Of a stretch of DNA of 64,000 bases, positions 1 to 64,000 are shown in pieces. The notes below the pieces were generated by a model. It did not search any database, was not told the DNA's origin, and saw only the letters and a program-made list of their open reading frames with translations. The DNA is taken from the NCBI RefSeq assembly GCF_004005845.1, contig NZ_SADE01000004.1, positions 1 to 64,000 on the forward strand, given 5' to 3'. The first letter of the stretch is position 1, and each line of letters starts with the position of its first letter. The stretch comes from Hwanghaeella grinnelliae (GTDB taxonomy: Bacteria > Pseudomonadota > Alphaproteobacteria > UBA8366 > Aestuariispiraceae). Position numbers and translations under genes: made by a program.

Positions 1-123
1 GACAACGTGACGATGGAAGTCGAACTGATTGCCCCGATCGCCATGGACGAAGGTCTTCGTTTCGCGATCCGTGAAGGCGGCCGCACCGTTGGTGCAGGCG
101 TCGTCGCGGGCATCATCGAGTAA
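1..123 (+). CDS. tuf: elongation factor Tu, C-terminal fragment
   Basis: The window opens inside this gene. Forty codons in frame 1 end at TAA (121-123) and encode the last strand of EF-Tu domain 3, with the family's RTVGAGVV signature just before the end. EF-Tu carries aminoacyl-tRNA to the ribosome. Its position directly upstream of rpsJ matches the usual str-S10 gene order. Only the C-terminus is visible, but the motif is unambiguous. Confidence 0.95.
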
Positions 124-136
124 TTAAGCAGGGCGA

Positions 137-175
137 CCGCCCGGACCAGGTCAGGACCGGGCGGCGTTCTTTTGT
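137..175 (+). terminator. possible terminator or attenuator between tuf and rpsJ
   Basis: An 8-bp GC stem (ccgcccgg 137-144 with ccgggcgg 157-164) encloses a 12-nt loop and is followed by cgttctttt. This looks like a Rho-independent terminator or partial attenuator that separates tuf from the S10 operon. The T-run is interrupted, so read-through is likely. Confidence 0.5.
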
Positions 176-200
176 AGCGCTCTCTAAGGGGTGAAACGGC

Positions 201-509
201 ATGGATAGCCAGAACATTCGCATTCGCCTGAAGGCGTTCGATCACCGCGTCCTCGATCAGTCGACGCGCGAGATCGTGTCCACGGCGAAGCGCACGGGTG
301 CCGAGGTTCGCGGACCAATTCCGCTGCCTACCCGGATCGAAAAGTTCACGGTGCTGCGGTCTCCGCACATCGATAAGAAAAGCCGTGAGCAGTTCGAGAT
401 ACGGACCCATAAGCGGGTGCTGGACATCGTCGACCCGACACCGCAAACAGTCGATGCTTTGATGAAGCTCGATCTGGCTGCTGGTGTCGATGTCGAGATC
501 AAGCTCTAA
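201..509 (+). CDS. rpsJ: 30S ribosomal protein S10
   Basis: 102 residues, full length for the family. It starts [19 protein letters not shown] and carries the conserved GPIPLPT segment. S10 sits in the head of the 30S subunit and also forms the NusB-S10 antitermination complex. It is the first gene of the S10 operon. A GGGG-type Shine-Dalgarno stretch lies upstream of the ATG. Confidence 0.98.
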
Positions 510-523
510 GTGCGGGGGATTTC

Positions 524-1297
524 GTGATGCGTTGCGGGTTGATCGCGCAAAAGGTCGGTATGACGCGTGTCTTCAAAGAAGACGGCGCCAGTGTACCGGT
601 AACGGTCCTGAAGATCGACGAACTTCAAATCGTCGCTCAGCGGACTGAAGACAAACACGGTTACACGGCCCTGCAAATGGGTGGTGGCCGCCGTAAGGTG
701 AAACACACGACGAAGCCGATGCGGGGACACTTCGCAAAGGCGCAGGTCGAGCCGAAGCGGAAACTGGCTGAATTCCGGGTTTCCGATGACGCAATGATCG
801 ATGTCGGTGCTGAACTGACGGCTGATCACTTCATCGCCGGCCAGTATGTGGACGTGACGGGCAGCAGCATCGGTAAAGGTTTCGCCGGTGCAATGAAGCG
901 GCACAACTTCGGCGGTCTTCGGGCCAGCCACGGTGTGTCGGTTTCGCATCGCTCCCACGGCTCCACCGGCCAGTGCCAGGATCCGGGCAAGGTCTTCAAG
1001 GGTAAGAAGATGGCTGGCCATATGGGTGCAGAACGCGTGACGACGCAGAACCTGGAAGTGGTTGCGACCGATGTGGATCGCGGCTTGATCCTGGTCCGTG
1101 GCGCCGTCCCCGGTTCGAAGTCCGGTTGGGTCATGGTTCGCGACGCTGTGAAGCGGTCACTGCCGGAAGACGTCCCGTTCCCGGGTGCGTTCAAGCTGGC
1201 GGCGGATCCGAACGCGGTTGCCGAAGAAGCTCCGGCTGATGCGCCGGCGGTTGAGGCTGCGGAAGACGCAGGCACGACCGAAGAACAGAACTCGTAA
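524..1297 (+). CDS. rplC: 50S ribosomal protein L3
   Basis: 257 residues. The core has the L3 pattern: [13 protein letters not shown] at the N-terminus and the [23 protein letters not shown] loop around residues 145-167, whose Gln is a PrmB methylation target in other bacteria. L3 binds 23S rRNA near the peptidyl-transferase centre. The start is either GTG 524 or ATG 527. The last 25 or so residues are an Ala/Glu/Asp-rich tail not present in the roughly 210-residue E. coli protein. Confidence 0.97.
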
Positions 1298-1313
1298 GTT
1301 AGGTGCGAAGGTC

Positions 1314-1934
1314 ATGAAGGCGAAAATTATCACCCTCGACAACGCTGCCGCCGGCGAGATCGATCTCGCGGACGAAGTGTTCGGTGTCGCTGTCCGCAAG
1401 GACATCATGTCCCGCATGGTCAACTATCAGTTGGCTAAGCGGCGCGCTGGCACGCACAAGGTCAAGGGCCGCAGTGAAGTCAACGGTTCGACAGCGAAAA
1501 TCTATCGTCAAAAAGGCACAGGCCGTGCCCGTCATGGCGACAAGAAGGCGCCCCAGTTCCGCGGTGGCGGTCAGGTGTTCGGTCCGCATCCGCGCGACCA
1601 TAGCCACAGCATGCCGAAAAAGGTCCGGGCCTTGGCAATGCGCTCTGCGCTCTCCGCCAAGCAGGCCGATGGCAAGCTGATCATCCTGGACGATGCCACG
1701 CTGGACAGCCCGAAGACGAAGGTGCTGAAGGACAAACTGGCCGGACTGGGTTGGGGCAATGCCCTGTTCGTCGGCGGTCCGGAAGTGGACGGCAACATGG
1801 CTTTGGCGGTTCGGAACATTCCGGGTGTCGATCTGCTGCCGACCCAGGGCGCGAACGTGTACGACATTCTTCGTCGGGATCTTCTGGTTCTGACCAAGGC
1901 CGCCGTTGAAGGGTTGGAGGCCCGCTTGAAATGA
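1314..1934 (+). CDS. rplD: 50S ribosomal protein L4
   Basis: 206 residues from ATG 1314 ([14 protein letters not shown]), which I prefer over in-frame starts inside rplC. The extended loop [14 protein letters not shown] and the [15 protein letters not shown] segment are diagnostic; this loop lines the peptide exit tunnel. The stop overlaps the rplW start as ATGA, so the two are probably translationally coupled. Confidence 0.97.
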
Positions 1935-2254
1935 GTTGGAAATATCTCAACAAGAAGGCCGTTTCCAAAGAACGGATGTACGACGTCCTGCTGTCGCCGG
2001 TGATTACCGAAAAGGCGACGTTGGGCGGTGAGAACAACCAGATTTCCTTCAAGGTTGCGACGACTGCGACCAAGCCGGAAATCAAGGCTGCCGTTGAAGG
2101 TCTGTTCGACGTCAAAGTCCGGTCCGTGAACACGCTTGTGGTCAAGGGCAAGACGAAACGTCACCGCGGCCGTATCGGGCAGCGCAGCGATTGGAAGAAG
2201 GCCGTCGTTCGTTTGGTAGAAGGTGATTCTATCGACGTCACCACGGGTCTTTGA
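1931..2254 (+). CDS. rplW: 50S ribosomal protein L23
   Basis: 107 residues with the family motif [10 protein letters not shown] near residue 22 and [15 protein letters not shown] in the C-terminal half. L23 lies at the tunnel exit and docks SRP and trigger factor. ATG 1931 has GGAGG at 1916-1920 and overlaps the rplD stop. A later ATG at 1976 is possible but has no good ribosome binding site. Confidence 0.97.
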
Positions 2255-2308
2255 AACAGGGCTCAAGAAACCGTCGAACGCGGATTGAGTTAAGGGAGCG
2301 AGAGCATC

Positions 2309-3139
2309 ATGGCGCTCAAGCAATATAAACCGAACACACCCGGCCAACGTGGCTTGGTGCTGGTCAAGCGGACGGACCTCCACAGTGGCGGTCCGGTCAA
2401 GAGCCTGACCGAAGGTCTGACCAACAAGGGCGGCCGCAACAACACCGGTCGTATCACGGCACGGCGTCAAGGCGGTGGGCACAAGCGCCGGTACCGGGTC
2501 ATCGATTTCAAGCGCCAGAAGTGGGATCAACCCGCAACTGTCGAGCGCCTGGAATACGATCCGAACCGGACCGCGTTCATTGCTCTGATCCGTTACGCGG
2601 ACGACGAGTTGGCCTACATCCTGGCGCCGCAGCGTTTGAAAGCCGGTGACACGGTCGTGGCCGGGGCCAAGGTCGACGTGAAACCTGGCAACGCGATGCC
2701 GCTTGGTGCAATGCCGGTCGGTACCATCGTCCACAATGTGGAGATGAAGCCGGGCAAGGGTGGTCAGATTGCACGTTCGGCTGGGACTTATGCCCAGTTG
2801 GTCGGTCGCGATCAGGGCTATGCCCAGCTGAAATTGATGTCGGGTGAACTGCGCGTCGTTCGGTCCGAATGCATCGCGACGGTTGGCGCGGTCAGTAACC
2901 CTGACCAACAGAACATCAAGCTTGGTAAGGCCGGCCGTAAACGTTGGCTTGGCAAGCGTCCGTCGGTTCGTGGCGTCGTCATGAACCCGGTTGATCACCC
3001 GCATGGTGGTGGTGAAGGCCGGACCTCGGGTGGCCGTCATCCGGTTACGCCCTGGGGTAAGCCGACCAAAGGTAAGCGCACGCGGTCGAACAAGTCGACG
3101 GATAAGTACATTATCCGCCGCCGACACGCGAAGAAGTAG
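2309..3139 (+). CDS. rplB: 50S ribosomal protein L2
   Basis: 276 residues, the usual length. It begins with the alphaproteobacterial [15 protein letters not shown], and the [19 protein letters not shown] region near the C-terminus contains the conserved histidine implicated in peptidyl-transferase function. L2 is a primary 23S rRNA binder that bridges to the small subunit. GGGAGCGAG upstream serves as ribosome binding site. Confidence 0.98.
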
Positions 3140-3150
3140 GAGAAGGCAAG

Positions 3151-3429
3151 GTGGCACGCTCCGTTTGGAAAGGTCCCTTCGTGGATCATTACCTTCTGAA
3201 AAAAGCCGAAGACTCCGCGTCTTCGGGTCGGAAGGACGTAATTAAGACATGGTCTCGTCGGTCGACCGTTCTGCCGCAGTTCGTGGGCCTGACTTTCGGT
3301 GTCCATAACGGTCGGAAGTTTGTTCCGGTTCTGGTGACCGAACACATGATCGGCCACAAGCTGGGTGAGTTCGCCCCGTCGCGGACCTACTACGGCCATT
3401 CGGCCGACAAAAAGGCGAAGAGGGGTTAA
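3151..3429 (+). CDS. rpsS: 30S ribosomal protein S19
   Basis: 92 residues starting at a GTG (3151) with AGGAGAAGG just upstream. The motifs [10 protein letters not shown] and [14 protein letters not shown] are typical. S19 pairs with S13 in the 30S head near the A-site. The rplB stop is 11 nt upstream and rplV follows within 6 nt. Confidence 0.98.
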
Positions 3430-3434
3430 CGATC

Positions 3435-3815
3435 ATGGGTAAGGCAGCTGCAGAGCGCCGTTTGGACGAGGCGGAAGCGATGGCTCTGTCCCGTACGATC
3501 CGGATCAGCCCTCAGAAGCTGAATCTGGTCGCGGCTTCGATCCGTGGCAAGGCCGCCAGTGCTGCGGTCGCGGAATTGGCTTTCTCCCGTCGCCGGATTG
3601 CCGGCGACGTGAAGAAAGTCCTGGAAGCGGCCATTGCGAATGCGGAGAACAACCATCAGCTTGACGTTGATCGGTTGTTCGTGAAGGAAGCCTTTGTTGG
3701 CAAATCCTTCGTTATGAAGCGTTTTAGGGCGCGTGCCCGCGGTCGCGGTGCGCGGATTTTGAAGCCGTTTTCGAATTTGACGATCGTCGTGCGCGAGCGC
3801 GAAGACGCGGAATAG
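3435..3815 (+). CDS. rplV: 50S ribosomal protein L22
   Basis: 126 residues. [20 protein letters not shown] is the globular-domain motif, and [19 protein letters not shown] is the long beta-hairpin that lines the exit tunnel, where macrolide-resistance changes occur in other species. The N-terminus is slightly extended (about 15 residues) relative to E. coli. Confidence 0.97.
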
Positions 3816-3837
3816 GCAGCGGGTAAAGGAAGATATC

Positions 3838-4524
3838 ATGGGTCAAAAAGTTAACCCGATCGGTCTGCGCCTCGGCATCAACCGGACCTGGGATTCCCGT
3901 TGGTTCGCCGGTAAGAACTACGCGGACCTGCTGCATGAAGATTTGAAGCTGCGGGATTTCCTGCATGACAAGCTTAAGCAGGCGGGGATTTCCCGGATCG
4001 TGATCGAACGTCCGGCCGGTCGTGCGCGTGTCACCATTCATTCGGCGCGTCCGGGTGTGGTGATCGGCAAGAAGGGCCAGGATATCGAAAAGCTGCGCCA
4101 GCAGTTGAACAAGATCACGGGTAAGGACGTCGCGCTTAACATCGTCGAAGTCCGCAAGCCCGAAATCGACGCCAAGCTGGTTGCCGAAAACATCGCGCAG
4201 CAGTTGGAACGTCGCGTTGCCTTCCGACGTGCCATGAAGCGCGCGGTTCAGAGCGCAATGCGCCTGGGTGCCGAGGGGATCCGGATCAACTGTGGTGGGC
4301 GTCTCGGCGGCGCGGAAATCGCGCGGACTGAATGGTACCGTGAAGGTCGGGTTCCGTTGCACACGCTTCGTGCGGACATCGATTACGGCTTGGCCGAAGC
4401 GCACACGACCTATGGTGTCTGTGGCGTGAAGGTCTGGGTCTTCAAGGGCGAGATCATGGCCCATGACCCGATGGCGCAGGACAAACGGATGGATACAGGT
4501 TCGCCCGCGGGTGGCCGGTCCTAA
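3838..4524 (+). CDS. rpsC: 30S ribosomal protein S3
   Basis: 228 residues, starting [14 protein letters not shown]. The KH domain motif [14 protein letters not shown] is around residues 75-88. The C-terminal domain has [13 protein letters not shown] and the [19 protein letters not shown] block. S3 forms part of the mRNA entry channel and helicase site. GGAAG precedes the ATG. Confidence 0.98.
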
Positions 4525-4591
4525 GTCTCTGGCGGTCTCGTTGACCGTCACGTGAATTGAACGAATTGAGCATATTCGAGGGTTTTTTGAC

Positions 4592-5011
4592 ATGCTGAGC
4601 CCGAAACGTACGAAGTTCCGGAAGGCCCATAAAGGCCGCATCCATGGTAATGCCAAGGGCGGAACGGCCTTGAATTTCGGCTCCATCGGTCTCAAGGCCA
4701 TGGAACCGGGGCGGATAACCTCGCGTCAGATTGAAGCGGCTCGCCGTGCGATCGTTCGCCGGATCCGTCGTCAGGGTAATGTCTGGATCCGTATTTTCCC
4801 GGATGTGCCCGTCAGCTCGAAACCCGCGGAAGTCCGCATGGGTAAGGGTAAGGGGACGCCGGAATATTGGGCGGCCCGGGTTAAGCCTGGTCGTGTGATG
4901 TTCGAGATGGACGGTGTCGATCACGGTGCGGGCAAGGAAGCTTTCGAATTGGCGGCGGCGAAGTTGCCGATCCGCTGCAAGATCATCACGCGCCTCGGCG
5001 CCGGCGCTTAA
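4592..5011 (+). CDS. rplP: 50S ribosomal protein L16
   Basis: 139 residues, full length. It starts [16 protein letters not shown] and has the conserved [18 protein letters not shown] segment around residues 82-99, which contacts A-site tRNA and the 5S rRNA region. A 67-nt gap after rpsC has no stem with a T-run, so co-transcription is likely. Confidence 0.98.
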
Positions 5012-5064
5012 TCAGCGTAGTCGGCAGCTAGAGCAGCGGAACAGAGAAGGCGAAGGATAGGGCC

Positions 5065-5262
5065 ATGAAAGCCGAAGACCTGCGTCAGAAGACGGAAGAC
5101 GAATTGAACGGTCAGCTTCTTGATCTCAAGAAGGAACAGTTCAACCTGCGTTTTCAGGCGGCCAGCGGGCAGCTGGAAAATACAGCGCGCTCACGTGAAG
5201 TGCGGCGCGATATCGCTCGTATCAAGACGCTGCTCGGTCAGCGCCAGGCTGCGGCGAGTTAA
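5065..5262 (+). CDS. rpmC: 50S ribosomal protein L29
   Basis: 65 residues. [28 protein letters not shown] is split by the usual helix turn, and the [13 protein letters not shown]-like second helix follows (here [13 protein letters not shown]). L29 lies beside L23 at the tunnel exit. Normal spc-operon position before rpsQ. Confidence 0.97.
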
Positions 5263-5330
5263 ATTTAAGCCGAGGCCGATATCGGTCCCGGTGGAATGGA
5301 TAGAAACGAGTTAGGGCGGAGTTTAGAGCG

Positions 5331-5573
5331 ATGCCGAAACGGATTATGCAGGGCACAGTGGTGTCTGACCACGGCGAGAAGACGATTGTCGTCCAGGTTG
5401 AGCGCCGCTTTAAGCACCCGCTGCTGAACAAGATCGTGCGGAAGTCCAAGCGATTCATGGCTCATGACGAGAGCAACACCCATAAGACGGGTGACATGGT
5501 TCGTATTGCGGAGTGCCGGCCTCATTCCAAGCGTAAGACTTGGGAAGTGGTGACGGACGAAGCGTCCGCGTAA
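5331..5573 (+). CDS. rpsQ: 30S ribosomal protein S17
   Basis: 80 residues. The OB-fold motifs [18 protein letters not shown] and [18 protein letters not shown] are typical of S17, a primary 16S rRNA binder. It follows rpmC and precedes rplN as in other bacteria. Confidence 0.98.
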
Positions 5574-5673
5574 GGTTTGGGATTTGCGCGGCTGTGCCGG
5601 GCGGATCGCAGTTTGAGTTTGATGTTTGTTCGGGTGTTTTTGCCCGGACATATGGGATGAAAGGGTCGGACAT

Positions 5674-6042
5674 ATGATCCAGATGCAAACTAACCTGGAT
5701 GTCGCCGACAATTCGGGCGCGCGTCGGGTCCAGTGCATCAAGGTGCTCGGGGGCTCGAAGCGACGTACCGCTTCAGTTGGCGATGTCATCGTCGTTTCCG
5801 TTAAGGAAGCGATTCCGCGCGGCCGCGTTAAGAAAGGCGATGTGCTTAAAGCTGTCATCGTCCGGACGGCGCAGCCGGTTCGGCGTCAGGACGGATCGAC
5901 GATCCGATTCGACTCCAATGCCGCGGTCCTCATCAACAAGCAGAACGAGCCGATCGGTACCCGTATCTTCGGTCCGGTCGTCCGTGAACTGCGTGCGAAG
6001 CGCTTCATGAAGATCGTTTCGCTCGCGCCGGAGGTGCTGTAA
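5674..6042 (+). CDS. rplN: 50S ribosomal protein L14
   Basis: 122 residues from ATG 5674 ([19 protein letters not shown]), exactly the family length. An in-frame ATG upstream at 5626 would add a non-conserved extension. The motif [21 protein letters not shown] is typical. L14 sits at the subunit interface. Its stop overlaps the rplX start in TAATG. Confidence 0.97.
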
Positions 6043-6356
6043 TGGCTGCGAAGATCAAAAAGGGTGACAAGGTCGTCGTTTTGACCGGTCGCGACAAAGG
6101 CAAGGAAGGCGAAGTCATCGAAGTTCGTCCCTCCGAAGACCGTGTCGTTGTCCGTGGCGTCAATGTCGTCAAGCGTCACACGCGTCCGTCCATGTCGGCC
6201 CAAGGTGGGATCGTTGAGAAGGAAGCGCCGATAGCGGTTTCGAACATCGCGCACCTTGACCCCAAGGACAACAAGCCGACCCGTGTTGGTTTCAAGGTTC
6301 TCGACGGCCGCAAGGTCCGCTTTGCGAAGCGGTCCGGCGAAGTCATCGACGCGTAA
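6042..6356 (+). CDS. rplX: 50S ribosomal protein L24
   Basis: 104 residues. The KOW motif [20 protein letters not shown] lies at the N-terminus. L24 is an assembly-initiator protein of the 50S subunit. Overlap by one base with rplN (TAATG) indicates coupled translation. Confidence 0.97.
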
Positions 6357-6375
6357 GTCGGAAGGATCGAGAAAG

Positions 6376-6933
6376 ATGTCGGGAAAAGAATATACTCCGC
6401 GCCTCGAGCAGCATTATAAAGATGCCGTTCGCGCTAAGATGCTGGAGAAGTTCGGCTACAAATCCTCTATGGAAGTGCCGAAGCTGGACAAGATCGTCAT
6501 CAACATGGGTGTCGGGGAAGCGGTCGCGGATCGTAAGAACCTGAACGGCGCTGTTGATGATCTTTCACTGATCACCGGTCAAAAGCCGGTGACGACCAAG
6601 GCCAAGAAATCCATCGCCGGCTTTAAGCTGCGTGAAGGCATGGCTGTTGGCGCCAAGGTTACTCTGCGGCGCGAGCGCATGTATGAATTTCTTGACCGTC
6701 TGATCAACGTGGCGCTGCCGCGTGTCCGTGACTTCCGCGGGATCAGCAGCAAGAGCTTCGATGGCCGTGGCAACTACGCCATGGGCTTGAAGGAACAGAT
6801 CGTGTTTCCGGAAATCGATTACGACAAAGTCGATTCTATCCGGGGCATGGATATCGTGATTTGCACGACGGCGAATTCGGACGATGAAGCACGCGCGCTT
6901 CTGGACGAATTCAATATGCCGTTTCAGAAATAG
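6376..6933 (+). CDS. rplE: 50S ribosomal protein L5
   Basis: 185 residues from ATG 6376 ([16 protein letters not shown]), preceded by GGATCGAG. The reading frame is open further upstream, but that extension overlaps rplX and is not L5-like. Motifs: [30 protein letters not shown] and [15 protein letters not shown]5 binds 5S rRNA and contacts P-site tRNA. Confidence 0.97.
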
Positions 6934-6949
6934 ACGGGAGTGACGTCAG

Positions 6950-7255
6950 ATGGCCAAAAAGAGCGCCATTGAGCGGAACAAGAAGCGGGAACGTTTGACT
7001 AAGTCCGCGGCTAATCGCCGGGCGAAGTTGAAGGAGACCCTTCATAACCGCGAGCTGCCGCCGGAAGAACGGTTCAAGGCAGCAATGGATCTGAACAAGA
7101 TCGCGAAGAACGCCTCTCCCGTCCGTCTGCACAATCGGTGCGAACTGACCGGACGTCCGAAGGCGTACTATCGCAAATTCCGCATCTCGCGTATCGCGCT
7201 GCGTGAACTGGCCTCTCATGGTCAGATCCCGGGCGTGACTAAGTCGAGCTGGTAA
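6950..7255 (+). CDS. rpsN: 30S ribosomal protein S14
   Basis: 101 residues, the long zinc-independent type: only one cysteine is present in the [16 protein letters not shown] region, not the two CxxC pairs of the short zinc-binding form. The C-terminal [11 protein letters not shown] is typical. S14 belongs to the 30S head. Confidence 0.98.
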
Positions 7256-7270
7256 CGGAGGACTGATAAG

Positions 7271-7669
7271 ATGGCGATGAGTGATCCTCTTGGTGACATG
7301 CTGTCCCGCATTCGGAATGGCCAGGTTGCCCGCAAGGCTGCCGTGCCGGTTCCGTCGAGCAAACTGCGCGCGCGGGTTTTGGACGTGTTGCAGCGCGAAG
7401 GGTATATCCGTGGCTACAGCGAATCCGAGATCAAAAAGGGTATTTCCGAGCTGAACGTCGAGTTGAAGTATTTTGACGGTGAGCCGGTGATTAAGGAAAT
7501 TTCGCGTGTCTCAAAGCCGGGACGGCGCGTTTATTCCGGGATCAAGGACTTGGGCCGCGTTTATAACGGTCTGGGTATCTCGATCCTCAGCACCCCCAAG
7601 GGTGTGATGTCGGACGCGGAAGCGCGTGAAAATAACGTGGGTGGCGAGGTTCTTTGCCGGGTCTACTAA
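7271..7669 (+). CDS. rpsH: 30S ribosomal protein S8
   Basis: 132 residues. It starts [18 protein letters not shown] and ends with the [21 protein letters not shown] pattern, the RNA-binding C-terminal domain. ACGGAGGAC lies upstream as a strong ribosome binding site. S8 binds 16S helix 21 and in E. coli represses spc translation; no such site was verified here. Confidence 0.98.
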
Positions 7670-7723
7670 GGCCAGGCAGAGACACGTTACCTGTAAGCTA
7701 TACGAAGATAAGGGTTTTGAACC

Positions 7724-8263
7724 ATGTCACGCGTTGGCAAATATCCGGTTGAGGTTCCAAGCGGCGTCGATATTTCGATCGTCGAGGGACTGGTGACCGC
7801 TAAAGGCAAGAACGGCGAACAGAAGGTGGCGATCACCGACTATGTCACCGTCTCCATGGCCGAAAATATGGTTTCCGTAGAGCCGGTAAACCAGAGCAAG
7901 AAGGCTCGCCAGCACTGGGGCATGGTTCGCGCCATGATCAGCAATGCGGTTTTGGGCGCGTCGGAAGGCTTTGTTAAGCGGCTGGAAGTGAATGGCGTCG
8001 GTTACCGTGCGCAGGTGCAGGGGTCGACCTTGAAGCTGCAACTCGGTTTCAGTCATGACGTAAACTTCCCGATCCCGTCGGACGTGAAGATTGCGATTGA
8101 AGGCGACCGCGGCAACATCATCGCCGTTTCCGGCGCGGACAAGCAGCGGGTTGGGCAGATTGCCAGTGAAATCCGCGGCTATCGTCCGCCTGAACCTTAC
8201 AAGGGCAAGGGGCTTCGTTACACCGACGAGACCATCCTTCGTAAGGAAGGGAAGAAGAAGTAA
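7724..8263 (+). CDS. rplF: 50S ribosomal protein L6
   Basis: 179 residues. [16 protein letters not shown] opens the protein, and the two alpha/beta repeats end in the conserved [17 protein letters not shown] block. L6 lies near the sarcin-ricin loop. It is followed after 100 nt by rplR. Confidence 0.98.
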
Positions 8264-8363
8264 GCCGGACGGAGAGGTCTCCGATACGGTAAATCGCGCC
8301 GCATCCGGGCTGCGGAAAGTCCAAAAGACATACCGCGGTGGGCGCATTGCGAGGACAGGAATT

Positions 8364-8726
8364 ATGATTAGTACCAAAAAACTCTTCGAGCGGCGCCGAG
8401 CGCGTGCGCGGTACCAAATTCGGAAACTCGGCGGCGGCAAGCCCCGTCTTTCCGTGCACCGCACGAACAAACAGATCTACGCCCAGGTCATCGACGATCT
8501 GGCCGGCGTCACCGTCGCCGCTGCGTCGACGATGGATACGGACTTCCGTTCTGGCGGGAAGTCCGGCGGCAATTCTGATGCCGCGGCGGTTGTCGGCAAG
8601 CTGATCGCTGAGCGCGCCAAAGCGGCGGGCGTCGAACAGGTCGTGTTCGATCGTGGCGGTTTTCGTTTTCATGGCCGGGTGAAGGCGCTGGCAGATGCCG
8701 CGCGTGAAGCCGGTTTGAAGTTCTAA
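8364..8726 (+). CDS. rplR: 50S ribosomal protein L18
   Basis: 120 residues from ATG 8364 ([20 protein letters not shown]), with GAGGACAGGA as ribosome binding site. Longer in-frame starts run into rplF and are rejected. Motifs: [20 protein letters not shown] and [27 protein letters not shown]18 escorts 5S rRNA with L5. Confidence 0.97.
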
Positions 8727-8739
8727 GGGGATCCGAGCG

Positions 8740-9300
8740 ATGGCACGTGGACCGAGAGAAGAACGCAACAGGGATGGCGAATCCGATCTGGTTGAAAAGC
8801 TGGTCGCGATCAACCGTGTTGCGAAAGTTGTTAAGGGTGGTCGTCGTTTCGGCTTTGCCGCTTTGGTCGTCGTTGGTGACGGTCGCGGCCGGGTCGGGTT
8901 CGGCCACGGTAAGGCGCGCGAAGTGCCGGAAGCGATTCGTAAGGCGACGGACCAGGCCAAGAAGACCATGGTTCGTGTTCCCCTGCGGGAAGGCCGTACG
9001 CTGCACCACGACGTCCACGGCCGCTTCGGCGCCGGTCGGGTTGTGATGCGGGCTGCGCCCTCCGGTACCGGCATCATCGCCGGTGGTCCGACCCGCGCGG
9101 TGTTCGAAGCCCTGGGTGTGCAGGACGTTGTCGCCAAGTCGACGGGTTCGTCCAACCCCTACAACATGGTGAAAGCCGCTTTTGAAGGCCTCAAGAGCAG
9201 CAGTTCCCCGCGCATGGTTGCGGCGCGCCGCGGCAAGAAAGTCAACGATATCGTTGGCCGCCGTGACGGACATGCCGGTACTGAAGAAAACGCGGCGTAA
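8740..9300 (+). CDS. rpsE: 30S ribosomal protein S5
   Basis: 186 residues. The dsRNA-binding-like N-terminal domain carries [23 protein letters not shown]-type sequence and [18 protein letters not shown]. The C-terminal domain has [23 protein letters not shown]5 guards decoding accuracy. The extra tail after residue 175 is weakly conserved. Confidence 0.98.
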
Positions 9301-9321
9301 AGTTAGGCCGGGAGAGAACCA

Positions 9322-9513
9322 ATGGCGGAAGACAAAAAGCTTCGGGTAACCCAGACGGGCAGCCCGATCCGGCGTGAAGCTAGCCAGCGTGCAACGCTGG
9401 TGGGCCTTGGTCTGAACAAGATCGGCCGCACGCGCGAACTGGAAGACACCCCGTCCATCCGTGGCATGATCCGCAAGGTCCGCCACATGGTTCGGGTAGA
9501 AGAACTCGGTTGA
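9322..9513 (+). CDS. rpmD: 50S ribosomal protein L30
   Basis: 63 residues. [20 protein letters not shown] and [22 protein letters not shown] match the compact L30 fold. Standard spc position between rpsE and rplO. GGGAGAG upstream is a good ribosome binding site. Confidence 0.97.
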
Positions 9514-9569
9514 TCGCCGACCGGTCCCAAACCGGTAGGTAGACCCGTAGGTCAGAAGGAAGTCAGACA

Positions 9570-10091
9570 ATGAAACTCAACGAACTGTCCGACAATCCGG
9601 GCGCGGCAAAGACACGGATGCGTGTCGGTCGTGGCATCGGGTCCGGCAAGGGCAAGACCGCCGGTCGCGGGGTCAAAGGCCAGAAGTCGCGCTCCGGTGT
9701 TTCCATCAAGGGGTTTGAAGGCGGCCAGATGCCGTTGTATCGCCGCCTGCCGAAGCGCGGTTTCACCAATGCGCCGTTCCGCAAGGAATTCGCGACGGTG
9801 AATCTGGGCCGCCTGCAGGAAGCGGTCGAAGCCAAGAAGATCGACGCCAAGAAGCCGATCGATGCCGAGGCGCTGCTTGCCGCCGGTATCATCAGCAAGG
9901 AACTGGACGGTGTGAAGATTCTCGCCAAGGGCGAACTTTCGACCGCCTTGACGATCCAGGCCGCCAAAGCCAGTCAGGCCGCAATTGCCGCAGTCGAAAA
10001 GGCCGGTGGCAAGATCGAACTTCCGGCGGAAGTCGAGAAGGCACCCTCGAAGAAGCGTCGCCACCTGGCGATGAAGAACCGGGACGCTTAA
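9570..10091 (+). CDS. rplO: 50S ribosomal protein L15
   Basis: 173 residues, about 15 longer than usual because of a basic C-terminal tail ([17 protein letters not shown]). The N-terminal glycine-rich [24 protein letters not shown] segment and the [18 protein letters not shown] motif identify it. L15 is a late assembly protein of the 50S subunit. Confidence 0.97.
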
Positions 10092-10114
10092 TAGGTTTGA
10101 TGCATAGGGAAGGG

Positions 10115-10140
10115 CGCGACCTAAAGGTCGTGTCTTTTCC
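10115..10140 (+). terminator. weak hairpin/attenuator between rplO and secY
   Basis: A 7-bp stem (10115-10121 with 10126-10132, one G-U pair) closes a TAAA loop and is followed by tcttttcc. It resembles a weak intrinsic terminator in the 188-nt rplO-secY gap and could lower downstream transcription rather than stop it. Confidence 0.35.
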
Positions 10141-10279
10141 GTTGCAATCGTTGCATCGACACCCAACGTCCTTTAACAGGCAACTAGCCGGGGACAGGAC
10201 ACGCGCGAATACGAAGCCCAACCGGCATTAGGGATTCAAGCGCGGGTTGGAACGATAGGGTAACGGGAACAGGTATCGT

Positions 10280-11623
10280 ATGGCATCCGCCGCTGAGCAA
10301 CTCGCCGCGAATTTCAATTTTGGAACTCTCGCAAAGGCGACAGAACTGAAGAAGCGCATCTGGTTCACCCTGGGTGCGCTTATCGTGTATCGACTGGGGA
10401 CCTATCTTCCCCTGCCGGGGATCGACGCATCGGTCCTGTCGGAACTGTTCGAGCAACAGGCCGGCGGTATCCTCGGTATGTTCGATACGTTTGCGGGCGG
10501 CGCCGTCAGCCGGATGTCGATCTTTGCTCTGAACATCATGCCGTATATTTCGGCCTCCATTATCATGCAGCTCATGACCGCGATTTCGCCGTCGTTGGAG
10601 CAGTTGAAGAAGGAAGGCGAGAGCGGCCGCAAGAAGATCAATCAATACACCCGGTATCTGACAGTCCTACTGGCGGCTGTGCAGGCCTATGGCATCGCTG
10701 TCGGGCTCGAGGGGGCTTCCGGTTCCCAGGGGCCAGCAGTCCAGGACCCTGGCCTGTTCTTCAGGGCTTCCACGGTCATCACGCTGGTGGGTGGGACCAT
10801 GTTCCTGATGTGGTTGGGTGAACAGATTACCCAGCGCGGCGTCGGCAACGGCATTTCGCTGATCATCTTCTCCGGTATTGTTGCCGGCTTGCCGGGTGCT
10901 TTGGCTGGCACGTTGGAGTTGGGGCGGACGGGTGCGCTTTCCACGGCCTTCATCCTGATCCTGCTGGTCATGTCGGTCGCGGTTATCGCCTTCATCGTCT
11001 TTGTCGAACGAGCCCAGCGCCGAATCATCGTTCAGTATCCGAAGCGGCAGGTCGGCAATAAGATGTTCGGTGGCGAAAGCTCGCATCTCCCGATGAAACT
11101 CAATACGCCGGGCGTCATCCCGCCGATTTTCGCCAGTTCCCTGTTGCTGATGCCCCTGACGATCGCGAATTTCAGCGGTGGCTCGGGGCCGGCCTGGCTT
11201 CAAGACGTCACGGCGATGCTTGGCCGCGGGCAACCGCTTTATCTGGCTGTCTATGTCGGCCTTATCGTGTTTTTCGCCTTCTTCTATACGGCGGTGGTCT
11301 TCAATCCGGAAGAAACGGCTGACAATCTGAAGAAATACGGCGGGTTCGTCCCCGGTATCCGCCCCGGCAAGAATACTGCCGAATATCTCGACTATGTCCT
11401 GACGCGCCTCACAGCGATCGGGGCTTTGTATCTGGCTGCTGTCTGTATGTTGCCGGAACTCCTGATCTCGCAATACGCTGTGCCGTTCTATTTCGGTGGT
11501 ACCAGCTTGCTGATCTGCGTCACGGTGACCATGGATACGGTCGCTCAAATACAAAGCCATTTGCTGGCCCATCAGTATGAAGGGTTGGTGAAGAAATCGA
11601 AGTTGAGGGGGAGGCGTCGATGA
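10280..11623 (+). CDS. secY: Sec translocon channel subunit SecY
   Basis: 447 residues with ten predicted membrane helices. SecY forms the protein-conducting pore with SecE and SecG. Recognisable pieces are LPLPGID near the start, FALNIMPYISASIIMQL (helix 2 region), LGEQITQRGVGNGISLIIF, AQRRIIVQYPKRQ in the cytosolic loop and NPEETADNLKKYGGFVPGIRPG before the last helices. The stop overlaps the adk ATG by four bases (ATGA), so the two are coupled. Confidence 0.98.
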   Translation: MASAAEQLAANFNFGTLAKATELKKRIWFTLGALIVYRLGTYLPLPGIDASVLSELFEQQAGGILGMFDTFAGGAVSRMSIFALNIMPYISASIIMQLMTAISPSLEQLKKEGESGRKKINQYTRYLTVLLAAVQAYGIAVGLEGASGSQGPAVQDPGLFFRASTVITLVGGTMFLMWLGEQITQRGVGNGISLIIFSGIVAGLPGALAGTLELGRTGALSTAFILILLVMSVAVIAFIVFVERAQRRIIVQYPKRQVGNKMFGGESSHLPMKLNTPGVIPPIFASSLLLMPLTIANFSGGSGPAWLQDVTAMLGRGQPLYLAVYVGLIVFFAFFYTAVVFNPEETADNLKKYGGFVPGIRPGKNTAEYLDYVLTRLTAIGALYLAAVCMLPELLISQYAVPFYFGGTSLLICVTVTMDTVAQIQSHLLAHQYEGLVKKSKLRGRRR

Positions 11624-12192
11624 TCATTCTCATGTTCGGCCCGCCGGGTGCGGGGAAAGGTACCCAGGCCAAGCTGATCGAAGAGTCGCGCGGGTTTGTG
11701 CAACTTTCGACCGGTGACATGCTACGCGCCGCCGTTGCCGAAGGCACGGCGCTTGGCAAACAGGCCAAGGCGATAATGGATGCCGGCAAACTGGTTGACG
11801 ACGAAACGATGATCGGAATCATCGACGAGCGTATGGAAGAGCCGGATTGTGCCAAAGGCGTGATTCTGGACGGCTTCCCGCGCACGGTCGCACAGGCGGA
11901 GGGCTTGGATGCCCTTTTGTCGCGTAAGGGCAAAAAGATCGATCACGTGATCGAACTGACGGTCGACGACCAGGAACTTTTTAACCGCATCGAAACCCGT
12001 GCCGCGGAAACGCCCGAAAGCGAACGCCGTGCGGACGATAATGCGGAAACGCTCAAGAAACGCTTGGGCGTGTATCACGAACAAACGGCACCCTTGCTTC
12101 CCTATTACGAAGAGAAGGGTGTTTTGCGGAAAGTTGACGGCATGCAGGGCATCGATACGGTGACCGCAGCCATCAACAAGATTTTGGGTTAA
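11620..12192 (+). CDS. adk: adenylate kinase (short form)
   Basis: 190 residues. The P-loop GPPGAGKGTQ is at residues 7-16 and the ATP/AMP site motifs DGFPRT and STGDMLRAAV are present. The enzyme interconverts ATP + AMP and 2 ADP. At 190 residues, with the LID reduced to a short loop lacking zinc cysteines, it is the short type common in Alphaproteobacteria. It lies between secY and rpsM, its usual place. Confidence 0.97.
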   Translation: MIILMFGPPGAGKGTQAKLIEESRGFVQLSTGDMLRAAVAEGTALGKQAKAIMDAGKLVDDETMIGIIDERMEEPDCAKGVILDGFPRTVAQAEGLDALLSRKGKKIDHVIELTVDDQELFNRIETRAAETPESERRADDNAETLKKRLGVYHEQTAPLLPYYEEKGVLRKVDGMQGIDTVTAAINKILG

Positions 12193-12247
12193 GCGAATTA
12201 CGTCGAAAAGGGCGGGAAATATCTTCAATTCCATTGTGGACGGGGCG

Positions 12248-12275
12248 TTGACAGAGGAACGGGTTTCCGTATACT
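12248..12275 (+). promoter_or_regulatory. sigma70-type promoter upstream of rpsM
   Basis: TTGACA (12248-12253) and TATACT (12270-12275) are separated by 16 nt, close to the housekeeping consensus. They lie in the 259-nt gap between adk and rpsM, about 180 nt before the rpsM start, and would give the alpha operon (rpsM-rpsK-rpoA-rplQ) its own promoter. Confidence 0.65.
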
Positions 12276-12451
12276 CCGCGCGCTTCGGCCAAGCCGTGTG
12301 TCATGAAAATGACAGTACGGTTGCCGATTGAAGATTTCCCGTAAGGGGCTATTCCCAGTTCGGCATGTTCGCAGCGACCCGTAATGTAAACGAGGACGCT
12401 GCTGTGCCTTTTTGGCGTATGTCGGCGGAATTTTGGTAGAGGATTGAGACG

Positions 12452-12820
12452 ATGGCACGTATCGCGGGTGTTAACCTCCCGACTAACAAGCGGGTTGTGA
12501 TCGCGCTGACCTATATTCATGGGATCGGCAGTCACAAGGCGACGGAAATTTTGAAGACTTGCAGCATTGACGAGTCTGCTCGGGTTAACACCTTGAGCGA
12601 AGACGAAGTTGCCCGCATCCGTGAAGTGATCGATCGCGATCACATGGTTGAAGGGGATCTGCGCCGCGAAGTCGCTATGAACATCAAGCGTCTGATGGAC
12701 CTTGGTTGCTATCGCGGCCTGCGTCACCGTAAGGGCCTGCCGGTTCGGGGTCAGCGTACCCACACGAATGCCCGTACCCGCAAGGGTCCGGCCAAAGCGA
12801 TCGCCGGTAAGAAGAAGTAA
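12452..12820 (+). CDS. rpsM: 30S ribosomal protein S13
   Basis: 122 residues. [25 protein letters not shown] opens the protein and [24 protein letters not shown] closes it. S13 contacts P-site tRNA and forms intersubunit bridges. First gene of the alpha operon, with a candidate promoter upstream. Confidence 0.98.
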
Positions 12821-12891
12821 TCGTCCTTATTCTTGGAAAATGTTCGGGGGCGGTCATAAGCCTGCCCCAAGTATGATAGGTGGAACTGACT

Positions 12892-13278
12892 ATGGCACGC
12901 GCTCCCGTTCGTAAGCGTCGCGAGAAAAAGAACATCACCTCTGGGATCGCCCATGTGAACGCGTCGTTCAACAACACGATGATCACCATTACCGACGTGC
13001 AGGGTAATGCCATCTCCTGGTCCAGCGCTGGTATGCAGGGCTTCAAGGGCAGCCGGAAGTCGACGCCCTATGCCGCGCAGATTGCCGCGGAAGACGCCGG
13101 CAAGAAGGCTGCCGACCATGGCATGAAAACCTTGGAAGTGAACGTGAAAGGGCCGGGTTCGGGTCGTGAATCTGCTCTTCGCGCGCTGCAGTCGGTCGGT
13201 TTCACGATCACCGCGATCAAGGACGTCACGCCGATCCCGCACAACGGCTGCCGTCCGCGCAAGCGTCGTCGCGTCTAA
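12892..13278 (+). CDS. rpsK: 30S ribosomal protein S11
   Basis: 128 residues from ATG 12892 ([18 protein letters not shown]). A GTG at 12880 is in frame but lies within the AGGTGG ribosome binding site. Motifs: [38 protein letters not shown] and [19 protein letters not shown]11 forms the platform with S18 and shapes the E-site. Confidence 0.97.
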
Positions 13279-13437
13279 TCATTTGATTGCCCGCGGCTTC
13301 TTGCGGCGGGCCGGTCGATCGCCTGTAGGCGGTCTGGCCGGGCGGGACTATTCAGCCCCGCTCCGGTTGGCCCCATCGGGTTGATTTGAAAGCAAGACTT
13401 AAGAAGGGACGCCGGCTTTCCGGTCGGTGACATAAGA

Positions 13438-14475
13438 ATGAGCGATACCTCCTTGGCGAGTGTTCAGCGCAACTGGCAATCCTTGATTAAGCCGAAGAAG
13501 CTGGAAGTGACGCCCGGCGTCGACCCGAACCGTATTGCCACCGTCGTTGCCGATCCGCTGGAGCGCGGCTTCGGCATGACCCTGGGCAATGCGTTGCGGC
13601 GCATTTTGCTGTCGTCCTTGCAGGGGGCGGCCGTCACCTCTTTGCAGATTGATGGCGTTCTGCACGAATTCTCGTCCATTCCCGGTGTCCGTGAGGACGT
13701 TACCGACATCGTCCTGAACGTTAAGGCTCTGGCGCTGCGTATGCACGGCGACGGGCCCAAGCGCATGCGCTTGTCTGTTCAGGGGCCGGCTGAAGTTACC
13801 GCCGGCATGATTGAAACGGGCCATGACATCGAAGTCATGAACCCGGACCTGGTGATCTGCACACTCGACAAGGGCGCCTCGCTCAATATCGAGTTCACGG
13901 TCGCCAATGGTAAGGGCTATGTTCCTGCCTCGCAGAACCGTCCGGAAGACGCGCCGATTGGCCTGATTCCGGTGGATTCGATCTTCAGCCCGGTCCGTAA
14001 AGTGTCCTACAAGGTGGAAAACACCCGCGTTGGCCAGGTTACGGACTTCGATAAGCTGAGCATGGCGATTGAAACCAACGGTGCGGTTACCCCGGAAGAT
14101 GCGACCGCTCTTGCCGCGCGCATCATGCAGGACCAGCTTCAGATCTTCATCAACTTCGAAGAGCCGCAACAGCGGGTCGAAGAAGAGAAGGCTTCCGAAC
14201 TGCCGTTCAACCGGAACCTGCTCCGCAAGGTGGACGAACTGGAACTCAGCGTCCGTTCCGCGAATTGCCTGAAAAATGACAACATCGTTTATATCGGCGA
14301 TCTTGTGCAGAAGACGGAATCGGAAATGCTCCGGACCCCGAACTTTGGCCGGAAATCGTTGAATGAAATCAAAGAAGTCCTGACCCAGATGGGCCTGGCT
14401 CTTGGCATGGAAATTCCTGCCTGGCCGCCGGAAAACATCGAGGATTTGGCGAAACGGCTCGAAGAGCCGTTCTGA
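13438..14475 (+). CDS. rpoA: RNA polymerase alpha subunit
   Basis: 345 residues. The N-terminal dimerisation domain has [26 protein letters not shown] (core-assembly motif, split here over residues 42-67). The C-terminal domain, residues about 255-330, has [14 protein letters not shown] and [12 protein letters not shown], which bind UP elements and activators. Standard place between rpsK and rplQ. Confidence 0.98.
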
Positions 14476-14482
14476 TGGGGCT

Positions 14483-14508
14483 GGGCCGGTAAACGGCCCT
14501 TTCCTTTT
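14483..14508 (+). terminator. hairpin with T-rich tail between rpoA and rplQ
   Basis: gggccg (14483-14488) pairs with cggccc (14494-14499) across a five-base loop, followed by tttcctttt. It has the form of an intrinsic terminator or attenuator and may lower rplQ transcription relative to rpoA. The stem is only 6 bp. Confidence 0.45.
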
Positions 14509-14589
14509 ATCTCCACCGTCGGCTGTAGCCACGAAAAGCAACAACAGGCGACCGGCGGTTATTGAGCAAAGAAGACCAGGAGAAAAGTA

Positions 14590-15012
14590 ATGCGTCACGG
14601 TATGCACGGCCGTAAGCTTAACCGCACGGCTTCCCATCGTAAGGCCATGTTCGCCAATATGGCGAATGCCCTTATCAAGCACGAACAAATCAAGACGACC
14701 CTGCCGAAGGCAAAGGAACTGCGCCGCGTCGCGGATCGCTTGATTACGCTTGGCAAAAAGGGTGGTCTGCACCGCCGTCGCCAGGCGTTCGCTCAGCTGC
14801 GCGACGATGCGATGGTTGCGAAGCTGTTCGATACGTTGGCCGGTCGCTATGAAGGCCGCCCCGGCGGTTACACGCGCGTCCTGAAGGCGGGTTTCCGCTA
14901 CGGCGACAGTGCCCCGATGGCAATCATTGAATTGGTCGACCGCGATCAGGATGCCAAAGGCTTGGATTCCGGTCCCGTCCAGGTTGCTGACGAGGACGAA
15001 GGCGAGGAGTAA
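14590..15012 (+). CDS. rplQ: 50S ribosomal protein L17
   Basis: 140 residues. [20 protein letters not shown] and [23 protein letters not shown] are diagnostic. The last 15 residues are acidic (ADEDEGEE), an extension beyond the E. coli core. L17 borders the tunnel exit. Last gene of the alpha operon. Confidence 0.98.
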
Positions 15013-15060
15013 GTCCCGCCGGAAAAATTATGTCACCCTGGCAATGAGTGACAGAATGAC

Positions 15061-15096
15061 GCCCCGCACGGTTTTCCCTGCGGGGCGTTTTCATTT
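15061..15096 (+). terminator. strong intrinsic terminator of the ribosomal block
   Basis: An 8-bp stem gccccgca (15061-15068) / tgcggggc (15079-15086) with a 10-nt loop is followed by gttttcatttt. This is the cleanest Rho-independent terminator of the first third and closes the rpsM-rplQ transcription unit. Confidence 0.85.
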
Positions 15097-15191
15097 TCGG
15101 CCATGATTGCTATTTCCAACAGGGGCAGGTGGTTGTCGCATGCCATGTGCCCCAGCTTTCAACTCCAAACCCTCGTCGCTAGGATGCGCGC

Positions 15192-16628
15192 ATGACTATG
15201 CCAAAGAAAAAAACTGTCCGTTTCTCCATCGTAACGCGCATGGCGCTCGCCATGACACTGATGGTTGGGTTGAGCGCCGCCGCAATGGCGAAGGAAGTGC
15301 CGGAAAATGAGCAGGAGATAACCCTGTCATTTGCACCGATCGTCCGCGCAACTTCACCTGCGGTGGTCAATATTTATACCAGCAAGGTGGTTCGGCAGCG
15401 CGGGAACCGGTTATTCGACGATCCGTTCTTCCAGCGGTTTTTTGGCGATAGTTTCCCGTTTTCGATTGGACCAAGCCGTGACCGGGTTGAGAACTCCCTT
15501 GGCTCGGGCGTCATCCTGCGGAACGACGGGATTGTCGTGACCAACCACCACGTCATTGGCGGCGCTGATGAGATCAAAGTGGTGTTGACGGACAAGCGGG
15601 AATTCAGCGCGGATATTCTGTTAAGCGATGAACGGACGGATATCGCGGTTTTGCAATTGAAAGACCCCAAGGGTGATCTGCCGGTAATTGAGTTTGGCGA
15701 TTCGGACGACCTCGAAGTCGGTGATCTTGTTCTCGCCATTGGGAACCCGTTCGGGGTCGGTCAAACGGTAACGAGCGGCATTGTATCCGGCTTGGCGCGG
15801 ACATCTGTCGGCATCACCGATTTTCGCTCTTTCATTCAGACGGACGCGGCGATCAACCCGGGGAATTCCGGTGGCGCGCTTGTCGACATCAAAGGGCGTC
15901 TGGTCGGGATTAATACTGCGATATTTTCCAAATCGGGCGGGTCTCAGGGAATAGGCTTCGCTGTTCCGGCGAACATGGTGCGCCGTGTCGTGGGCAGCGC
16001 GATTGCGGGTGAGCCGCTGATTCGTCCCTGGCTCGGGTTTTCCGGTCGGGATGTCGATGCGGAGATATCGGAGGCCATGGGCCTTGAAACACCGGGCGGT
16101 GTGATTGTTGAAAATGTCCATCCGACAGGGCCTGCTGACGACGCCGGTCTGGAGAGAGGCGATATCATTATTGAGGTTGAAGGCCGGCCGGTGGATGACG
16201 GGCAAGGGCTTCGGTTCTATTTTGCGACGCGGGAATTGGGCGGAACGGTATCCATAACCGCGTTGCGGGACGGAAAGCCGGTGAACATGGAATTTGCGCT
16301 CATGGCGCCCCCGGAAGTTCCGCCGCGCGACCGCACGGATATCGTCGGTAACTTCCCCATTTCGGGCATTCGAGTGGTCAATCTTTCGCCGCGTGTCGCA
16401 GATGAAATGGGCATTCCGACCGATTTGACGGGCGTAATCGTCGAAGGTGTGCAACGAGGGTCGGTCGCTCATCGCGCTGGTATCAGGCCGTTGGACATCA
16501 TAACCGAGGTCAATGGGGAAGAAATCACGCTCGTCTCTGCGCTTGTGAAGATCGTAGAAGATAGTCCGCCGGAATGGCTTGTCGTCTTGAACCGCCAAGG
16601 CGAGCGGCTGGTTTTGGAGGTCCGCTGA
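15192..16628 (+). CDS. DegP/DegQ-type periplasmic serine protease (Do family)
   Basis: 478 residues. A signal peptide (basic MPKKKTVRFS, hydrophobic to about residue 33) sends it to the periplasm. The trypsin-like domain has the triad His120 (TNHHV), Asp150 (ERTDIAVL) and Ser226 (GNSGGAL). Two PDZ domains follow, roughly 285-375 and 385-475. HtrA enzymes degrade or chaperone misfolded envelope proteins. The family alternatives DegP, DegQ and MucD cannot be separated by eye. ATG 15192 follows AGGA; ATG 15198 is an alternative. The stop is 1 nt before rarA. Confidence 0.93.
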   Translation: MTMPKKKTVRFSIVTRMALAMTLMVGLSAAAMAKEVPENEQEITLSFAPIVRATSPAVVNIYTSKVVRQRGNRLFDDPFFQRFFGDSFPFSIGPSRDRVENSLGSGVILRNDGIVVTNHHVIGGADEIKVVLTDKREFSADILLSDERTDIAVLQLKDPKGDLPVIEFGDSDDLEVGDLVLAIGNPFGVGQTVTSGIVSGLARTSVGITDFRSFIQTDAAINPGNSGGALVDIKGRLVGINTAIFSKSGGSQGIGFAVPANMVRRVVGSAIAGEPLIRPWLGFSGRDVDAEISEAMGLETPGGVIVENVHPTGPADDAGLERGDIIIEVEGRPVDDGQGLRFYFATRELGGTVSITALRDGKPVNMEFALMAPPEVPPRDRTDIVGNFPISGIRVVNLSPRVADEMGIPTDLTGVIVEGVQRGSVAHRAGIRPLDIITEVNGEEITLVSALVKIVEDSPPEWLVVLNRQGERLVLEVR

Positions 16629-16629
16629 C

Positions 16630-17958
16630 GTGGCGCGCAAGCCGGCCTCTTCCGGCGACGGGCCCGGGCTTTTCGGCGATCTGGCGCCGCGTCCCTTGGC
16701 GGATCGATTGCGTCCGAAGTCGTTGGACGAGGTCGTGGGCCAAGATCACCTGCTTGGACCGGAAGGCCCGCTACGCCGCATGGTTGATCAGGGCCGATTG
16801 ACGTCGGTCATTCTTTGGGGCGGTCCGGGTTGCGGCAAGACGACCATCGCGCGCCTTCTGGCCGATTTTACCGATTTGGCGTTTGAACCGCTTTCTGCGG
16901 TTTTCTCCGGGGTTGCCGATCTGCGTCAGGTATTCGAGCGGGCGCGGGAGCGCCGGGTCGGCGGGCAGGGGACGTTGTTGTTCGTTGACGAAATCCACCG
17001 TTTCAACCGGGCGCAGCAGGACGGCTTTCTTCCCTATGTCGAGGACGGCACGGTGGTCCTTGTCGGGGCGACGACGGAAAATCCGAGTTTCGAATTGAAT
17101 GCGGCGTTGCTGTCCCGGTGTCAGGTCTTTGTCCTGAACCGCCTGGATTCGACGGCTCTTGCGGACCTGTTAGCGCGTGCCGAGTCGGAGGAAGGGCGTG
17201 CTCTTCCGTTGGATGACGATGCACGTGCAGCTGTTATTGCCATGGCCGATGGGGACGGGCGCTACCTGTTGAACATGGCCGAGGCGCTGTTCAATACCGG
17301 GCTGTCGAAAAAAATGACGTCCGAAGAGCTGCTGAACGTCGTGCAGCGCCGTATGCCTGTCTACGACAAAGGGCAGGAAAGCCACTACAACCTGATCAGT
17401 GCGCTTCATAAATCGCTGCGTGGGTCCGATTGCGATGCGGCGCTCTACTGGTTCGGCCGGATGCTCGCCGGGGGGGAGGATCCTCTTTATATTGCCCGGC
17501 GTCTTGTCCGATTCGCCTATGAGGATATCGGTCTTGCAGATCCAAATGCCGCTGTCCAGGCCTTGGCCGGATGGGATACCTATGAACGTCTGGGGTCTCC
17601 GGAAGGCGATTTGGCCTTGGTGCAGGTCGTCATCTATTTGGCGACGGCGCCGAAATCCAACGCTGCCTACAAGGCATTCAGCGCCGCAAAACGGGTCGCG
17701 AAGGAAACCGGCTCGCTGGCCCCGCCGAAACATATCCTGAATGCGCCGACCAAGCTGATGAAGGATATCGGCTACGGTGACGGATATGCCTACGACCATG
17801 ACCAGCCGGACGGGTTCTCCGGTCAGGATTATTTTCCGGACCAGATGGCACGCCAGCAACTATACAACCCGGTCGAACGCGGTTTCGAGCGGGAGATCCG
17901 CAAGCGCCTCGAGTATTGGAACAAGTTGCGGCGGGAGCGGTCCCGGGACGACGATTGA
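16630..17958 (+). CDS. rarA: replication-associated recombination ATPase RarA (MgsA)
   Basis: 442 residues from a GTG start. It is an AAA+ ATPase acting at stalled replication forks, homologous to eukaryotic WRNIP1. Visible are the conserved RPKSLDEVVGQDHLLG, Walker A GGPGCGKTT (about residues 64-72), Walker B LLFVDEIHRFN, sensor GATTENPSF and the C-terminal tetramerisation region with FGRMLAGGEDPLYIARRLVR. Only one base separates it from the protease gene, suggesting co-transcription, though the roles differ. Confidence 0.95.
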   Translation: MARKPASSGDGPGLFGDLAPRPLADRLRPKSLDEVVGQDHLLGPEGPLRRMVDQGRLTSVILWGGPGCGKTTIARLLADFTDLAFEPLSAVFSGVADLRQVFERARERRVGGQGTLLFVDEIHRFNRAQQDGFLPYVEDGTVVLVGATTENPSFELNAALLSRCQVFVLNRLDSTALADLLARAESEEGRALPLDDDARAAVIAMADGDGRYLLNMAEALFNTGLSKKMTSEELLNVVQRRMPVYDKGQESHYNLISALHKSLRGSDCDAALYWFGRMLAGGEDPLYIARRLVRFAYEDIGLADPNAAVQALAGWDTYERLGSPEGDLALVQVVIYLATAPKSNAAYKAFSAAKRVAKETGSLAPPKHILNAPTKLMKDIGYGDGYAYDHDQPDGFSGQDYFPDQMARQQLYNPVERGFEREIRKRLEYWNKLRRERSRDDD

Positions 17959-17984
17959 TGGCATCGTACCGATTGAAATCGGCG

Positions 17985-18009
17985 GGTCGGCAATAACCCG
18001 ACCTTTTCC
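17985..18009 (+). terminator. weak terminator after rarA
   Basis: ggtcgg (17985-17990) pairs with ccgacc (17998-18003) around a 7-nt loop and is followed by ttttcc. The stem is short, so this is a modest candidate for the end of the protease-rarA unit. Confidence 0.4.
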
Positions 18010-18034
18010 AACATTCATCTGCATCGAAACAAAT

Positions 18035-18052
18035 TCGTAATGTCCTGGTAAC
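18035..18052 (+). promoter_or_regulatory. candidate Pho box upstream of phnC
   Basis: Two 7-bp direct repeats, TCGTAAT and TGGTAAC, sit 4 bp apart, giving the 11-bp periodicity of PhoB sites. Each keeps the GTAA core but departs from the CTGTCAT consensus at the ends. It lies about 145 nt upstream of phnC. Phosphonate uptake genes are usually in the Pho regulon, which makes the placement sensible. Confidence 0.35.
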
Positions 18053-18196
18053 CGACGGGTCACCTCCGGCGTGTATCCGAATATTTGTCGATCCGCCACG
18101 ACCCAAATTCGTGGTGGGGACGCCGTCTAAGTCGGGAAGCGGTCGGTAGAACCGCATCAGGCATGGACGGCCGGTCTTTCAGGTATCGGGGTCAAC

Positions 18197-19054
18197 ATGC
18201 CGAACATTGTCGAGGTCAAGTCCGTCAATAAACGGTTCGGACGCGGTCCGGTCGTATTAAACGATATCAATCTGGCGATTGAGGAAGGCGAAATGGTCGC
18301 CCTGATCGGTGCGTCCGGCTCGGGAAAGTCGACCTTGATCAGGACCATATGCGGCCTTGAAACCGCCGACACCGGCGTCGGCAGAATATCGCTGTTCGGC
18401 CAAGTCACCCAGTCCGGCGGCAAACGGTTGCCGGCCCAACGCCAGTTGCGCTCGCAAGTCGGTGTGATTTTTCAACAATTCAATCTGGTGACGCGCTTGT
18501 CGCTGCTGACCAATGTCCTGGTCGGACGGCTTGGTCGTATTCCCAAGTGGCGCGGCCTGCTGGGATTGTTTCCCCGCAGCGACCGTATCACGGCGCTGAA
18601 GGCGCTGGAGCGCGTCGGGATGGCCGATAAGGCCCGCCAACGGGCATCGACGCTCTCTGGCGGCCAACAGCAGCGTGGGGCCATCGCGCGGGCGCTGACG
18701 CAGGAAGCGCGGTTGATTCTGGCGGACGAACCGATTGCATCGCTCGATCCCGCTTCCGCCGAGCGCGTCATGGAAACCCTAGGGACGATCAACAAGGAAG
18801 ATGGCGTGACGGTTATCGTCTCGCTGCACCAGATCGATCATGCGTTCAAACATTGCGACAGAATAATCGCGTTGAAAGACGGCGCTGTTGCCTATGACGG
18901 CACGACCGAGGGCATCAGCCCCGAAAACATTGCCAACCTTTACGGCGTCGAGGGGTTGGACCTCGTCAAGGACGCCCGCCCGAAAGACGGCGACGGCGCC
19001 AGCGCCGAAGGGCATGCCCCCAGTTACCTGAAACCCGTTGCCGTGGCTTCCTGA
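18197..19054 (+). CDS. phnC: phosphonate ABC transporter, ATP-binding protein
   Basis: 285 residues. Cytoplasmic ABC ATPase with Walker A GASGSGKST (about residues 36-44), Q-loop IFQQFNLVTRLS, signature LSGGQQQRG and Walker B LILADEPIASLDP, the last phrase typical of PhnC. It powers uptake of phosphonates or related phosphorus compounds with PhnD and PhnE. The C-terminus has an extra 20-30 residues beyond the usual 260. No C-P lyase genes lie in the window. Confidence 0.93.
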   Translation: MPNIVEVKSVNKRFGRGPVVLNDINLAIEEGEMVALIGASGSGKSTLIRTICGLETADTGVGRISLFGQVTQSGGKRLPAQRQLRSQVGVIFQQFNLVTRLSLLTNVLVGRLGRIPKWRGLLGLFPRSDRITALKALERVGMADKARQRASTLSGGQQQRGAIARALTQEARLILADEPIASLDPASAERVMETLGTINKEDGVTVIVSLHQIDHAFKHCDRIIALKDGAVAYDGTTEGISPENIANLYGVEGLDLVKDARPKDGDGASAEGHAPSYLKPVAVAS

Positions 19055-19131
19055 CCCCAATGACGGGGCTGAAGCTGCGACGCTGAGTAACCGTGCAATT
19101 GCATCCACACATCAAAGGGAGTGTACGTATC

Positions 19132-20151
19132 ATGTTCAAGAAACTCGTTGCCGCGGCCGGTATCGCCGTGGCCGGCATGGCGGCCGCCACCGCGCATGCC
19201 GAAGATATGCCGAAACAACTGAATTTCGGCATTATCTCCACCGAATCCAGTTCCGCCCTGGAATCCAGCTTCGGCCCGTTCCTGGAGGATATGTCCAAGT
19301 CCCTCGGCGTCACGGTCAAACCGTTTTTCGCCAGTGACTATGCGGGCGTCATCGAAGGTATGCGTTTCGGTAAGGTCGACGTTGCCTGGTTCGGCAACAA
19401 GTCGGCCATTCAGGCCGTTGACCGCGCCGGCGGCGAAGTCTTCGCCCAGACGATCAAGGATGACGGTTCCAAGGGCTATTACTCGCTGCTCATTACGCAT
19501 AAGGACAGCGGCATCAACAGCTTGGAAGACGTCTTGAAATGCGACAAGACGTTGACCTTCGGCAACGGTGATCCGAACTCCACCTCCGGTTTCGCGATCC
19601 CCGGGTATTATGTCTGGGCGCTGAACAACAAGACGCCGGAAGAGTGCTTCAGCCGCGTCGTTAATTCGAACCATGAAGGCAACGCGCTGGCCGTCGCCAA
19701 CCAGAAGGTCGATGTCGCGACGAACAACACCGAGTCGATTTACGCGCGCCTCGCCAAGTCCAATCCGGAAGCGGCCGCGAATATCAAGGAAATCTGGCGC
19801 TCGCCGATGATCCCGTCCGATCCGATCGTGTGGCGCAAGGACCTCTCCAAGGTCGCCAAGGAGAAGATCTACTACTTCTTCATGCAATATGGCCGCTTCG
19901 GCGACGTCGAAAAGGTCAAGCGAGAGCGTGAGATCCTGGCGAATGTTTCCGATGGTTGGGGACCGTTTTTGGCGTCCTCGAACGCACAATTGTTGGATGT
20001 CCGTCAGATTGAAGCTTTCAAGGCGAAGTTGAAGGCGCAGAACAACGACAAGCTCTCCGACGATGAAAAGAAAGCCGCGATTAAAGCGGCCGAAAAGGAA
20101 CTGAAGGAACTTCAGTCCTACGCGAAGATCGTCGGCCCGGCCGGATACTAA
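19132..20151 (+). CDS. phnD: phosphonate ABC transporter, periplasmic binding protein
   Basis: 339 residues from ATG 19132, with AAGGGAG 10 nt upstream. A signal peptide ends at AHA (about residue 23). FGIISTESS and the EGMRFGKVDVAWFGNKSA block are typical of PhnD-type type-II binding proteins, and SNHEGNALAVANQKVDVATNN forms the ligand-side motif. It captures phosphonate, phosphite or a similar anion. The C-terminal lysine-rich helix is longer than usual. Confidence 0.92.
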   Translation: MFKKLVAAAGIAVAGMAAATAHAEDMPKQLNFGIISTESSSALESSFGPFLEDMSKSLGVTVKPFFASDYAGVIEGMRFGKVDVAWFGNKSAIQAVDRAGGEVFAQTIKDDGSKGYYSLLITHKDSGINSLEDVLKCDKTLTFGNGDPNSTSGFAIPGYYVWALNNKTPEECFSRVVNSNHEGNALAVANQKVDVATNNTESIYARLAKSNPEAAANIKEIWRSPMIPSDPIVWRKDLSKVAKEKIYYFFMQYGRFGDVEKVKREREILANVSDGWGPFLASSNAQLLDVRQIEAFKAKLKAQNNDKLSDDEKKAAIKAAEKELKELQSYAKIVGPAGY

Positions 20152-20168
20152 GCCGAACGAGCAAAGCG

Positions 20169-20189
20169 GGGGCCCCTTTGTGGGGCCCC
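20169..20189 (+). other. intercistronic hairpin between phnD and phnE
   Basis: ggggcccc (20169-20176) is repeated as its own complement at 20182-20189 around TTTGT. There is no T-run beyond it. Such stems commonly protect the 3' end of the abundant binding-protein mRNA and lower permease expression. Confidence 0.6.
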
Positions 20190-20233
20190 TGTTCCGTTTC
20201 CAATTGTCCATTTGTTTTGAATGCGGTGACCCT

Positions 20234-21067
20234 ATGACCACGACCGAAATCGATCGATCCGCTGCCGCTGGCATTTCACCGGTCATTCAGGATCAGTTGA
20301 AGCCCGACATTAAAGGGTTTCTTGTGAAGCTCGGTCTGGTGAGCGTGATTGCCGCGCTTTTGGGTGTCTCCTACCATCCGGCGGAGGTCAATAACTGGAC
20401 CTTCCTGATCAGCGATGCCGGCAATATGGCGACGTTCATCGCGGAATTCCTGCAGCCGAACTTCATCGATATCGATGTGTATCTTTGGAAGATGCTGGAA
20501 ACGGTCCAGATCGCCCTTTGGGGCACTTTCCTGTCGATACTGTTCGGGATCCCCTGCGCTCTCTTGTGTTCCAGCAATATTTCTCCTGTTTGGATCGTTC
20601 AGCCCATGCGGCGAATGATGGATGCCTGCCGCGCGATCAATGAGCTTGTTTTCGCCATCCTGTTTGTCGCCGCAGTCGGCTTGGGGCCATTCGCCGGCGT
20701 TATGGCGCTTTTCATCCACAATCTCGGGATCATCTCAAAACTGTTTTCGGAGGCGGTTGAGTCAATCGACACCCGCCCGGTGGAAGGAATCCGGTCGACG
20801 GGCGCCACACGGCTTCAGGAAATCGTCTATGGCGTTATCCCGCAGGTCTTGCCGCTTTGGTCCAGTTTCTCGCTCTACAGGTTCGAAACGCTGGTTCGGT
20901 CGGCCACGGTCCTGGGCATTGTGGGGGCTGGGGGGATTGGTTTCACCTTCTACGAATCCTTCCGCAGTTTCCAATACGACAAGGCGGGTGCCATCATCCT
21001 GGTCGTTGTGATCGTGGTTTCCCTGATCGACATCCTGTCTGCCCGTTTGCGAAAGGCACTAGTCTAA
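20234..21067 (+). CDS. phnE: phosphonate ABC transporter, permease
   Basis: 277 residues from ATG 20234. Inner-membrane permease with about six helices. The EAA loop that contacts PhnC is visible as EGIRSTGATRLQEIVYGVIPQVLP, and SATVLGIVGAGGIGF is a PhnE hallmark. Completes a phnCDE importer. The last helix ends within a few residues of the stop. Confidence 0.93.
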   Translation: MTTTEIDRSAAAGISPVIQDQLKPDIKGFLVKLGLVSVIAALLGVSYHPAEVNNWTFLISDAGNMATFIAEFLQPNFIDIDVYLWKMLETVQIALWGTFLSILFGIPCALLCSSNISPVWIVQPMRRMMDACRAINELVFAILFVAAVGLGPFAGVMALFIHNLGIISKLFSEAVESIDTRPVEGIRSTGATRLQEIVYGVIPQVLPLWSSFSLYRFETLVRSATVLGIVGAGGIGFTFYESFRSFQYDKAGAIILVVVIVVSLIDILSARLRKALV

Positions 21068-21120
21068 AACTAACCTCTTGTATAGGCTGCTTAATCTAGC
21101 CCTATACAGGGGGGGATTGC

Positions 21121-22731
21121 GTGTCACGGCGCGAAAATCGCGGACAGACGGAAACAGAGTCGGATAACGGGGGGGTGGTATCAGGCACGCCCGTTGCCGA
21201 GGCTGCCCTTTTCCGTGTTGTCAGATCGGGCGACGCCGCGACATTGACGTGGGCTAGTGCGGCGTTTTGCAGCCTGACAGGGCTGGATCCAAACACTCTT
21301 CCCGTTTCCCTGGAACAATGGCTGGAAACCTACGTTCATCCGGACGACCGCTCGGCGGCGACGGCAAGTATCGAGGCTGTCTCAAAGCGAAAGGGCGCAC
21401 GTAAGGAATACCGGGTCCGGTCCCCGTCGGAGAACCGAGAGGGCAATTGGTTCTGGCTCAGAGAAGAACTGCTGCTTCGAGATCACGATCCGAAAAAATG
21501 CGAATGCCTGTATATGGTCTCCGACGTGACCTATGAGCGGAATTTGCAGGACGAACTACGAGCGGCGAAAGACGATCTGGAGCAAACGGTTGCACTCAAC
21601 AACATCGAGATTGCTCAGACATCGCTGCAATACCTGGAACTGATTGACAGTTCGGTCCAGGGGATTTTCGTCCATGACGGAGAGATGATCGGCTATGCGA
21701 ACGGCGCGCTTGCGACGATGCTAGGCTATTCCGGTGCTAAGGACCTGATCGGTGTCGGCAAAATTTGGGATTTGTTCGCTGCCGACGAAGTTGCACGCAT
21801 GAAGTCCTACCGCGACAACCGAGTGAAGGGGGATCCGGTCCCTAATACCTATCAGTGCCAGATGATGCGTCGGGACGGGTCCACCATGTGGGCGGAGGTT
21901 CGCGTGTCTCTGCCGCGGTGGAAAGGTAAAACCGGATATCTCGGCCTCGTCATCGATATTTCCGAAAGACGGGCAAGCGAAGAGGCAATGATGACGGCGC
22001 GCCGCGAGGCCGAGCGTGCCAACAAGCTGAAATCCGACTTTCTTGCCAAAATGAGTCACGAGTTGCGGACGCCGTTGAACGCGATCATCGGGTTTTCTCA
22101 GTCACTCGGTACGCAAGGGCTGGACGTCCTGACGCAAGACCGTTTGATGGAATACACGGGATACATTCAGGACGGTGCGGAACACCTTCTGCACATCGTG
22201 AACGAGATTTTGGACCTGTCGAAGATCGAAGCGGGTCGGTACGAACTGGAAGAAGGGCCTGTCAGTCTGCGGGACGTAATTCTACGTGCTCGGGAAATGG
22301 TATCCGGCTTGGCTCAAGCGCGAAACGTAACTGTGCTGACTTCGGGTTTGGATGACAGTGAGGTCAAGGCCTATGCGGATGAACGGGCGTTGCTGCAAGT
22401 CGTCCTGAACCTGCTCAGCAATGCCGTGAAATATGGCCGGGCGGGGTGTGAGGTGAATGTCGTTGTGACCGACCCCGACGCGGAAGATGGTATCTCGATC
22501 GTTATTTCGGACGCTGGCGACGGAATTCCCCCTGAACGCATGGATTTCATACTGACCCCCTTCGGCAGGTTGGGGAACAACGACGCCTATAAGTCGGGTG
22601 GCACCGGGCTGGGACTGCCGATCGTGAAGTCCCTCATCGATATGCATGGGGGCACTTTCGATATCGATTCCACTGTTGGGGTCGGAACGACGGTAACCGT
22701 AAAGCTGCCCGCTGCGCGTCGTTTGCTTTGA
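21121..22731 (+). CDS. orphan PAS-containing sensor histidine kinase
   Basis: 536 residues from a GTG start. Two PAS domains are apparent (about 30-140 and 170-285), then a HisKA dimerisation domain with the phospho-acceptor His313 in FLAKMSHELRTPLN, and a HATPase_c domain with LNLLSNAVKYG (N-box), SDAGDGIP (G1) and GGTGLGLPIVK (G2). No transmembrane helix or receiver domain is seen, so it is a soluble kinase whose partner regulator is elsewhere. It follows phnE by 53 nt, but nothing shows it regulates phosphonate uptake. Confidence 0.88.
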   Translation: MSRRENRGQTETESDNGGVVSGTPVAEAALFRVVRSGDAATLTWASAAFCSLTGLDPNTLPVSLEQWLETYVHPDDRSAATASIEAVSKRKGARKEYRVRSPSENREGNWFWLREELLLRDHDPKKCECLYMVSDVTYERNLQDELRAAKDDLEQTVALNNIEIAQTSLQYLELIDSSVQGIFVHDGEMIGYANGALATMLGYSGAKDLIGVGKIWDLFAADEVARMKSYRDNRVKGDPVPNTYQCQMMRRDGSTMWAEVRVSLPRWKGKTGYLGLVIDISERRASEEAMMTARREAERANKLKSDFLAKMSHELRTPLNAIIGFSQSLGTQGLDVLTQDRLMEYTGYIQDGAEHLLHIVNEILDLSKIEAGRYELEEGPVSLRDVILRAREMVSGLAQARNVTVLTSGLDDSEVKAYADERALLQVVLNLLSNAVKYGRAGCEVNVVVTDPDAEDGISIVISDAGDGIPPERMDFILTPFGRLGNNDAYKSGGTGLGLPIVKSLIDMHGGTFDIDSTVGVGTTVTVKLPAARRLL

Positions 22732-22760
22732 ATGGCGAGGACGGCGCTCTGCCATAGACG

Positions 22761-23222
22761 TCAAAGCACCATCTTCATCCCGATATGGGAGGCGGTGAAA
22801 CCAAGATCTTCATAGAACCTTGCAGCGTCTTTCCGGGCCGCGTTGGTCGCCAACTGCGCCAGATGACAGTTTCGGCGGCGGGCTTCATCGATCGCCCATT
22901 CGAACATTTTCCGACCGTAGCCGTTTCCTCGAAATTGCTTTGCGACCCTAACGGACTCGATCTGGGCACGTGACCGGCCCTTGAAGCTGATGGAAGGGAT
23001 GATTGTGAACTGCATCATCGCCATCACTTTGCCGTCGATTTCGCCGACAATGATGTCGTTGTACGGATCCGCCGCGATGGCCGTGAAAGCGTCCGTATAT
23101 GCTTGGTTCAGCGGCAGGCTGTCATCCTCCCGCGCCTGTCCCAGGATATCGTCCGCTAGCATGGCGACAAGCGCTTCCAAGTCGTCTTCAGCGGCTGTCC
23201 TGATCAACATTGTCGGTGGCAT
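22761..23222 (-). CDS. GNAT-family N-acetyltransferase
   Basis: 153 residues. The acetyl-CoA binding motif VAKQFRGNGYGRKMFEWAIDEAR (RxxGxG/A type) is at about residues 93-115, and NAARKDAARFYEDLGF is the typical C-terminal motif. Substrate unknown. Convergent with the kinase gene, whose stop is 29 nt away. A plain single-domain enzyme. Confidence 0.85.
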   Translation of the reverse strand: MPPTMLIRTAAEDDLEALVAMLADDILGQAREDDSLPLNQAYTDAFTAIAADPYNDIIVGEIDGKVMAMMQFTIIPSISFKGRSRAQIESVRVAKQFRGNGYGRKMFEWAIDEARRRNCHLAQLATNAARKDAARFYEDLGFTASHIGMKMVL

Positions 23223-23263
23223 GATAGATGGTTTCCGTCAGAAGGGCGTGCAGGCGTCGGTGG

Positions 23264-24505
23264 TCATTGAACATACCGTGCCAGGCGCGCGAATGCACGG
23301 GCACGATCGAGCGGGTCGGAAATGGTTGCCGCGATTGCCAGGGCACGTTCCTGACGCTGTTCTGCCTTTGCCTCGTCAAACGTTAAAACGAAGACTTGGC
23401 GAAGACGGGATGCTATTTCCGAGAAAGATGCTTCGGCACGCTCTTGAATTTCCGGGGCGAGGTCGTTCGACCCGACATTTGCTAGTCGCCAATAGGCATC
23501 CGCGCGGAAGTGCGGTTGATCGATCCGTGCGGCGGATGCGATCGCCCTCTGCGTTTCGGCCAGGCCACCTTTGAAATAAGCGACCCGCGCGACATGGGTG
23601 AGGCTCGCTTCGTAGCGTGCGAATGACCGTGCATAGTTGAGGCTGATATTCTCGATCAATGCCTCGCTTATCTCCAACGCTTGGTCGGCAAGGGCCGCTT
23701 CGCCCGCGTCAAAAGCCTTTCGTCCGAAACGAGCCCATGCGACGGCTTTGTACCGGTCTTCCGGAATGGCTTTGATTTGCCGTTGGGCGGCTTTCCAATC
23801 AGAAACAGCCGCATAAGGTACCCAGTTGGCCTGTTTGTCGTCGTGGACGCCGGTCAAGATCCTCGTCGCCGGATCCGAATTCTTTTGGCCCTGTGTGGCT
23901 GACCCGACTGTCTCTCCGAGCAAGCGCAAGGCAGTACGGGGGTCTTCCATCAAGGCAAGGACATCGTATACCCGGCCTACGTCACCAGTTTCGTAATAGC
24001 CGGCGGCCACTGTGCTCAAGGCCCAATCCCGCCGCCCTTCATCCGGAACTCGGTAGGCATGGGCCAAGGCCTCCTGCAACAGACAGGCGGGTGACGGCGC
24101 GGCCACACAATCGTTCAAGGCGGTTCTTAGGGGTTGCGGCGTTTCCCTGTTCCGCCGTGCGTCCCGAAATTCAGTGATCGAGGCCAAGACGCGCTCTGCT
24201 TCGATGCGTCCCATCCTTTTCGATTTTTTCAAGGACTGGAGGGCATCCTCCAACTGCTTCTCGGAACCGTTGGAAAGGCTACTTTCCTCTTGAATCAGTG
24301 GCTGAACGGCGGCGATTCTTTCCTGGCCGGAGGCTTTGGCCGCCTGAGGCGCAAGAACCGCGATAGCGGTGAGGAGGGGCAAGAATAGCGCCCGCGGGTC
24401 ATAGAAACAGGCCCGCGCAATCGCCCGGGGAATCACTCGGGAGAGCGAATGTTTGACGAGCGCCGGGAACTTCTGTCCCCCCACCGGCACCGGGAATGCA
24501 TCCAT
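23264..24505 (-). CDS. exported helical-repeat protein of unknown function
   Basis: About 413 residues from ATG 24505; a TTG at 24523 and a GTG nearer the signal sequence are alternatives because no start has a good ribosome binding site. Near residues 35-58 a hydrophobic stretch ending AAKA looks like a signal peptide. The rest is alpha-helical with repeated segments of about 35 residues such as YKAVAWARFGRKAFDAG and ADAYWRLANVGS, reminiscent of TPR/Sel1-like solenoids. I do not recognise a family. It is divergent from dgcN. Confidence 0.65.
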   Translation of the reverse strand: MDAFPVPVGGQKFPALVKHSLSRVIPRAIARACFYDPRALFLPLLTAIAVLAPQAAKASGQERIAAVQPLIQEESSLSNGSEKQLEDALQSLKKSKRMGRIEAERVLASITEFRDARRNRETPQPLRTALNDCVAAPSPACLLQEALAHAYRVPDEGRRDWALSTVAAGYYETGDVGRVYDVLALMEDPRTALRLLGETVGSATQGQKNSDPATRILTGVHDDKQANWVPYAAVSDWKAAQRQIKAIPEDRYKAVAWARFGRKAFDAGEAALADQALEISEALIENISLNYARSFARYEASLTHVARVAYFKGGLAETQRAIASAARIDQPHFRADAYWRLANVGSNDLAPEIQERAEASFSEIASRLRQVFVLTFDEAKAEQRQERALAIAATISDPLDRARAFARLARYVQ

Positions 24506-24564
24506 ATCCGCAACCAAAAACAATCAATTTGGGAGATTCTGCCTGATTTGCCTGAGAACTCAAA

Positions 24565-24581
24565 GACAAACGCCATTTGTC
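24565..24581. promoter_or_regulatory. perfect inverted repeat, candidate operator for dgcNA
   Basis: GACAAA (24565-24570) and TTTGTC (24576-24581) flank a 5-bp spacer in the divergent region upstream of dgcN. A 6-5-6 palindrome in this position is the form of an operator for a dimeric regulator. No regulator gene adjoins it. Confidence 0.45.
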
Positions 24582-24727
24582 GGGGGGGTAGCGAAGCTTC
24601 AGGCAGGTAATAAGCAGCTTCGGATAGCCATTCCGCTTGTATATGCTTCCATTCGGGCAGTATCGTGCGCCGCGTTACCGCTCCAATTCAGAAGCGGGTC
24701 GGAATTCTAGTTAAAGGGGGCCAATTC

Positions 24728-25723
24728 ATGGCGATTGAACATCCATACCTGATGTTCCTGGGTGATGCAGCGGACCAATTGGCGGCGAAGGTAGCCAATG
24801 GCGTTAGAATGTGGCGACCGGAATGGTGTGTCGGCCAATTCAGGCTGCCGGGTTGCAACGCTGATCTCGGCTTGCCGGACATGACCATTGAGGAAGCGGC
24901 AGCGGCCGGCGTCAAGACGATCATCGTCGGCGTTGCGAACCGGGGCGGCATCATTCCCGATTCATGGGTCGAAAGCCTCGTACGCGGCGTGGAATTGGGC
25001 ATGGATGTGGCGAGTGGCCTCCATAACAAGGTCACCGAAGTTCCGGCAATTGCCGATGCGGCGAAAGCGAATGGCCGGAAACTCTTCGATGTACGTCATC
25101 CGACCCGTTCTTTCGACGTTGCCAAGGGCACCAAACGTCCGGGAAAACGTCTGCTGGCCGTCGGCACGGATTGCTCTGTGGGCAAAATGTTCGCCGCACT
25201 GGCTGTAGAACGGGAAATGCTGGCGCGCGGTATGAAAGCGACCTTCCGGGCGACTGGCCAAACAGGTATCTTCATTGCTGGCGACGGTGTATCCGTGGAC
25301 GCGGTTGTGGCCGACTTTATTTCGGGGGCCACCGAATGGCTTTGCCCGGCGAACGACGAAGATCACTGGGATGTGGTCGAAGGGCAGGGCAGTCTGTTTC
25401 ACGCATCCTTTGCAGGTGTCAGCATGGGACTGCTGCACGGTTCGCAGGCGGATGCGCTTGTCATGTGCCACGAACCGACCCGCACGCATATGCGCGGCCT
25501 TCCGGACTTCCCGATACCCGATTTGAAAGAGTGCATTGCTTTGAATGAGCAATGTGGACGTTTGACCAATCCGGCTTGCAAAGTTGTCGGCGTATCGGTC
25601 AACACGGTGGCCTTGGGCGATGCCGAAGCCAAAGATGTTCTGGCGAAAATCGCCGACGAAACCGGTCTGCCGACCACGGATACGTTCCGCTACGGGGCCG
25701 GTCCAATCGTCGACGTGTTGTAA
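24728..25723 (+). CDS. dgcN: D-glutamate N-acetyltransferase DgcN (DUF1611 family)
   Basis: 331 residues from ATG 24728, preceded by AAAGGGGG. It has the DUF1611 layout: an N-terminal alpha/beta domain with the IIVGVANRGG motif, then a P-loop-like nucleotide-binding region, GTDCSVGKM, at residues 146-154, and VVEGQGSLFHASFAGVS. In marine bacteria DgcN acetylates D-glutamate, which DgcA then racemises so that it can enter L-glutamate metabolism. The next gene is dgcA, 6 nt away, which supports this assignment over the generic DUF label. Confidence 0.85.
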   Translation: MAIEHPYLMFLGDAADQLAAKVANGVRMWRPEWCVGQFRLPGCNADLGLPDMTIEEAAAAGVKTIIVGVANRGGIIPDSWVESLVRGVELGMDVASGLHNKVTEVPAIADAAKANGRKLFDVRHPTRSFDVAKGTKRPGKRLLAVGTDCSVGKMFAALAVEREMLARGMKATFRATGQTGIFIAGDGVSVDAVVADFISGATEWLCPANDEDHWDVVEGQGSLFHASFAGVSMGLLHGSQADALVMCHEPTRTHMRGLPDFPIPDLKECIALNEQCGRLTNPACKVVGVSVNTVALGDAEAKDVLAKIADETGLPTTDTFRYGAGPIVDVL

Positions 25724-25729
25724 GCCGCC

Positions 25730-26713
25730 ATGGTGTTGCTTAAATCGGTTTGTCATGAGAGTTGGCCGCTTGCTGCGGCCTTCTCCATCTCGCGGGGAAC
25801 CAAAACGTCCGCCGAGGTCGTCGTGGTTGAACTGACGGAAGGTGACTTCCGCGGGCGTGGTGAGTGCGTTCCTTATCCCCGATATGGGGAATCCGTTGAA
25901 AGCGTCATGGCGCAGATCGAGTCCATCCGTAACGATCTTGCCAATGGGATGGATCGTATCGCACTTCAGGACGTTATGCCGGCAGGCGCTGCCCGCTGTG
26001 CTTTGGATGGCGCCTTCTGGGATTTAGAGGCAAAACGCTCCGGCCGTCGCGCATGGCAATTGGCGGGAGAGGCTGAGCCCGGAACGGTAACAACCGTATA
26101 TACGATTAGCCTGGATACCCCCGAAAAGATGGGGGCTTCGGCCAAGACAAATGCCGCCCGGCCCCTGATGAAGTTGAAGCTGACCGGTGAAGGGGACTTG
26201 GATCGGGTGGCTGCGGTTCGGGAGAACGCGCCGAATACTGAACTTGTCGTTGATGCGAATGAGGGATGGTCGCCGGATATGGTCGAACCGTTCTCGGCCG
26301 AATTGGCGGCATTGGGTGTGACGATGATTGAGCAACCTTTGCCTGCCGCGGACGACGCAGTTTTGGCGTCTCTTGCTCATCCGATCCCGATATGCGCCGA
26401 TGAATCCGTTCATACGCGCGAAGGGTTGGCGGCGTTGGCTGACCGGTACGATATGATCAATATCAAACTGGATAAGACCGGCGGACTGACGGAAGGGTTG
26501 GCGCTGAAACGGGAAGCGGAAGCAGCGGGCCTTGGTATCATGGTCGGCTGTATGGTGGGAACATCCCTTTCCATGGCGCCTGCTGTGCTTCTGGGACAAG
26601 GGGCGGCCGTGGTCGATTTGGACGGTCCCCTGCTGTTGGCGAAAGACAGGCCGGATGGTTTGACGTTCAATGGCAGCGTGGTCTCCCCGCCGGCATCCTC
26701 CCTTTGGGGGTGA
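25730..26713 (+). CDS. dgcA: N-acetyl-D-glutamate racemase DgcA (enolase superfamily)
   Basis: 327 residues, related to dipeptide epimerases (AEE/MLE subgroup). Catalytic features are visible: KLK with Lys148/Lys150, metal ligands Asp175 (VVDANEGW), Glu201 (IEQPLP) and Asp224 (CADES), and the second lysine region NIKLDKTGG at 244-252. Paired with dgcN it likely interconverts N-acetyl-D- and L-glutamate. A dipeptide (L-Ala-D/L-Glu) epimerase is the main alternative, and also fits peptidoglycan recycling. Confidence 0.8.
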   Translation: MVLLKSVCHESWPLAAAFSISRGTKTSAEVVVVELTEGDFRGRGECVPYPRYGESVESVMAQIESIRNDLANGMDRIALQDVMPAGAARCALDGAFWDLEAKRSGRRAWQLAGEAEPGTVTTVYTISLDTPEKMGASAKTNAARPLMKLKLTGEGDLDRVAAVRENAPNTELVVDANEGWSPDMVEPFSAELAALGVTMIEQPLPAADDAVLASLAHPIPICADESVHTREGLAALADRYDMINIKLDKTGGLTEGLALKREAEAAGLGIMVGCMVGTSLSMAPAVLLGQGAAVVDLDGPLLLAKDRPDGLTFNGSVVSPPASSLWG

Positions 26714-26744
26714 CCTGTCTCATTCAGGTAGGATTGTGACGTTA

Positions 26745-27572
26745 ATGACCGATGTGCAACACGATCCCGATGAACCGCATGGCCTGGCCATGCTCCAGAC
26801 GGTTCGGTGGTCGATCGGGTTTGTGTTTCACAATTTCGGATCCCTTCTGAAAGTTTCAGTTACGCCTTTCATTTTGACGGTGTTCCTGACGAACGCGCAG
26901 AAGATGATCGAACTGTTCGGCATTGCTGATCTGAAAGGGTGGGGCGAACCGCTATTCACTGTTCTGATCCTGGCGGTTTTGGTGCCGCAGGCAACTGCTT
27001 GGCACCGTTTCGCCCTGCTTCCAGACCAGAAGCTGCGGTGGTGTCAGTTCGTTTTCGGCAAACGGGAAGTGTGGTTCTTCGCGATCAGTCTGGCCGGTTA
27101 CCTGGTATCGGTCCTTGTGGGTTTGGCTGCCGCGACATTGATTGCGCCGATCCCGGATATCGGCATAGCGGTTCAGATTTTGTCGATTCTGTTCGTAATG
27201 TGGATCATGGCGCGCTGCGTGTTGTTCCTGCCTGCGGCGTCGATTGGTTCGCCTGTGGGGTTCAGGGAGCATCTGAAGATGACCAGAGGTATCGCGGGGC
27301 GGATCATCGGGGTGTATCTGGTCGCGGTCATTTTGATGACGATCTTCGGTATGAGCTTTACCGCTTTGAGTGAAATCGCGGTCAGGCTGTCCATCGGTTT
27401 GCCGGAACTGGTACCGGTTATCGCCGAAACCTTGCCGCGTGCATTTTTCAACTTGCTCGCTGTCGGGGTTTCGATCTCGATCCTATCGTCGATCTATAAA
27501 CAAATTTTGGCCAGCGAGCATGTAAGCACTGCGTCTCCGCAACCGGACGCGCCCGGCGACGGCGGTTCCTAA
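26745..27572 (+). CDS. integral membrane protein of unknown function
   Basis: 275 residues from ATG 26745 (AGGTAGGA upstream; GTG 26736 is also possible). Five to six hydrophobic segments are seen, for example around residues 30-50, 70-90, 115-140, 150-175 and 195-225, with a hydrophilic C-terminus. The overall look recalls the multi-helix membrane domain attached to some glycerophosphodiesterases, but no motif proves it. Its stop directly abuts the stop of the minus-strand aminotransferase. Confidence 0.75.
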   Translation: MTDVQHDPDEPHGLAMLQTVRWSIGFVFHNFGSLLKVSVTPFILTVFLTNAQKMIELFGIADLKGWGEPLFTVLILAVLVPQATAWHRFALLPDQKLRWCQFVFGKREVWFFAISLAGYLVSVLVGLAAATLIAPIPDIGIAVQILSILFVMWIMARCVLFLPAASIGSPVGFREHLKMTRGIAGRIIGVYLVAVILMTIFGMSFTALSEIAVRLSIGLPELVPVIAETLPRAFFNLLAVGVSISILSSIYKQILASEHVSTASPQPDAPGDGGS

Positions 27573-28751
27573 TCAGTCCAACGCGCGGACGGCGGCGGCC
27601 AATTGGTCCAGTTCGTCCTCTGTATTGAAATAGTGGACCGAGGCCCTGACCAGCACGTCCACATCGGCAGCAGCCAGGTCTTCCCGGGTCAGTTGCCGGC
27701 TGGAGGCCGAAACATTTATCTTCCGTTCCGCCAAATCGGATTTGATCCTGTTCGGATCGACGCCTGCCTTGGAAAAGGTCACGATCCCGCATTGCTTCTG
27801 GCCTGTATCCCAGACCGTGACGTTGGGAATGCGGGCAAGCAGGTCGCGCAGGGACTGCGATAAAGCCTGAATGCGTTCCCACGTTTCGGAAATACCCATT
27901 TCGTAGCCATAGTCCAAGGCAACACCCAAGCCGATCTTGCCGGCGAAATAGCATTCCCAATTCTCGAACCGTCGCGCGTCGCTGCGGATTTCGATGTCGT
28001 CGACCGTCGTCCAGGTCGCCGCATGATTGTCCAGGAAGGGTGGTTCCAGCTTTTCGATCCAAGCTTTGCGGACCCATAGGAACCCGGTTCCGCGCGGCCC
28101 CCTGATATATTTGCGGCCTGTGGTGGATAGCATATCGCAGCCAATGGCATTCACGTCGACCGGCATTTGACCGACCGATTGGCATGCATCCACCAGATAC
28201 GGAATGCCATACCTGTTCGCGATCGCACCGACTTTTTCAACGGGATTGATTAGGCCGCCATTGGTCGGGATATGGGTCAGACTGATCAGGCGCGTTCGGT
28301 CCGTGATCAAGTTTTCCAGTGCGGCGACGTCCACTTGTCCGGTTTCATCGTCTGGCGCCATGTCGACTATTGCGCCGTATCGCCGGGCGACTTGAATGTA
28401 GGAGATCATGTTGGAGCTGTAATCGGCGCGGGATGTCAGGATTCTATCACCGGGACGCCAATCGAAAGCATAGAACGCCATGTCCCAAGCACGGGTAGCA
28501 TTTTCAATGAAGGCTATTTCTTCCCGTTGACCGCCGACCGCGCGGGCGGCCGCATCGTAAAACCGCTCTAGCAATGCATTGTTATGCGCCTTCGCTTCGT
28601 ATCCGCCGATATCGCATTCCAGTTGGAGGTGGTCCAACACGGCCTGATGAACCGGTTGCGGCATTAGGGAGGCGCCGGCGTTGTTCAGATGAATCAAACC
28701 CTGCGCACAGGCCGGTGTGTCCAGACGAGCCGCTGAGACTGAAAAAGACAT
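27573..28751 (-). CDS. class-V PLP-dependent aminotransferase
   Basis: 392 residues. Cytoplasmic PLP enzyme of the SufS/isopenicillin-epimerase fold. It shows HLNNAGASLMP near the N-terminus, the PLP-phosphate and aspartate region LVDACQSVGQMPVD, and the Schiff-base lysine in STTGRKYIRGPRGTGFL. The catalytic cysteine loop of cysteine desulfurases is not evident, so a transaminase or C-S lyase role (EgtE-like) is more likely. ATG 28751 has GGGAGA upstream. It follows the kinase gene by 24 nt on the same strand. Confidence 0.87.
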   Translation of the reverse strand: MSFSVSAARLDTPACAQGLIHLNNAGASLMPQPVHQAVLDHLQLECDIGGYEAKAHNNALLERFYDAAARAVGGQREEIAFIENATRAWDMAFYAFDWRPGDRILTSRADYSSNMISYIQVARRYGAIVDMAPDDETGQVDVAALENLITDRTRLISLTHIPTNGGLINPVEKVGAIANRYGIPYLVDACQSVGQMPVDVNAIGCDMLSTTGRKYIRGPRGTGFLWVRKAWIEKLEPPFLDNHAATWTTVDDIEIRSDARRFENWECYFAGKIGLGVALDYGYEMGISETWERIQALSQSLRDLLARIPNVTVWDTGQKQCGIVTFSKAGVDPNRIKSDLAERKINVSASSRQLTREDLAAADVDVLVRASVHYFNTEDELDQLAAAVRALD

Positions 28752-28775
28752 GGATATCTCCCGGTCGCTTTGGTC

Positions 28776-30710
28776 TTACGTTGATTGGATGGCTTCGGCG
28801 GGATGGACTGCCTCCGCAATGACGGCTTTTGCCGGGAAGCAGAGTGATGCCCTTGTGCCGACGCCGACAGTGCTTTCCAGACGGAAAAGTCCATCGTGAA
28901 GTTTCATAAGACTGTCGACTAAAGGCAAGCCAAGTCCAGTGCCCTCATATTGCCGCGTTAGATCGGAATCGATCTGGGTGAAAGGCAGCATGGCTTGCTC
29001 AATTTCGCTCTCTGCCATGCCGATGCCCGTATCTTCAACGACAATGTTCAAGCCGCCATCTCTCGCCATTTCCGCTGAAATGGTGATGGTGCCGCCGCTC
29101 TCCGTAAATTTCACGGCATTGGAAATGAGGTTGATCAACATCTGGCGCACCAATTTGTCCTCGCTCAGCACGGCGGGCAGGTCGTTTGGGATGTTATTGA
29201 CCAATGTAAGGCCGATGGCGTCGGCGCGTTGTTTAACGAGCTTGAGGCTGGCCACGGCCGCCTCCGGGACTGAAACGGGTTCGGGATTCAACGTGCGCTG
29301 TCCCGCTTCACCTTTCGCCAGGTCCAGGATGTCGTTGATGATGGAAAGAAGATGGCGGCCGCTTTCGCGTATGTCGTTTGCAAAGTCCTTGTATTTTGGG
29401 GACGGCAATTCCCCATACAACTCGTCATGGATCACCTCGGCAAATCCTATGATTGAGTTCAGCGGAGTCCGAAGTTCGTGGCTCATTTGCGCCATGAATT
29501 GCGTCCGGGTCCGGTTCGCGCGTTCCGCTTCTTCTTTCGCAAGCTCCAATTCCCGCTCGCGCCGTTTCAAGGCCGTCACGTCGATTTCCATGATGAGCGC
29601 GCCACCGGCTTTTGTTGGCGCGACGCGCCGCTCTATCCAGGCATCGCCCAGTGGAAATTGCAGGTCGGACAAGTGTGGGCTTCGCCAGCGCGTCAACTCG
29701 CAAGTGATGGCTTCAGGGGTCAATGTTTTGCCAGACTCTTCGTAGTCGCGTTGCAACAGGGCGGCGACGGCTTCTTGCATAGGGATGCCGACTTTAATCC
29801 TGTCCGCCACGCCGCTGTAGAGGTTGCGGCTTTGGATATTGGTGACGATCAGCCGTTCATTCACATCGAACATCAATATACCGCCGTGCAGCCCATTGAC
29901 CGCGTCCGACAGTCGGGCATGAGCCTGCTCTTCACGCTGTTCGGCCAAGACATGTGGGGTGACGTCCTGGCCGACGCCTCTATACCCCTTGAAACTCCCG
30001 TCTTTGTCGAAAAACGGAACGCCGCTCACTGAAATATAGAGAATCTTTCCGTCACGTCCCTTCGTGGGGTAGCGGAAGTCTTGGAAGGCGCGATGTTCTT
30101 CCAGTGCGGCGAAATGTTCTAATGATTCGGAGGTAGCGCCGTTTGCGATCATGTCCCGACGACATTTGCCGATTAACTCCTCCGGGCTGAACCCGGTATG
30201 CGGCAGCAGCCCCTGAGAGAAATAGGTATAACGATGATCTTCATCGGTCTGCCAAAGCCATTCCGACCCGGCCTCGGCATAGTCCGCCAGACGCTGTTCG
30301 CGGGTTGCGAGGAGAAGTTCCCGCTTCTTGACGTCAGTGATGTCGATAAAGACACCTGCAGTGTAACCGCCTTTAAGCCGGCGTTCGCGGTAGCGGATCC
30401 ATTGCCCTTTGTTTGTCAAAACTTCCAAAGGGTATTTGGGGTCCTCATGCCATTTCAGGTGGGTTTCGAGTTGATCTTCCGGCGCCAGGGCTTTTCCAGT
30501 TTGCGTTCCCACCGTGATCAAGGCGCCAAGCACTTCGGCATAAGGGCGATATAGTTTCGACGGAATATCCACGCCCGGAAAGGCTTGGCCCAATCCTTTG
30601 CTTGCATAAACCAGTATATCGTCAGGATCCAACAGAACGAAGCCGAACTCCGAGTCATCGGCGTCCAACAATTCCTGCAGATGATCGGCTATGTCCGCTC
30701 TTACTACCAT
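28776..30710 (-). CDS. orphan multi-PAS sensor histidine kinase
   Basis: 644 residues. Three PAS-type domains are apparent (about 10-130, 135-255 and 265-385), the second with an attached PAC segment (GYRGVGQDVT). Then HisKA with His411 in FMAQMSHELRTPLN, and HATPase_c with LINLISNAVKFTESG, VEDTGIGM and EGTGLGLPLVDS. No membrane helix or receiver domain, so it is a cytoplasmic sensor with an unlinked partner. AAGGA lies 5 nt before the ATG. A second kinase of the same style is at 21121-22731. Confidence 0.88.
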   Translation of the reverse strand: MVVRADIADHLQELLDADDSEFGFVLLDPDDILVYASKGLGQAFPGVDIPSKLYRPYAEVLGALITVGTQTGKALAPEDQLETHLKWHEDPKYPLEVLTNKGQWIRYRERRLKGGYTAGVFIDITDVKKRELLLATREQRLADYAEAGSEWLWQTDEDHRYTYFSQGLLPHTGFSPEELIGKCRRDMIANGATSESLEHFAALEEHRAFQDFRYPTKGRDGKILYISVSGVPFFDKDGSFKGYRGVGQDVTPHVLAEQREEQAHARLSDAVNGLHGGILMFDVNERLIVTNIQSRNLYSGVADRIKVGIPMQEAVAALLQRDYEESGKTLTPEAITCELTRWRSPHLSDLQFPLGDAWIERRVAPTKAGGALIMEIDVTALKRRERELELAKEEAERANRTRTQFMAQMSHELRTPLNSIIGFAEVIHDELYGELPSPKYKDFANDIRESGRHLLSIINDILDLAKGEAGQRTLNPEPVSVPEAAVASLKLVKQRADAIGLTLVNNIPNDLPAVLSEDKLVRQMLINLISNAVKFTESGGTITISAEMARDGGLNIVVEDTGIGMAESEIEQAMLPFTQIDSDLTRQYEGTGLGLPLVDSLMKLHDGLFRLESTVGVGTRASLCFPAKAVIAEAVHPAEAIQST

Positions 30711-30870
30711 TACCGTCCTTGCCCGGCGAAGGCCGGTCGGAACTTATCCCAAATATTAGGGGTTCTTCATGTCGTGGAGAGCACCCAAATGGGAGTCTAG
30801 CCCTGTTGGATGGCACTCGTAAACGCGATCCGTAACTTTTGTCAGGCTAGGGGATCTTCCGTATGGCGAT

Positions 30871-31887
30871 TCAGGATGGGTCCGGATTCGATGCGGTTTG
30901 TAGCGGGACTTCTTTCAAGAACGGATTCGTCAGGGTCTGCTTGGCCGCAGCCGGCCGGCCTTGTGTCGAGTGCATGACACGAGCGCGTGCATTGTGCTCC
31001 ATCTGATACTGAGCCTTCAGGCTTCGCGGCGGCCATGACGCGGTCTTCAAATAGCTCAATCGTTTGTCGGCGTCATTGATGTTCGGCGGACCGTTAGGGA
31101 CTGCGGCAATAGGCGATTCGCCGGTCTTGGCGATTAGCGGGGTTTCATTGCCGGCCGCTGCCGGCGCCATGACCCCGCCATACGGCGCTTTGCCCAGGTG
31201 TTGTGATTTTTGGCGTAGTGAATTCAGGGGCGGCGAATCCTGACCGTCATTGTCCGGAGCGAATTCGCCGGCGAGGCGCGAATGCTCCGCTGCGGACATT
31301 GCCTTTCCGGTTTGCCGTAAGGCGACGAGCTCGGCGCGGACCTTCTTGCGATAGGGAATATTTCGCGCCGGTGTGGCTGAATGGTAGTACCGCACAGCCT
31401 TGTCCCAATTGCCGTGCCGGCCTTTCAACTCCATCAGGAAGCTTGCCGAATAGGCGACATTGGTGACCGGATCGAACGCTTCCTCAAGGGAAGAGAAAGC
31501 CAGGGCGTGGTACTGCAGGTTTATCTGCATGCAACCGACGTCGATATTGGTGACCCCGGATCGTAGCAAACCGCGAACTGCATTGATCGCGTCTTCCTTA
31601 GTCTTGAAATACCGGCCACGGCCTTGCGCCATGACGGTCCAGGGCCAAGCGATACGACCGCCGGCTTCGGCCATGAAAATCCCCGACTCAACAAGAGAAA
31701 TGGCGCTCATCAGATGCTGCGGTATGCCGGCCAGGTTCTCCGCCGCGGCAACGGCGTCCCGGCACATCTGTTCAGGCGCACCGTTTTTCGGCGGTACGGC
31801 GGGGGATGCGGCCGCCCCGTTCTGCGCTAGAACGAAGACGATGGCTATGGCCGACAAGGTGGCCGGCAATCGTGGCCAGACAGGCAT
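30871..31887 (-). CDS. lytic transglycosylase-like exported protein (SLT domain)
   Basis: 338 residues. A signal peptide ends near AAA (residue 27). The SLT goose-lysozyme-like domain covers about residues 45-185: the catalytic glutamate lies in MSAISLVESGIF, followed by NIDVGCMQINLQYH, where Gly-x-Met-Gln-Ile-Asn is the family motif, and YHSATPARNIPYRKKV. Such enzymes cleave peptidoglycan to give 1,6-anhydro-muropeptides. The last 130 residues are low-complexity and unassigned. GAGAGGG precedes the ATG. Confidence 0.87.
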   Translation of the reverse strand: MPVWPRLPATLSAIAIVFVLAQNGAAASPAVPPKNGAPEQMCRDAVAAAENLAGIPQHLMSAISLVESGIFMAEAGGRIAWPWTVMAQGRGRYFKTKEDAINAVRGLLRSGVTNIDVGCMQINLQYHALAFSSLEEAFDPVTNVAYSASFLMELKGRHGNWDKAVRYYHSATPARNIPYRKKVRAELVALRQTGKAMSAAEHSRLAGEFAPDNDGQDSPPLNSLRQKSQHLGKAPYGGVMAPAAAGNETPLIAKTGESPIAAVPNGPPNINDADKRLSYLKTASWPPRSLKAQYQMEHNARARVMHSTQGRPAAAKQTLTNPFLKEVPLQTASNPDPS

Positions 31888-32094
31888 GGTTTACCCTCTC
31901 TCAATCTCTCGCCAAGACTCTCAGCAATCGCCATGCCAAAGTCGTCGGGCTCGTCACGGACGACCCCGCGTGCAGGACGTTCATTTCGCACGGGCAAAAG
32001 GCTTGCCACCCCGGCGCGGGGGTGCTAAATCGCGCGCCTCGTCAGGAAAAACACGCTGCGGCATTTCAGGATGACGCGGCGCTGACGGGTGAAA

Positions 32095-32169
32095 GGGCGC
32101 GTAGCTCAGCGGGAGAGCACCTCGTTGACATCGAGGGGGTCACTGGTTCAATCCCAGTCGTGCCCACCA
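32095..32169 (+). tRNA. tRNA-Val (anticodon GAC)
   Basis: A complete cloverleaf can be folded: acceptor GGGCGCG/CGUGCCC with one G-U pair, D-arm GCUC/GAGC, anticodon arm CCUCG-UUGACAU-CGAGG with GAC at 32127-32129, and T-arm ACUGG-UUCAAUC-CCAGU. Discriminator A and an encoded CCA end at 32169. GAC reads GUC and GUU valine codons. Confidence 0.96.
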
Positions 32170-32171
32170 TG

Positions 32172-32204
32172 AAAACCCCCAGGGAAACCTGGGGGTTTTC
32201 TTTT
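32172..32204 (+). terminator. intrinsic terminator after tRNA-Val
   Basis: A 12-bp perfect stem aaaacccccagg/cctgggggtttt (32172-32183 with 32188-32199) closes a GAAA tetraloop and runs into ctttt. It starts three bases after the CCA end. With A-runs on one side and T-runs on the other it would work from either strand. Confidence 0.9.
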
Positions 32205-32205
32205 G

Positions 32206-32532
32206 TCCGCGTCGAACATCTACTGCGTTTATGGTCCAGAGCAGGGCATGCATTCACCGGACCCAATCAAAGATTTTCCTGTGTGGATATTTGGCCCACT
32301 AAACCCGGACAACTTCTTCCCTTTTCAGCACCGCGTTGAGGGGCATGTTTCAACTCAAGAGGGAGCTGTTAAGCGTTTGAAAATCAATGGTTATAGAAAA
32401 ACAGAAAAAGACACGAAATATCAACAATCATTCATATTGTGATCGTTTGATTGATGGATTATGCGGATTTCTTGATTATCGTAGTCATCTGTGGGGCGGG
32501 ATTATCATGAATGTGAGATGGAGTCCCCCGTC
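32206..32532. other. AT-richer intergenic region between tRNA-Val and the VPLPA gene
   Basis: About 327 nt with clearly lower GC than the surroundings, especially 32380-32480. Short open frames here lack ribosome binding sites and family resemblance. It probably holds the promoter of the downstream exported-protein gene, but I could not single out a convincing -35/-10 pair. No repeat of the tRNA 3' end was found by eye. Confidence 0.5.
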
Positions 32533-33204
32533 ATGCAAAAATTCTTCCTATCCCTTGTTATCGCCACAGCAACGCTGACAGCGTCGTCAGCCCAAGCAAC
32601 TTTTGTAAGTCTGGGTGATTGCGATGGGGCTATTGACTGCTTCGTAACCGCCACACCGCCCAATCCGATTATCCAAAATCCGAATGACGGCATCTTGTTG
32701 GCGTGGAACGAGGTACAGAATTTCGAACTGACGCAAGACCTGCGGGTCGATCGCGTTTTCGATCCGAACGCCTCTTTCGTCGAGGCCCTCTCCGGTGGAG
32801 ATTTTCTTATTAAGGCGGGGACAATTGTCTCAAGCCACTACCTGCAATGGGATCCAGGCAATGGAAGTGATGGCCGGGTGTCCTCTACGATAGAGCTCGA
32901 CTCTCAGGTTTTTGCGTTCATCACTGCAGATAATAATCTGTTCAATAGTGACTTCCTGGGGCTGGCCGGGCTGGACTATGCAGATTTCGGTTTCCGCGGA
33001 TTGGAATCTGGCGATACCACTGTGTTCAATGGGACAGATGTCGATATTAGTTGGGCCGCGACGTCACCCGGCGATTGGACACGGCTGATAACCGCGTTTT
33101 CGCCGGGCGGCGTGACGACCGTGCCGGTACCGGCTGCCGCGCCCCTGCTAGGGTTGGGGCTTGCCGCGTTTGGGCTGTTAAGCACGCGGCGCCGGAAGGG
33201 ATAA
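32533..33204 (+). CDS. VPLPA-CTERM (PEP-CTERM-like) sorted exported protein
   Basis: 223 residues from ATG 32533 with GGAG 9 nt upstream; ATG 32518 is an alternative. A Sec signal peptide ends at AQA (residue 20 or so). The C-terminus is a sorting signal: VPVPAAAPL, a hydrophobic helix (GLGLAAFGLL) and a basic end STRRRKG, the alphaproteobacterial VPLPA variant of PEP-CTERM, normally processed by exosortase. The middle is acidic, beta-rich and unassigned. No exosortase gene is in the window. Confidence 0.85.
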   Translation: MQKFFLSLVIATATLTASSAQATFVSLGDCDGAIDCFVTATPPNPIIQNPNDGILLAWNEVQNFELTQDLRVDRVFDPNASFVEALSGGDFLIKAGTIVSSHYLQWDPGNGSDGRVSSTIELDSQVFAFITADNNLFNSDFLGLAGLDYADFGFRGLESGDTTVFNGTDVDISWAATSPGDWTRLITAFSPGGVTTVPVPAAAPLLGLGLAAFGLLSTRRRKG

Positions 33205-33228
33205 ATTCCGTGAGAAGTGCTTTTTAGG

Positions 33229-33258
33229 GGAAGGGGCCAGTTCAGGCCCCTTCCTTTT
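33229..33258 (+). terminator. intrinsic terminator after the VPLPA-CTERM gene
   Basis: A 10-bp stem ggaaggggcc (33229-33238) / ggccccttcc (33245-33254) with a 6-nt loop is followed by tttt. It lies between the VPLPA gene and the end of convergent znuA. Its U-tract points rightward, so it serves the plus-strand gene best. Confidence 0.8.
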
Positions 33259-33261
33259 AGG

Positions 33262-34356
33262 TCACGACAGGCAATCGCGCATCGACGTTGCCATGTTTCG
33301 GATCAAGTTGAAGTAAAGCTCCGGCCCGTCATCGAGATCGGCCCCTAAGGGATCGATGGTGCCGGCCTTGGCGTTGCTGCCTTCCAGGACGACCGAGATT
33401 ATGCGCGGTTCGAACTGGGGTTCAGCGAAGACGCAGGATGCGCCAAGGTCTTGGACGCGGTCGCGGATTTCGTGGATGCGTTCCGCACCCGGCGTAATTT
33501 CCGGGCTGATGGTGATCGACCCTGCGGCATGAAGTCCGAAGCGCTCTTCGAAGTATTGGTACGCGTCGTGAAAGACCACGTACTGTTTATCATGCAGCGG
33601 TGCGAGTTGGGCGGAGACTTCATCGATAAGTTTATTGAGGTCGGCGATGGTTGCCGCCGCGTTCGCGGCATAGCGGTCTGCGTTGGCCGGATCGTCCTCC
33701 GAGAGGACGTCCGCGATTTTCCGAACCATGGCAATGGCGTTTTGCGGGTCTAGCCAGATATGGGGGTCCTTCCCCTCATGATGATGGCCTTCATGCTCGT
33801 CGTGGTGATCTTCGTCCATTTCCGCATGGTCTTCGTCATGATCATGGTCATGGTCATGGTCTTCATGATCGTGGTCTTCATGATCGTGGTCTTCATGATC
33901 GTGGTCTTCATGATCGTGGTCGTCATGTGCATGTTCACCATCTTCGTGATCATGTTCGTCGTGTTCCTCATGATCGTGATCATGGGCATCGAACGTGCCG
34001 CCTTCCCGAAATTCGTGGGTCTGAAGACCTTCGGCTTCCAAGAGCTCGACCGCATGGGCATGTGCGGCGACCGTTTCGATCGGTTTCTCGAGGAAGGCCT
34101 CAAGCTCATGGCCGATCCAAAAGACATGCGTAGCCTTTGACAATTTCGCAGCTTGGGAAGGTTTGAGAGCATAGGAATGGGGCGACGCAGCACCTTCAAC
34201 GATCAAGCCCGGTTCCGACACGCCTTGCATGACAGCAGAGACCAAGGAGTGGACAGGCTTGATCGACGTCATCACGGCGGGTGGGCTATCCGCCATTGCC
34301 GGTGCGGCCAAGGTGGAGATCAATCCTGCGGTGAGAAGGGAACGGAAAGAACGCAT
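33262..34356 (-). CDS. znuA: zinc ABC transporter, periplasmic binding protein ZnuA
   Basis: 364 residues from ATG 34356 (CGGAG upstream); an upstream in-frame ATG adds a non-signal-like tail. Signal peptide ends at AMA (about residue 22). Zinc-ligand regions: SPHSYALKPS, KDPHIWLDPQN, VFHDAYQYFEERFGLHAAGSITIS and AEPQFEP. Between the first two lies a loop of about 75 residues made mostly of His, Asp and Glu, far longer than the usual ZnuA loop and encoded partly by exact 15-bp repeats. It delivers Zn2+ to ZnuBC and is divergent from znuC across Zur-like sites. Confidence 0.95.
   Translation of the reverse strand: MRSFRSLLTAGLISTLAAPAMADSPPAVMTSIKPVHSLVSAVMQGVSEPGLIVEGAASPHSYALKPSQAAKLSKATHVFWIGHELEAFLEKPIETVAAHAHAVELLEAEGLQTHEFREGGTFDAHDHDHEEHDEHDHEDGEHAHDDHDHEDHDHEDHDHEDHDHEDHDHDHDHDEDHAEMDEDHHDEHEGHHHEGKDPHIWLDPQNAIAMVRKIADVLSEDDPANADRYAANAAATIADLNKLIDEVSAQLAPLHDKQYVVFHDAYQYFEERFGLHAAGSITISPEITPGAERIHEIRDRVQDLGASCVFAEPQFEPRIISVVLEGSNAKAGTIDPLGADLDDGPELYFNLIRNMATSMRDCLS
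33862..33921. repeat. four exact 15-bp tandem repeats inside znuA
   Basis: ttcatgatcgtggtc occurs four times head to tail (33862, 33877, 33892 and 33907), with degenerate copies on both sides. In the minus-strand znuA frame each unit adds five residues of His/Glu/Asp sequence to the metal-binding loop. The 15-bp unit keeps the frame, so the loop can lengthen or shorten by slippage. Confidence 0.95.
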
Positions 34357-34380
34357 GCAATGCTCCGGATAGATGTCGGA

Positions 34381-34395
34381 TGTTATAAGGTAACG
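34381..34395. promoter_or_regulatory. zur box: Zur-like box 1 in the znuA-znuC divergent region
   Basis: TGTTATAAGGTAACG resembles the alphaproteobacterial Zur palindrome with a TGTTATA half and a degraded TATAACA half. It is 25 nt upstream of znuA, between it and znuC, and zur is the last gene of the znuCB operon, so autoregulation by zinc-loaded Zur is expected. Confidence 0.65.
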
Positions 34396-34402
34396 TTTCT
34401 TG

Positions 34403-34417
34403 TGTGACGGTATAACG
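34403..34417. promoter_or_regulatory. zur box: Zur-like box 2 in the znuA-znuC divergent region
   Basis: TGTGACGGTATAACG keeps the right half (TATAAC) of the same pattern and starts 22 bp after box 1. Two boxes would allow separate control of the leftward znuA and rightward znuCB promoters. Weaker match than box 1. Confidence 0.45.
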
Positions 34418-34463
34418 TAAGGCATAAATGCGATCAAGTTGTGATTTGGACGGAGTGGCCATA

Positions 34464-35348
34464 GTGGCACAGGACACGGATCCCCTGATTACCTTATCCC
34501 GAGCCGGTGTTGAGCGGGCGGGACGTTGGCTCGTGCGCGGCGTGGACCTTGCTGTCCAGCCAGGGGAAATTGTGACCTTGATCGGGCCCAACGGGTCCGG
34601 GAAATCGACCACGGCGAAAATGGCACTTGGAATTCTGAAGCCCGATGAGGGCACATCTGCCCGGCGGCGTGATCTTGTGGTTGGCTATGTGCCGCAAAAG
34701 GTCTCGATCGACTGGACCTTGCCGCTCACCGTGGCGCGATTCATGCACCTGACGGGACGGGTGGACCAAGCCGACGCTGATGCAGCAATGAAGCAGACCG
34801 GAATACACGATCTAAGATCCGCAGAGGTCCGGACTTTGTCGGGTGGAGAGTTTCAGCGTGTACTCCTTGCCCGCGCGATGGCAAGAAAACCGGACTTGCT
34901 GGTCTTGGATGAACCGGTGCAAGGCGTCGATTTTTCCGGGGAGATCGCGCTCTATGAGATGATCAAAGGAATCCGTGACGATATCGGCTGCGGCATTCTG
35001 TTGATCTCCCATGATCTGCATGTGGTGATGGCAGCGACAGACAGGGTCCTGTGCTTGAACGGCCACATCTGCTGCCAGGGGACCCCGACGGCAGTCGCTT
35101 CCAGCGTGGAATACCAAACCCTTTTCGGAAAGAGGGCGGCCGCGACCCTGGCCGTCTACGAACACGATCACGATCATACCCATCTACCGGACGGACGGGT
35201 CCGGCATTCGGACGGGACGGTGACCGACAGCTGCCATCCGCAAGACGGCCATCATCATGGGCATCACCACGGGCACGTCCATACGCTGCCAACGGCGGAG
35301 GGTGTGGACGGCATCGAACGCGAGAGGGAGACGCATCATGCTCGATGA
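34464..35348 (+). CDS. znuC: zinc ABC transporter, ATP-binding protein ZnuC
   Basis: About 294 residues from GTG 34464, chosen because GGACGGAG lies just upstream and because the ATG at 34428 is only 11 nt from Zur-like box 2. Starting there would add 12 residues. Walker A GPNGSGKST, signature LSGGEFQRV and Walker B LLVLDEPVQGVD are present; VGYVPQKVSIDWTLPLTV is the typical ZnuC Q-loop region. The C-terminus is unusually His-rich (HDHDHTH and HHHGHHHGHVH), repeating the theme of ZnuA. Overlaps znuB by 11 nt. Confidence 0.94.
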   Translation: MAQDTDPLITLSRAGVERAGRWLVRGVDLAVQPGEIVTLIGPNGSGKSTTAKMALGILKPDEGTSARRRDLVVGYVPQKVSIDWTLPLTVARFMHLTGRVDQADADAAMKQTGIHDLRSAEVRTLSGGEFQRVLLARAMARKPDLLVLDEPVQGVDFSGEIALYEMIKGIRDDIGCGILLISHDLHVVMAATDRVLCLNGHICCQGTPTAVASSVEYQTLFGKRAAATLAVYEHDHDHTHLPDGRVRHSDGTVTDSCHPQDGHHHGHHHGHVHTLPTAEGVDGIERERETHHAR

Positions 35349-36174
35349 CTTCTTCATCCGGGCCATGCTCGCCGGAGTGGGGGTCGCCGTCGTAGCAGGA
35401 CCGCTGGGCTGTTTCATCGTGTGGCGCCGCCTGGCGTATTTCGGTGACACGCTCTCCCATGCAGCGTTGCTCGGCGTCGCGCTGGCGTTTCTGTTGGAAA
35501 TCAATTTCACCGTCGCCGTTTTCCTGGTTTCCGCGGTCGTCTCATTGGCGTTGTTGTTTCTGCAAAGGAAAGCAACGGTTTCGTCCGACTCCTTGCTTGG
35601 CCTGCTGGCGCATTCGGCGCTGGCTCTCGGACTCGTCGTGCTTGCTTTCCTGACATGGGTTCGGGTCGACCTGATGGGGTTCCTCTTTGGGGATATTCTG
35701 GCCGTGTCGGCGATGGACATCCTCATCATCTATATTGGCGGTGCCGCGGTGCTCTCGGTTCTGGTCTGGATCTGGACTCCCCTGTTCGCAGCGACGGTCA
35801 ATTGGGAACTGGCGGAAGCCGAAGGCATGAAACCCGGTCGTGCGAATATCGTACTGATGTTGCTGATGGCGACGGTAATCGCGATTGCGATGAAGATCGT
35901 CGGCGTCCTTTTGATAACGGCGATGCTGATCATTCCGGCGGCTACCGCACGGCGGTTTGCCGCGGGGCCGGAACAAATGGCGGTGGTCGCCGCAATCGCC
36001 GGGGCGATGGCGGTTGTTGGCGGCCTGTTTGGGTCGTTAGAATGGGATACGCCCTCCGGCCCGACGATCGTTGTAGCGGCTCTGTTCCTTTTCATCCTGA
36101 GCCTGTCGCCTTTGCCACAGCTGCTGGCTTTCGGCCGGAAAAGCGGAACGCCGATTGTGAAGGAGGGCAATTGA
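35338..36174 (+). CDS. znuB: zinc ABC transporter, permease ZnuB
   Basis: 278 residues from ATG 35338, inside the end of znuC, so translation is probably coupled. Seven to eight hydrophobic helices are seen. Family pieces: GCFIVWRRLAYFGDTLSHAALLGVAL at the start and KIVGVLLITAMLIIPAATAR in the middle. ABC-3 family permease for Zn2+. The stop is 2 nt before the zur ATG. Confidence 0.95.
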   Translation: MLDDFFIRAMLAGVGVAVVAGPLGCFIVWRRLAYFGDTLSHAALLGVALAFLLEINFTVAVFLVSAVVSLALLFLQRKATVSSDSLLGLLAHSALALGLVVLAFLTWVRVDLMGFLFGDILAVSAMDILIIYIGGAAVLSVLVWIWTPLFAATVNWELAEAEGMKPGRANIVLMLLMATVIAIAMKIVGVLLITAMLIIPAATARRFAAGPEQMAVVAAIAGAMAVVGGLFGSLEWDTPSGPTIVVAALFLFILSLSPLPQLLAFGRKSGTPIVKEGN

Positions 36175-36176
36175 TC

Positions 36177-36590
36177 ATGGCCGAAGACGCGCAAATGGGG
36201 ACCGACTTGACGAAGAACCAGCAGCTTGTCTTTGACGCTTTGAGCGGCGCGGACGGTCCGCTGAGTGCTTATACCATCCTGGATCTACTGCGCGAACGGG
36301 GTTTCCGGGCGCCGCCGCAGGTTTATCGCGCGTTGGACAAATTGGTCGACATTGGCCTTGTGCACCGTCTGGAAAGCCTGAATGCTTTTGTCGCCTGCCG
36401 GCATCCCGGATGCGATACGCATGAGGAGACCATTGCCTTTGCGATTTGCGAGGATTGCGGCAAGGTCGCGGAAATTTCGGACGATGCCCTGTCGGATGAA
36501 TTAGGGCAAATTGCCGGCCGATCCGGTTTTCTGCTAAAAAAGTCCACGGTAGAATTGCGCGGTATATGCGGCGCCTGCAGGGCCGCGTAA
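36177..36590 (+). CDS. zur: zinc uptake regulator Zur (Fur family)
   Basis: 137 residues from ATG 36177 with GGAGGG upstream. The winged helix includes SAYTILDLLRERGFRAPPQVYRALDKLVDIGLVHRL (split over two helices). Zinc ligands are in CRHPGCDTHEET, the CEDCGKV pair and the C-terminal CGAC. Its place at the end of znuCB and the Zur-like boxes upstream identify it as Zur rather than Fur. Confidence 0.93.
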   Translation: MAEDAQMGTDLTKNQQLVFDALSGADGPLSAYTILDLLRERGFRAPPQVYRALDKLVDIGLVHRLESLNAFVACRHPGCDTHEETIAFAICEDCGKVAEISDDALSDELGQIAGRSGFLLKKSTVELRGICGACRAA

Positions 36591-36613
36591 ACGCCAGATA
36601 TCGTTATATCTTC

Positions 36614-37033
36614 CTAGGATTGATCCGGCACGGTAAGCAGGTTGAGCTCTCCGGCCCCCGCGTCCCGAATGATTTCCATTACTTGAATGACATCGGCGGC
36701 TTTCGCGCCACCATCGGCCTTCAGCCGAAGAATGGCACCGGGTTCTTCCTGCAATCGATCGGTTAGGGCTTTTACCAGCTCAGTTTCAGACATGGCGACA
36801 CCGTCCAGCGCCGTTTCTCCGTCACGGCCAACAAGCAGGGTTAGCGATCCGGGGTCTTCATTGACGCCGGAACTGGACGATGGGGGCGAGATCTCAAACG
36901 GGTCCGAAGATGTCAGTTTGCCCGCTACCATGAAAAAGATCAGCAGCAGGAAAACGATATTGATCAACGGCATGACCGCATCGTCGTCGTTGCGGGGGCG
37001 CCGGTTCAAAGCCTTTGATTTTGCGAACCGCAT
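36614..37033 (-). CDS. exbD: ExbD/TolR-type biopolymer transport protein (first copy)
   Basis: 139 residues. A short cytosolic start, one membrane helix (VMPLINIVFLLLIFFMVAG, residues about 20-38) containing the ExbD pattern, though with Asn where the proton-carrying Asp usually sits (PLINIVF instead of PLIDVVF), and a periplasmic domain. With ExbB it would use proton flow to energise TonB. The loss of the conserved Asp suggests it works only together with the second ExbD. Confidence 0.88.
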   Translation of the reverse strand: MRFAKSKALNRRPRNDDDAVMPLINIVFLLLIFFMVAGKLTSSDPFEISPPSSSSGVNEDPGSLTLLVGRDGETALDGVAMSETELVKALTDRLQEEPGAILRLKADGGAKAADVIQVMEIIRDAGAGELNLLTVPDQS

Positions 37034-37041
37034 GATCGACC

Positions 37042-37443
37042 CTAGTGTCCCGGCGGGTTGATCAGCGAAATATTGCTTGCCCCGGCATCGGTCAGAACAT
37101 CCAGGATCGCGACCGTCTCCTGCAAGGTAACCGTCGGGGCGGGTTCCACAAAAATGTTGCGATCCGGTGACGTCTTCAATTGTTCTGAGATATTCTCGCT
37201 GAGTTCCTTCAGGGAAATCGGCAGGCCGGACATGCGTAGTCCGTCAGCGCGGATTTCGACCAAAATAGACCCCTCAATGCTGCTGCCACGACCTGTCGAT
37301 TCCGCCGGGGCGTTCAGATTGATTGACCGCCAGTCCAGGAAGTTCGAGGCCAGCATGAAAAACACCAATAGGATAAAGACGACGTCGATCAACGGCGTTA
37401 GGCTGATCAAGCTGCGCCGTTTGGGTTGCGGGTTAGCCAGCAT
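37042..37443 (-). CDS. exbD: ExbD/TolR-type biopolymer transport protein (second copy)
   Basis: 133 residues from ATG 37443 (overlapping the end of exbB by 11 nt). ISLTPLIDVVFILLVFFMLAS has the intact proton-translocating Asp, unlike the neighbouring copy. The periplasmic part resembles ExbD. Two ExbD genes beside one ExbB suggests a hetero-ExbD motor. Confidence 0.9.
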   Translation of the reverse strand: MLANPQPKRRSLISLTPLIDVVFILLVFFMLASNFLDWRSINLNAPAESTGRGSSIEGSILVEIRADGLRMSGLPISLKELSENISEQLKTSPDRNIFVEPAPTVTLQETVAILDVLTDAGASNISLINPPGH

Positions 37444-38167
37444 GGGCCGTTCTCGCCGTTTGCAGGACCGGCCCTTCCTTGGTCGCAATCGATATGGGGT
37501 CGCTGAACAACTCGGCAGTAAAGACTTGCGTCACGATTGTGTCTATTTCGTGGGCCAGCCGGTCGACCTTTCGTTCCAGCCAGTTCAGCAAAACCACGGT
37601 GGGAATGGCAACGGCAAGCCCGACGGCGGTGGTCAGCAAGGCGACCCAAATGCCGCCGGAAAGGATCGCTGGGTTCACCTGGTTGCCAGCCTGCTCCAAT
37701 TGCTGGAAGGCGGAAATCATACCCAGAACCGTGCCGAAAAGACCCAGAAGCGGGGCAAGCGTTGCAATCACTTCCAGGGGGCGAAACCAGCTGCGCAGGG
37801 ATTCCAGCACCTCGCCGGCCTGGCGTTCTAACTCTTCCCGGATCAAGGCGTCGGGAAGGTTCTGCGCCCGGGCGCGGATGGCCATCAACAACATGTGGCA
37901 GACCGGGTTTTTTGAATTCTCGGCAATCCTGATCGCATCACTCAGATTGCCCCGCCGATAGTGCTGAATGGCCTGCTGGGCCGGCGCGCTGTCGCCGATC
38001 CGAGCATTGCGGAATTGTATCAGTTTCACGATGACGATGGTCAGGGCCACCAAGGACAACGCCATCAATAGGATGACGACTGGGCCGCCTGCATCGATCA
38101 ACGACAGAAACTCACCGAAAACGCTGGGTTCCGGACCTTCTGTCGGCAAGGCGGTTTCTGTCTCCAT
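37433..38167 (-). CDS. exbB: MotA/TolQ/ExbB proton channel protein
   Basis: 244 residues. Three membrane helices: around residues 25-50, and two after RSWFRPLEVIATLAPLLGLFGTVLGMI, the ExbB signature. The third contains SGGIWVALLTTAVGLAVAIPTVVLLNW. Forms the pentameric proton-driven motor with ExbD. GGGGGAT precedes the ATG. tonB lies upstream on the same strand across a 235-nt gap. Confidence 0.93.
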   Translation of the reverse strand: METETALPTEGPEPSVFGEFLSLIDAGGPVVILLMALSLVALTIVIVKLIQFRNARIGDSAPAQQAIQHYRRGNLSDAIRIAENSKNPVCHMLLMAIRARAQNLPDALIREELERQAGEVLESLRSWFRPLEVIATLAPLLGLFGTVLGMISAFQQLEQAGNQVNPAILSGGIWVALLTTAVGLAVAIPTVVLLNWLERKVDRLAHEIDTIVTQVFTAELFSDPISIATKEGPVLQTARTAHAG

Positions 38168-38343
38168 CTAATCCCCCACAAAGCTGGCCGCTAGGAACTC
38201 GGCCATAGAACATCTGTAAACACAGTACGTGCTCGCTCGCCATTCCTCCAGCACGGAAGGCCCAATTGGACTGGCCGATTGGACAGGATCAATAGAGCAC
38301 GGAGAAGGCTCTGCTTTTGTTCAAAGCACATAGAAATTCTTTT

Positions 38344-38357
38344 CTCGCAATTGCGAG
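38344..38357. promoter_or_regulatory. 14-bp perfect palindrome between tonB and exbB
   Basis: CTCGCAATTGCGAG reads the same on both strands and sits in an AT-rich stretch 177 nt upstream of exbB (minus strand). It lacks a loop and a T-run, so it is a protein-binding site candidate rather than a terminator. GCAATTGC cores occur in some iron-regulator sites, but the match is not decisive. Confidence 0.35.
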
Positions 38358-38402
38358 GCAATCTCAACAATAAAATTTTTAGGGACTCGCGCTATGGGTC
38401 GT

Positions 38403-39521
38403 CTACCATTTTCCTCGCAGCGAGTATTCCACCGGCAGGACAACGTCCAGGTAGTCACCGGGCATGTCTTGCGGGAAAGTTGGCAATGGGGTTGCCCGCG
38501 CCAGCATTTCCAAAGCGGCTTCGTCCAGCAATACATGGCCGGAATCTTCACGAATTTCCTGGGCCAAGACAGAGCCGTCGCGGCCGACCCGGAAATACAG
38601 CAGGACGACACCTTGCATACGTTTACGGCGGGCAAGCCTTGGATAGTCCTTGTGCCGTTCCAGCCATAGACGAAGTTTTGCAATGTAATTCGGGGACGGT
38701 GCTGCAACAGGTGCTCCGCCGGTCGAATTACGGGTATCCGTGGCATTTCCAACCGGGGCGTTCGCTGCCTGGCCGGAGCTCGCAGTGGCCGCTGAGGAAG
38801 ACTGCGCGGATGGGGTGTCGGCGGGTTGTGCCTTCTGAACCGGCAGTGCAGCAGCCTGAAGGGGTTCAACAGACGGATTTACGGTCGGCTTTGTCTGCAC
38901 GATCCGCGGCGGTTCGACGGTCTTCGTTTCGACGGGCTTGGTTGCGACATTCTTGGGCCGGACCGGTGGGCGGGGTTGGGGAATGTCTGCTGTCACTGCT
39001 TCGGTCACCGTTTCTGGCGCGGGTTCAGTCACCGGTGCCTCCTCAGGCGGCGGTTCGACGGCTGTGATGACTTGCGGAACCTCGTCGATCGGCTCGACGG
39101 GTGCAACCTCTTCAATCGACGTGATTTCCGGGGGCACAGGCTCGACGACGGGTTGCACAAGGGGGGGCTGGATTGGGGGAGGCTCCACCACCGGCTCGAC
39201 TGGCACAGTGGCGGCTTCCAGGGCCTCGGGCGGCACTACCGGCGACGGTTCCGACACGCTTTCGCTCATCACGGCTTCTGGCGCAGGCACGTCTTCGGCG
39301 AGTGACTGCTCCGGCGATGCGTGATCCGAACCGGCCAAGGACGCTGTCGTCGCAATCGAAACACTGATGCCTCCAACACCCGGCGCTTCGGCACCTGCCT
39401 GGTCGTCGGCCGGCCATTCCAGAAAGACCACGGCATGAAGCGCTGTTGCAACGCCGAAGGCGGTCAACCAATGCCTGGCGCGCAAGTGCGGTGTTGCTGC
39501 GATGGGAAGGGCATGTGTCAT
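38403..39521 (-). CDS. tonB: TonB energy transducer
   Basis: 372 residues. One N-terminal membrane helix (HWLTAFGVATALHAVVFLEW, about 17-36), a long Pro/Val/Glu-rich periplasm-spanning region (about 90-200), a Ser/Ala linker and the globular C-terminal domain (about 285-372) with YPRLARRKRMQGVVLLYFRVG and ARATPLPTFP. It passes ExbBD energy to outer-membrane receptors. The ATG overlaps the stop of a small upstream frame as ATGA. No TonB receptor is in the window. Confidence 0.94.
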   Translation of the reverse strand: MTHALPIAATPHLRARHWLTAFGVATALHAVVFLEWPADDQAGAEAPGVGGISVSIATTASLAGSDHASPEQSLAEDVPAPEAVMSESVSEPSPVVPPEALEAATVPVEPVVEPPPIQPPLVQPVVEPVPPEITSIEEVAPVEPIDEVPQVITAVEPPPEEAPVTEPAPETVTEAVTADIPQPRPPVRPKNVATKPVETKTVEPPRIVQTKPTVNPSVEPLQAAALPVQKAQPADTPSAQSSSAATASSGQAANAPVGNATDTRNSTGGAPVAAPSPNYIAKLRLWLERHKDYPRLARRKRMQGVVLLYFRVGRDGSVLAQEIREDSGHVLLDEAALEMLARATPLPTFPQDMPGDYLDVVLPVEYSLRGKW

Positions 39522-39616
39522 TTCAATTTCCGTAAGATCGGTAGCTCGGGTATTTCATTCAGGTCGGGCCCTTCGCTGGCCGGCATTGCCTCAGGAAGGC
39601 CGACATTCCAATCCAC
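39518..39616 (-). CDS. possible 32-residue micro-ORF coupled to tonB
   Basis: From GTG 39616 a 32-codon frame (ending ELPILRKLK) stops within the tonB start (ATGA overlap). A near-perfect Shine-Dalgarno AGGGAGG (39625-39631) lies 8 nt upstream of this GTG. The frame stays open further upstream to 39766, so a longer product is also possible. I recognise no family; the place is where hemP is often found, but the HemP motif is absent. It may be a leader whose translation opens the tonB start. Confidence 0.45.
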   Translation of the reverse strand: MDWNVGLPEAMPASEGPDLNEIPELPILRKLK

Positions 39617-40052
39617 AGCATGCACCTCCCTGGAGCGAATCCGCCGTAAATGCCGCTTACAATCGCTGTGGTGCGGATAAGTCCTTCTGGCTATGGCGAC
39701 TGCATGTCCAAAGCGAGAATGGTGGTCGTTGCGGCCAACATGCGGGAAGGAAAGGAAGGAGGTCATTCAACACCTGATGGGCGCCGCGTTATCGGGAAAG
39801 GGCATGTTCGTCATTCAGAGATGTTATTCAATATGCGAATGACTATTAATTACACAGCGTTGGATACGCCACCCTAATGCGTTAGCCGTTTTCGCAAAAT
39901 GTTTTTCGAGATTTCGCAGTTAAGCACTCAATTACCGCGTTCGTTGGGCTATACTCTGTGCCAAGTTCCGTACTAAGCGGACTGATTTTGATCAGCGGAG
40001 GAGGTTGAGACGGCGCAGCCGTTTCGTCCGAAACATTGCTTAGGAGGGGCGA
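39617..40052. other. intergenic region between tonB and the patatin gene
   Basis: About 436 nt. It holds a Fur-like site at 39835-39853, an AT-rich stretch (39780-39960) and a good -10 (TATACT, 39950-39955) pointing to the patatin gene but with a poor -35. Open frames here (for example 39650-39877 on the plus strand) look like chance. It likely contains divergent promoters for tonB and the patatin gene. Confidence 0.5.
39835..39853. promoter_or_regulatory. weak Fur-like box upstream of tonB
   Basis: GCGAATGACTATTAATTAC matches 11 of 19 positions of the GATAATGATAATCATTATC consensus by eye. Placed about 220 nt upstream of the micro-ORF/tonB, where iron control would be expected. Confidence 0.35.
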
Positions 40053-41111
40053 ATGCCCAAGCGGAACGGAAAGACCTTCGAAAAATCCATCAATCTGGCC
40101 CTCCAAGGGGGCGGCGCGCATGGTGCCTTCACGTGGGGGGTCCTCGACCGGCTTTTGGAGGACGGGCGAATTTACATCGAAGCGATCAGTGGGACGTCGG
40201 CCGGGGCGATGAATGCGGTTGCCGTGGCGGACGGACTGATGCGTGGCGGGGAAGAGGGGGCGCGCCAAGTCCTGCATGATTTTTGGAAGGCGGTCAGCGA
40301 TGTCGGCCGGATGAGCCCGATCCAACGCAGCGTCATCGATGTCTTCATGGGCAATTGGAGTTTGGAGAACAATCCGACCTACATGTTCTTGGATCTGTTG
40401 AACCGGGTTGCCTCTCCGTATGACTTGAACCCGATGAATTTCAACCCGCTCCGCGATATTCTCGAAAAATCGATCGACTTTGAATCCGTGGACTCCTGCG
40501 ACAAGATGGATGTCTATCTGTCGGCGACAAACGTGGAAACGGGCCGCGTTCGTGTATTCAACCGCGCGGAAATCACGCCCGATGTCGTCATGGCCTCCGC
40601 CTGCCTGCCACTGATGTTCCATGCCGTGGAAATCGACGGTGTCCCCTACTGGGATGGTGGTTACATGGGCAACCCTGTGCTTTTTCCTTTTCACCGGCGC
40701 AGCGCGTCAGCGGATATCGTGATCGTTCAAATAAATCCGGTGGTTCGCAAGGGTACCCCACGCAGCGCTCGGGAAATCATGGACCGAATGAACGAAATCA
40801 CTTTCAACAGCAGTTTGTTGAAGGAGTTGCGCGCCATCGATTTCGTTCACCGACTGTTGGAGGATGAAGCGCTGGATCCGAAGGAATACAGCTATCCCTT
40901 GGTACACATCATCGAGTCACATGAGAATCTGAAGAACCTTGGCGCTTCGTCGAAGATGAACGCCGAGTGGAATTTTCTTCGGCACCTGTTCGACGTGGGA
41001 CGCAGTGCGGCGGATGATTGGATCGATCGCAATTATGATCGACTTGGTGTTACTTCGACCGTGGATATTCGCACGATGTTTCAGGGGAACGGAGGCGATC
41101 ACCATGAGTAA
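40053..41111 (+). CDS. patatin-like phospholipase
   Basis: 352 residues. Cytoplasmic serine lipase fold: oxyanion GGGAHGAF (residues 19-26), nucleophile Ser49 in GTSAG, and catalytic Asp201 in WDGGY. Members hydrolyse phospholipids or, in PHB-storing bacteria, granule-associated lipids. No signal peptide. AGGAGGGG upstream is a strong ribosome binding site. Its stop is 20 nt from that of a convergent gene. Confidence 0.92.
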   Translation: MPKRNGKTFEKSINLALQGGGAHGAFTWGVLDRLLEDGRIYIEAISGTSAGAMNAVAVADGLMRGGEEGARQVLHDFWKAVSDVGRMSPIQRSVIDVFMGNWSLENNPTYMFLDLLNRVASPYDLNPMNFNPLRDILEKSIDFESVDSCDKMDVYLSATNVETGRVRVFNRAEITPDVVMASACLPLMFHAVEIDGVPYWDGGYMGNPVLFPFHRRSASADIVIVQINPVVRKGTPRSAREIMDRMNEITFNSSLLKELRAIDFVHRLLEDEALDPKEYSYPLVHIIESHENLKNLGASSKMNAEWNFLRHLFDVGRSAADDWIDRNYDRLGVTSTVDIRTMFQGNGGDHHE

Positions 41112-41131
41112 GGTCGAATCCGGTGTCGGGT

Positions 41132-41662
41132 TCAGTTCGGTTTCCGTTTCGCTTCCCGGAAGGTAAGGGCCAGGCGCTCGATCTGTTTGTCCATCATCAA
41201 ACGGCCTTCATCACGTGTCGGTTCGTGATCGAACATCACAAGATCCTCTCGACGTATTATGACCGAGAGTTGATTGCCCAACTCGCAGCGCATGAACAGT
41301 GCCCAAACATCTTGGAGACTGCGCAGTATCAATCGACAAACCAGGATGCCTTGGCTGTTCAATCGGTCTTGTCGTGGTTTTTCGTCCGGGTCGTAAGATA
41401 CCTCCGGAAGGTATTTTTTGAACGATTTGAGCGCTTCGCCGCGCAATGAATAGGCAAGGGGGCGCCCGACGGTGCTTCGGCTCCAATCGATCCTGACGAC
41501 GGAGAAACCTTCCAGAAGCTTGAGTGAGGTGACCTGGTTCTTGGATAGGACAAAGGCTGTTGTCGGTGCATCCGATGCCGTGGAAGCGGACGCTGACAGC
41601 AATCCCAGACCGAGAATGAGGGTGATCCGGCGGATAACTCGGATGGATGCTGTCGACATCAT
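41132..41662 (-). CDS. small exported protein of unknown function
   Basis: About 176 residues from ATG 41662 (a TTG 12 nt upstream is possible). Signal peptide: basic RVIRR then hydrophobic ITLILGLGLLSASASTA. The mature part has FVLSKNQVTSLKLLEGFSVV and a Cys pair 17 residues apart (CRLIL and RCELG). No family recognised. It stands alone between the patatin gene and the iron operon and has no clear ribosome binding site. Confidence 0.65.
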   Translation of the reverse strand: MMSTASIRVIRRITLILGLGLLSASASTASDAPTTAFVLSKNQVTSLKLLEGFSVVRIDWSRSTVGRPLAYSLRGEALKSFKKYLPEVSYDPDEKPRQDRLNSQGILVCRLILRSLQDVWALFMRCELGNQLSVIIRREDLVMFDHEPTRDEGRLMMDKQIERLALTFREAKRKPN

Positions 41663-42044
41663 GGTTCTTTGCAAAATCGCGTCATTGCCAAGTGCTCGTT
41701 TGTGTCCAGCATGCCTGCTCCTTCTCTTTGCTTACACTGCTGTGCCGCGCAAGAACTACTATTCTGCGCGTCCCTGCCATACGTTCGGGCCGATGCTGCG
41801 AGATTTGATGTTTGCGCTAAGAGGCACGCCTAATATTAGGTAAAAAGTAATGATAATCAGTTGCAACTAGACCTGGGAAACGGTATTCACCTGAATTAAG
41901 TGAGCTTATTGGAAAAGCGGCTCAGAGGGTTTGGCGAAATTGCCGGGCTTGGCCAATTTCGGAGCAGGCAAGCTAGCCATTTTTTACCGAAGTATCGGTT
42001 TGTAACGCGAATGCGTGGCATTTGCATATTGTTTGGAGGCAAGT
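41663..42044. other. intergenic region upstream of the iron operon
   Basis: About 380 nt between two divergent genes. It contains the Fur-like box at 41846-41864 and AT-rich sequence around it, where the operon promoter is expected. No small gene could be supported; the open frames overlapping 41472-41843 and 41900-42211 have no family resemblance. Confidence 0.5.
41846..41864. promoter_or_regulatory. fur box: Fur box upstream of the imelysin operon
   Basis: AGTAATGATAATCAGTTGC agrees with the 19-bp Fur consensus GATAATGATAATCATTATC at 14 positions by direct count, including the uninterrupted TAATGATAATCA. It is 181 nt upstream of the barrel gene that heads the operon. Indicates repression under iron sufficiency. 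Confidence 0.7.
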
Positions 42045-43154
42045 TTGAAGCGGGGCACAATAAAGTGGCGGTTACTGGCCGCTGTTGCAGTTGGGGGCGC
42101 GGGCCTGGGTGGTTTGGTTGCGACTTCAGGCATCGCGCAGGCGGAAGAGCAGTCTTATCCCAGTTTTTCCGGAAGCATCGAATTCGAAATTCAAAACGAC
42201 TATGGCTTTGACTCAGACGACCCTAACGAAGAACGTAATGAATTGGGTGGTTCCGTCTCGCCGGACCTCTATTTTCATGCGACCGAACACGTATATCTGA
42301 ATGCCGGATTGGTTTTTGAATCAGTACGCGATCCGGACCCTGCCGGTGATGACCGCTATTTCGATGATCACGGTCTTTATGTCGAAGTTCTCACCCTGAA
42401 TGCCGAGTTCGACGGTCTGCATGTCTATGGCGGTAAATTCGGACCCAACTTCTCCATTGCCTATGACGCAGCGTCAGGGATCTACGGCACGGAAATCTCG
42501 GAAGATGACATCCAATTGTCGGAATTCGTTGGGGCCGGTGCGGCTTACACGTTCGCTGAAACCCCTGTTGGGTCGGTCACGACCTCGGCAAGTGTGTTCA
42601 CGCAAGATACGTCCTATTTGGCCGATGCGACGATAACGCACCGCGACCGCACCCGCGAGGCCGATGGAGGGCCGGGCAATACAGGAAACCTGCAATCATA
42701 CGCCATCGCTGTCGATGGGGAAGGGCTGCCTGTTCCCGGTGATCTTCGCTATCACCTTGGCTATGCCCACCTGGCGTCCGATGACACCGACGACGAACAA
42801 CGTTTCGCGATCGCCGCTGAATGGGGGTTCGCTGCGGGAGGTATGAACTTTACGCCGTTGTTGGAGTACGTCCATTTCGAAGATGCGGGTGGCGTGACTG
42901 GGGCTGACCGCGACTATGTCACCGGGTCTCTGCTGGCGGAATACGAAGCGTGGAACGTTGCGCTTGCCTATACCCATCGGGATGTCGGTGCGGCGACGGG
43001 TGTTGCGGCAAGCGATGACTATCAAGTCCAACTGTCCGCAGGGTATGCCTTTGAAAACGGAATTGGCATTGATGTGGGCGTCAAGGAGAACCGCACGGAA
43101 GGGGTGAATACCCGGACCGTAGGGGCGCTGCTGAGTTATGGGTACGAATTCTAG
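42045..43154 (+). CDS. outer-membrane beta-barrel (porin-like) protein
   Basis: 369 residues from TTG 42045, chosen because GGAGG (42035-42039) sits at ideal distance; ATG 42015 has none. A signal peptide ends at AQA (about residue 33). The mature part shows alternating amphipathic strands, many aromatic girdle residues, acidic loops (DSDDPNEERNE and DRDYVTG) and a terminal Phe (GYEF), the BAM recognition end. It heads the Fur-box-preceded operon and could admit iron chelates or haem across the outer membrane, but the substrate is unproven. Confidence 0.82.
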   Translation: MKRGTIKWRLLAAVAVGGAGLGGLVATSGIAQAEEQSYPSFSGSIEFEIQNDYGFDSDDPNEERNELGGSVSPDLYFHATEHVYLNAGLVFESVRDPDPAGDDRYFDDHGLYVEVLTLNAEFDGLHVYGGKFGPNFSIAYDAASGIYGTEISEDDIQLSEFVGAGAAYTFAETPVGSVTTSASVFTQDTSYLADATITHRDRTREADGGPGNTGNLQSYAIAVDGEGLPVPGDLRYHLGYAHLASDDTDDEQRFAIAAEWGFAAGGMNFTPLLEYVHFEDAGGVTGADRDYVTGSLLAEYEAWNVALAYTHRDVGAATGVAASDDYQVQLSAGYAFENGIGIDVGVKENRTEGVNTRTVGALLSYGYEF

Positions 43155-43200
43155 GGCCAGATTGCTGTCTGGTAGAAAAATCGTCCGTAAGGAGAGAAAT

Positions 43201-44499
43201 ATGACGTTTACCATATTACACAACAGCCAAAGGGCTTTCGTCGGGCTGGCGATCGGTGCGCTTGCGTCGGGTCTTGTGGCGGGGTCCGCCACGGCATCCG
43301 GGCCGTCGGCCGAAGATGTTCTCAAGACGTATGCCGATATTGCTTTGGCGGGATATGAAGACTCGCTGACAACCGCGCAGGCTTTGGATGCCGCCGTGGA
43401 CGGCCTGATCGCAGAGTCGAACGACGCGACCTTGTTGGCCGCACGGGCCGCCTGGATTGCCGCGCGGGTGCCCTATCAGCAGACGGAAGTTTTCCGTTTC
43501 GGGAACGCCATCGTCGATGATTGGGAGGGCCGCGTTAACGCTTGGCCGCTGGATGAGGGATTGATCGACTATGTCGATGCTTCCTATGGGTCCGAATCCG
43601 ATGAAAACGGCCTGTACACGATGAACGTCATTGCGAACCCATCCCTGACGATTAATGGGCAAGCGGTCGACGCATCGACCATCACGCCGACGCTCTTATC
43701 CGAGACGTTGCAGGAAGCGGAAGAAGTCGAAGCGAATGTCGCGACCGGCTATCACGCCATCGAATTCCTGCTCTGGGGCCAGGATTTGAACGGTACCGGT
43801 CCGGGGGCAGGCACGCGGCCGGCGACGGATTTCAGCACGACCGATTGCACAGGCGGAAATTGTGACCGCCGCGCGGCCTATCTGAAGGCGGCGAGTACGC
43901 TTCTGATTGCGGACCTTGAAGAGATGGTTGCCAATTGGACCGTGGACGGTGCCGCACGAGAAGCCCTCTTGGCCGACCCGACGACCGGCATCGCCGCTAT
44001 CCTCACCGGTATGGGCTCGCTCTCCTACGGGGAACTGGCTGGCGAACGGATGAAACTTGGCCTGCTGCTTCATGATCCGGAGGAAGAGCATGATTGCTTC
44101 TCCGACAATACCTACAACTCCCACTACTTCGATCAGATGGGTGTCCGAAACGTTTATAGCGGTCACTATCTGCGTATTGACGGGTCTGTGGTTTCCGGCC
44201 CGTCGGTCGCTGATTTGGTTGCTGCCAAGGACAAGGCGCTGGACGCGGAAATCGCTGCCAAGCTCGACGCTACTGTTGCGGCCATGGCGGCGATGAAGGC
44301 GCGCGGCGAAACTGTCGAAGCTTACGATCAAATGATCGGTGAGGGGAATGACGCAGGAAATGCGGTCGTTCAGGCCGCCATCGACGGATTGGTCGATCAG
44401 GCGCGCTCGATCGAACGTGCTGTCGCCACGTTGGACCTTACTGCGATCGACTTCGAAGGTTCAGACAGTCTGGACAATCCGAACGCCGTCTTCCAATAG
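43201..44499 (+). CDS. imelysin-family iron-regulated periplasmic protein
   Basis: 432 residues from ATG 43201 (AAGGAGAG upstream). Signal peptide ends near ATA (residue 29). The family's GxHxxE motif is GYHAIEFLLWGQ around residue 184, and the two four-helix bundle repeats are seen with RVPYQQTEVFRFG and NVYSGHYLRIDG segments. Imelysin-like proteins are linked to bacterial iron uptake though the chemistry is not settled. The second such protein is two genes downstream. Confidence 0.9.
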   Translation: MTFTILHNSQRAFVGLAIGALASGLVAGSATASGPSAEDVLKTYADIALAGYEDSLTTAQALDAAVDGLIAESNDATLLAARAAWIAARVPYQQTEVFRFGNAIVDDWEGRVNAWPLDEGLIDYVDASYGSESDENGLYTMNVIANPSLTINGQAVDASTITPTLLSETLQEAEEVEANVATGYHAIEFLLWGQDLNGTGPGAGTRPATDFSTTDCTGGNCDRRAAYLKAASTLLIADLEEMVANWTVDGAAREALLADPTTGIAAILTGMGSLSYGELAGERMKLGLLLHDPEEEHDCFSDNTYNSHYFDQMGVRNVYSGHYLRIDGSVVSGPSVADLVAAKDKALDAEIAAKLDATVAAMAAMKARGETVEAYDQMIGEGNDAGNAVVQAAIDGLVDQARSIERAVATLDLTAIDFEGSDSLDNPNAVFQ

Positions 44500-44527
44500 A
44501 CGGATAGGGTTTCCCACGGATGATAGA

Positions 44528-44553
44528 GGCGCGCGGGCGAAAGCCTGCGCGCC
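44528..44553 (+). other. strong intercistronic hairpin after the first imelysin gene
   Basis: An 11-bp stem (44528-44538 with 44543-44553, one G-U pair) closes a GAAA tetraloop. No T-run follows, so it is more likely an mRNA-stabilising or differential-expression element than a terminator. Confidence 0.6.
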
Positions 44554-44589
44554 GTCCGCGTTCTAGATATAGTAAAGCGACGGTGTTCC

Positions 44590-46158
44590 ATGGCGTCTTG
44601 TGTCAGAGGCAACGGATTGAAGGACGTGTTTCTGGGTGGTTGCGGCAAAGTTGTGCCCGCGATTGTTGTTTCGATTCTGGCTTTGATGACGACGCCGGTC
44701 CAAGCCGATGGCCAAACGATACGGGACGACCTTTCCAAGGACGACGCGGCGCGCGTTGCAGCAGTAACGGCGCCAGCTACCAATTTTTCCGCCGCTGAAC
44801 AGTACGAACGCATGGCGGGCGGGGCCGGAACATCTTTAGCCAAGGCCGACCGGGACGCTTTTTCGCACGCCTTCGAAAATCTTTCGGCCGAAAAGCGGCA
44901 GGACTTTGTTTTAGGCAATGGTTTGTTCAAGAAGCTTTGGGTGTCGGCGCCGTCCTCGACCCAAGCGTCGGACGGCCTCGGACCTCTCTACAATGCGCGT
45001 TCTTGCCATCGCTGTCACATCAACAACGGCCGCGGACATCCCCCGGAGGGCCCTGGCGACAGGTCGGTGTCGATGTTCTTGCGGCTCTCAGTTCCGCCGC
45101 GGACAGCCGCGGAACAGGCGCTTCTGGACGATAAGAGGGCACTGCGTCTGCCGGAACCGACCTATGGCGGGCAGTTGCAGGAACTGGGTTTGCCCGGGCT
45201 GCATGCCGAAGGGCGAATGGTCGTCGCGTATGAGACTGTGAAAGTGGAATTGGGCGAAGGGGAGATCGTCGAGTTACGCCGGCCAAGCTATACCGTTGCG
45301 GGCTTGTCCCAGGGAGCGATGCGCGACGACGTCATGCTGTCCCCCCGCGTGGCACCGCCGATGATCGGGCTGGGATTGTTGGAAGCAATCCATTCCGCCG
45401 ATATTGTGGCAAAGTCGGATCCGGATGACCGGGACGGCGACGGTATATCCGGCCGGATCAATCTAGTGCGCGACAAATCGTCCGGGGCCTTGGTGCCGGG
45501 CCGCTTCGGGTGGAAAGCATCGATAGCAGGAATTGAGCAACAATCCGCCGAAGCATTCTCGGGCGATATAGGGATATCCACCCCAATGTTCCCTGATTCC
45601 TATGGCGACTGCACTGCCGCCCAAACCGAATGTCGCGGCCGTCAAATCGGCGTACAGGTGCGCTTGGGAGATACGGAGGCGCCGGATCCGATCCTTGATC
45701 TAGTTGCCTTTTACGCTAGGAATTTAGCGGTTCCCGCGCGACGGGATGTGAGCGACCCCGATGTCTTGAAGGGGAAGGCCCTGTTCCATCAGGCCGGATG
45801 TGCCGCTTGTCATACACCTAAATTCGTCACGGACCGAAATGCCCGTCAGCCGGAGCATCGCTTCCAATTGATTTGGCCCTATTCGGATATGTTGCTTCAC
45901 GATATGGGCGAAGCATTGTCCGACCATCGACCGGTAGGGGACGCGGCGGGCTCGGAATGGCGCACTGCTCCTTTGTGGGGGATCGGCTTGACCCATACGG
46001 TCAATGGGCACACCTATTTTCTGCACGACGGTCGGGCGCGTTCGCTTATCGAAGCCATCATGTGGCATGGGGGCGAGGCGCGGCAGGCCCGCGAAGCCGT
46101 CACGGCAATGTCGCGTAAAGAACGCCAATATTTGATCCGTTTTCTGGAGTCTTTGTGA
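44590..46158 (+). CDS. di-haem oxidoreductase (DUF1111 / DHOR family)
   Basis: 522 residues. A signal sequence ends around QADG (residue 36). Two c-type haem sites are visible: CHRCH near residue 139 and CAACH near residue 401, as in di-haem peroxidase-like 'thiol oxidoreductase' proteins that neighbour imelysin genes in many genomes. Periplasmic; the likely role is electron transfer for iron redox change during uptake, which is inference from context. The stop overlaps the next start (TGATG). Confidence 0.88.
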   Translation: MASCVRGNGLKDVFLGGCGKVVPAIVVSILALMTTPVQADGQTIRDDLSKDDAARVAAVTAPATNFSAAEQYERMAGGAGTSLAKADRDAFSHAFENLSAEKRQDFVLGNGLFKKLWVSAPSSTQASDGLGPLYNARSCHRCHINNGRGHPPEGPGDRSVSMFLRLSVPPRTAAEQALLDDKRALRLPEPTYGGQLQELGLPGLHAEGRMVVAYETVKVELGEGEIVELRRPSYTVAGLSQGAMRDDVMLSPRVAPPMIGLGLLEAIHSADIVAKSDPDDRDGDGISGRINLVRDKSSGALVPGRFGWKASIAGIEQQSAEAFSGDIGISTPMFPDSYGDCTAAQTECRGRQIGVQVRLGDTEAPDPILDLVAFYARNLAVPARRDVSDPDVLKGKALFHQAGCAACHTPKFVTDRNARQPEHRFQLIWPYSDMLLHDMGEALSDHRPVGDAAGSEWRTAPLWGIGLTHTVNGHTYFLHDGRARSLIEAIMWHGGEARQAREAVTAMSRKERQYLIRFLESL

Positions 46159-47282
46159 TGATTGGATGTGGATGGTTTGGTCGTCGGTTTTTGGGTCGAA
46201 GCATGTCGGTTTTGGCATTCTGCATAGCCGCTTTGACCGCTTCGACGGCATCCGGCGATGAAATCGACCTTTCGCCCGTACTATCCGAAATGGTCGATGG
46301 AGTGATCATTCCCGCATACGAGAAATTCGTTGAGGTATCTGAAGACGAAGTTATCGCGATAGAGTCGCTATGCGCAGGCCCGGACGAGGACACATTGAAA
46401 TCGGCACGGGCGGGATTTGCCACGCTCGTCTATGGGTTCTCGCGAATTGAAGCGATGCGTTTCGGCCCTGCCCGCGAGGAAAACCGGTTTGAAAGACTGT
46501 TCTTCTGGCCCGATCGCCGCAGCCGCGGTCTGCGCCAGGTAGAGGGGATCATCCAGGAAGAAGATACTTCCGCGCTCGATGCCGGGCAGTTGGCGGAAAA
46601 AAGCGTCGCTGTCCAAGGTTTGCTTGCGCTCGATTTTGCATTGTCCGACGACGAGGCCGAAGAGGATTTGCGCCGGAAAGGAAGTTTTCGGTGCGGTTAC
46701 GCCTTGGCGATTTCCCGCAGGATCGCCGCGACGGCCAAGAATTTGTTGGCGGATTGGAGCGGCCCAACCGGCTATGGCAATCAAATGAAGAATGCCGGGC
46801 CGGACCAGCCGGTTTACCGGACCAGCGGTGAGGCGATGCAGGAAATTCTGCGATCCGCCTCGGAAATGCTCACCATCGACAGGGACTTCAAGATTGCCCG
46901 CGTCATCGGTGAGCATGCCGGGGAAGCGAAATTGAAGCGCGCGCCGTTTTGGCGTTCGTCGCTCTGGTTGCGTGCGATCGACGGCAATATTGCTTTCGTC
47001 GAAGCGTTGTTCGCAGGCAATACACTTGCCGCCAAGCTGGACGATGAAAACAAGACATTGCCGAAAGAGTTGCGGTTCGAGTTGGAGCAGGCGCGGAAGG
47101 CGATCGCGGATGCTTCCGAACATGTCGAATTGGGCGTGGCCACGGATGGCATCGGTGACAAACCGCATGGCCTTCTAAAATACGCAACGGTGCCGCTGCA
47201 CGGTGCGGCCGATATCCTTGAGAGCCGGCTATCCCAGGCACTCGGTTTGACTATCGGTTTTAATTCGCTCGACGGGGATTGA
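46158..47282 (+). CDS. second imelysin-family protein
   Basis: 374 residues from ATG 46158 (TGATG overlap with the di-haem gene; GTG 46155 also possible). Signal peptide ends near ASG. FSRIEAMRFGPAREENRFERLFFWPDRRSRG is the conserved imelysin block, and RTSGEAMQEILRSASEML resembles the second bundle. The clean GxHxxE of the first copy is not evident: SVAVQGLLALDFAL takes its place, as in the 'algP7-like' branch, so this copy may bind metal differently. Confidence 0.85.
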   Translation: MIGCGWFGRRFLGRSMSVLAFCIAALTASTASGDEIDLSPVLSEMVDGVIIPAYEKFVEVSEDEVIAIESLCAGPDEDTLKSARAGFATLVYGFSRIEAMRFGPAREENRFERLFFWPDRRSRGLRQVEGIIQEEDTSALDAGQLAEKSVAVQGLLALDFALSDDEAEEDLRRKGSFRCGYALAISRRIAATAKNLLADWSGPTGYGNQMKNAGPDQPVYRTSGEAMQEILRSASEMLTIDRDFKIARVIGEHAGEAKLKRAPFWRSSLWLRAIDGNIAFVEALFAGNTLAAKLDDENKTLPKELRFELEQARKAIADASEHVELGVATDGIGDKPHGLLKYATVPLHGAADILESRLSQALGLTIGFNSLDGD

Positions 47283-47283
47283 A

Positions 47284-48378
47284 ATGGGCGGCAAGGCGGT
47301 GGACAGACGCGGTTTTCTGGCGGGGATGGCCGGGTTCTCCTTACTGGCGGTTTCCCCGGCCTTGGCCGATACGGGGCGTCGCATGGCCTTCATTTGCGCG
47401 ATGAAAGACAGGGAAGGCTACGGCGTTGCGGCGCTTTCCGCGTCCGGAGAAATTCTGCGCCGGGAACCCCTACCGGATCGGGCGCATGGTGCCGCCATTT
47501 CACCCGACGGTGAAACAGCGGTCATCCTTGCGCGGCGACCCGGACGGTATCTCGGCGTGATGGATTTGACGGGGCGCATGCCTTTCAAGATTAGGCCGCC
47601 GCGCCCGGACCGTTTGTTTTATGGGCATGGCTTTTTTTCGGCCGACGGAAAGCTGTTCTACGCGACGGAGAACGATTTCAAGAACGAAGCCGGCGTCCTT
47701 GGCGTCTACGACACAGCAGACGGTTTCAATCGGGTTGGCGAGCTTTCGTCCGGTGGCGTGGGGCCGCATGAAGCTATTCTTATGCGGGACGGAAATACGG
47801 CTGTTGTCGCGAATGGTGGGATCATCACGCACCCAGACTATCCGCGCGAAGAATTAAACTTGCCCACGATGGACTCGACCCTGGCTTATATCGACCTTGC
47901 TTCCCAAAAAGTGACGGCGGTTCAGCGTTTGCCGAAGGAACTTTATCAGATGTCGTTCCGGCATTTGGCTGAAGATGCGCATGGCACGGTGTGGATTGGC
48001 GGCCAGTACCACGGTTCGCCTGCCGATGTCGTTCCCATGGTTTTTGTTTCAAGGTTTGCGACAGGTGTGCGCGCCTTGTCGGCACCCGATGCGGTATTCC
48101 GGAATATGCGCCATTATGTCGGATCGGTTGCCGTGGATGCCGGTCATGGTCGGGTCGCGACCACATGTCCGCGCGGCGGCGTCTGGCAGGTTTGGGATTC
48201 CGCGAACCAGAACTTGATAGCAGAACGGCGGGTAATCGACATCTGCGGTGTGGCAGCCGGCCGGGAGGGCTTTGTTGCGGTAGATGGTTTGGGGAATTTT
48301 AGGGAGGGAGAAACTGTACTCTCCGCGCACCGTTCCGTGGCCTGGGACAACCACTTATTATCATTAAATAATATATAG
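47284..48378 (+). CDS. DUF1513 family beta-propeller-like periplasmic protein
   Basis: 364 residues, starting 1 nt after the second imelysin stop. The N-terminus MGGKAVDRRGFLAGMAGFSLL carries a twin-arginine-like RRGFL motif and ends at ALA, so it may be Tat exported. The body has repeated blades (HGAAISPDGETAVILARRPG; HGFFSADGKLFYATEND; GPHEAILMRDGNTAVVANGG) and ends with SVAWDNHLL. DUF1513 proteins accompany imelysins and DUF1111 proteins; function unknown. Confidence 0.87.
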   Translation: MGGKAVDRRGFLAGMAGFSLLAVSPALADTGRRMAFICAMKDREGYGVAALSASGEILRREPLPDRAHGAAISPDGETAVILARRPGRYLGVMDLTGRMPFKIRPPRPDRLFYGHGFFSADGKLFYATENDFKNEAGVLGVYDTADGFNRVGELSSGGVGPHEAILMRDGNTAVVANGGIITHPDYPREELNLPTMDSTLAYIDLASQKVTAVQRLPKELYQMSFRHLAEDAHGTVWIGGQYHGSPADVVPMVFVSRFATGVRALSAPDAVFRNMRHYVGSVAVDAGHGRVATTCPRGGVWQVWDSANQNLIAERRVIDICGVAAGREGFVAVDGLGNFREGETVLSAHRSVAWDNHLLSLNNI

Positions 48379-48413
48379 TTTGAGAACGACACGCATTTCC
48401 AAAAATCTAATGA

Positions 48414-48430
48414 TTGCGAATAGTTAGCAA
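48414..48430. promoter_or_regulatory. weak iron-box-like repeat upstream of bfr
   Basis: TTGCGAATAGTTAGCAA has TTGC/GCAA ends and an imperfect centre, and the TAATGAT just before it extends the likeness to a Fur site. It lies about 120 nt upstream of bacterioferritin. Weak match. Confidence 0.3.
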
Positions 48431-48550
48431 CTACTCTTCTTTCGTTCCGGACCAATTTCCGATATATAAACATCGTTGCGCGACGGAGCCGGAGCTTGCT
48501 TGATAAAGGTGACGGGCGCGCCACTCACCAACACAAAAAAAGGTGAAGAT

Positions 48551-49033
48551 ATGAAAGGCGACAAGGAAGTACTTAAACACCTGAACGGGATCCTCAAGAA
48601 CGAGCTGACCGCCATCAACCAGTATTTCCTGCATGCGCGGATGCTGAAGGATTGGGGTTACAAGAATCTTGCAGATACGGTTTATCACGAATCGATTGGC
48701 GAGATGAAACACGCCGACATGCTGATCGACCGCATCCTGATGCTGGACGGGCTTCCCAACCTGCAGGATCTGGGTAAGTTGAAGATCGGTCAGAATGTGC
48801 CGGAAATGTTCGAAGCGGACTTAGCGCTGGAAGAGACGAATCAGGGACAGCTAAAAACCGCCATCGTCAAATGCGAGGAAAAGCGGGACTTCGTGTCGCG
48901 TGAAATTTTCGAGAAGATACTGGACGATACCGAAGAACATATCGACTGGATCGAAACGCAGCAGCATCTTATTAGCCAGACCGGCCTGCCGAATTACTTG
49001 CAAGAGCATATGTTCGAGAAAGACGCCAGTTAG
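48551..49033 (+). CDS. bfr: bacterioferritin
   Basis: 160 residues from ATG 48551 (GGTGAAGAT upstream). Starts with the family's [12 protein letters not shown]. Haem ligand Met52 and ferroxidase residues Glu18, Glu51, His54, Glu94 and His130 are in register with E. coli Bfr by ungapped count. The position of Glu127 is Thr (DDTEEH), with Glu128 next to it. Forms a 24-mer that stores ferric iron. Faces bfd, which helps release it. Confidence 0.95.
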
Positions 49034-49224
49034 TCTTTCGCCGAACGTTGAGTGGGACGAACGGGTACAGGGGCGGCGCCGGTTTGGGTGTCGTCCCTTT
49101 CATTTAGGGATGCGGTCTTCAATGTTTCCCCAGCCGGTGCGCCGGGAGAAGCACTATCCGCGACAGAGGCGGGATATTCACCCGCCAAGTCCCGCCAGAC
49201 TTTCGCAGTTTTGAAGATAAACAT
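49030..49224 (-). CDS. hypothetical short protein downstream of bfd
   Basis: A 64-codon frame begins 5 nt after the bfd stop at ATG 49224 with AGGG close upstream, and its stop overlaps the bfr stop on the other strand. The start [17 protein letters not shown] is hydrophobic/amphipathic; the rest is Ala/Ser/Pro-rich and disordered. No family recognised. Supported mainly by position and spacing, so chance cannot be excluded. Confidence 0.35.
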
Positions 49225-49229
49225 TGGCC

Positions 49230-49439
49230 CTAGGCCGCCACAACCCGGCCTTCCCCATCGGGGATAGCCCAATTGTCGTCGCGGTGCTCACGCATCATTT
49301 CAGCAATGTTTTCAGCGCAGCAACCGCATTGGCGCTCAGCACCGCAGGCGCGGTAAACATCGTCCACGGACCCGTGCCCTTGTGCGATCGCGTCTTTTAA
49401 TTCGCTATCACTGAGCGCGTTGCAGATGCAGATGAACAT
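49230..49439 (-). CDS. bfd: bacterioferritin-associated ferredoxin Bfd
   Basis: 69 residues from ATG 49439 with GGAGGAAG upstream. The [2Fe-2S] ligands are arranged as CIC near the start and CGCC after a 30-residue gap, the Bfd fold signature. Bfd binds bacterioferritin and reduces its core iron for release. Convergent with bfr. A Fur-like box lies upstream, so it is induced in iron shortage. Confidence 0.95.
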   Translation of the reverse strand: MFICICNALSDSELKDAIAQGHGSVDDVYRACGAERQCGCCAENIAEMMREHRDDNWAIPDGEGRVVAA

Positions 49440-49474
49440 GCGCTTCCTCCATAACTGAACGAAACACACTTAGT

Positions 49475-49493
49475 GATAATGCGAGTGATTGTC
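49475..49493. promoter_or_regulatory. fur box: Fur box upstream of bfd
   Basis: GATAATGCGAGTGATTGTC agrees with the 19-bp Fur consensus at 14 positions by direct count and retains the full GATAATG half. It is 36 nt upstream of the bfd ATG (minus strand), right where a promoter-overlapping operator is expected. Confidence 0.65.
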
Positions 49494-49547
49494 AATTGCG
49501 TGAAAGAATTCTCGCATTTGTGTGAACGCGGATAGCGCGATTTCGCG

Positions 49548-51080
49548 TCAGTGACCGGGCGGGTGTGTGTTTTCAGGTTTCATCGGGTAGGCGGCGGGCA
49601 AGAGAACCAAGCCCAGAGCGGTCAGTCCCCCGATCACCAGCCAAGCCTCGTTTACCGCCAAGACCAGTCCGGCTTTTTCGAACATCGGCCGCACGAATGA
49701 CATCATCTCCGGTGACAAAGCCGTGCCGTCGGATGGCACCATATCCAGCGGGATGCCGACGAAATTGGCGGCTTCCGGATCTTTCGCAAGAACGCGATCA
49801 CCAAGCGCCGAGGCATGATGTGGGGCACGTTGCCAAAGGATCGTATCGACCAGTGCAATCCCGATGGCGCCACCTAGATTCCGCATCAGGTTGAACAAGG
49901 CGCTTCCGTCGGGGACGTCTTCCGCGCGCAACAGGCCCAGCGCCAGGCGGGTCGGTGGCAGCAGGCAAAACATGATCGACACACCGCGGACGATTTGTGG
50001 CCAGAACATCTCGTCGAAATCGGTGGCGGTGGTTTGAAAGCCGCTCATCCCCAAGCCAATCGCGAAACCGACAAAGCCGATGAGGCTGAGAAGCCGTGGG
50101 TCGATCCTCCGCTCTAACTGTACGGCAATGGGGGCCGTCGCCAGCTGCGCGGCGCCGGTCACCAGCATAGTCAGCCCGATCTCCAGCGGTGAGTGGCCGC
50201 GAACAAGACCCAGGAAGACCGGCATCAAATAGACTGAGGCGAATAGCCCGATACCGAACAGAAAGCTCAGACCGCAGGCGACCGCGAAGTTCCGGTCCGC
50301 GAATAGTCGCAGCCTGGCGACAGGCGTTGCGGCTGCCAGACTGCGCGCGATGAAGCCGCCGGCGGCCAGGACCGATGCGATGAGTAGGACAAGAACCGGT
50401 ATCGCCGTCCATCCGTCGGACGGCCCATCCTTCAAACCGATTTCCAGACAGGTAAGACTGACTGCCAGCAGGATAACGGCGGCCCAATCCAACCGTGACA
50501 AAAGGCTCAAGCGCGTTTCCTCGCGCGGGACGGTCATTGCCGCGATGGCCAGGGCCGCAATGCCCGGCACGATGTTTACCAGAAACAGCCAGGACCAGTC
50601 GAAAGTGTCGGTGATATAGCCGCCGACCGTCGGTCCGATGGTTGGGGCCAGAACCGCGAGACCACCGGCTATGGTGGTCGCCATCGCCTGTTTCTTTTCC
50701 GGGAACAACAGAAAGACGGCTGAAAATACCAGTGGGATCAGGCAGCCGCCGGAAAATCCCTGTATGGTTCTGGCAATGATCAGCAGCTCGAACCCGTAAG
50801 AATAGGCGCAGCCGACCGATGCCAGAAGAAAGACCGAGAGGGATATCAGGAATATCCCCCGCAAGCCAAAGCTGCGGGTCAGAAACCCGGTAAGGGGAAT
50901 CGCGATGACCTCAGCGATGAGATAGGCGGTTTGAACCCAACTCATCTGCTCGTTGGGGATATCCAGCGCGGCGCTGATCGCCGGCAGGGATGTTACAACG
51001 ATTTGAATATCAAGGATCGCCATGAACATGCCGAGGCACATGGCGATGAACCCAATCCAGCGGGCGGAGTTTTGGAGCAT
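49548..51080 (-). CDS. MFS drug exporter, DHA2 (EmrB/QacA) family
   Basis: 510 residues with 14 hydrophobic helices. The DHA2 signatures are visible: LDIQIVVTSLPAISAAL in helix 1, WVQTAYLIAEVIAIPLTGFL, and GPTVGGYITDTFDWSWLFLVNIVPG (motif C in helix 5). Exports hydrophobic or cationic compounds in exchange for protons. No EmrA-like membrane-fusion gene adjoins it, so it may act alone. TTTGGAG precedes the ATG. Confidence 0.92.
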   Translation of the reverse strand: MLQNSARWIGFIAMCLGMFMAILDIQIVVTSLPAISAALDIPNEQMSWVQTAYLIAEVIAIPLTGFLTRSFGLRGIFLISLSVFLLASVGCAYSYGFELLIIARTIQGFSGGCLIPLVFSAVFLLFPEKKQAMATTIAGGLAVLAPTIGPTVGGYITDTFDWSWLFLVNIVPGIAALAIAAMTVPREETRLSLLSRLDWAAVILLAVSLTCLEIGLKDGPSDGWTAIPVLVLLIASVLAAGGFIARSLAAATPVARLRLFADRNFAVACGLSFLFGIGLFASVYLMPVFLGLVRGHSPLEIGLTMLVTGAAQLATAPIAVQLERRIDPRLLSLIGFVGFAIGLGMSGFQTTATDFDEMFWPQIVRGVSIMFCLLPPTRLALGLLRAEDVPDGSALFNLMRNLGGAIGIALVDTILWQRAPHHASALGDRVLAKDPEAANFVGIPLDMVPSDGTALSPEMMSFVRPMFEKAGLVLAVNEAWLVIGGLTALGLVLLPAAYPMKPENTHPPGH

Positions 51081-51281
51081 GACGGCCTTACGCCTTACGA
51101 CTGTGAGGAATTGGGGTGCGATTGATTAGCACAGGAGTCGCCCCGGTGCGCTATTCGGACTTTTCATGAGGGCTTTCGGGGTATCCAATGCAACTCATCC
51201 GTTACGGTGATTTTCGGTGGCGCCCAGGCCGCCGACTGCGCCGGGTTGTTTTGCCATATATCTCTCCGGGGACTTCCTGCC

Positions 51282-52385
51282 ATGTCACCACGCGCACATC
51301 CACATCTGCTCGACCTACCGATCCTGCCGATCGGAGAAAGTTCCGTGCCTGGAGCCAAGCGGATTGTTCCGTTGGCTAACAACGAAGCGACAGAGCCGCC
51401 TTCGGCCGCCGCGCAGGAAGCGGCCAGGAAAGCGATGGCGGGTGCGAATTTTTATCCCAGCGTAACGCATGCTGAACTTAAAAGCGCGATAGGCGCGGCC
51501 TATGGGGTCGATCCGGCCAAAGTGGTCTGCGGCAATGGGTCAAGTGAGATTATAGCACTCCTGGCGCAGGCTTATGCCGGGCTGGGCGATGAAGTAATCA
51601 TCGGCCGCCACGGCTATCTGTATTTTTCGATCTGTGCGCGAATGGCAGGCGCTGCACCGGTCTATGCGGTTTCCGCCGGCAATGCCAATCACCTCAGTTT
51701 CGGATTGCAGGCGGCCTTGGATGCGGTGACGCCCAAGACCCGGATCGTGTTCCTGGACAATCCCTGCAATCCCTTGGGCACCTATGTGTCCCGCAATGAT
51801 TTGAGGACTTTCCGGGACAAGTTGCCGGAGGATGTGCTGCTGGTTATCGACGGTGCATATGCTGACTATGCTACGGCCGATGATTTCGACCCGGGCGACG
51901 ATTTGGTGCTGGCCGGCGAGAACACGGTCGTCTTGCGAACCTTTTCCAAGATATACGGCCTTGCGGGGTTGCGGGTCGGATGGGCCCATGCGCCGGCATC
52001 GGTGGAAGAAGTTCTGAACAAGGTGATGCGGCCGGGTAATCTTTCCAGCGTGTCACTCGCGGCAAGCGAAGCGGCGGCCAAGGAACAAGCCCTTGTCGTG
52101 AACCGACGGAAGAGGAACCAACTGGCGCGCGATGCTTTCGCGGCATCGCTTGAAGCCGATCTGGGATTCACGGTCTTGCCGAGCCAGGCGAATTTCCTAT
52201 TGGTCACACCACCGCCAAATGCACCGATGGATGCATCGGCCCTATACGAGGGATTGATGGCGGAAGGCGTCCTGGTCCGGCAAATGGGGCCGTACCAATT
52301 GCCGGATAGTTTACGGATCAGTGTTGGCACGGACGAAGAGATGAATATCGCCCTGGCAGCGATCAAAATGTTGGAGGCAGCATGA
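51282..52385 (+). CDS. hisC: HisC-like PLP aminotransferase
   Basis: 367 residues from ATG 51282; upstream in-frame ATG 51207 is not HisC-like. Fold-type I class-I/II enzyme: LANNEATEPPS near the start, VVCGNGSSEIIALLA (PLP phosphate site), FLDNPCNPLGTYVS, VIDGAYADYA, and the Schiff-base lysine in TFSKIYGLAGLRVGWA. Histidinol-phosphate or aromatic amino-acid transaminase are both possible; no other his genes are nearby. Overlaps the next gene by ATGA, tying the two functionally. Confidence 0.85.
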   Translation: MSPRAHPHLLDLPILPIGESSVPGAKRIVPLANNEATEPPSAAAQEAARKAMAGANFYPSVTHAELKSAIGAAYGVDPAKVVCGNGSSEIIALLAQAYAGLGDEVIIGRHGYLYFSICARMAGAAPVYAVSAGNANHLSFGLQAALDAVTPKTRIVFLDNPCNPLGTYVSRNDLRTFRDKLPEDVLLVIDGAYADYATADDFDPGDDLVLAGENTVVLRTFSKIYGLAGLRVGWAHAPASVEEVLNKVMRPGNLSSVSLAASEAAAKEQALVVNRRKRNQLARDAFAASLEADLGFTVLPSQANFLLVTPPPNAPMDASALYEGLMAEGVLVRQMGPYQLPDSLRISVGTDEEMNIALAAIKMLEAA

Positions 52386-53530
52386 GCGGACCAAAACAGG
52401 CTTCGAACGAAAACGCTGCCCCCGGCGCAAGCCGAAGCGGCGCTTTGCCGAACCCGGATATGACGGAAGCGGCAGAGGTCGTGCTGCCCTGCGCGGATTT
52501 CGACGCATGTCTGGAATTTTATCGGCACGAACTTGGTTTCAAGATCGAAACCATCTATCCGGCGGACAAGCCGACAACGGCGATCGTTTTCGGCCATGGT
52601 GTCCGGTTGCGGCTGGAGCGTAGCGCGGAGCCTGCCGCGGTCACTTTGCGCCTGACGAGTACCGATCCAGCCTTCAAGGCGCCGGTCGATGTCACCGCGC
52701 CGAACGGTGCGCGGATCATCATCGCGCCGAAGGACAAAGGTTATATCCTACCGCCCATCGACCAATCCTTCGTCTTTCAACCGATCGGCGAGGAGCCGGA
52801 TTGGGGGGCGGGGCGCGCCGGGATGCTATACCGCGACCTGATACCGAACCGGCAGGGCGGCCGGTTCATTGCCTCTCACATTCAAATTCCGACCGGGGGG
52901 CCTGTTCCCGACTACGTGCATTTCCACAAGGTCCGGTTTCAGATGATCTACTGCAAGGCAGGCTGGGTCCGGCTTGCTTATGAAGACCAGGGCGAACCCT
53001 TCATCATGAAAGCGGGGGACTGCGTCTTGCAGCCGCCGGAAATCAGACACCGGGTACTGGAATGTTCGGACGGGTTGGAAGTCGTCGAAATCGGCTGTCC
53101 GGCGGAACATCCGACCATGGTTGATCACGCAATGACCTTGCCGACGGGCAAACTGGACCCGGACAGGGACTTCAACGGACAGCTTTTTGTCCGTCACGAC
53201 GCGGGAAAAGCGACTTGGCATCCATGGCGCTTCGATGGTTTTGAGTATCGTGATCTTGGGATTGAGGCTGCGACACATGGCCTGGCGCGGGTTCGCGTTG
53301 CCAAGGCCGTGGGCCTAACGGATGCCAAAGGGAAAACGGCATTCCATACCGGAGAATTCCTGTTCCTGTTCGCGCTATCCGGTCATGGATCGCTGTCGGT
53401 TGAGGGGGAGGGCGTGTTCAAACTGTCACCCGGCGACTCGACCGTCATTCCGGCGGAGACGCCGTTCAGCGTCAACAGCGACAGCGATGGATTGGAACTG
53501 CTGGAAATCGGAATTCCTGCCGAAGACTGA
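52382..53530 (+). CDS. glyoxalase-like/double-cupin fusion protein
   Basis: 382 residues. Domain order: a vicinal-oxygen-chelate (glyoxalase/bleomycin-resistance) domain at about 30-115 (VLPCADFDACLEFYRHELGFKI), a cupin at about 155-245 with metal-ligand candidates YVHFHKV and PEIRHRV, and a second cupin at about 285-380 with GHGSLSVEGE and LSPGDSTVIPAETPF but few histidines, so probably not metal-bound. No signal peptide. Coupled to the HisC-like gene. The likely role is a small-molecule conversion, substrate unknown. Confidence 0.8.
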   Translation: MSGPKQASNENAAPGASRSGALPNPDMTEAAEVVLPCADFDACLEFYRHELGFKIETIYPADKPTTAIVFGHGVRLRLERSAEPAAVTLRLTSTDPAFKAPVDVTAPNGARIIIAPKDKGYILPPIDQSFVFQPIGEEPDWGAGRAGMLYRDLIPNRQGGRFIASHIQIPTGGPVPDYVHFHKVRFQMIYCKAGWVRLAYEDQGEPFIMKAGDCVLQPPEIRHRVLECSDGLEVVEIGCPAEHPTMVDHAMTLPTGKLDPDRDFNGQLFVRHDAGKATWHPWRFDGFEYRDLGIEAATHGLARVRVAKAVGLTDAKGKTAFHTGEFLFLFALSGHGSLSVEGEGVFKLSPGDSTVIPAETPFSVNSDSDGLELLEIGIPAED

Positions 53531-53765
53531 CCAACCGGGACGGTGTGTGACGTATTGAAACGGGGTTGTCCGCCTCCGATTTATCGGGAAGGGCGAAAAA
53601 TCCCGAATAACGCTGCTGGTATGCGGTTTGCAGTCGGATATGCTAGTGAAAGCAAACGTGTCGTGGCTATACTGTAGCAAGTCGTGGCGGAGGTGATGCT
53701 CCGCCGCGGGTTTTCTGATTCCGGCCGCAAATTGTCGCGCCAGTGGAACTGATGGAACGGATCGA

Positions 53766-55115
53766 ATGAATTCCAATGTGCAGGGTTTCCTGAACCTGAT
53801 GGGGCGCCGCCGGGGGCTCGTCACGTCGATTGTCATTGGCGCCGCCCTTGGGTGGGTCGTCGGCTGCGTGAATGCGGGATATCCGGCCGCAGACGCACGT
53901 TTGGCGGCGGACAAGCTTGAAAAGGAAATCATGGCGCTTCGGTCCGATGCGGCGCCGACACGCGCGGTGGGCCAAGACCTGCGCTTGTTCGAACGCGTTT
54001 TTGATTTGGTGAAGGAAGATTACGTCCATCCGGTAGACGATAACGCGCTGATGGCCGCGGCGACGGAAGGGCTGAAGAACGCTTTGGCGGAAAAAGCAGA
54101 CCTTCCGCATGATCAACTGGTCGGTGCCGCCACCAAAGCGATGTTGAGTTCGCTCGATCCATACAGCGAGTACATGGACCGCAGGGCGTTTCAAAGCCTG
54201 CGGGAGGAAACCCGGGGCCGCTTTGGTGGTCTGGGTATTGAGATTACGAAACGCGACGGGCCGTTGAAGGTCGTCAGCCCGATCGAGGGAACGCCGGCCG
54301 AGCGCGCCGGTCTGATGCCGGGAGACATTATTACCCATGCCGACGGCACGCCGATTGAACCGCTCAGCCTGGTCGATGCGGTTGAATTGCTGCGCGGCGA
54401 GCCCGGAACGTCCGTTCTGTTGACGATCGCCCGTGCAAACACGTCGGATTTCGATGTCAGCGTCCGCCGGGAACTGATCCATGTGGTGTCGGTGAAAAGC
54501 AGGCTGGAAGGTGACGTCGGCTATCTTCGGATCAGCAGTTTCAGTGAAGATACCGGGGCGGATCTGGCCGATGCCATTCAGAAGATACGCGACGAGACTC
54601 AAGACAAGGTGCAGGCTTTCGTCCTCGACCTGCGCAACAATCCGGGCGGGTTGTTGACGCAGTCGGTGCGGGTGGCGGATCTGTTCCTGGATTCAGGTCT
54701 TGTCGTCTATACCAAGGGCCGGGATCACGAACAGCGCTTCGAAAGCCATGGCGGCGATCTGACGAATGAACGGCCCGTGGTCGTCCTGATCAACAAGGGT
54801 AGTGCATCGGCATCCGAAATCGTTGCCGGGGCCTTGCAGGATCGCCGCCGCGCGGCCTTGGTCGGCGAAAAGAGCTTTGGCAAGGGATCGGTTCAGACGA
54901 TCTTCGACCTGCCCGACCGGCGGGGTATGAAACTGACCACGGCGCTGTATTTCACACCGGGTGGCCATTCTGTCGAAGGCGGTATCACGCCGGATGTCGA
55001 AATCGCCGACGATCCGGACACGGAAGAGGACGAACAGCTTCGCCGCGCTTTAGCGCTTGCAGTCGAACTCGCCGGTGGCCCGTCGGTGTATTGGAATAGC
55101 GGCGCCGTGCAATAG
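53766..55115 (+). CDS. carboxy-terminal processing protease (S41 family)
   Basis: 449 residues. N-terminal membrane anchor (residues about 18-34); VVGC at 31-34 also fits a lipobox. PDZ domain about 150-235 (GGLGIEI, GDIITHADG). S41 catalytic part: Ser in GSASASEI and Lys in GEKSFGKGSVQT, with DLRNNPGG as the core motif. Cleaves C-terminal tails of envelope proteins in the periplasm. Confidence 0.93.
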   Translation: MNSNVQGFLNLMGRRRGLVTSIVIGAALGWVVGCVNAGYPAADARLAADKLEKEIMALRSDAAPTRAVGQDLRLFERVFDLVKEDYVHPVDDNALMAAATEGLKNALAEKADLPHDQLVGAATKAMLSSLDPYSEYMDRRAFQSLREETRGRFGGLGIEITKRDGPLKVVSPIEGTPAERAGLMPGDIITHADGTPIEPLSLVDAVELLRGEPGTSVLLTIARANTSDFDVSVRRELIHVVSVKSRLEGDVGYLRISSFSEDTGADLADAIQKIRDETQDKVQAFVLDLRNNPGGLLTQSVRVADLFLDSGLVVYTKGRDHEQRFESHGGDLTNERPVVVLINKGSASASEIVAGALQDRRRAALVGEKSFGKGSVQTIFDLPDRRGMKLTTALYFTPGGHSVEGGITPDVEIADDPDTEEDEQLRRALALAVELAGGPSVYWNSGAVQ

Positions 55116-55136
55116 GCGCGGTCGCTGGTCGTATCC

Positions 55137-55652
55137 GTGGGGAACCTTCAATATCGCCTTCTTGAGCCTGCGGAGGTTCCCGAATTCACGAATCTCTGCG
55201 CCGCTATGGCCGCCTTTCACGGCGCAGCGGAGCCTTTGCCACGAGAGCAATGGGCGCAAAAGCTCGCCGCGGATGGGCCCGGCGGCTCTCAGTACTTTGA
55301 GGCTGTTTGTGCGTTCGACGACCGCAAAATGGTCGGGTTCCTTGTCTTCAGTTCGGTTTACGAAACTGTTTTCCCCGGCAATGGGGCGTTTGTCCGCGAT
55401 GTTTTCGTCCTCGAAACTTACCGGCGTCAGGGCGTTGGCCGGAACCTGATGGCGAATTTCGCCCAACTTTGCCTGGACCGGGGATGGCGGCGGGTAGACT
55501 GGCACGCGGATCGGCTAGATTTCGATGCCCGCACCTTCTACGACATGCTGTGCACCGACAGTTTCAAGCTAGACCGCCTATCTTACCGGATCGAAGGGGA
55601 CGAAATTGAGACCCTGGCCGGAAAGGGCGATGACGACCATAACCAGAGCTGA
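55137..55652 (+). CDS. GNAT-family N-acetyltransferase
   Basis: 171 residues from GTG 55137. The acetyl-CoA site is VRDVFVLETYRRQGVGRNLM around residues 82-101, and the C-terminal motif is ADRLDFDARTFYDML. Resembles diamine/polyamine N-acetyltransferases in layout (FLVFSSVYETVFPGNGAFVRDVFV), which would fit the amine-related genes downstream, but substrate is not shown. 21 nt after ctp. Confidence 0.8.
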   Translation: MGNLQYRLLEPAEVPEFTNLCAAMAAFHGAAEPLPREQWAQKLAADGPGGSQYFEAVCAFDDRKMVGFLVFSSVYETVFPGNGAFVRDVFVLETYRRQGVGRNLMANFAQLCLDRGWRRVDWHADRLDFDARTFYDMLCTDSFKLDRLSYRIEGDEIETLAGKGDDDHNQS

Positions 55653-55969
55653 AATCGACGGTTGTTGGGATACACCAAGGGGATGCCCCGTGGGGATGCC
55701 CCGGGGGGATGCTCAAGCGGCGTGCTCAAGGTGGATTCTGGGTCGATACCAGGCAGACCGATTATCAACAGTCCGTTTCCTGGGAAGGGTGGGTCTGCCC
55801 TTGAGGAGGAGACCCCAAATTGTGTAGGGTGTCTGAAAGGGTTCGACGGCGGCAAAGCCGCGCGACAGAACGTTTTCAGGGACATTTTCTGTAATCGGAG
55901 CGTGGCGAACAGCCGCCCGCCTCCTGTGTGTTAACGGAACGCCACAGGCGTTTGAGTAGGGATATCGTT
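55653..55969 (+). other. long structured leader before the omega-aminotransferase
   Basis: 317 nt without a supported gene. It contains three tandem 13-nt units, several hairpins (for example gcggc-aaa-gccgc, 55850-55862, and acagaa/ttctgt about 55865-55892) and no obvious promoter hexamers. An open frame of 90 codons (55662-55934) has no start signal or family likeness. It could be a 5' UTR with regulatory RNA or hold a small RNA. Confidence 0.4.
55679..55717 (+). repeat. three tandem 13-nt repeats
   Basis: ggggatgccccgt (55679-55691), ggggatgccccgg (55692-55704) and the diverged ggggatgctcaag (55705-55717) follow head to tail. Each of the first two can itself fold as gggg-atg-cccc, so they can form alternative small stems. 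Confidence 0.8.
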
Positions 55970-57355
55970 ATGACCGATCTGGGGAACTCGCCGGCCAGCC
56001 GAGACATTGCTTATGTCATGCACCCGTATACGAACTTGAAGAAGCACAAGGAAACGGGCCCGTTGATCATCGAACGCGGCGAAGGCGTGCATGTTTATGA
56101 CGACAGCGGCAAGGAATATATCGAAGCGCTCGCCGGTCTTTGGTGCACATCCCTCGGTTTCAACGAGGAGCGGCTGATCAATGCCGCGACCGAACAGCTT
56201 CGCAAGCTGCCCTACTATCACATCTTCGCGCATAAAAGCACGATGCCCGTGATTGATCTGGCCGAGCGGCTGATCAATATGGCGCCGGTTCCGATGTCGA
56301 AAGTGTTCTTCGCTAATTCCGGCTCTGAAGCGAACGACACGGTCGTGAAACTCGTTTGGTACTACCACAACGCCATAGGCAAGCCGGGAAAGAAGAAAAT
56401 TCTGGCCCGTATCAAAGGTTATCATGGTGTGACGGTCGCCGCGGCGAGCATGACGGGTCTGCCGGCAAACCACGCGGATTTCGACTTGCCGATCGCCAAT
56501 ATCATGCATGTCGATTGTCCGCACCACTGGATGTTCGCGGAGGCTGGTGAGAGCGAGGTCGACTTCGCGACGCGCCTGGCCGCCAATCTGGAAAAGCGCA
56601 TTCTGGAAGAAGGCCCGGAAACGGTTGCCGCCTTCATCGCCGAACCGATCATGGGCGCGGGCGGGGTCATCCTGCCGCCGGAAACCTATTTCGAGAAGGT
56701 CCAAGCTGTCCTCAAGAAGTATGACATTCTGATGATCGCTGATGAGGTGATTTGCGGTTTTGGGCGGACTGGGAACCCCTGGGGCTCGCAGACCTTCAAT
56801 ATCCAGCCGGATATTTTGAGCTGCGCGAAAGCCCTGTCCTCAGCCTATTTGCCGATTTCGGCGGTGATGGTGAACGATAAGGTAGCCGACGTGGTTTCCG
56901 ATAATTCCGGCAAGATCGGAACGTTCGGCCATGGCTATACCTATACCGGTCATCCGGTTTCGGTCGCCGTTGCGCTGGAAACCCTGAAGATTTACGAAGA
57001 GCGGAAGATTTTCGACCATGTGAAGGCCGTGGCACCGCGCCTTCAGGATGGGCTGCGGAAATATGCGGATCACCCGCTTGTGGGCGAGGTCCGCGGCACA
57101 GGCCTGATTGCGGCGGTACATCTGGCCAAAGACAAGGAAAAGCGCGAAATGTTCGACCCTGCGCTTGCCGTGGCGCCATATCTATATGGCCGGATGCAGG
57201 AACACGGTGTCATAACGCGGGCGATCGGGACCGATGCGATTGCATTCTCCCCGCCCTTGATCATCACCGAAGCCCAACTGGATAAGGTTGTCGATGCCGT
57301 TGGCAAAGGATTAGATGAAACTTATGCTTGGCTTAAGAGCGAAGGACATGTGTAG
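55970..57355 (+). CDS. class-III aminotransferase (omega-aminotransferase)
   Basis: 461 residues from ATG 55970 (AGTAGGGA upstream). Conserved pieces: ALAGLWCTSLGF, FFANSGSEANDTVVKLVWYYHN, KGYHGVT, IAEPIMGAGGVI, IADEVICGFGRTG and the PLP lysine in SCAKALSSAYLPISAV. Family members use putrescine, beta-alanine, GABA or taurine as amino donor with pyruvate or oxoglutarate. The polyamine-type ABC importer 3 kb downstream makes putrescine:pyruvate transamination a good guess, not proven. Confidence 0.9.
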   Translation: MTDLGNSPASRDIAYVMHPYTNLKKHKETGPLIIERGEGVHVYDDSGKEYIEALAGLWCTSLGFNEERLINAATEQLRKLPYYHIFAHKSTMPVIDLAERLINMAPVPMSKVFFANSGSEANDTVVKLVWYYHNAIGKPGKKKILARIKGYHGVTVAAASMTGLPANHADFDLPIANIMHVDCPHHWMFAEAGESEVDFATRLAANLEKRILEEGPETVAAFIAEPIMGAGGVILPPETYFEKVQAVLKKYDILMIADEVICGFGRTGNPWGSQTFNIQPDILSCAKALSSAYLPISAVMVNDKVADVVSDNSGKIGTFGHGYTYTGHPVSVAVALETLKIYEERKIFDHVKAVAPRLQDGLRKYADHPLVGEVRGTGLIAAVHLAKDKEKREMFDPALAVAPYLYGRMQEHGVITRAIGTDAIAFSPPLIITEAQLDKVVDAVGKGLDETYAWLKSEGHV

Positions 57356-57491
57356 GACGGCAATGAGCCGGCGCGACAATTAATCCCCGTTCCATCCGGT
57401 CCGGTCGCGCATATGTTGGCTTTTCTGGCCCTGTGTCGCTGGACGGGTTAAAAGCGCACCGTGTATCGGGTGGAAACGATAGGAATGACTG

Positions 57492-58736
57492 ATGGCATTT
57501 GAAGGCGATTATCTGGGCTTTTTTCGCGAAAGCCTCGAGAAACTCCGGGAAGAGGGCAATTATCGGGTCTTCGCGAATTTGGAGCGTCGCTCGGATTCGT
57601 TTCCCCATGCCAAGCGCCACACTGAGAATGGCGAGGAGGACGTGCTCGTCTGGTGTTCCAACGATTATTTGGGCATTGGCCAGGATTCCCGTGTGCGCGA
57701 AGCGATGATCGAAACGATCAAAGCGCAGGGCGCGGGCGCCGGCGGCACTCGGAATATTTCCGGCACAAATCGGCTTCACGGTGAATTGGAGCGGCAACTT
57801 GCTTCCCTGCATGGGAAGGAGGCCGCCCTTCTTTTCACATCCGGTTATGTTGCAAATTTGACCGCGTTGTCGACGCTGGCGTCGCGTTTGCCTGGTTGCA
57901 TCGTCTATTCCGATAGCGAAAACCACAATTCGATGATCGAAGGGATTCGCCAAGGGCGGTCGGACAAGCGAGTTTTCCGCCACAATGACCCGGCCCATCT
58001 GGATGAATTGATGGCGGCGGACGATCCTTCCCGCCCGAAGATTGTCGCCTTCGAGAGTGTTTACTCAATGGATGGGGATATATCTCCGATCTCCGAAATC
58101 CTCGATGTCGCTGAAAAGTACAATGCGATTTCGTTCTTAGATGAAGTGCATGCTGTGGGTATGTATGGCGAGCATGGGGCCGGTGTCGCGGAACGCGATG
58201 GGGTCATGGATCGTGTCGATATACTGCAAGGTACGTTGGGCAAGGCATTCGGCGTTATCGGCGGTTATATTGCCGCCAAGGCTGAACTGATCGACTTTGT
58301 CCGTTCCTTCGGCAATCCGTTCATCTTTACAACTGCCTTGCCGCCGGCCATTGCCGCGGGCGCGTTGAAGGCAATTGAGATTCTGCGGGACGCGAAGGAT
58401 ATTCGTGCCAAGCATCAAGAACGAGCAGCGACTGTAAAGGCGCGCCTGCGTCAGGCCGGGATTCCGATTTTGCCGTCGGTGACTCATATCGTACCCGTCC
58501 TTATTGGGGATGCTGAGAAGTGCAAGAAGGCCTCAGACATGTTGTTGAACGATTTCAACATCTATGTTCAGCCGATCAACTACCCGACCGTGGCAAAAGG
58601 CACAGAGCGTTTGCGTGTCACGCCGACGCCGCACCATGACGATGATGCAGTCGATCGTCTGATCAATGCCTTGGACAAGGTGTGGACTGCGTTGGATTTG
58701 CCACGCACTTCATCCGCTCAAGCGGCAGCAGAGTAA
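57492..58736 (+). CDS. hemA: 5-aminolevulinate synthase (Shemin pathway)
   Basis: 414 residues. Condenses glycine and succinyl-CoA to 5-aminolevulinate, the first step of haem and other tetrapyrroles in Alphaproteobacteria. Diagnostic: VWCSNDYLGIG, AGAGGTRNISGTNRLH, SDSENHNSMIEGIRQ, DEVHAVGMYGEHGAG and the PLP Lys251 in GTLGKAFGVIGGYI. The near relatives KBL and BioF lack several of these. Own gene unit: 136 nt after the aminotransferase and 315 nt before potA. Confidence 0.96.
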   Translation: MAFEGDYLGFFRESLEKLREEGNYRVFANLERRSDSFPHAKRHTENGEEDVLVWCSNDYLGIGQDSRVREAMIETIKAQGAGAGGTRNISGTNRLHGELERQLASLHGKEAALLFTSGYVANLTALSTLASRLPGCIVYSDSENHNSMIEGIRQGRSDKRVFRHNDPAHLDELMAADDPSRPKIVAFESVYSMDGDISPISEILDVAEKYNAISFLDEVHAVGMYGEHGAGVAERDGVMDRVDILQGTLGKAFGVIGGYIAAKAELIDFVRSFGNPFIFTTALPPAIAAGALKAIEILRDAKDIRAKHQERAATVKARLRQAGIPILPSVTHIVPVLIGDAEKCKKASDMLLNDFNIYVQPINYPTVAKGTERLRVTPTPHHDDDAVDRLINALDKVWTALDLPRTSSAQAAAE

Positions 58737-59051
58737 GTTCCACCACTCAATGAGCCGTAAGCCGGGGTATATCTATCCCGGCGAATGGGCGCGTATGGGC
58801 AAAAACGCTTCGTTCCTGCGGCAGGCGAAGGGAGATCTGCACCCACTTGTGACGCCTCAGAAATATTTTTGTTTATTTACCCTGGCCAATCCCCGTTTTG
58901 GTGCGTTAGGCTACATGCGCAGCCGGTAAAGAGCTGTGCATGGCCGGGCAGCCGGTTCGGTCATGACAATGTCTGAACAGGAGCATGTTGGTCGTTTTCG
59001 GTCCCGGGGAGGGGCCGCACGGCCGTTATGCAAGGGGCTAATTAAATCGGG
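58737..59051. other. intergenic region between hemA and the polyamine transporter
   Basis: 315 nt. A stem gccggg/cccggc near 58759-58781 follows hemA but lacks a T-run. An AT-rich stretch at 58858-58885 may hold the transporter promoter; no clear -35/-10 pair. The open frames here are short and family-less. Confidence 0.45.
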
Positions 59052-60161
59052 ATGACCGCCGACCATATCGTAAGATTCGAAAACGTTCAGAAGAGTTACG
59101 ACGGCGAGTCCCTCGTCGTTAAAAACTTGAACCTCAACGTCGAGAGGGGCGAGTTCCTGACAATGTTGGGGCCGTCCGGATCCGGGAAAACCACCTGTTT
59201 GATGATGTTGGCGGGGTTTGAACCTGCCACGCATGGTGAGATTTTTCTTAACGAACAACCAATCAACAACGTTCCGCCGCATAAACGTGGGATAGGCATG
59301 GTTTTCCAAAACTATGCATTGTTCCCCCATATGACGGTTGCCGAGAATTTGGCTTTTCCGTTGGAGGTCAGGAAACTTCCGAAAGCGGATGTTGAAGCCA
59401 AGGTGAAGCGTGCGCTCGAAATGGTGCAGCTCCCCGAATTCGGCGGCCGGCGGCCGGCGCAGCTGTCAGGTGGTCAGCAGCAGCGTGTCGCAGTCGCGCG
59501 CGCACTGGTCTTTGAGCCCGACCTCGTGTTGATGGATGAACCGCTTGGCGCGTTGGATAAAAATCTGCGCGAGGAAATGCAGTACGAGATCAAACATATC
59601 CATGACAATCTGGGTGTGTCTGTCGTGTACGTTACGCATGATCAATCCGAAGCGCTGACAATGTCCAACCGTGTCGCTGTTTTTGATGACGGTGTGATTC
59701 AACAGCTAGCGGCGCCTGACGTGCTCTATGAAGAGCCGGTCAATGCTTTTGTCGCCTATTTCATAGGTGAGAATAATCGTCTTCTTGGAACAGTCCGGGA
59801 AGTGACAGGCGACTATTGCATGGTCGAGTTGGACGGCGGTGGCGGTGTGGTCAAAGCACTTGCGATCAACATAGGCGGTGTCGGTAGCAGGACGACGCTC
59901 TCGCTCCGACCGGAACGGGTCGTTCTTTCGCCGGCAGAAGGTGCTGTTCCAAACGTTCTCACTGGAACGGTCAAGGAACTGATCTATCTGGGAGATCATA
60001 TCCGAACGCGTATGACCGTCAGCGGCAATGACGAGTTCATCGTGAAAGTACCCAATGCCCATGGACATGCCAGCCTCAAGGCAGGCGATACTGTTCAGTT
60101 GGGTTGGGTTGCGGAAGATAGCCGCGCGCTGGATGCGCCCCAAGACGGCGGTCCTGCGTAG
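59052..60161 (+). CDS. potA: spermidine/putrescine-type ABC transporter, ATP-binding protein
   Basis: 369 residues. ABC domain with Walker A GPSGSGKTT, Q-loop VFQNYALFPHMTV, signature LSGGQQQRV and Walker B LVLMDEPLGALD; the C-terminal third is a TOBE regulatory domain (SLRPERVVL, then KELIYLGDHIRTRM). PotA-like proteins power uptake of polyamines or related amines. Gene order ATPase, binding protein, two permeases. Confidence 0.9.
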   Translation: MTADHIVRFENVQKSYDGESLVVKNLNLNVERGEFLTMLGPSGSGKTTCLMMLAGFEPATHGEIFLNEQPINNVPPHKRGIGMVFQNYALFPHMTVAENLAFPLEVRKLPKADVEAKVKRALEMVQLPEFGGRRPAQLSGGQQQRVAVARALVFEPDLVLMDEPLGALDKNLREEMQYEIKHIHDNLGVSVVYVTHDQSEALTMSNRVAVFDDGVIQQLAAPDVLYEEPVNAFVAYFIGENNRLLGTVREVTGDYCMVELDGGGGVVKALAINIGGVGSRTTLSLRPERVVLSPAEGAVPNVLTGTVKELIYLGDHIRTRMTVSGNDEFIVKVPNAHGHASLKAGDTVQLGWVAEDSRALDAPQDGGPA

Positions 60162-60245
60162 GCTGGACGGTGTTAGGGCTATGCTGCCTTTGAGCACCCT
60201 TTTGTATTATCTCATAGCCACAGTAACAAACTGGGAGAATAAGTG

Positions 60246-61352
60246 ATGAAAACAGTCCTTCGTACAACGGCGATGGCAGCGGTTGTGTCCGTTGCCGCGT
60301 TTGGTACGGCACAAGCACAGGACTTGACGGTCGTGTCTTGGGGCGGTGCCTATACGGCAAGCCAACAAAAGGCCTATCATGATCCCTACATGAAGATGAA
60401 TCCTGGCGTTAACATCATCAATGATGACAGCGCTGCGGAAGGTTTGGCCAAGCTTCGTGCGCAGGTCGAATCCGGGAACGTCACCTGGGATCTCGTCGAC
60501 ATGGTCGCTTCATCCGCGATTACAGCCTGCGACGAAGGCCTGGCGATGGAATTCGATCCGGACGAGTGGCTGGCCCCCGCGCCGGACGGCACGCCCGCTT
60601 CGAAAGACTTCTTCAGTGGAACGCTGACGCCGGGTGGCACAAACTGCTTTATCCCGCAGATTGTGTATTCGACGACGTTCGGATATCGCACGGATATGCT
60701 GGACAACAAGCCGACCAGCATTGCCGATGTCTTCGATCTGGAAAAATTCCCGGGTAAACGCTCCCTGGAAAAGAACGTTGCTAACGGCAACTTGGAATGG
60801 GCATTGATCGCCGATGGCGTGCCGGCCGACAAAGTCTACGAAGTCCTTTCCACGCCGGAAGGTGTTGACCGTGCATTCGCCAAGTTGGACACGATCAAGG
60901 ATGAGGTCGTCTGGTGGACCAAGGGTGCACAGCCGCCGCAGCTGCTGGCCGATGGTGAAGTCGTGATGGCCTCCGCGTATAACGGTCGCCTGTTCTCCGC
61001 CATTGCGGAAAAGGATCAGCCGATTGCCATGATGTGGGACTATCAGGTCTTCGATCTCGACGGCTGGGTGGTTCCTGTCGGTACCAAGAACCTCGAAGCG
61101 GTTAAAGAATACCTGTACTTCGCAACGGACACGCAGCGTCTTGCCGACCAAGCCAAGTACATCTCATACGGCCCGGCGCGGTATTCTTCCGCACCGCTGG
61201 TTGGTAAGCACGCCGACCTTGGCATCGATATGAAACCGCATATGCCGACGGATCCGGCCAACGCGAAGACCACGTTGAACTTGGACTACGTGTGGTGGGC
61301 GGACCATCGCGAAGAGCTGAACGAGCGTTTCAACGCTTGGCTGGCTCAGTAG
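60246..61352 (+). CDS. polyamine-type ABC transporter, periplasmic binding protein
   Basis: 368 residues from ATG 60246 (GTG 60243 also in frame; GGGAGAAT upstream). Signal peptide ends at AQAQ. VVSWGGAYTASQQKAYHDPYM is the PotD/PotF-like start, and LRAQVESGNVTWDLVDM and GWVVPVGTKN follow the family plan. Binds polyamine, or another small organic amine, for the adjacent permeases. Polyamine-binding acidic residues could not be checked one by one. Confidence 0.88.
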   Translation: MKTVLRTTAMAAVVSVAAFGTAQAQDLTVVSWGGAYTASQQKAYHDPYMKMNPGVNIINDDSAAEGLAKLRAQVESGNVTWDLVDMVASSAITACDEGLAMEFDPDEWLAPAPDGTPASKDFFSGTLTPGGTNCFIPQIVYSTTFGYRTDMLDNKPTSIADVFDLEKFPGKRSLEKNVANGNLEWALIADGVPADKVYEVLSTPEGVDRAFAKLDTIKDEVVWWTKGAQPPQLLADGEVVMASAYNGRLFSAIAEKDQPIAMMWDYQVFDLDGWVVPVGTKNLEAVKEYLYFATDTQRLADQAKYISYGPARYSSAPLVGKHADLGIDMKPHMPTDPANAKTTLNLDYVWWADHREELNERFNAWLAQ

Positions 61353-61366
61353 ACGGTTAAGGTTTT

Positions 61367-61389
61367 CGGGGCGGCTATGCGCCGCCCCG
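61367..61389 (+). other. intercistronic hairpin after the binding-protein gene
   Basis: cggggcggc (61367-61375) pairs with gccgccccg (61381-61389) around a 5-nt loop. No T-run. A matching element follows phnD at 20169-20189, a pattern that keeps the binding protein in excess over its permease. Confidence 0.6.
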
Positions 61390-61455
61390 GAACCGTTCCG
61401 GTTTCTTGGTCACGTCGTTTACCGGACAATATTCTTGGGGCAAAAGGGGTAGAGA

Positions 61456-62712
61456 ATGGCTGATACCACGATGACGACGGCGGATGGTATTCCGCTAAAG
61501 GTCAGTCTTCGAAAGGCCCTGATGCGCCAAAAGATGCGCGCACTAATGTTGGTCGCGCCTCTGTTTTTCTTTTTGTTTATCACTTTCGTTATGCCGATTT
61601 TGGACATGCTGTTCCGCAGTGTGGACAACAGCATTGTTCCCGACATCCTGCCGCGTACGGTTTTGGCCCTCGAAGAATGGGACCCCGACGTTGTTGATGT
61701 TCCACCGGAAGCCGCATTTGAGGCCATGGTGAAAGACATCCAAGAAGGATATGAGGCGAAGACGATCGGTCGGGTCGGGCGCCGCTTGAATTTCGAAAAT
61801 CCTGGAATGTCCAGCCTGTTCCGCAAATCGGGACGCCGTACGAAAAAAATCAATGAAGCCCCTTATAAAGAAGCGTTGATCGCAATCGACGATAGGTGGG
61901 GCGAATCTCAGACATGGCGGGTTATCAAGAAACTTTCGCCAAAATATACAGCCTCCTACTTCCTGCAGGCAGTCGACATGCAGGAGACAGTTGACGGCGA
62001 GATTACTTGGCAACCGGAAGAATATCAGGTTTACCTGAATCTGTTTTGGCGCACGCTCGTCATGAGCGGAATAATCACAATCCTGACAATCATATTGGGA
62101 TATCCGGTCGCTTATCTTCTGGCGACCTTGCCGTTGCGGACAAGTAACCTTTTGATGATCCTGGTGCTGTTACCGTTTTGGACATCGCTGCTCGTTCGGA
62201 CAACGTCGTGGATCGCGCTCTTACAGACACAAGGCATCTTGAATGACTTGTTTGTGCTCGTCGGCTTGGTCGATGACGACGACCGTTTGCAGATGATCCA
62301 CAACCAGTTCGGTACGATTGTGGCCATGACCCACATTCTGCTGCCGTTTATGATTTTGCCGCTCTATTCGGTCATGAAGACCATTCCACCGTCTTACATG
62401 CGGGCGGCGCGCTCCATGGGTGCCAATCCTGCGCTGGCCTTCGTGCGGGTCTACATGCCGAATACCGTGTCCGGCGTTGGCGCGGGGTCGATCTTGGTCT
62501 TCATTTTGGCGATTGGGTATTACATCACGCCGGCGCTGGTCGGTGGTCGAACCGGTACGTTCATCTCGAACTATATTGCGACCTATATCAGTGGGGCCGC
62601 CCAGAACTGGGGACTGGCCGCGGCCTTGGGGATCATTTTGCTCGCCTTGGTTCTCGTACTCTATCTGCTCTACGACAAGATCGTAGGCATCGATAACATG
62701 AAGCTGGGTTAA
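61456..62712 (+). CDS. polyamine-type ABC permease with large periplasmic insertion
   Basis: 418 residues. PotB-type inner-membrane permease. Helix 1 (ALMLVAPLFFFLFITFVMPIL, about 29-49) is followed by about 140 hydrophilic residues before helix 2 (from about residue 195), an insertion not present in the roughly 285-residue E. coli PotB. The EAA loop PPSYMRAARSMGANPALAFVRV is intact. The extra domain probably faces the periplasm and may contact the binding protein. AAAGGGG precedes the ATG. Confidence 0.88.
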   Translation: MADTTMTTADGIPLKVSLRKALMRQKMRALMLVAPLFFFLFITFVMPILDMLFRSVDNSIVPDILPRTVLALEEWDPDVVDVPPEAAFEAMVKDIQEGYEAKTIGRVGRRLNFENPGMSSLFRKSGRRTKKINEAPYKEALIAIDDRWGESQTWRVIKKLSPKYTASYFLQAVDMQETVDGEITWQPEEYQVYLNLFWRTLVMSGIITILTIILGYPVAYLLATLPLRTSNLLMILVLLPFWTSLLVRTTSWIALLQTQGILNDLFVLVGLVDDDDRLQMIHNQFGTIVAMTHILLPFMILPLYSVMKTIPPSYMRAARSMGANPALAFVRVYMPNTVSGVGAGSILVFILAIGYYITPALVGGRTGTFISNYIATYISGAAQNWGLAAALGIILLALVLVLYLLYDKIVGIDNMKLG

Positions 62713-62725
62713 GGGGGGTAGATCA

Positions 62726-63577
62726 ATGTCGTTACCGGCTTATGCAGGCCCCGGAGAAACCGCTTGGTACTACACTTACCGTGCGATCTGCGGCCTCATC
62801 TTCACATTCCTGATCGTACCGATCTTCGTGATCATACCGCTTAGCTTCAATGCGGAGCCTTACTTCACGTTCACTCCGGAAATGCTGGCTTTCGATCCGG
62901 AAGGATATAGCCTGAAATGGTATGCGGAGTTTTTCACAGACACCTCTTGGCGCAATGCAGTCATTAACAGTTTCATCATCGCGATTTGCGCAACGCTGAT
63001 TTCGACGACGCTGGGTACTGTGGCCGCATTGGGGTTGTCCCAGTCGGCGATGCCGTATCGTACCGCTATGATGGCCATGATGATCTCGCCGATGATCGTG
63101 CCGCTGATCATTTCGGCTGCGGGAATGTATTTTTTCTACACGCGCATCGGCCTGGGTTCGACGCATTTGGGCGTCATTCTGGCCCATGCTGCTTTGGGAA
63201 CCCCCTTTGTCGTCATCACCACAACGGCAACCATGGTCGGGTTCGACAGGTCCCTTATCCGTGCTTCCAATAATTTGGGCGCGGATGGCATAACGACCTT
63301 CTTCAAGGTCATCGTGCCCCTGATCTTGCCGGGCGTTATTTCCGGTGCGCTGTTTGCCTTTATCACCTCGTTCGATGAAGTCGTTGTGGTGCTTTTCGTG
63401 GGCTCTGTCGAGCAACGGACAATTCCTTGGAAGATGTTCTCCGGCATTCGGGAAGAAATCAGGCCGACGATCCTGGCGGTCGCGACTCTACTGGTTTGTA
63501 TCTCGATTTGCCTACTGACGACGCTGGAACTGCTGCGCCGTCGTAACGAACGCATGCGGGGTTTGTCTCCGGGCTAG
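62726..63577 (+). CDS. polyamine-type ABC permease (PotC-like)
   Basis: 283 residues with six helices. The EAA loop is RSLIRASNNLGADGITTFFKVIVPLILPG, and FTSFDEVVVVLFVGS is a PotC-type motif (here ITSFDEVVV). Pairs with the upstream permease. GGGGGGTAG gives a good ribosome binding site. Last gene of the importer operon. Confidence 0.9.
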   Translation: MSLPAYAGPGETAWYYTYRAICGLIFTFLIVPIFVIIPLSFNAEPYFTFTPEMLAFDPEGYSLKWYAEFFTDTSWRNAVINSFIIAICATLISTTLGTVAALGLSQSAMPYRTAMMAMMISPMIVPLIISAAGMYFFYTRIGLGSTHLGVILAHAALGTPFVVITTTATMVGFDRSLIRASNNLGADGITTFFKVIVPLILPGVISGALFAFITSFDEVVVVLFVGSVEQRTIPWKMFSGIREEIRPTILAVATLLVCISICLLTTLELLRRRNERMRGLSPG

Positions 63578-63614
63578 GAAGTCTTAAAGTCGCGTTGTCG
63601 GTTGAAACAGTAGT

Positions 63615-63650
63615 TGCGAGTCGTTCGCATAAACACTATGTCACTCATAG
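63615..63650. promoter_or_regulatory. two adjacent inverted repeats before the edge regulator
   Basis: tgcga/tcgca (63615-63619, 63625-63629) and ctatg/catag (63636-63640, 63646-63650) both have 5-nt centres and sit 40-70 nt upstream of the regulator ATG. They could be operators for its own control, or small hairpins. Confidence 0.3.
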
Positions 63651-63686
63651 TCATGTTTCGACCTCTCCTGTGATTGGAACAACGCA

Positions 63687-64000
63687 ATGTACGGTGACAA
63701 GTCTCTTACTCCTGCGGAAACCATGCGCCTTGCGGTGTTGGGCGCGCTGACGGAAGGCGATGTCTCTTACGCGGATCTGGCCACCAGCGTGCGGCATTTC
63801 GTCGAACGCATGGTTGGCCCCTCTTTGGAGCTCCTAGGGTCTTCTCTGGAAGTGTTGCGCCTTGAAGGCTTGATCGAAGCCGCCGACGGTCGCAGCGGCG
63901 ATCAGGTGCCGATGCGTTTGACCCCAGCAGGTCGGGACACTTTCGAAAAATTGATGTTGTCCAGCCTCCGTGCACCATTAAACGATATACAACGCCTCGT
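63687..64000 (+). CDS. winged-helix (PadR/MarR-like) transcriptional regulator, N-terminal part
   Basis: Partial: 104 codons are visible before the window ends. It starts MYGDKSLTPAETMRLAVLG, followed by a helix-turn-helix-like stretch (VSYADLATSVRHFVERMVGPSL, split by a turn) and the wing GLIEAADGRSGDQVPMRLTPAGRDTF, similar in layout to PadR-type proteins (LxxxGLI and LTPxGR). A DNA-binding role is likely; family level is uncertain. Confidence 0.6.
   Translation, partial: MYGDKSLTPAETMRLAVLGALTEGDVSYADLATSVRHFVERMVGPSLELLGSSLEVLRLEGLIEAADGRSGDQVPMRLTPAGRDTFEKLMLSSLRAPLNDIQRL

Follow-up and report, generated by a model that had tools for sequence, protein, structure and literature searches.

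A bacterial VOC-bicupin fusion protein as a candidate metal-dependent oxygenase associated with kynureninase

Our analyses point to a widespread family of bacterial proteins, in which a shortened VOC (glyoxalase-like) domain is fused to two cupin domains, as putative metal-dependent oxygenases acting next to kynureninase, a reading that we advance tentatively and with somewhat less than even confidence, since the metal, the chemistry and the substrate are all predicted. The member studied here is encoded in a window (the whole stretch of DNA analysed, 64,000 nucleotides of contig NZ_SADE01000004.1 of Hwanghaeella grinnelliae) immediately downstream of a gene for a HisC-like aminotransferase. 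The wider evidence suggests that kynureninase, rather than this aminotransferase, is the partner of the family. The tryptophan breakdown pathway feeds NAD, anthranilate and signalling molecules, and with the tie to kynureninase a hitherto anonymous protein becomes a candidate, open to testing, for a step missing from tryptophan breakdown.

Table 1. Features of the fusion gene and of its immediate surroundings (window positions).
Feature	Position	Strand	Remarks
HisC-like class I aminotransferase	51282..52385	+	Aminotran_1_2 192 bits; TIGR01141 245 bits
ATGA stop-start overlap	52382..52385	+	ATG of the fusion and TGA of the upstream frame
Three-domain fusion protein	52382..53530	+	ATG start, 382 aa
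Shortened VOC/glyoxalase-like domain	52469..52741	+	residues 30-120; helix absent from second half-module; without conserved His
Cupin 1, predicted active	52811..53122	+	residues 144-247; conserved H180, H182, Q187, H223
Cupin 1 residue codons		+	H180 52919-52921; H182 52925-52927; Q187 52940-52942; H223 53048-53050
Cupin 2, predicted structural	53240..53524	+	residues 287-381; without conserved metal set
Terminator-like hairpin, weak	53682..53709	+	between the fusion and the next gene

The extent, strand and length of the fusion's open reading frame were as originally predicted, and the ATGA link to the aminotransferase was likewise recovered (Table 1), an overlap suggestive of translational coupling between the two genes. 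The listed open reading frame of the aminotransferase begins at a GTG at position 51207, which is probably too early, the alternative ATG at 51282 (giving 367 aa) being the more likely start. Four terminator-like hairpins were observed in the region against 2.9 expected, and the site downstream of the fusion is therefore weak. That the pair lies far from histidine genes, as also proposed originally, was examined on the seven proteins scanned around it. A gene for a DHA2/EmrB-type MFS transporter (374.8 bits; window positions 49548-51080) is divergent from the aminotransferase-fusion pair, and MFS-type genes are also close to the fusion in loci L035, L043 and L072 (by eye) and L154-L157 (annotated). 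At window positions 47284-49033, a DUF1513 protein (335.8 bits) adjoins a bacterioferritin (240.7 bits), possibly forming an iron-related pair.

By Pfam cut-off and by fold (Z 23.4), the fusion is a member of the cupin superfamily. Two stretches match Cupin_2 (58.7 bits, cut-off 27.2), and a match at E<=0.01 recurs in all 43 aligned relatives. The glyoxalase family PF00903 matches residues 33-77 below its threshold (17.1 vs 20.6 bits) and reaches E<=0.01 in 15 of the 43 relatives. The VOC/glyoxalase fold is defined by two beta-alpha-beta-beta-beta modules; an AlphaFold2 model of the fusion based on the 43-sequence alignment had a mean pLDDT of 93.2, and in the N-terminal region modelled alone (pLDDT 91.3) the second half-module of the VOC part was devoid of its helix. 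Among the 50 Foldseek matches listed for the N-terminal model, at E values of 4e-06 and above, were entries of the FosA, FosB, glyoxalase and bleomycin-resistance types, all of which we take to be VOC folds. Because VOC-type entries top these matches, the predicted combination of a glyoxalase domain with a double cupin stands, the former probably as a shortened, one-helix VOC domain. VOC proteins carry a metal-binding His/Glu set, missing in some members. It is absent from the fusion, whose VOC part has no conserved His and varies at positions 32 and 79; D62, which is D or E in 43/43 relatives, may serve another role.

The expectation that one cupin would look active and the other structural was borne out in the alignment, where H180, H182, Q187 and H223 of cupin 1 are invariant in 43/43 relatives, and cupin 2 retains H322 (39/43) as its only usual ligand, with no metal set. 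On average, the commonest residue accounts for a share of 0.837 at positions of cupin 1, against 0.604 for the VOC part and 0.553 for cupin 2. Judged from these residues, cupin 1 is predicted to be able to hold a metal. When residues 126-382 were used in a fold search, quercetin 2,3-dioxygenases came first (1gqh, rmsd 3.0 over 248 residues, 13% identity, with the Z of 23.4 given above), many other bicupins, non-oxidative ones included, following within a few Z units; families missing from this list were not counted as excluded. A review (PMC4019311) gives a 3-His-1-carboxylate motif for quercetinases, lists ring-cleaving enzymes of related aromatics and, for salicylate dioxygenase, locates a 3-His site in the N-terminal cupin. 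The fusion has Gln at the quercetinase carboxylate (Glu) position in 43/43 relatives, and hence no 3-His-1-carboxylate site; like salicylate dioxygenase, it does carry three His in its N-terminal cupin. Together with the fold, and by analogy with that enzyme as described in the same review, these three His would be consistent with dioxygenase chemistry. The invariant Gln in place of the usual Glu ligand could also belong to a non-oxidative enzyme of the same pathway (isomerase, hydrolase or lyase) employing the metal as a Lewis acid, and DUF861 bicupins and ureidoglycine aminohydrolase stand behind the quercetinases in the fold search (1sfn, Z 21.3; 4e2q, Z 20.1). We consider such an enzyme decidedly unlikely, as the best fold group is that of quercetinases, though fold does not decide chemistry, and as there is a dioxygenase with a 3-His site in its N-terminal cupin (PMC4019311). 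In the oxygenase reading that we prefer, cupin 1 would bind Fe(II) or a similar ion and use O2 in a dioxygenase-type reaction. Its substrate would be a small metabolite from the tryptophan-kynurenine-anthranilate branch, and the step would immediately precede or follow that of kynureninase. The VOC domain and cupin 2 might contribute to the form of the pocket or of the oligomer.

A scan of genome contigs yielded 461 stretches encoding a relative of the fusion (E<=1e-3), the best 80 of which were kept. The match runs from residue 34 or earlier to residue 360 or later in 79 of these best 80, a proportion biased toward full-length proteins by the selection itself, and only L088, truncated where its contig ends, departs from this. 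According to their record titles, the best 80 of the 461 loci belong to Pseudomonadota, Actinomycetota, Chloroflexota, Bacteroidota, Acidobacteriota, Planctomycetota, Myxococcota, SAR324 and others, most of them being draft MAGs whose taxon titles may be wrong. L058, titled Mesoflavibacter (Bacteroidota), has kynureninase coordinates identical to those of G011 from the window's family, so that the taxon given in its title is probably incorrect. The fusion was found (E<=1e-40) in 13 of the 289 genomes of a class sample, taken at even spacing from a larger set. Second, truncated copies without the VOC part occur shortly downstream of the fusion in two loci (L040:10404-11018 and L046:9212-9814) and look like decaying duplicates. 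Beyond general cupin and AraC-binding domains, no named enzyme family was matched over cut-off in Pfam and NCBIfam; nor did the Pfam, NCBIfam and PDB matches provide a specific family name. In four plasmid records the fusion is annotated merely as 'cupin domain-containing protein'. Among the titles and abstract openings listed in searches of the PMC open-licence literature, we noticed no paper on the family and nothing joining kynureninase with that annotation.

The aminotransferase of the window scores about 245 bits against TIGR01141, below the cut-off of 276.55 for the HisC equivalog. The same model matches 12 places in the genome at E<=1e-15, one of which, on another contig, exceeds the cut-off (302 bits). 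Since the neighbour falls below the cut-off while another genomic copy passes it, it is best regarded as a HisC-type paralog. The same gene order and ATGA overlap are found in the genus-mate G001 (L037 at 5044), whose fusion is split over two contig ends, L088 being part of G001 and the aminotransferase lying on the other contig. The two aminotransferases share 61% identity, and the two fusions 47% in the N-terminal part and 63% in the rest; retention of the overlap in spite of this divergence agrees with a conserved translational coupling, as first proposed. In the loci scanned outside the genus no HisC-like neighbour was found, and the pairing was rejected as a family-wide rule. Among 82 loci (the 80 kept relatives, the window and L033), many of which end early at contig ends and some of which have short flanks, a HisC-like open reading frame (E 1e-10) was detected in the window only. 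No aminotransferase homolog (E 1e-8) was near the fusion in G007, G009, G010 and G011, genomes of the same family with flanks of about 7.5-10 kb, three of which are also among the 82 loci. In a search of 97 loci with eight PLP-enzyme seeds, the HisC seed gave the best match in the window alone. Relatives with non-adjacent genes, which the original prediction had itself named as evidence against it, thus do exist, and coupling fails as a general rule. Because the pairing does not generalise, the proposal that both proteins act on the same or successive substrates becomes a claim on one genus.

The two proteins might nevertheless form a dedicated two-step pair resembling BacB/BacF, processing an amino acid via its keto acid, as the ATGA link shared by the window's genome and its genus-mate, the presence of BacB among the fold matches (3h9a, Z 20.3) and the other PLP enzymes found near the fusion elsewhere would allow. 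Class I, III and V PLP enzymes do lie near the fusion in several lineages among the 97 loci, some on the opposite strand, and in L154 and L155 a class V enzyme precedes the fusion by about 120 bp in the same orientation. However, in the loci scanned a HisC-like neighbour was seen only within the genus, the opposite strand carries the class V enzymes of L097 and L108 as well as the class I enzymes found in five Woeseiaceae loci, all at a distance of 1.4-1.6 kb, and the fold score of BacB is tied with those of unrelated bicupins, so we hold a dedicated pair to be very unlikely. Under the preferred kynureninase-associated reading, a plausible substrate for the co-translated HisC-like aminotransferase of this genus would be some amino or keto acid from that branch.

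Kynureninase was scored with TIGR01814 (E<=1e-30), and HgmA, of tyrosine catabolism, was used as a control gene. In the 289-genome class sample, kynureninase was present in 13/13 fusion genomes vs 41/276 others (Fisher p 9e-11), while HgmA was present in 7/13 vs 28/276 (p 2e-4), and since the control is also enriched, part of the kynureninase signal reflects lifestyle. The association survives when the genomes are split by HgmA, kynureninase occurring in 7/7 genomes with the fusion vs 13/28 without it when HgmA is present (p 0.012), and in 6/6 vs 28/248 when it is absent (p 4e-06). These class counts ignore kinship beyond the HgmA split, the 13 fusion genomes being spread over seven families. 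Of 50 fusion genomes selected by way of the 80 loci, 46 likewise had a kynureninase (42 over cut-off). This set overlaps the other samples (G354=G075, G357=G202, G340=G011 and G346=G010, by identical kynureninase coordinates). Kynureninase was absent from the remaining four (G325, G342, G355 and G368) and was found in 2/14 control genomes. Among 39 relatives, 5/6 genomes with the fusion carry kynureninase vs 5/33 without it (p 0.002), and in genus g5 the figures are 3/3 vs 0/3 (p 0.1). The genus-mate G001, assembled in 360 contigs, has the fusion and gave no kynureninase match. The converse fails, as 41 class genomes possess kynureninase without the fusion. In the window's genome, kynureninase is encoded on another contig (G000:C2:476826-477989) and not beside the fusion, and for this reason it was invisible to the original prediction.

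Adjacency provides a second line of evidence. When neighbours of the fusion were clustered, with antisense reading frames and generic ABC ATPases set aside, the largest cluster (11 loci) consisted of kynureninases plus two related class V enzymes of other identity (L097, 90.1 bits, and L108). Removal of four duplicates from the 97 loci left 93 distinct ones, and in 11 of these the fusion has a kynureninase no more than 6.5 kb away, against about 0.3 expected under a model of one copy per 4 Mb genome and 13 kb visible per locus; within that distance it is absent from the other 82. Six of the 11 adjacent loci represent one Rhodospirillaceae-type lineage and two are Dehalococcoidia. On a quick tree, adjacency requires 5 changes, at least 3 of them forced by well-supported branches. 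Kynureninase is on the same strand at 51 bp in L044, at 61 bp in L070 and adjacent in L141, and divergent at 115 bp in L115; the two adjacent kynureninases scored on NCBIfam passed TIGR01814 (306 and 324 bits). The class V neighbours in Paraburkholderia bear no more than a distant resemblance to kynureninase (63.7 and 57.6 bits vs 246.4), as does that of L097. In the Dehalococcoidia locus L044, an acyl-CoA-dehydrogenase-like gene (by eye; L044:6141-7373) directly follows the fusion and kynureninase, and its product could be a flavin monooxygenase. The surroundings of kynureninase itself were compared between 29 loci of fusion genomes, some of which are represented twice or by close relatives, and 20 other loci; transport genes were commoner in the former set, with a LivM-like gene in 6/29 vs 1/20 and a binding protein in 6/29 vs 0/20, both named by eye, and nothing in this comparison named the step of the fusion. 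Branched-chain-type ABC transport genes are near kynureninase in L148, L150, L176 and other loci of fusion genomes.

Taken together, co-occurrence and adjacency suggest a kynurenine-pathway role for the fusion. The link might instead be indirect, both genes marking metabolically versatile genomes in which the fusion acts on something else, for instance another aromatic compound or a product of nucleoside breakdown, and the enrichment of the HgmA control, as well as the diversity of gene contexts, can be read in this way. In several neighbourhoods, whose genes were delimited by a home-made chooser of open reading frames and named by eye, the fusion is surrounded by genes that look like those of nucleoside salvage (L134, L142 and L143) or precedes phenylacetate-type genes (L138). 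In L134 it overlaps a cytidine-deaminase-like gene by four bases, and the salvage-like surroundings hint at another substrate in the lineages of L134, L142 and L143. In addition, a PF04199 cyclase adjoins the fusion in L144 (Dongia-type genus g55), two Paraburkholderia plasmids present an M20 peptidase, an MFS protein and a class V PLP enzyme followed by the fusion, and a 2OG-Fe(II) oxygenase lies 3-75 bp after it in L051, L060, L062 and L068 (Pfam check on L060). These contexts away from kynureninase keep another substrate possible. An indirect link appears rather unlikely, however, because the kynureninase association is complete in the class sample and persists after the HgmA split, and because lifestyle does not explain repeated adjacency above chance.

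If the fusion does act next to kynureninase, it might replace a known enzyme of the pathway, and this was assessed in 80 genomes (13 class genomes with the fusion, 41 class genomes with kynureninase only, and 26 other fusion genomes). Tryptophan dioxygenase was present in 9/13, 35/41 and 24/26 of these groups, respectively, and a general replacement of that enzyme was rejected, only 6/39 fusion genomes being devoid of it. For 3-hydroxyanthranilate dioxygenase the corresponding figures were 5/13, 9/41 and 14/26, and its replacement is unsupported given that both proteins occur together in 5/13. KynB (TIGR03035, E<=1e-20) showed no clear pattern (3/13, 7/41 and 8/26), and PRK08255, which is over cut-off in 7/13 class fusion genomes including that of the window, no clear exclusion. 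As no tested enzyme is consistently absent, the fusion does not simply take the place of any of them. Kynureninase, tryptophan dioxygenase and PRK08255 are all present in the window's genome, which gave no match to 3-hydroxyanthranilate dioxygenase or TIGR03035. Six genomes (G075, G202, G299, G294, G329 and G330) combine kynureninase and the fusion with no match to tryptophan dioxygenase, 3-hydroxyanthranilate dioxygenase or PRK08255, and four of the 41 kynureninase-only genomes (G131, G144, G168 and G322) are similar, with neither dioxygenase and only partial PRK08255 matches. A more specific proposal, possible in our view and held with distinctly limited confidence, is that the fusion performs an unrecognised bacterial step of tryptophan-kynurenine metabolism, as a heme-free VOC-bicupin oxygenase either supplying the substrate of kynureninase or consuming its product. 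If true, such a step would matter most in the same six genomes.

Several characterized systems resemble the fusion in part. BacB is paired with the aminotransferase BacF in bacilysin synthesis and possesses two metal sites. Both BacB and AerE (Z 19.7 for the latter) are bicupins like the fusion, which differs in its VOC domain and in the fact that no aminotransferase partner is conserved across its family. The cupin dioxygenase acting downstream of kynureninase is 3-hydroxyanthranilate 3,4-dioxygenase (PF06052). The fusion is distinct from it, as PF06052 was matched neither by the window protein (E<=0.1) nor by the 43 aligned members (E<=0.01), and both families coexist in the five class fusion genomes mentioned above. 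Quercetin 2,3-dioxygenases (1gqh, 1y3t) share the bicupin fold over residues 126-382, and the fungal enzyme holds its metal in the N-terminal cupin only, whereas the fusion is 13-16% identical to them, has Gln for Glu and an extra VOC domain, and was seen in no flavonoid context. The gentisate and salicylate 1,2-dioxygenases (2phd and 3bu7; Z 19.9 and 19.4) are also bicupins, and the 3-His site of the salicylate enzyme in its N-terminal cupin (PMC4019311) is like that of the fusion; at 13-14% identity, however, they lack its VOC domain and invariant Gln, their family is absent among its Pfam and NCBIfam matches, and its recurrent neighbour is kynureninase and not gentisate genes. The closest solved relative by sequence is 2o8q (residues 145-247; E 1.2e-15, or 3.4e-23 with a profile), of which the part of PMC3765361 available to us makes no mention. 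Unlike the fusion, it is a single cupin of 134 aa, deposited as a hypothetical protein, yet the HxH...Q...H arrangement is common to both in the alignment.
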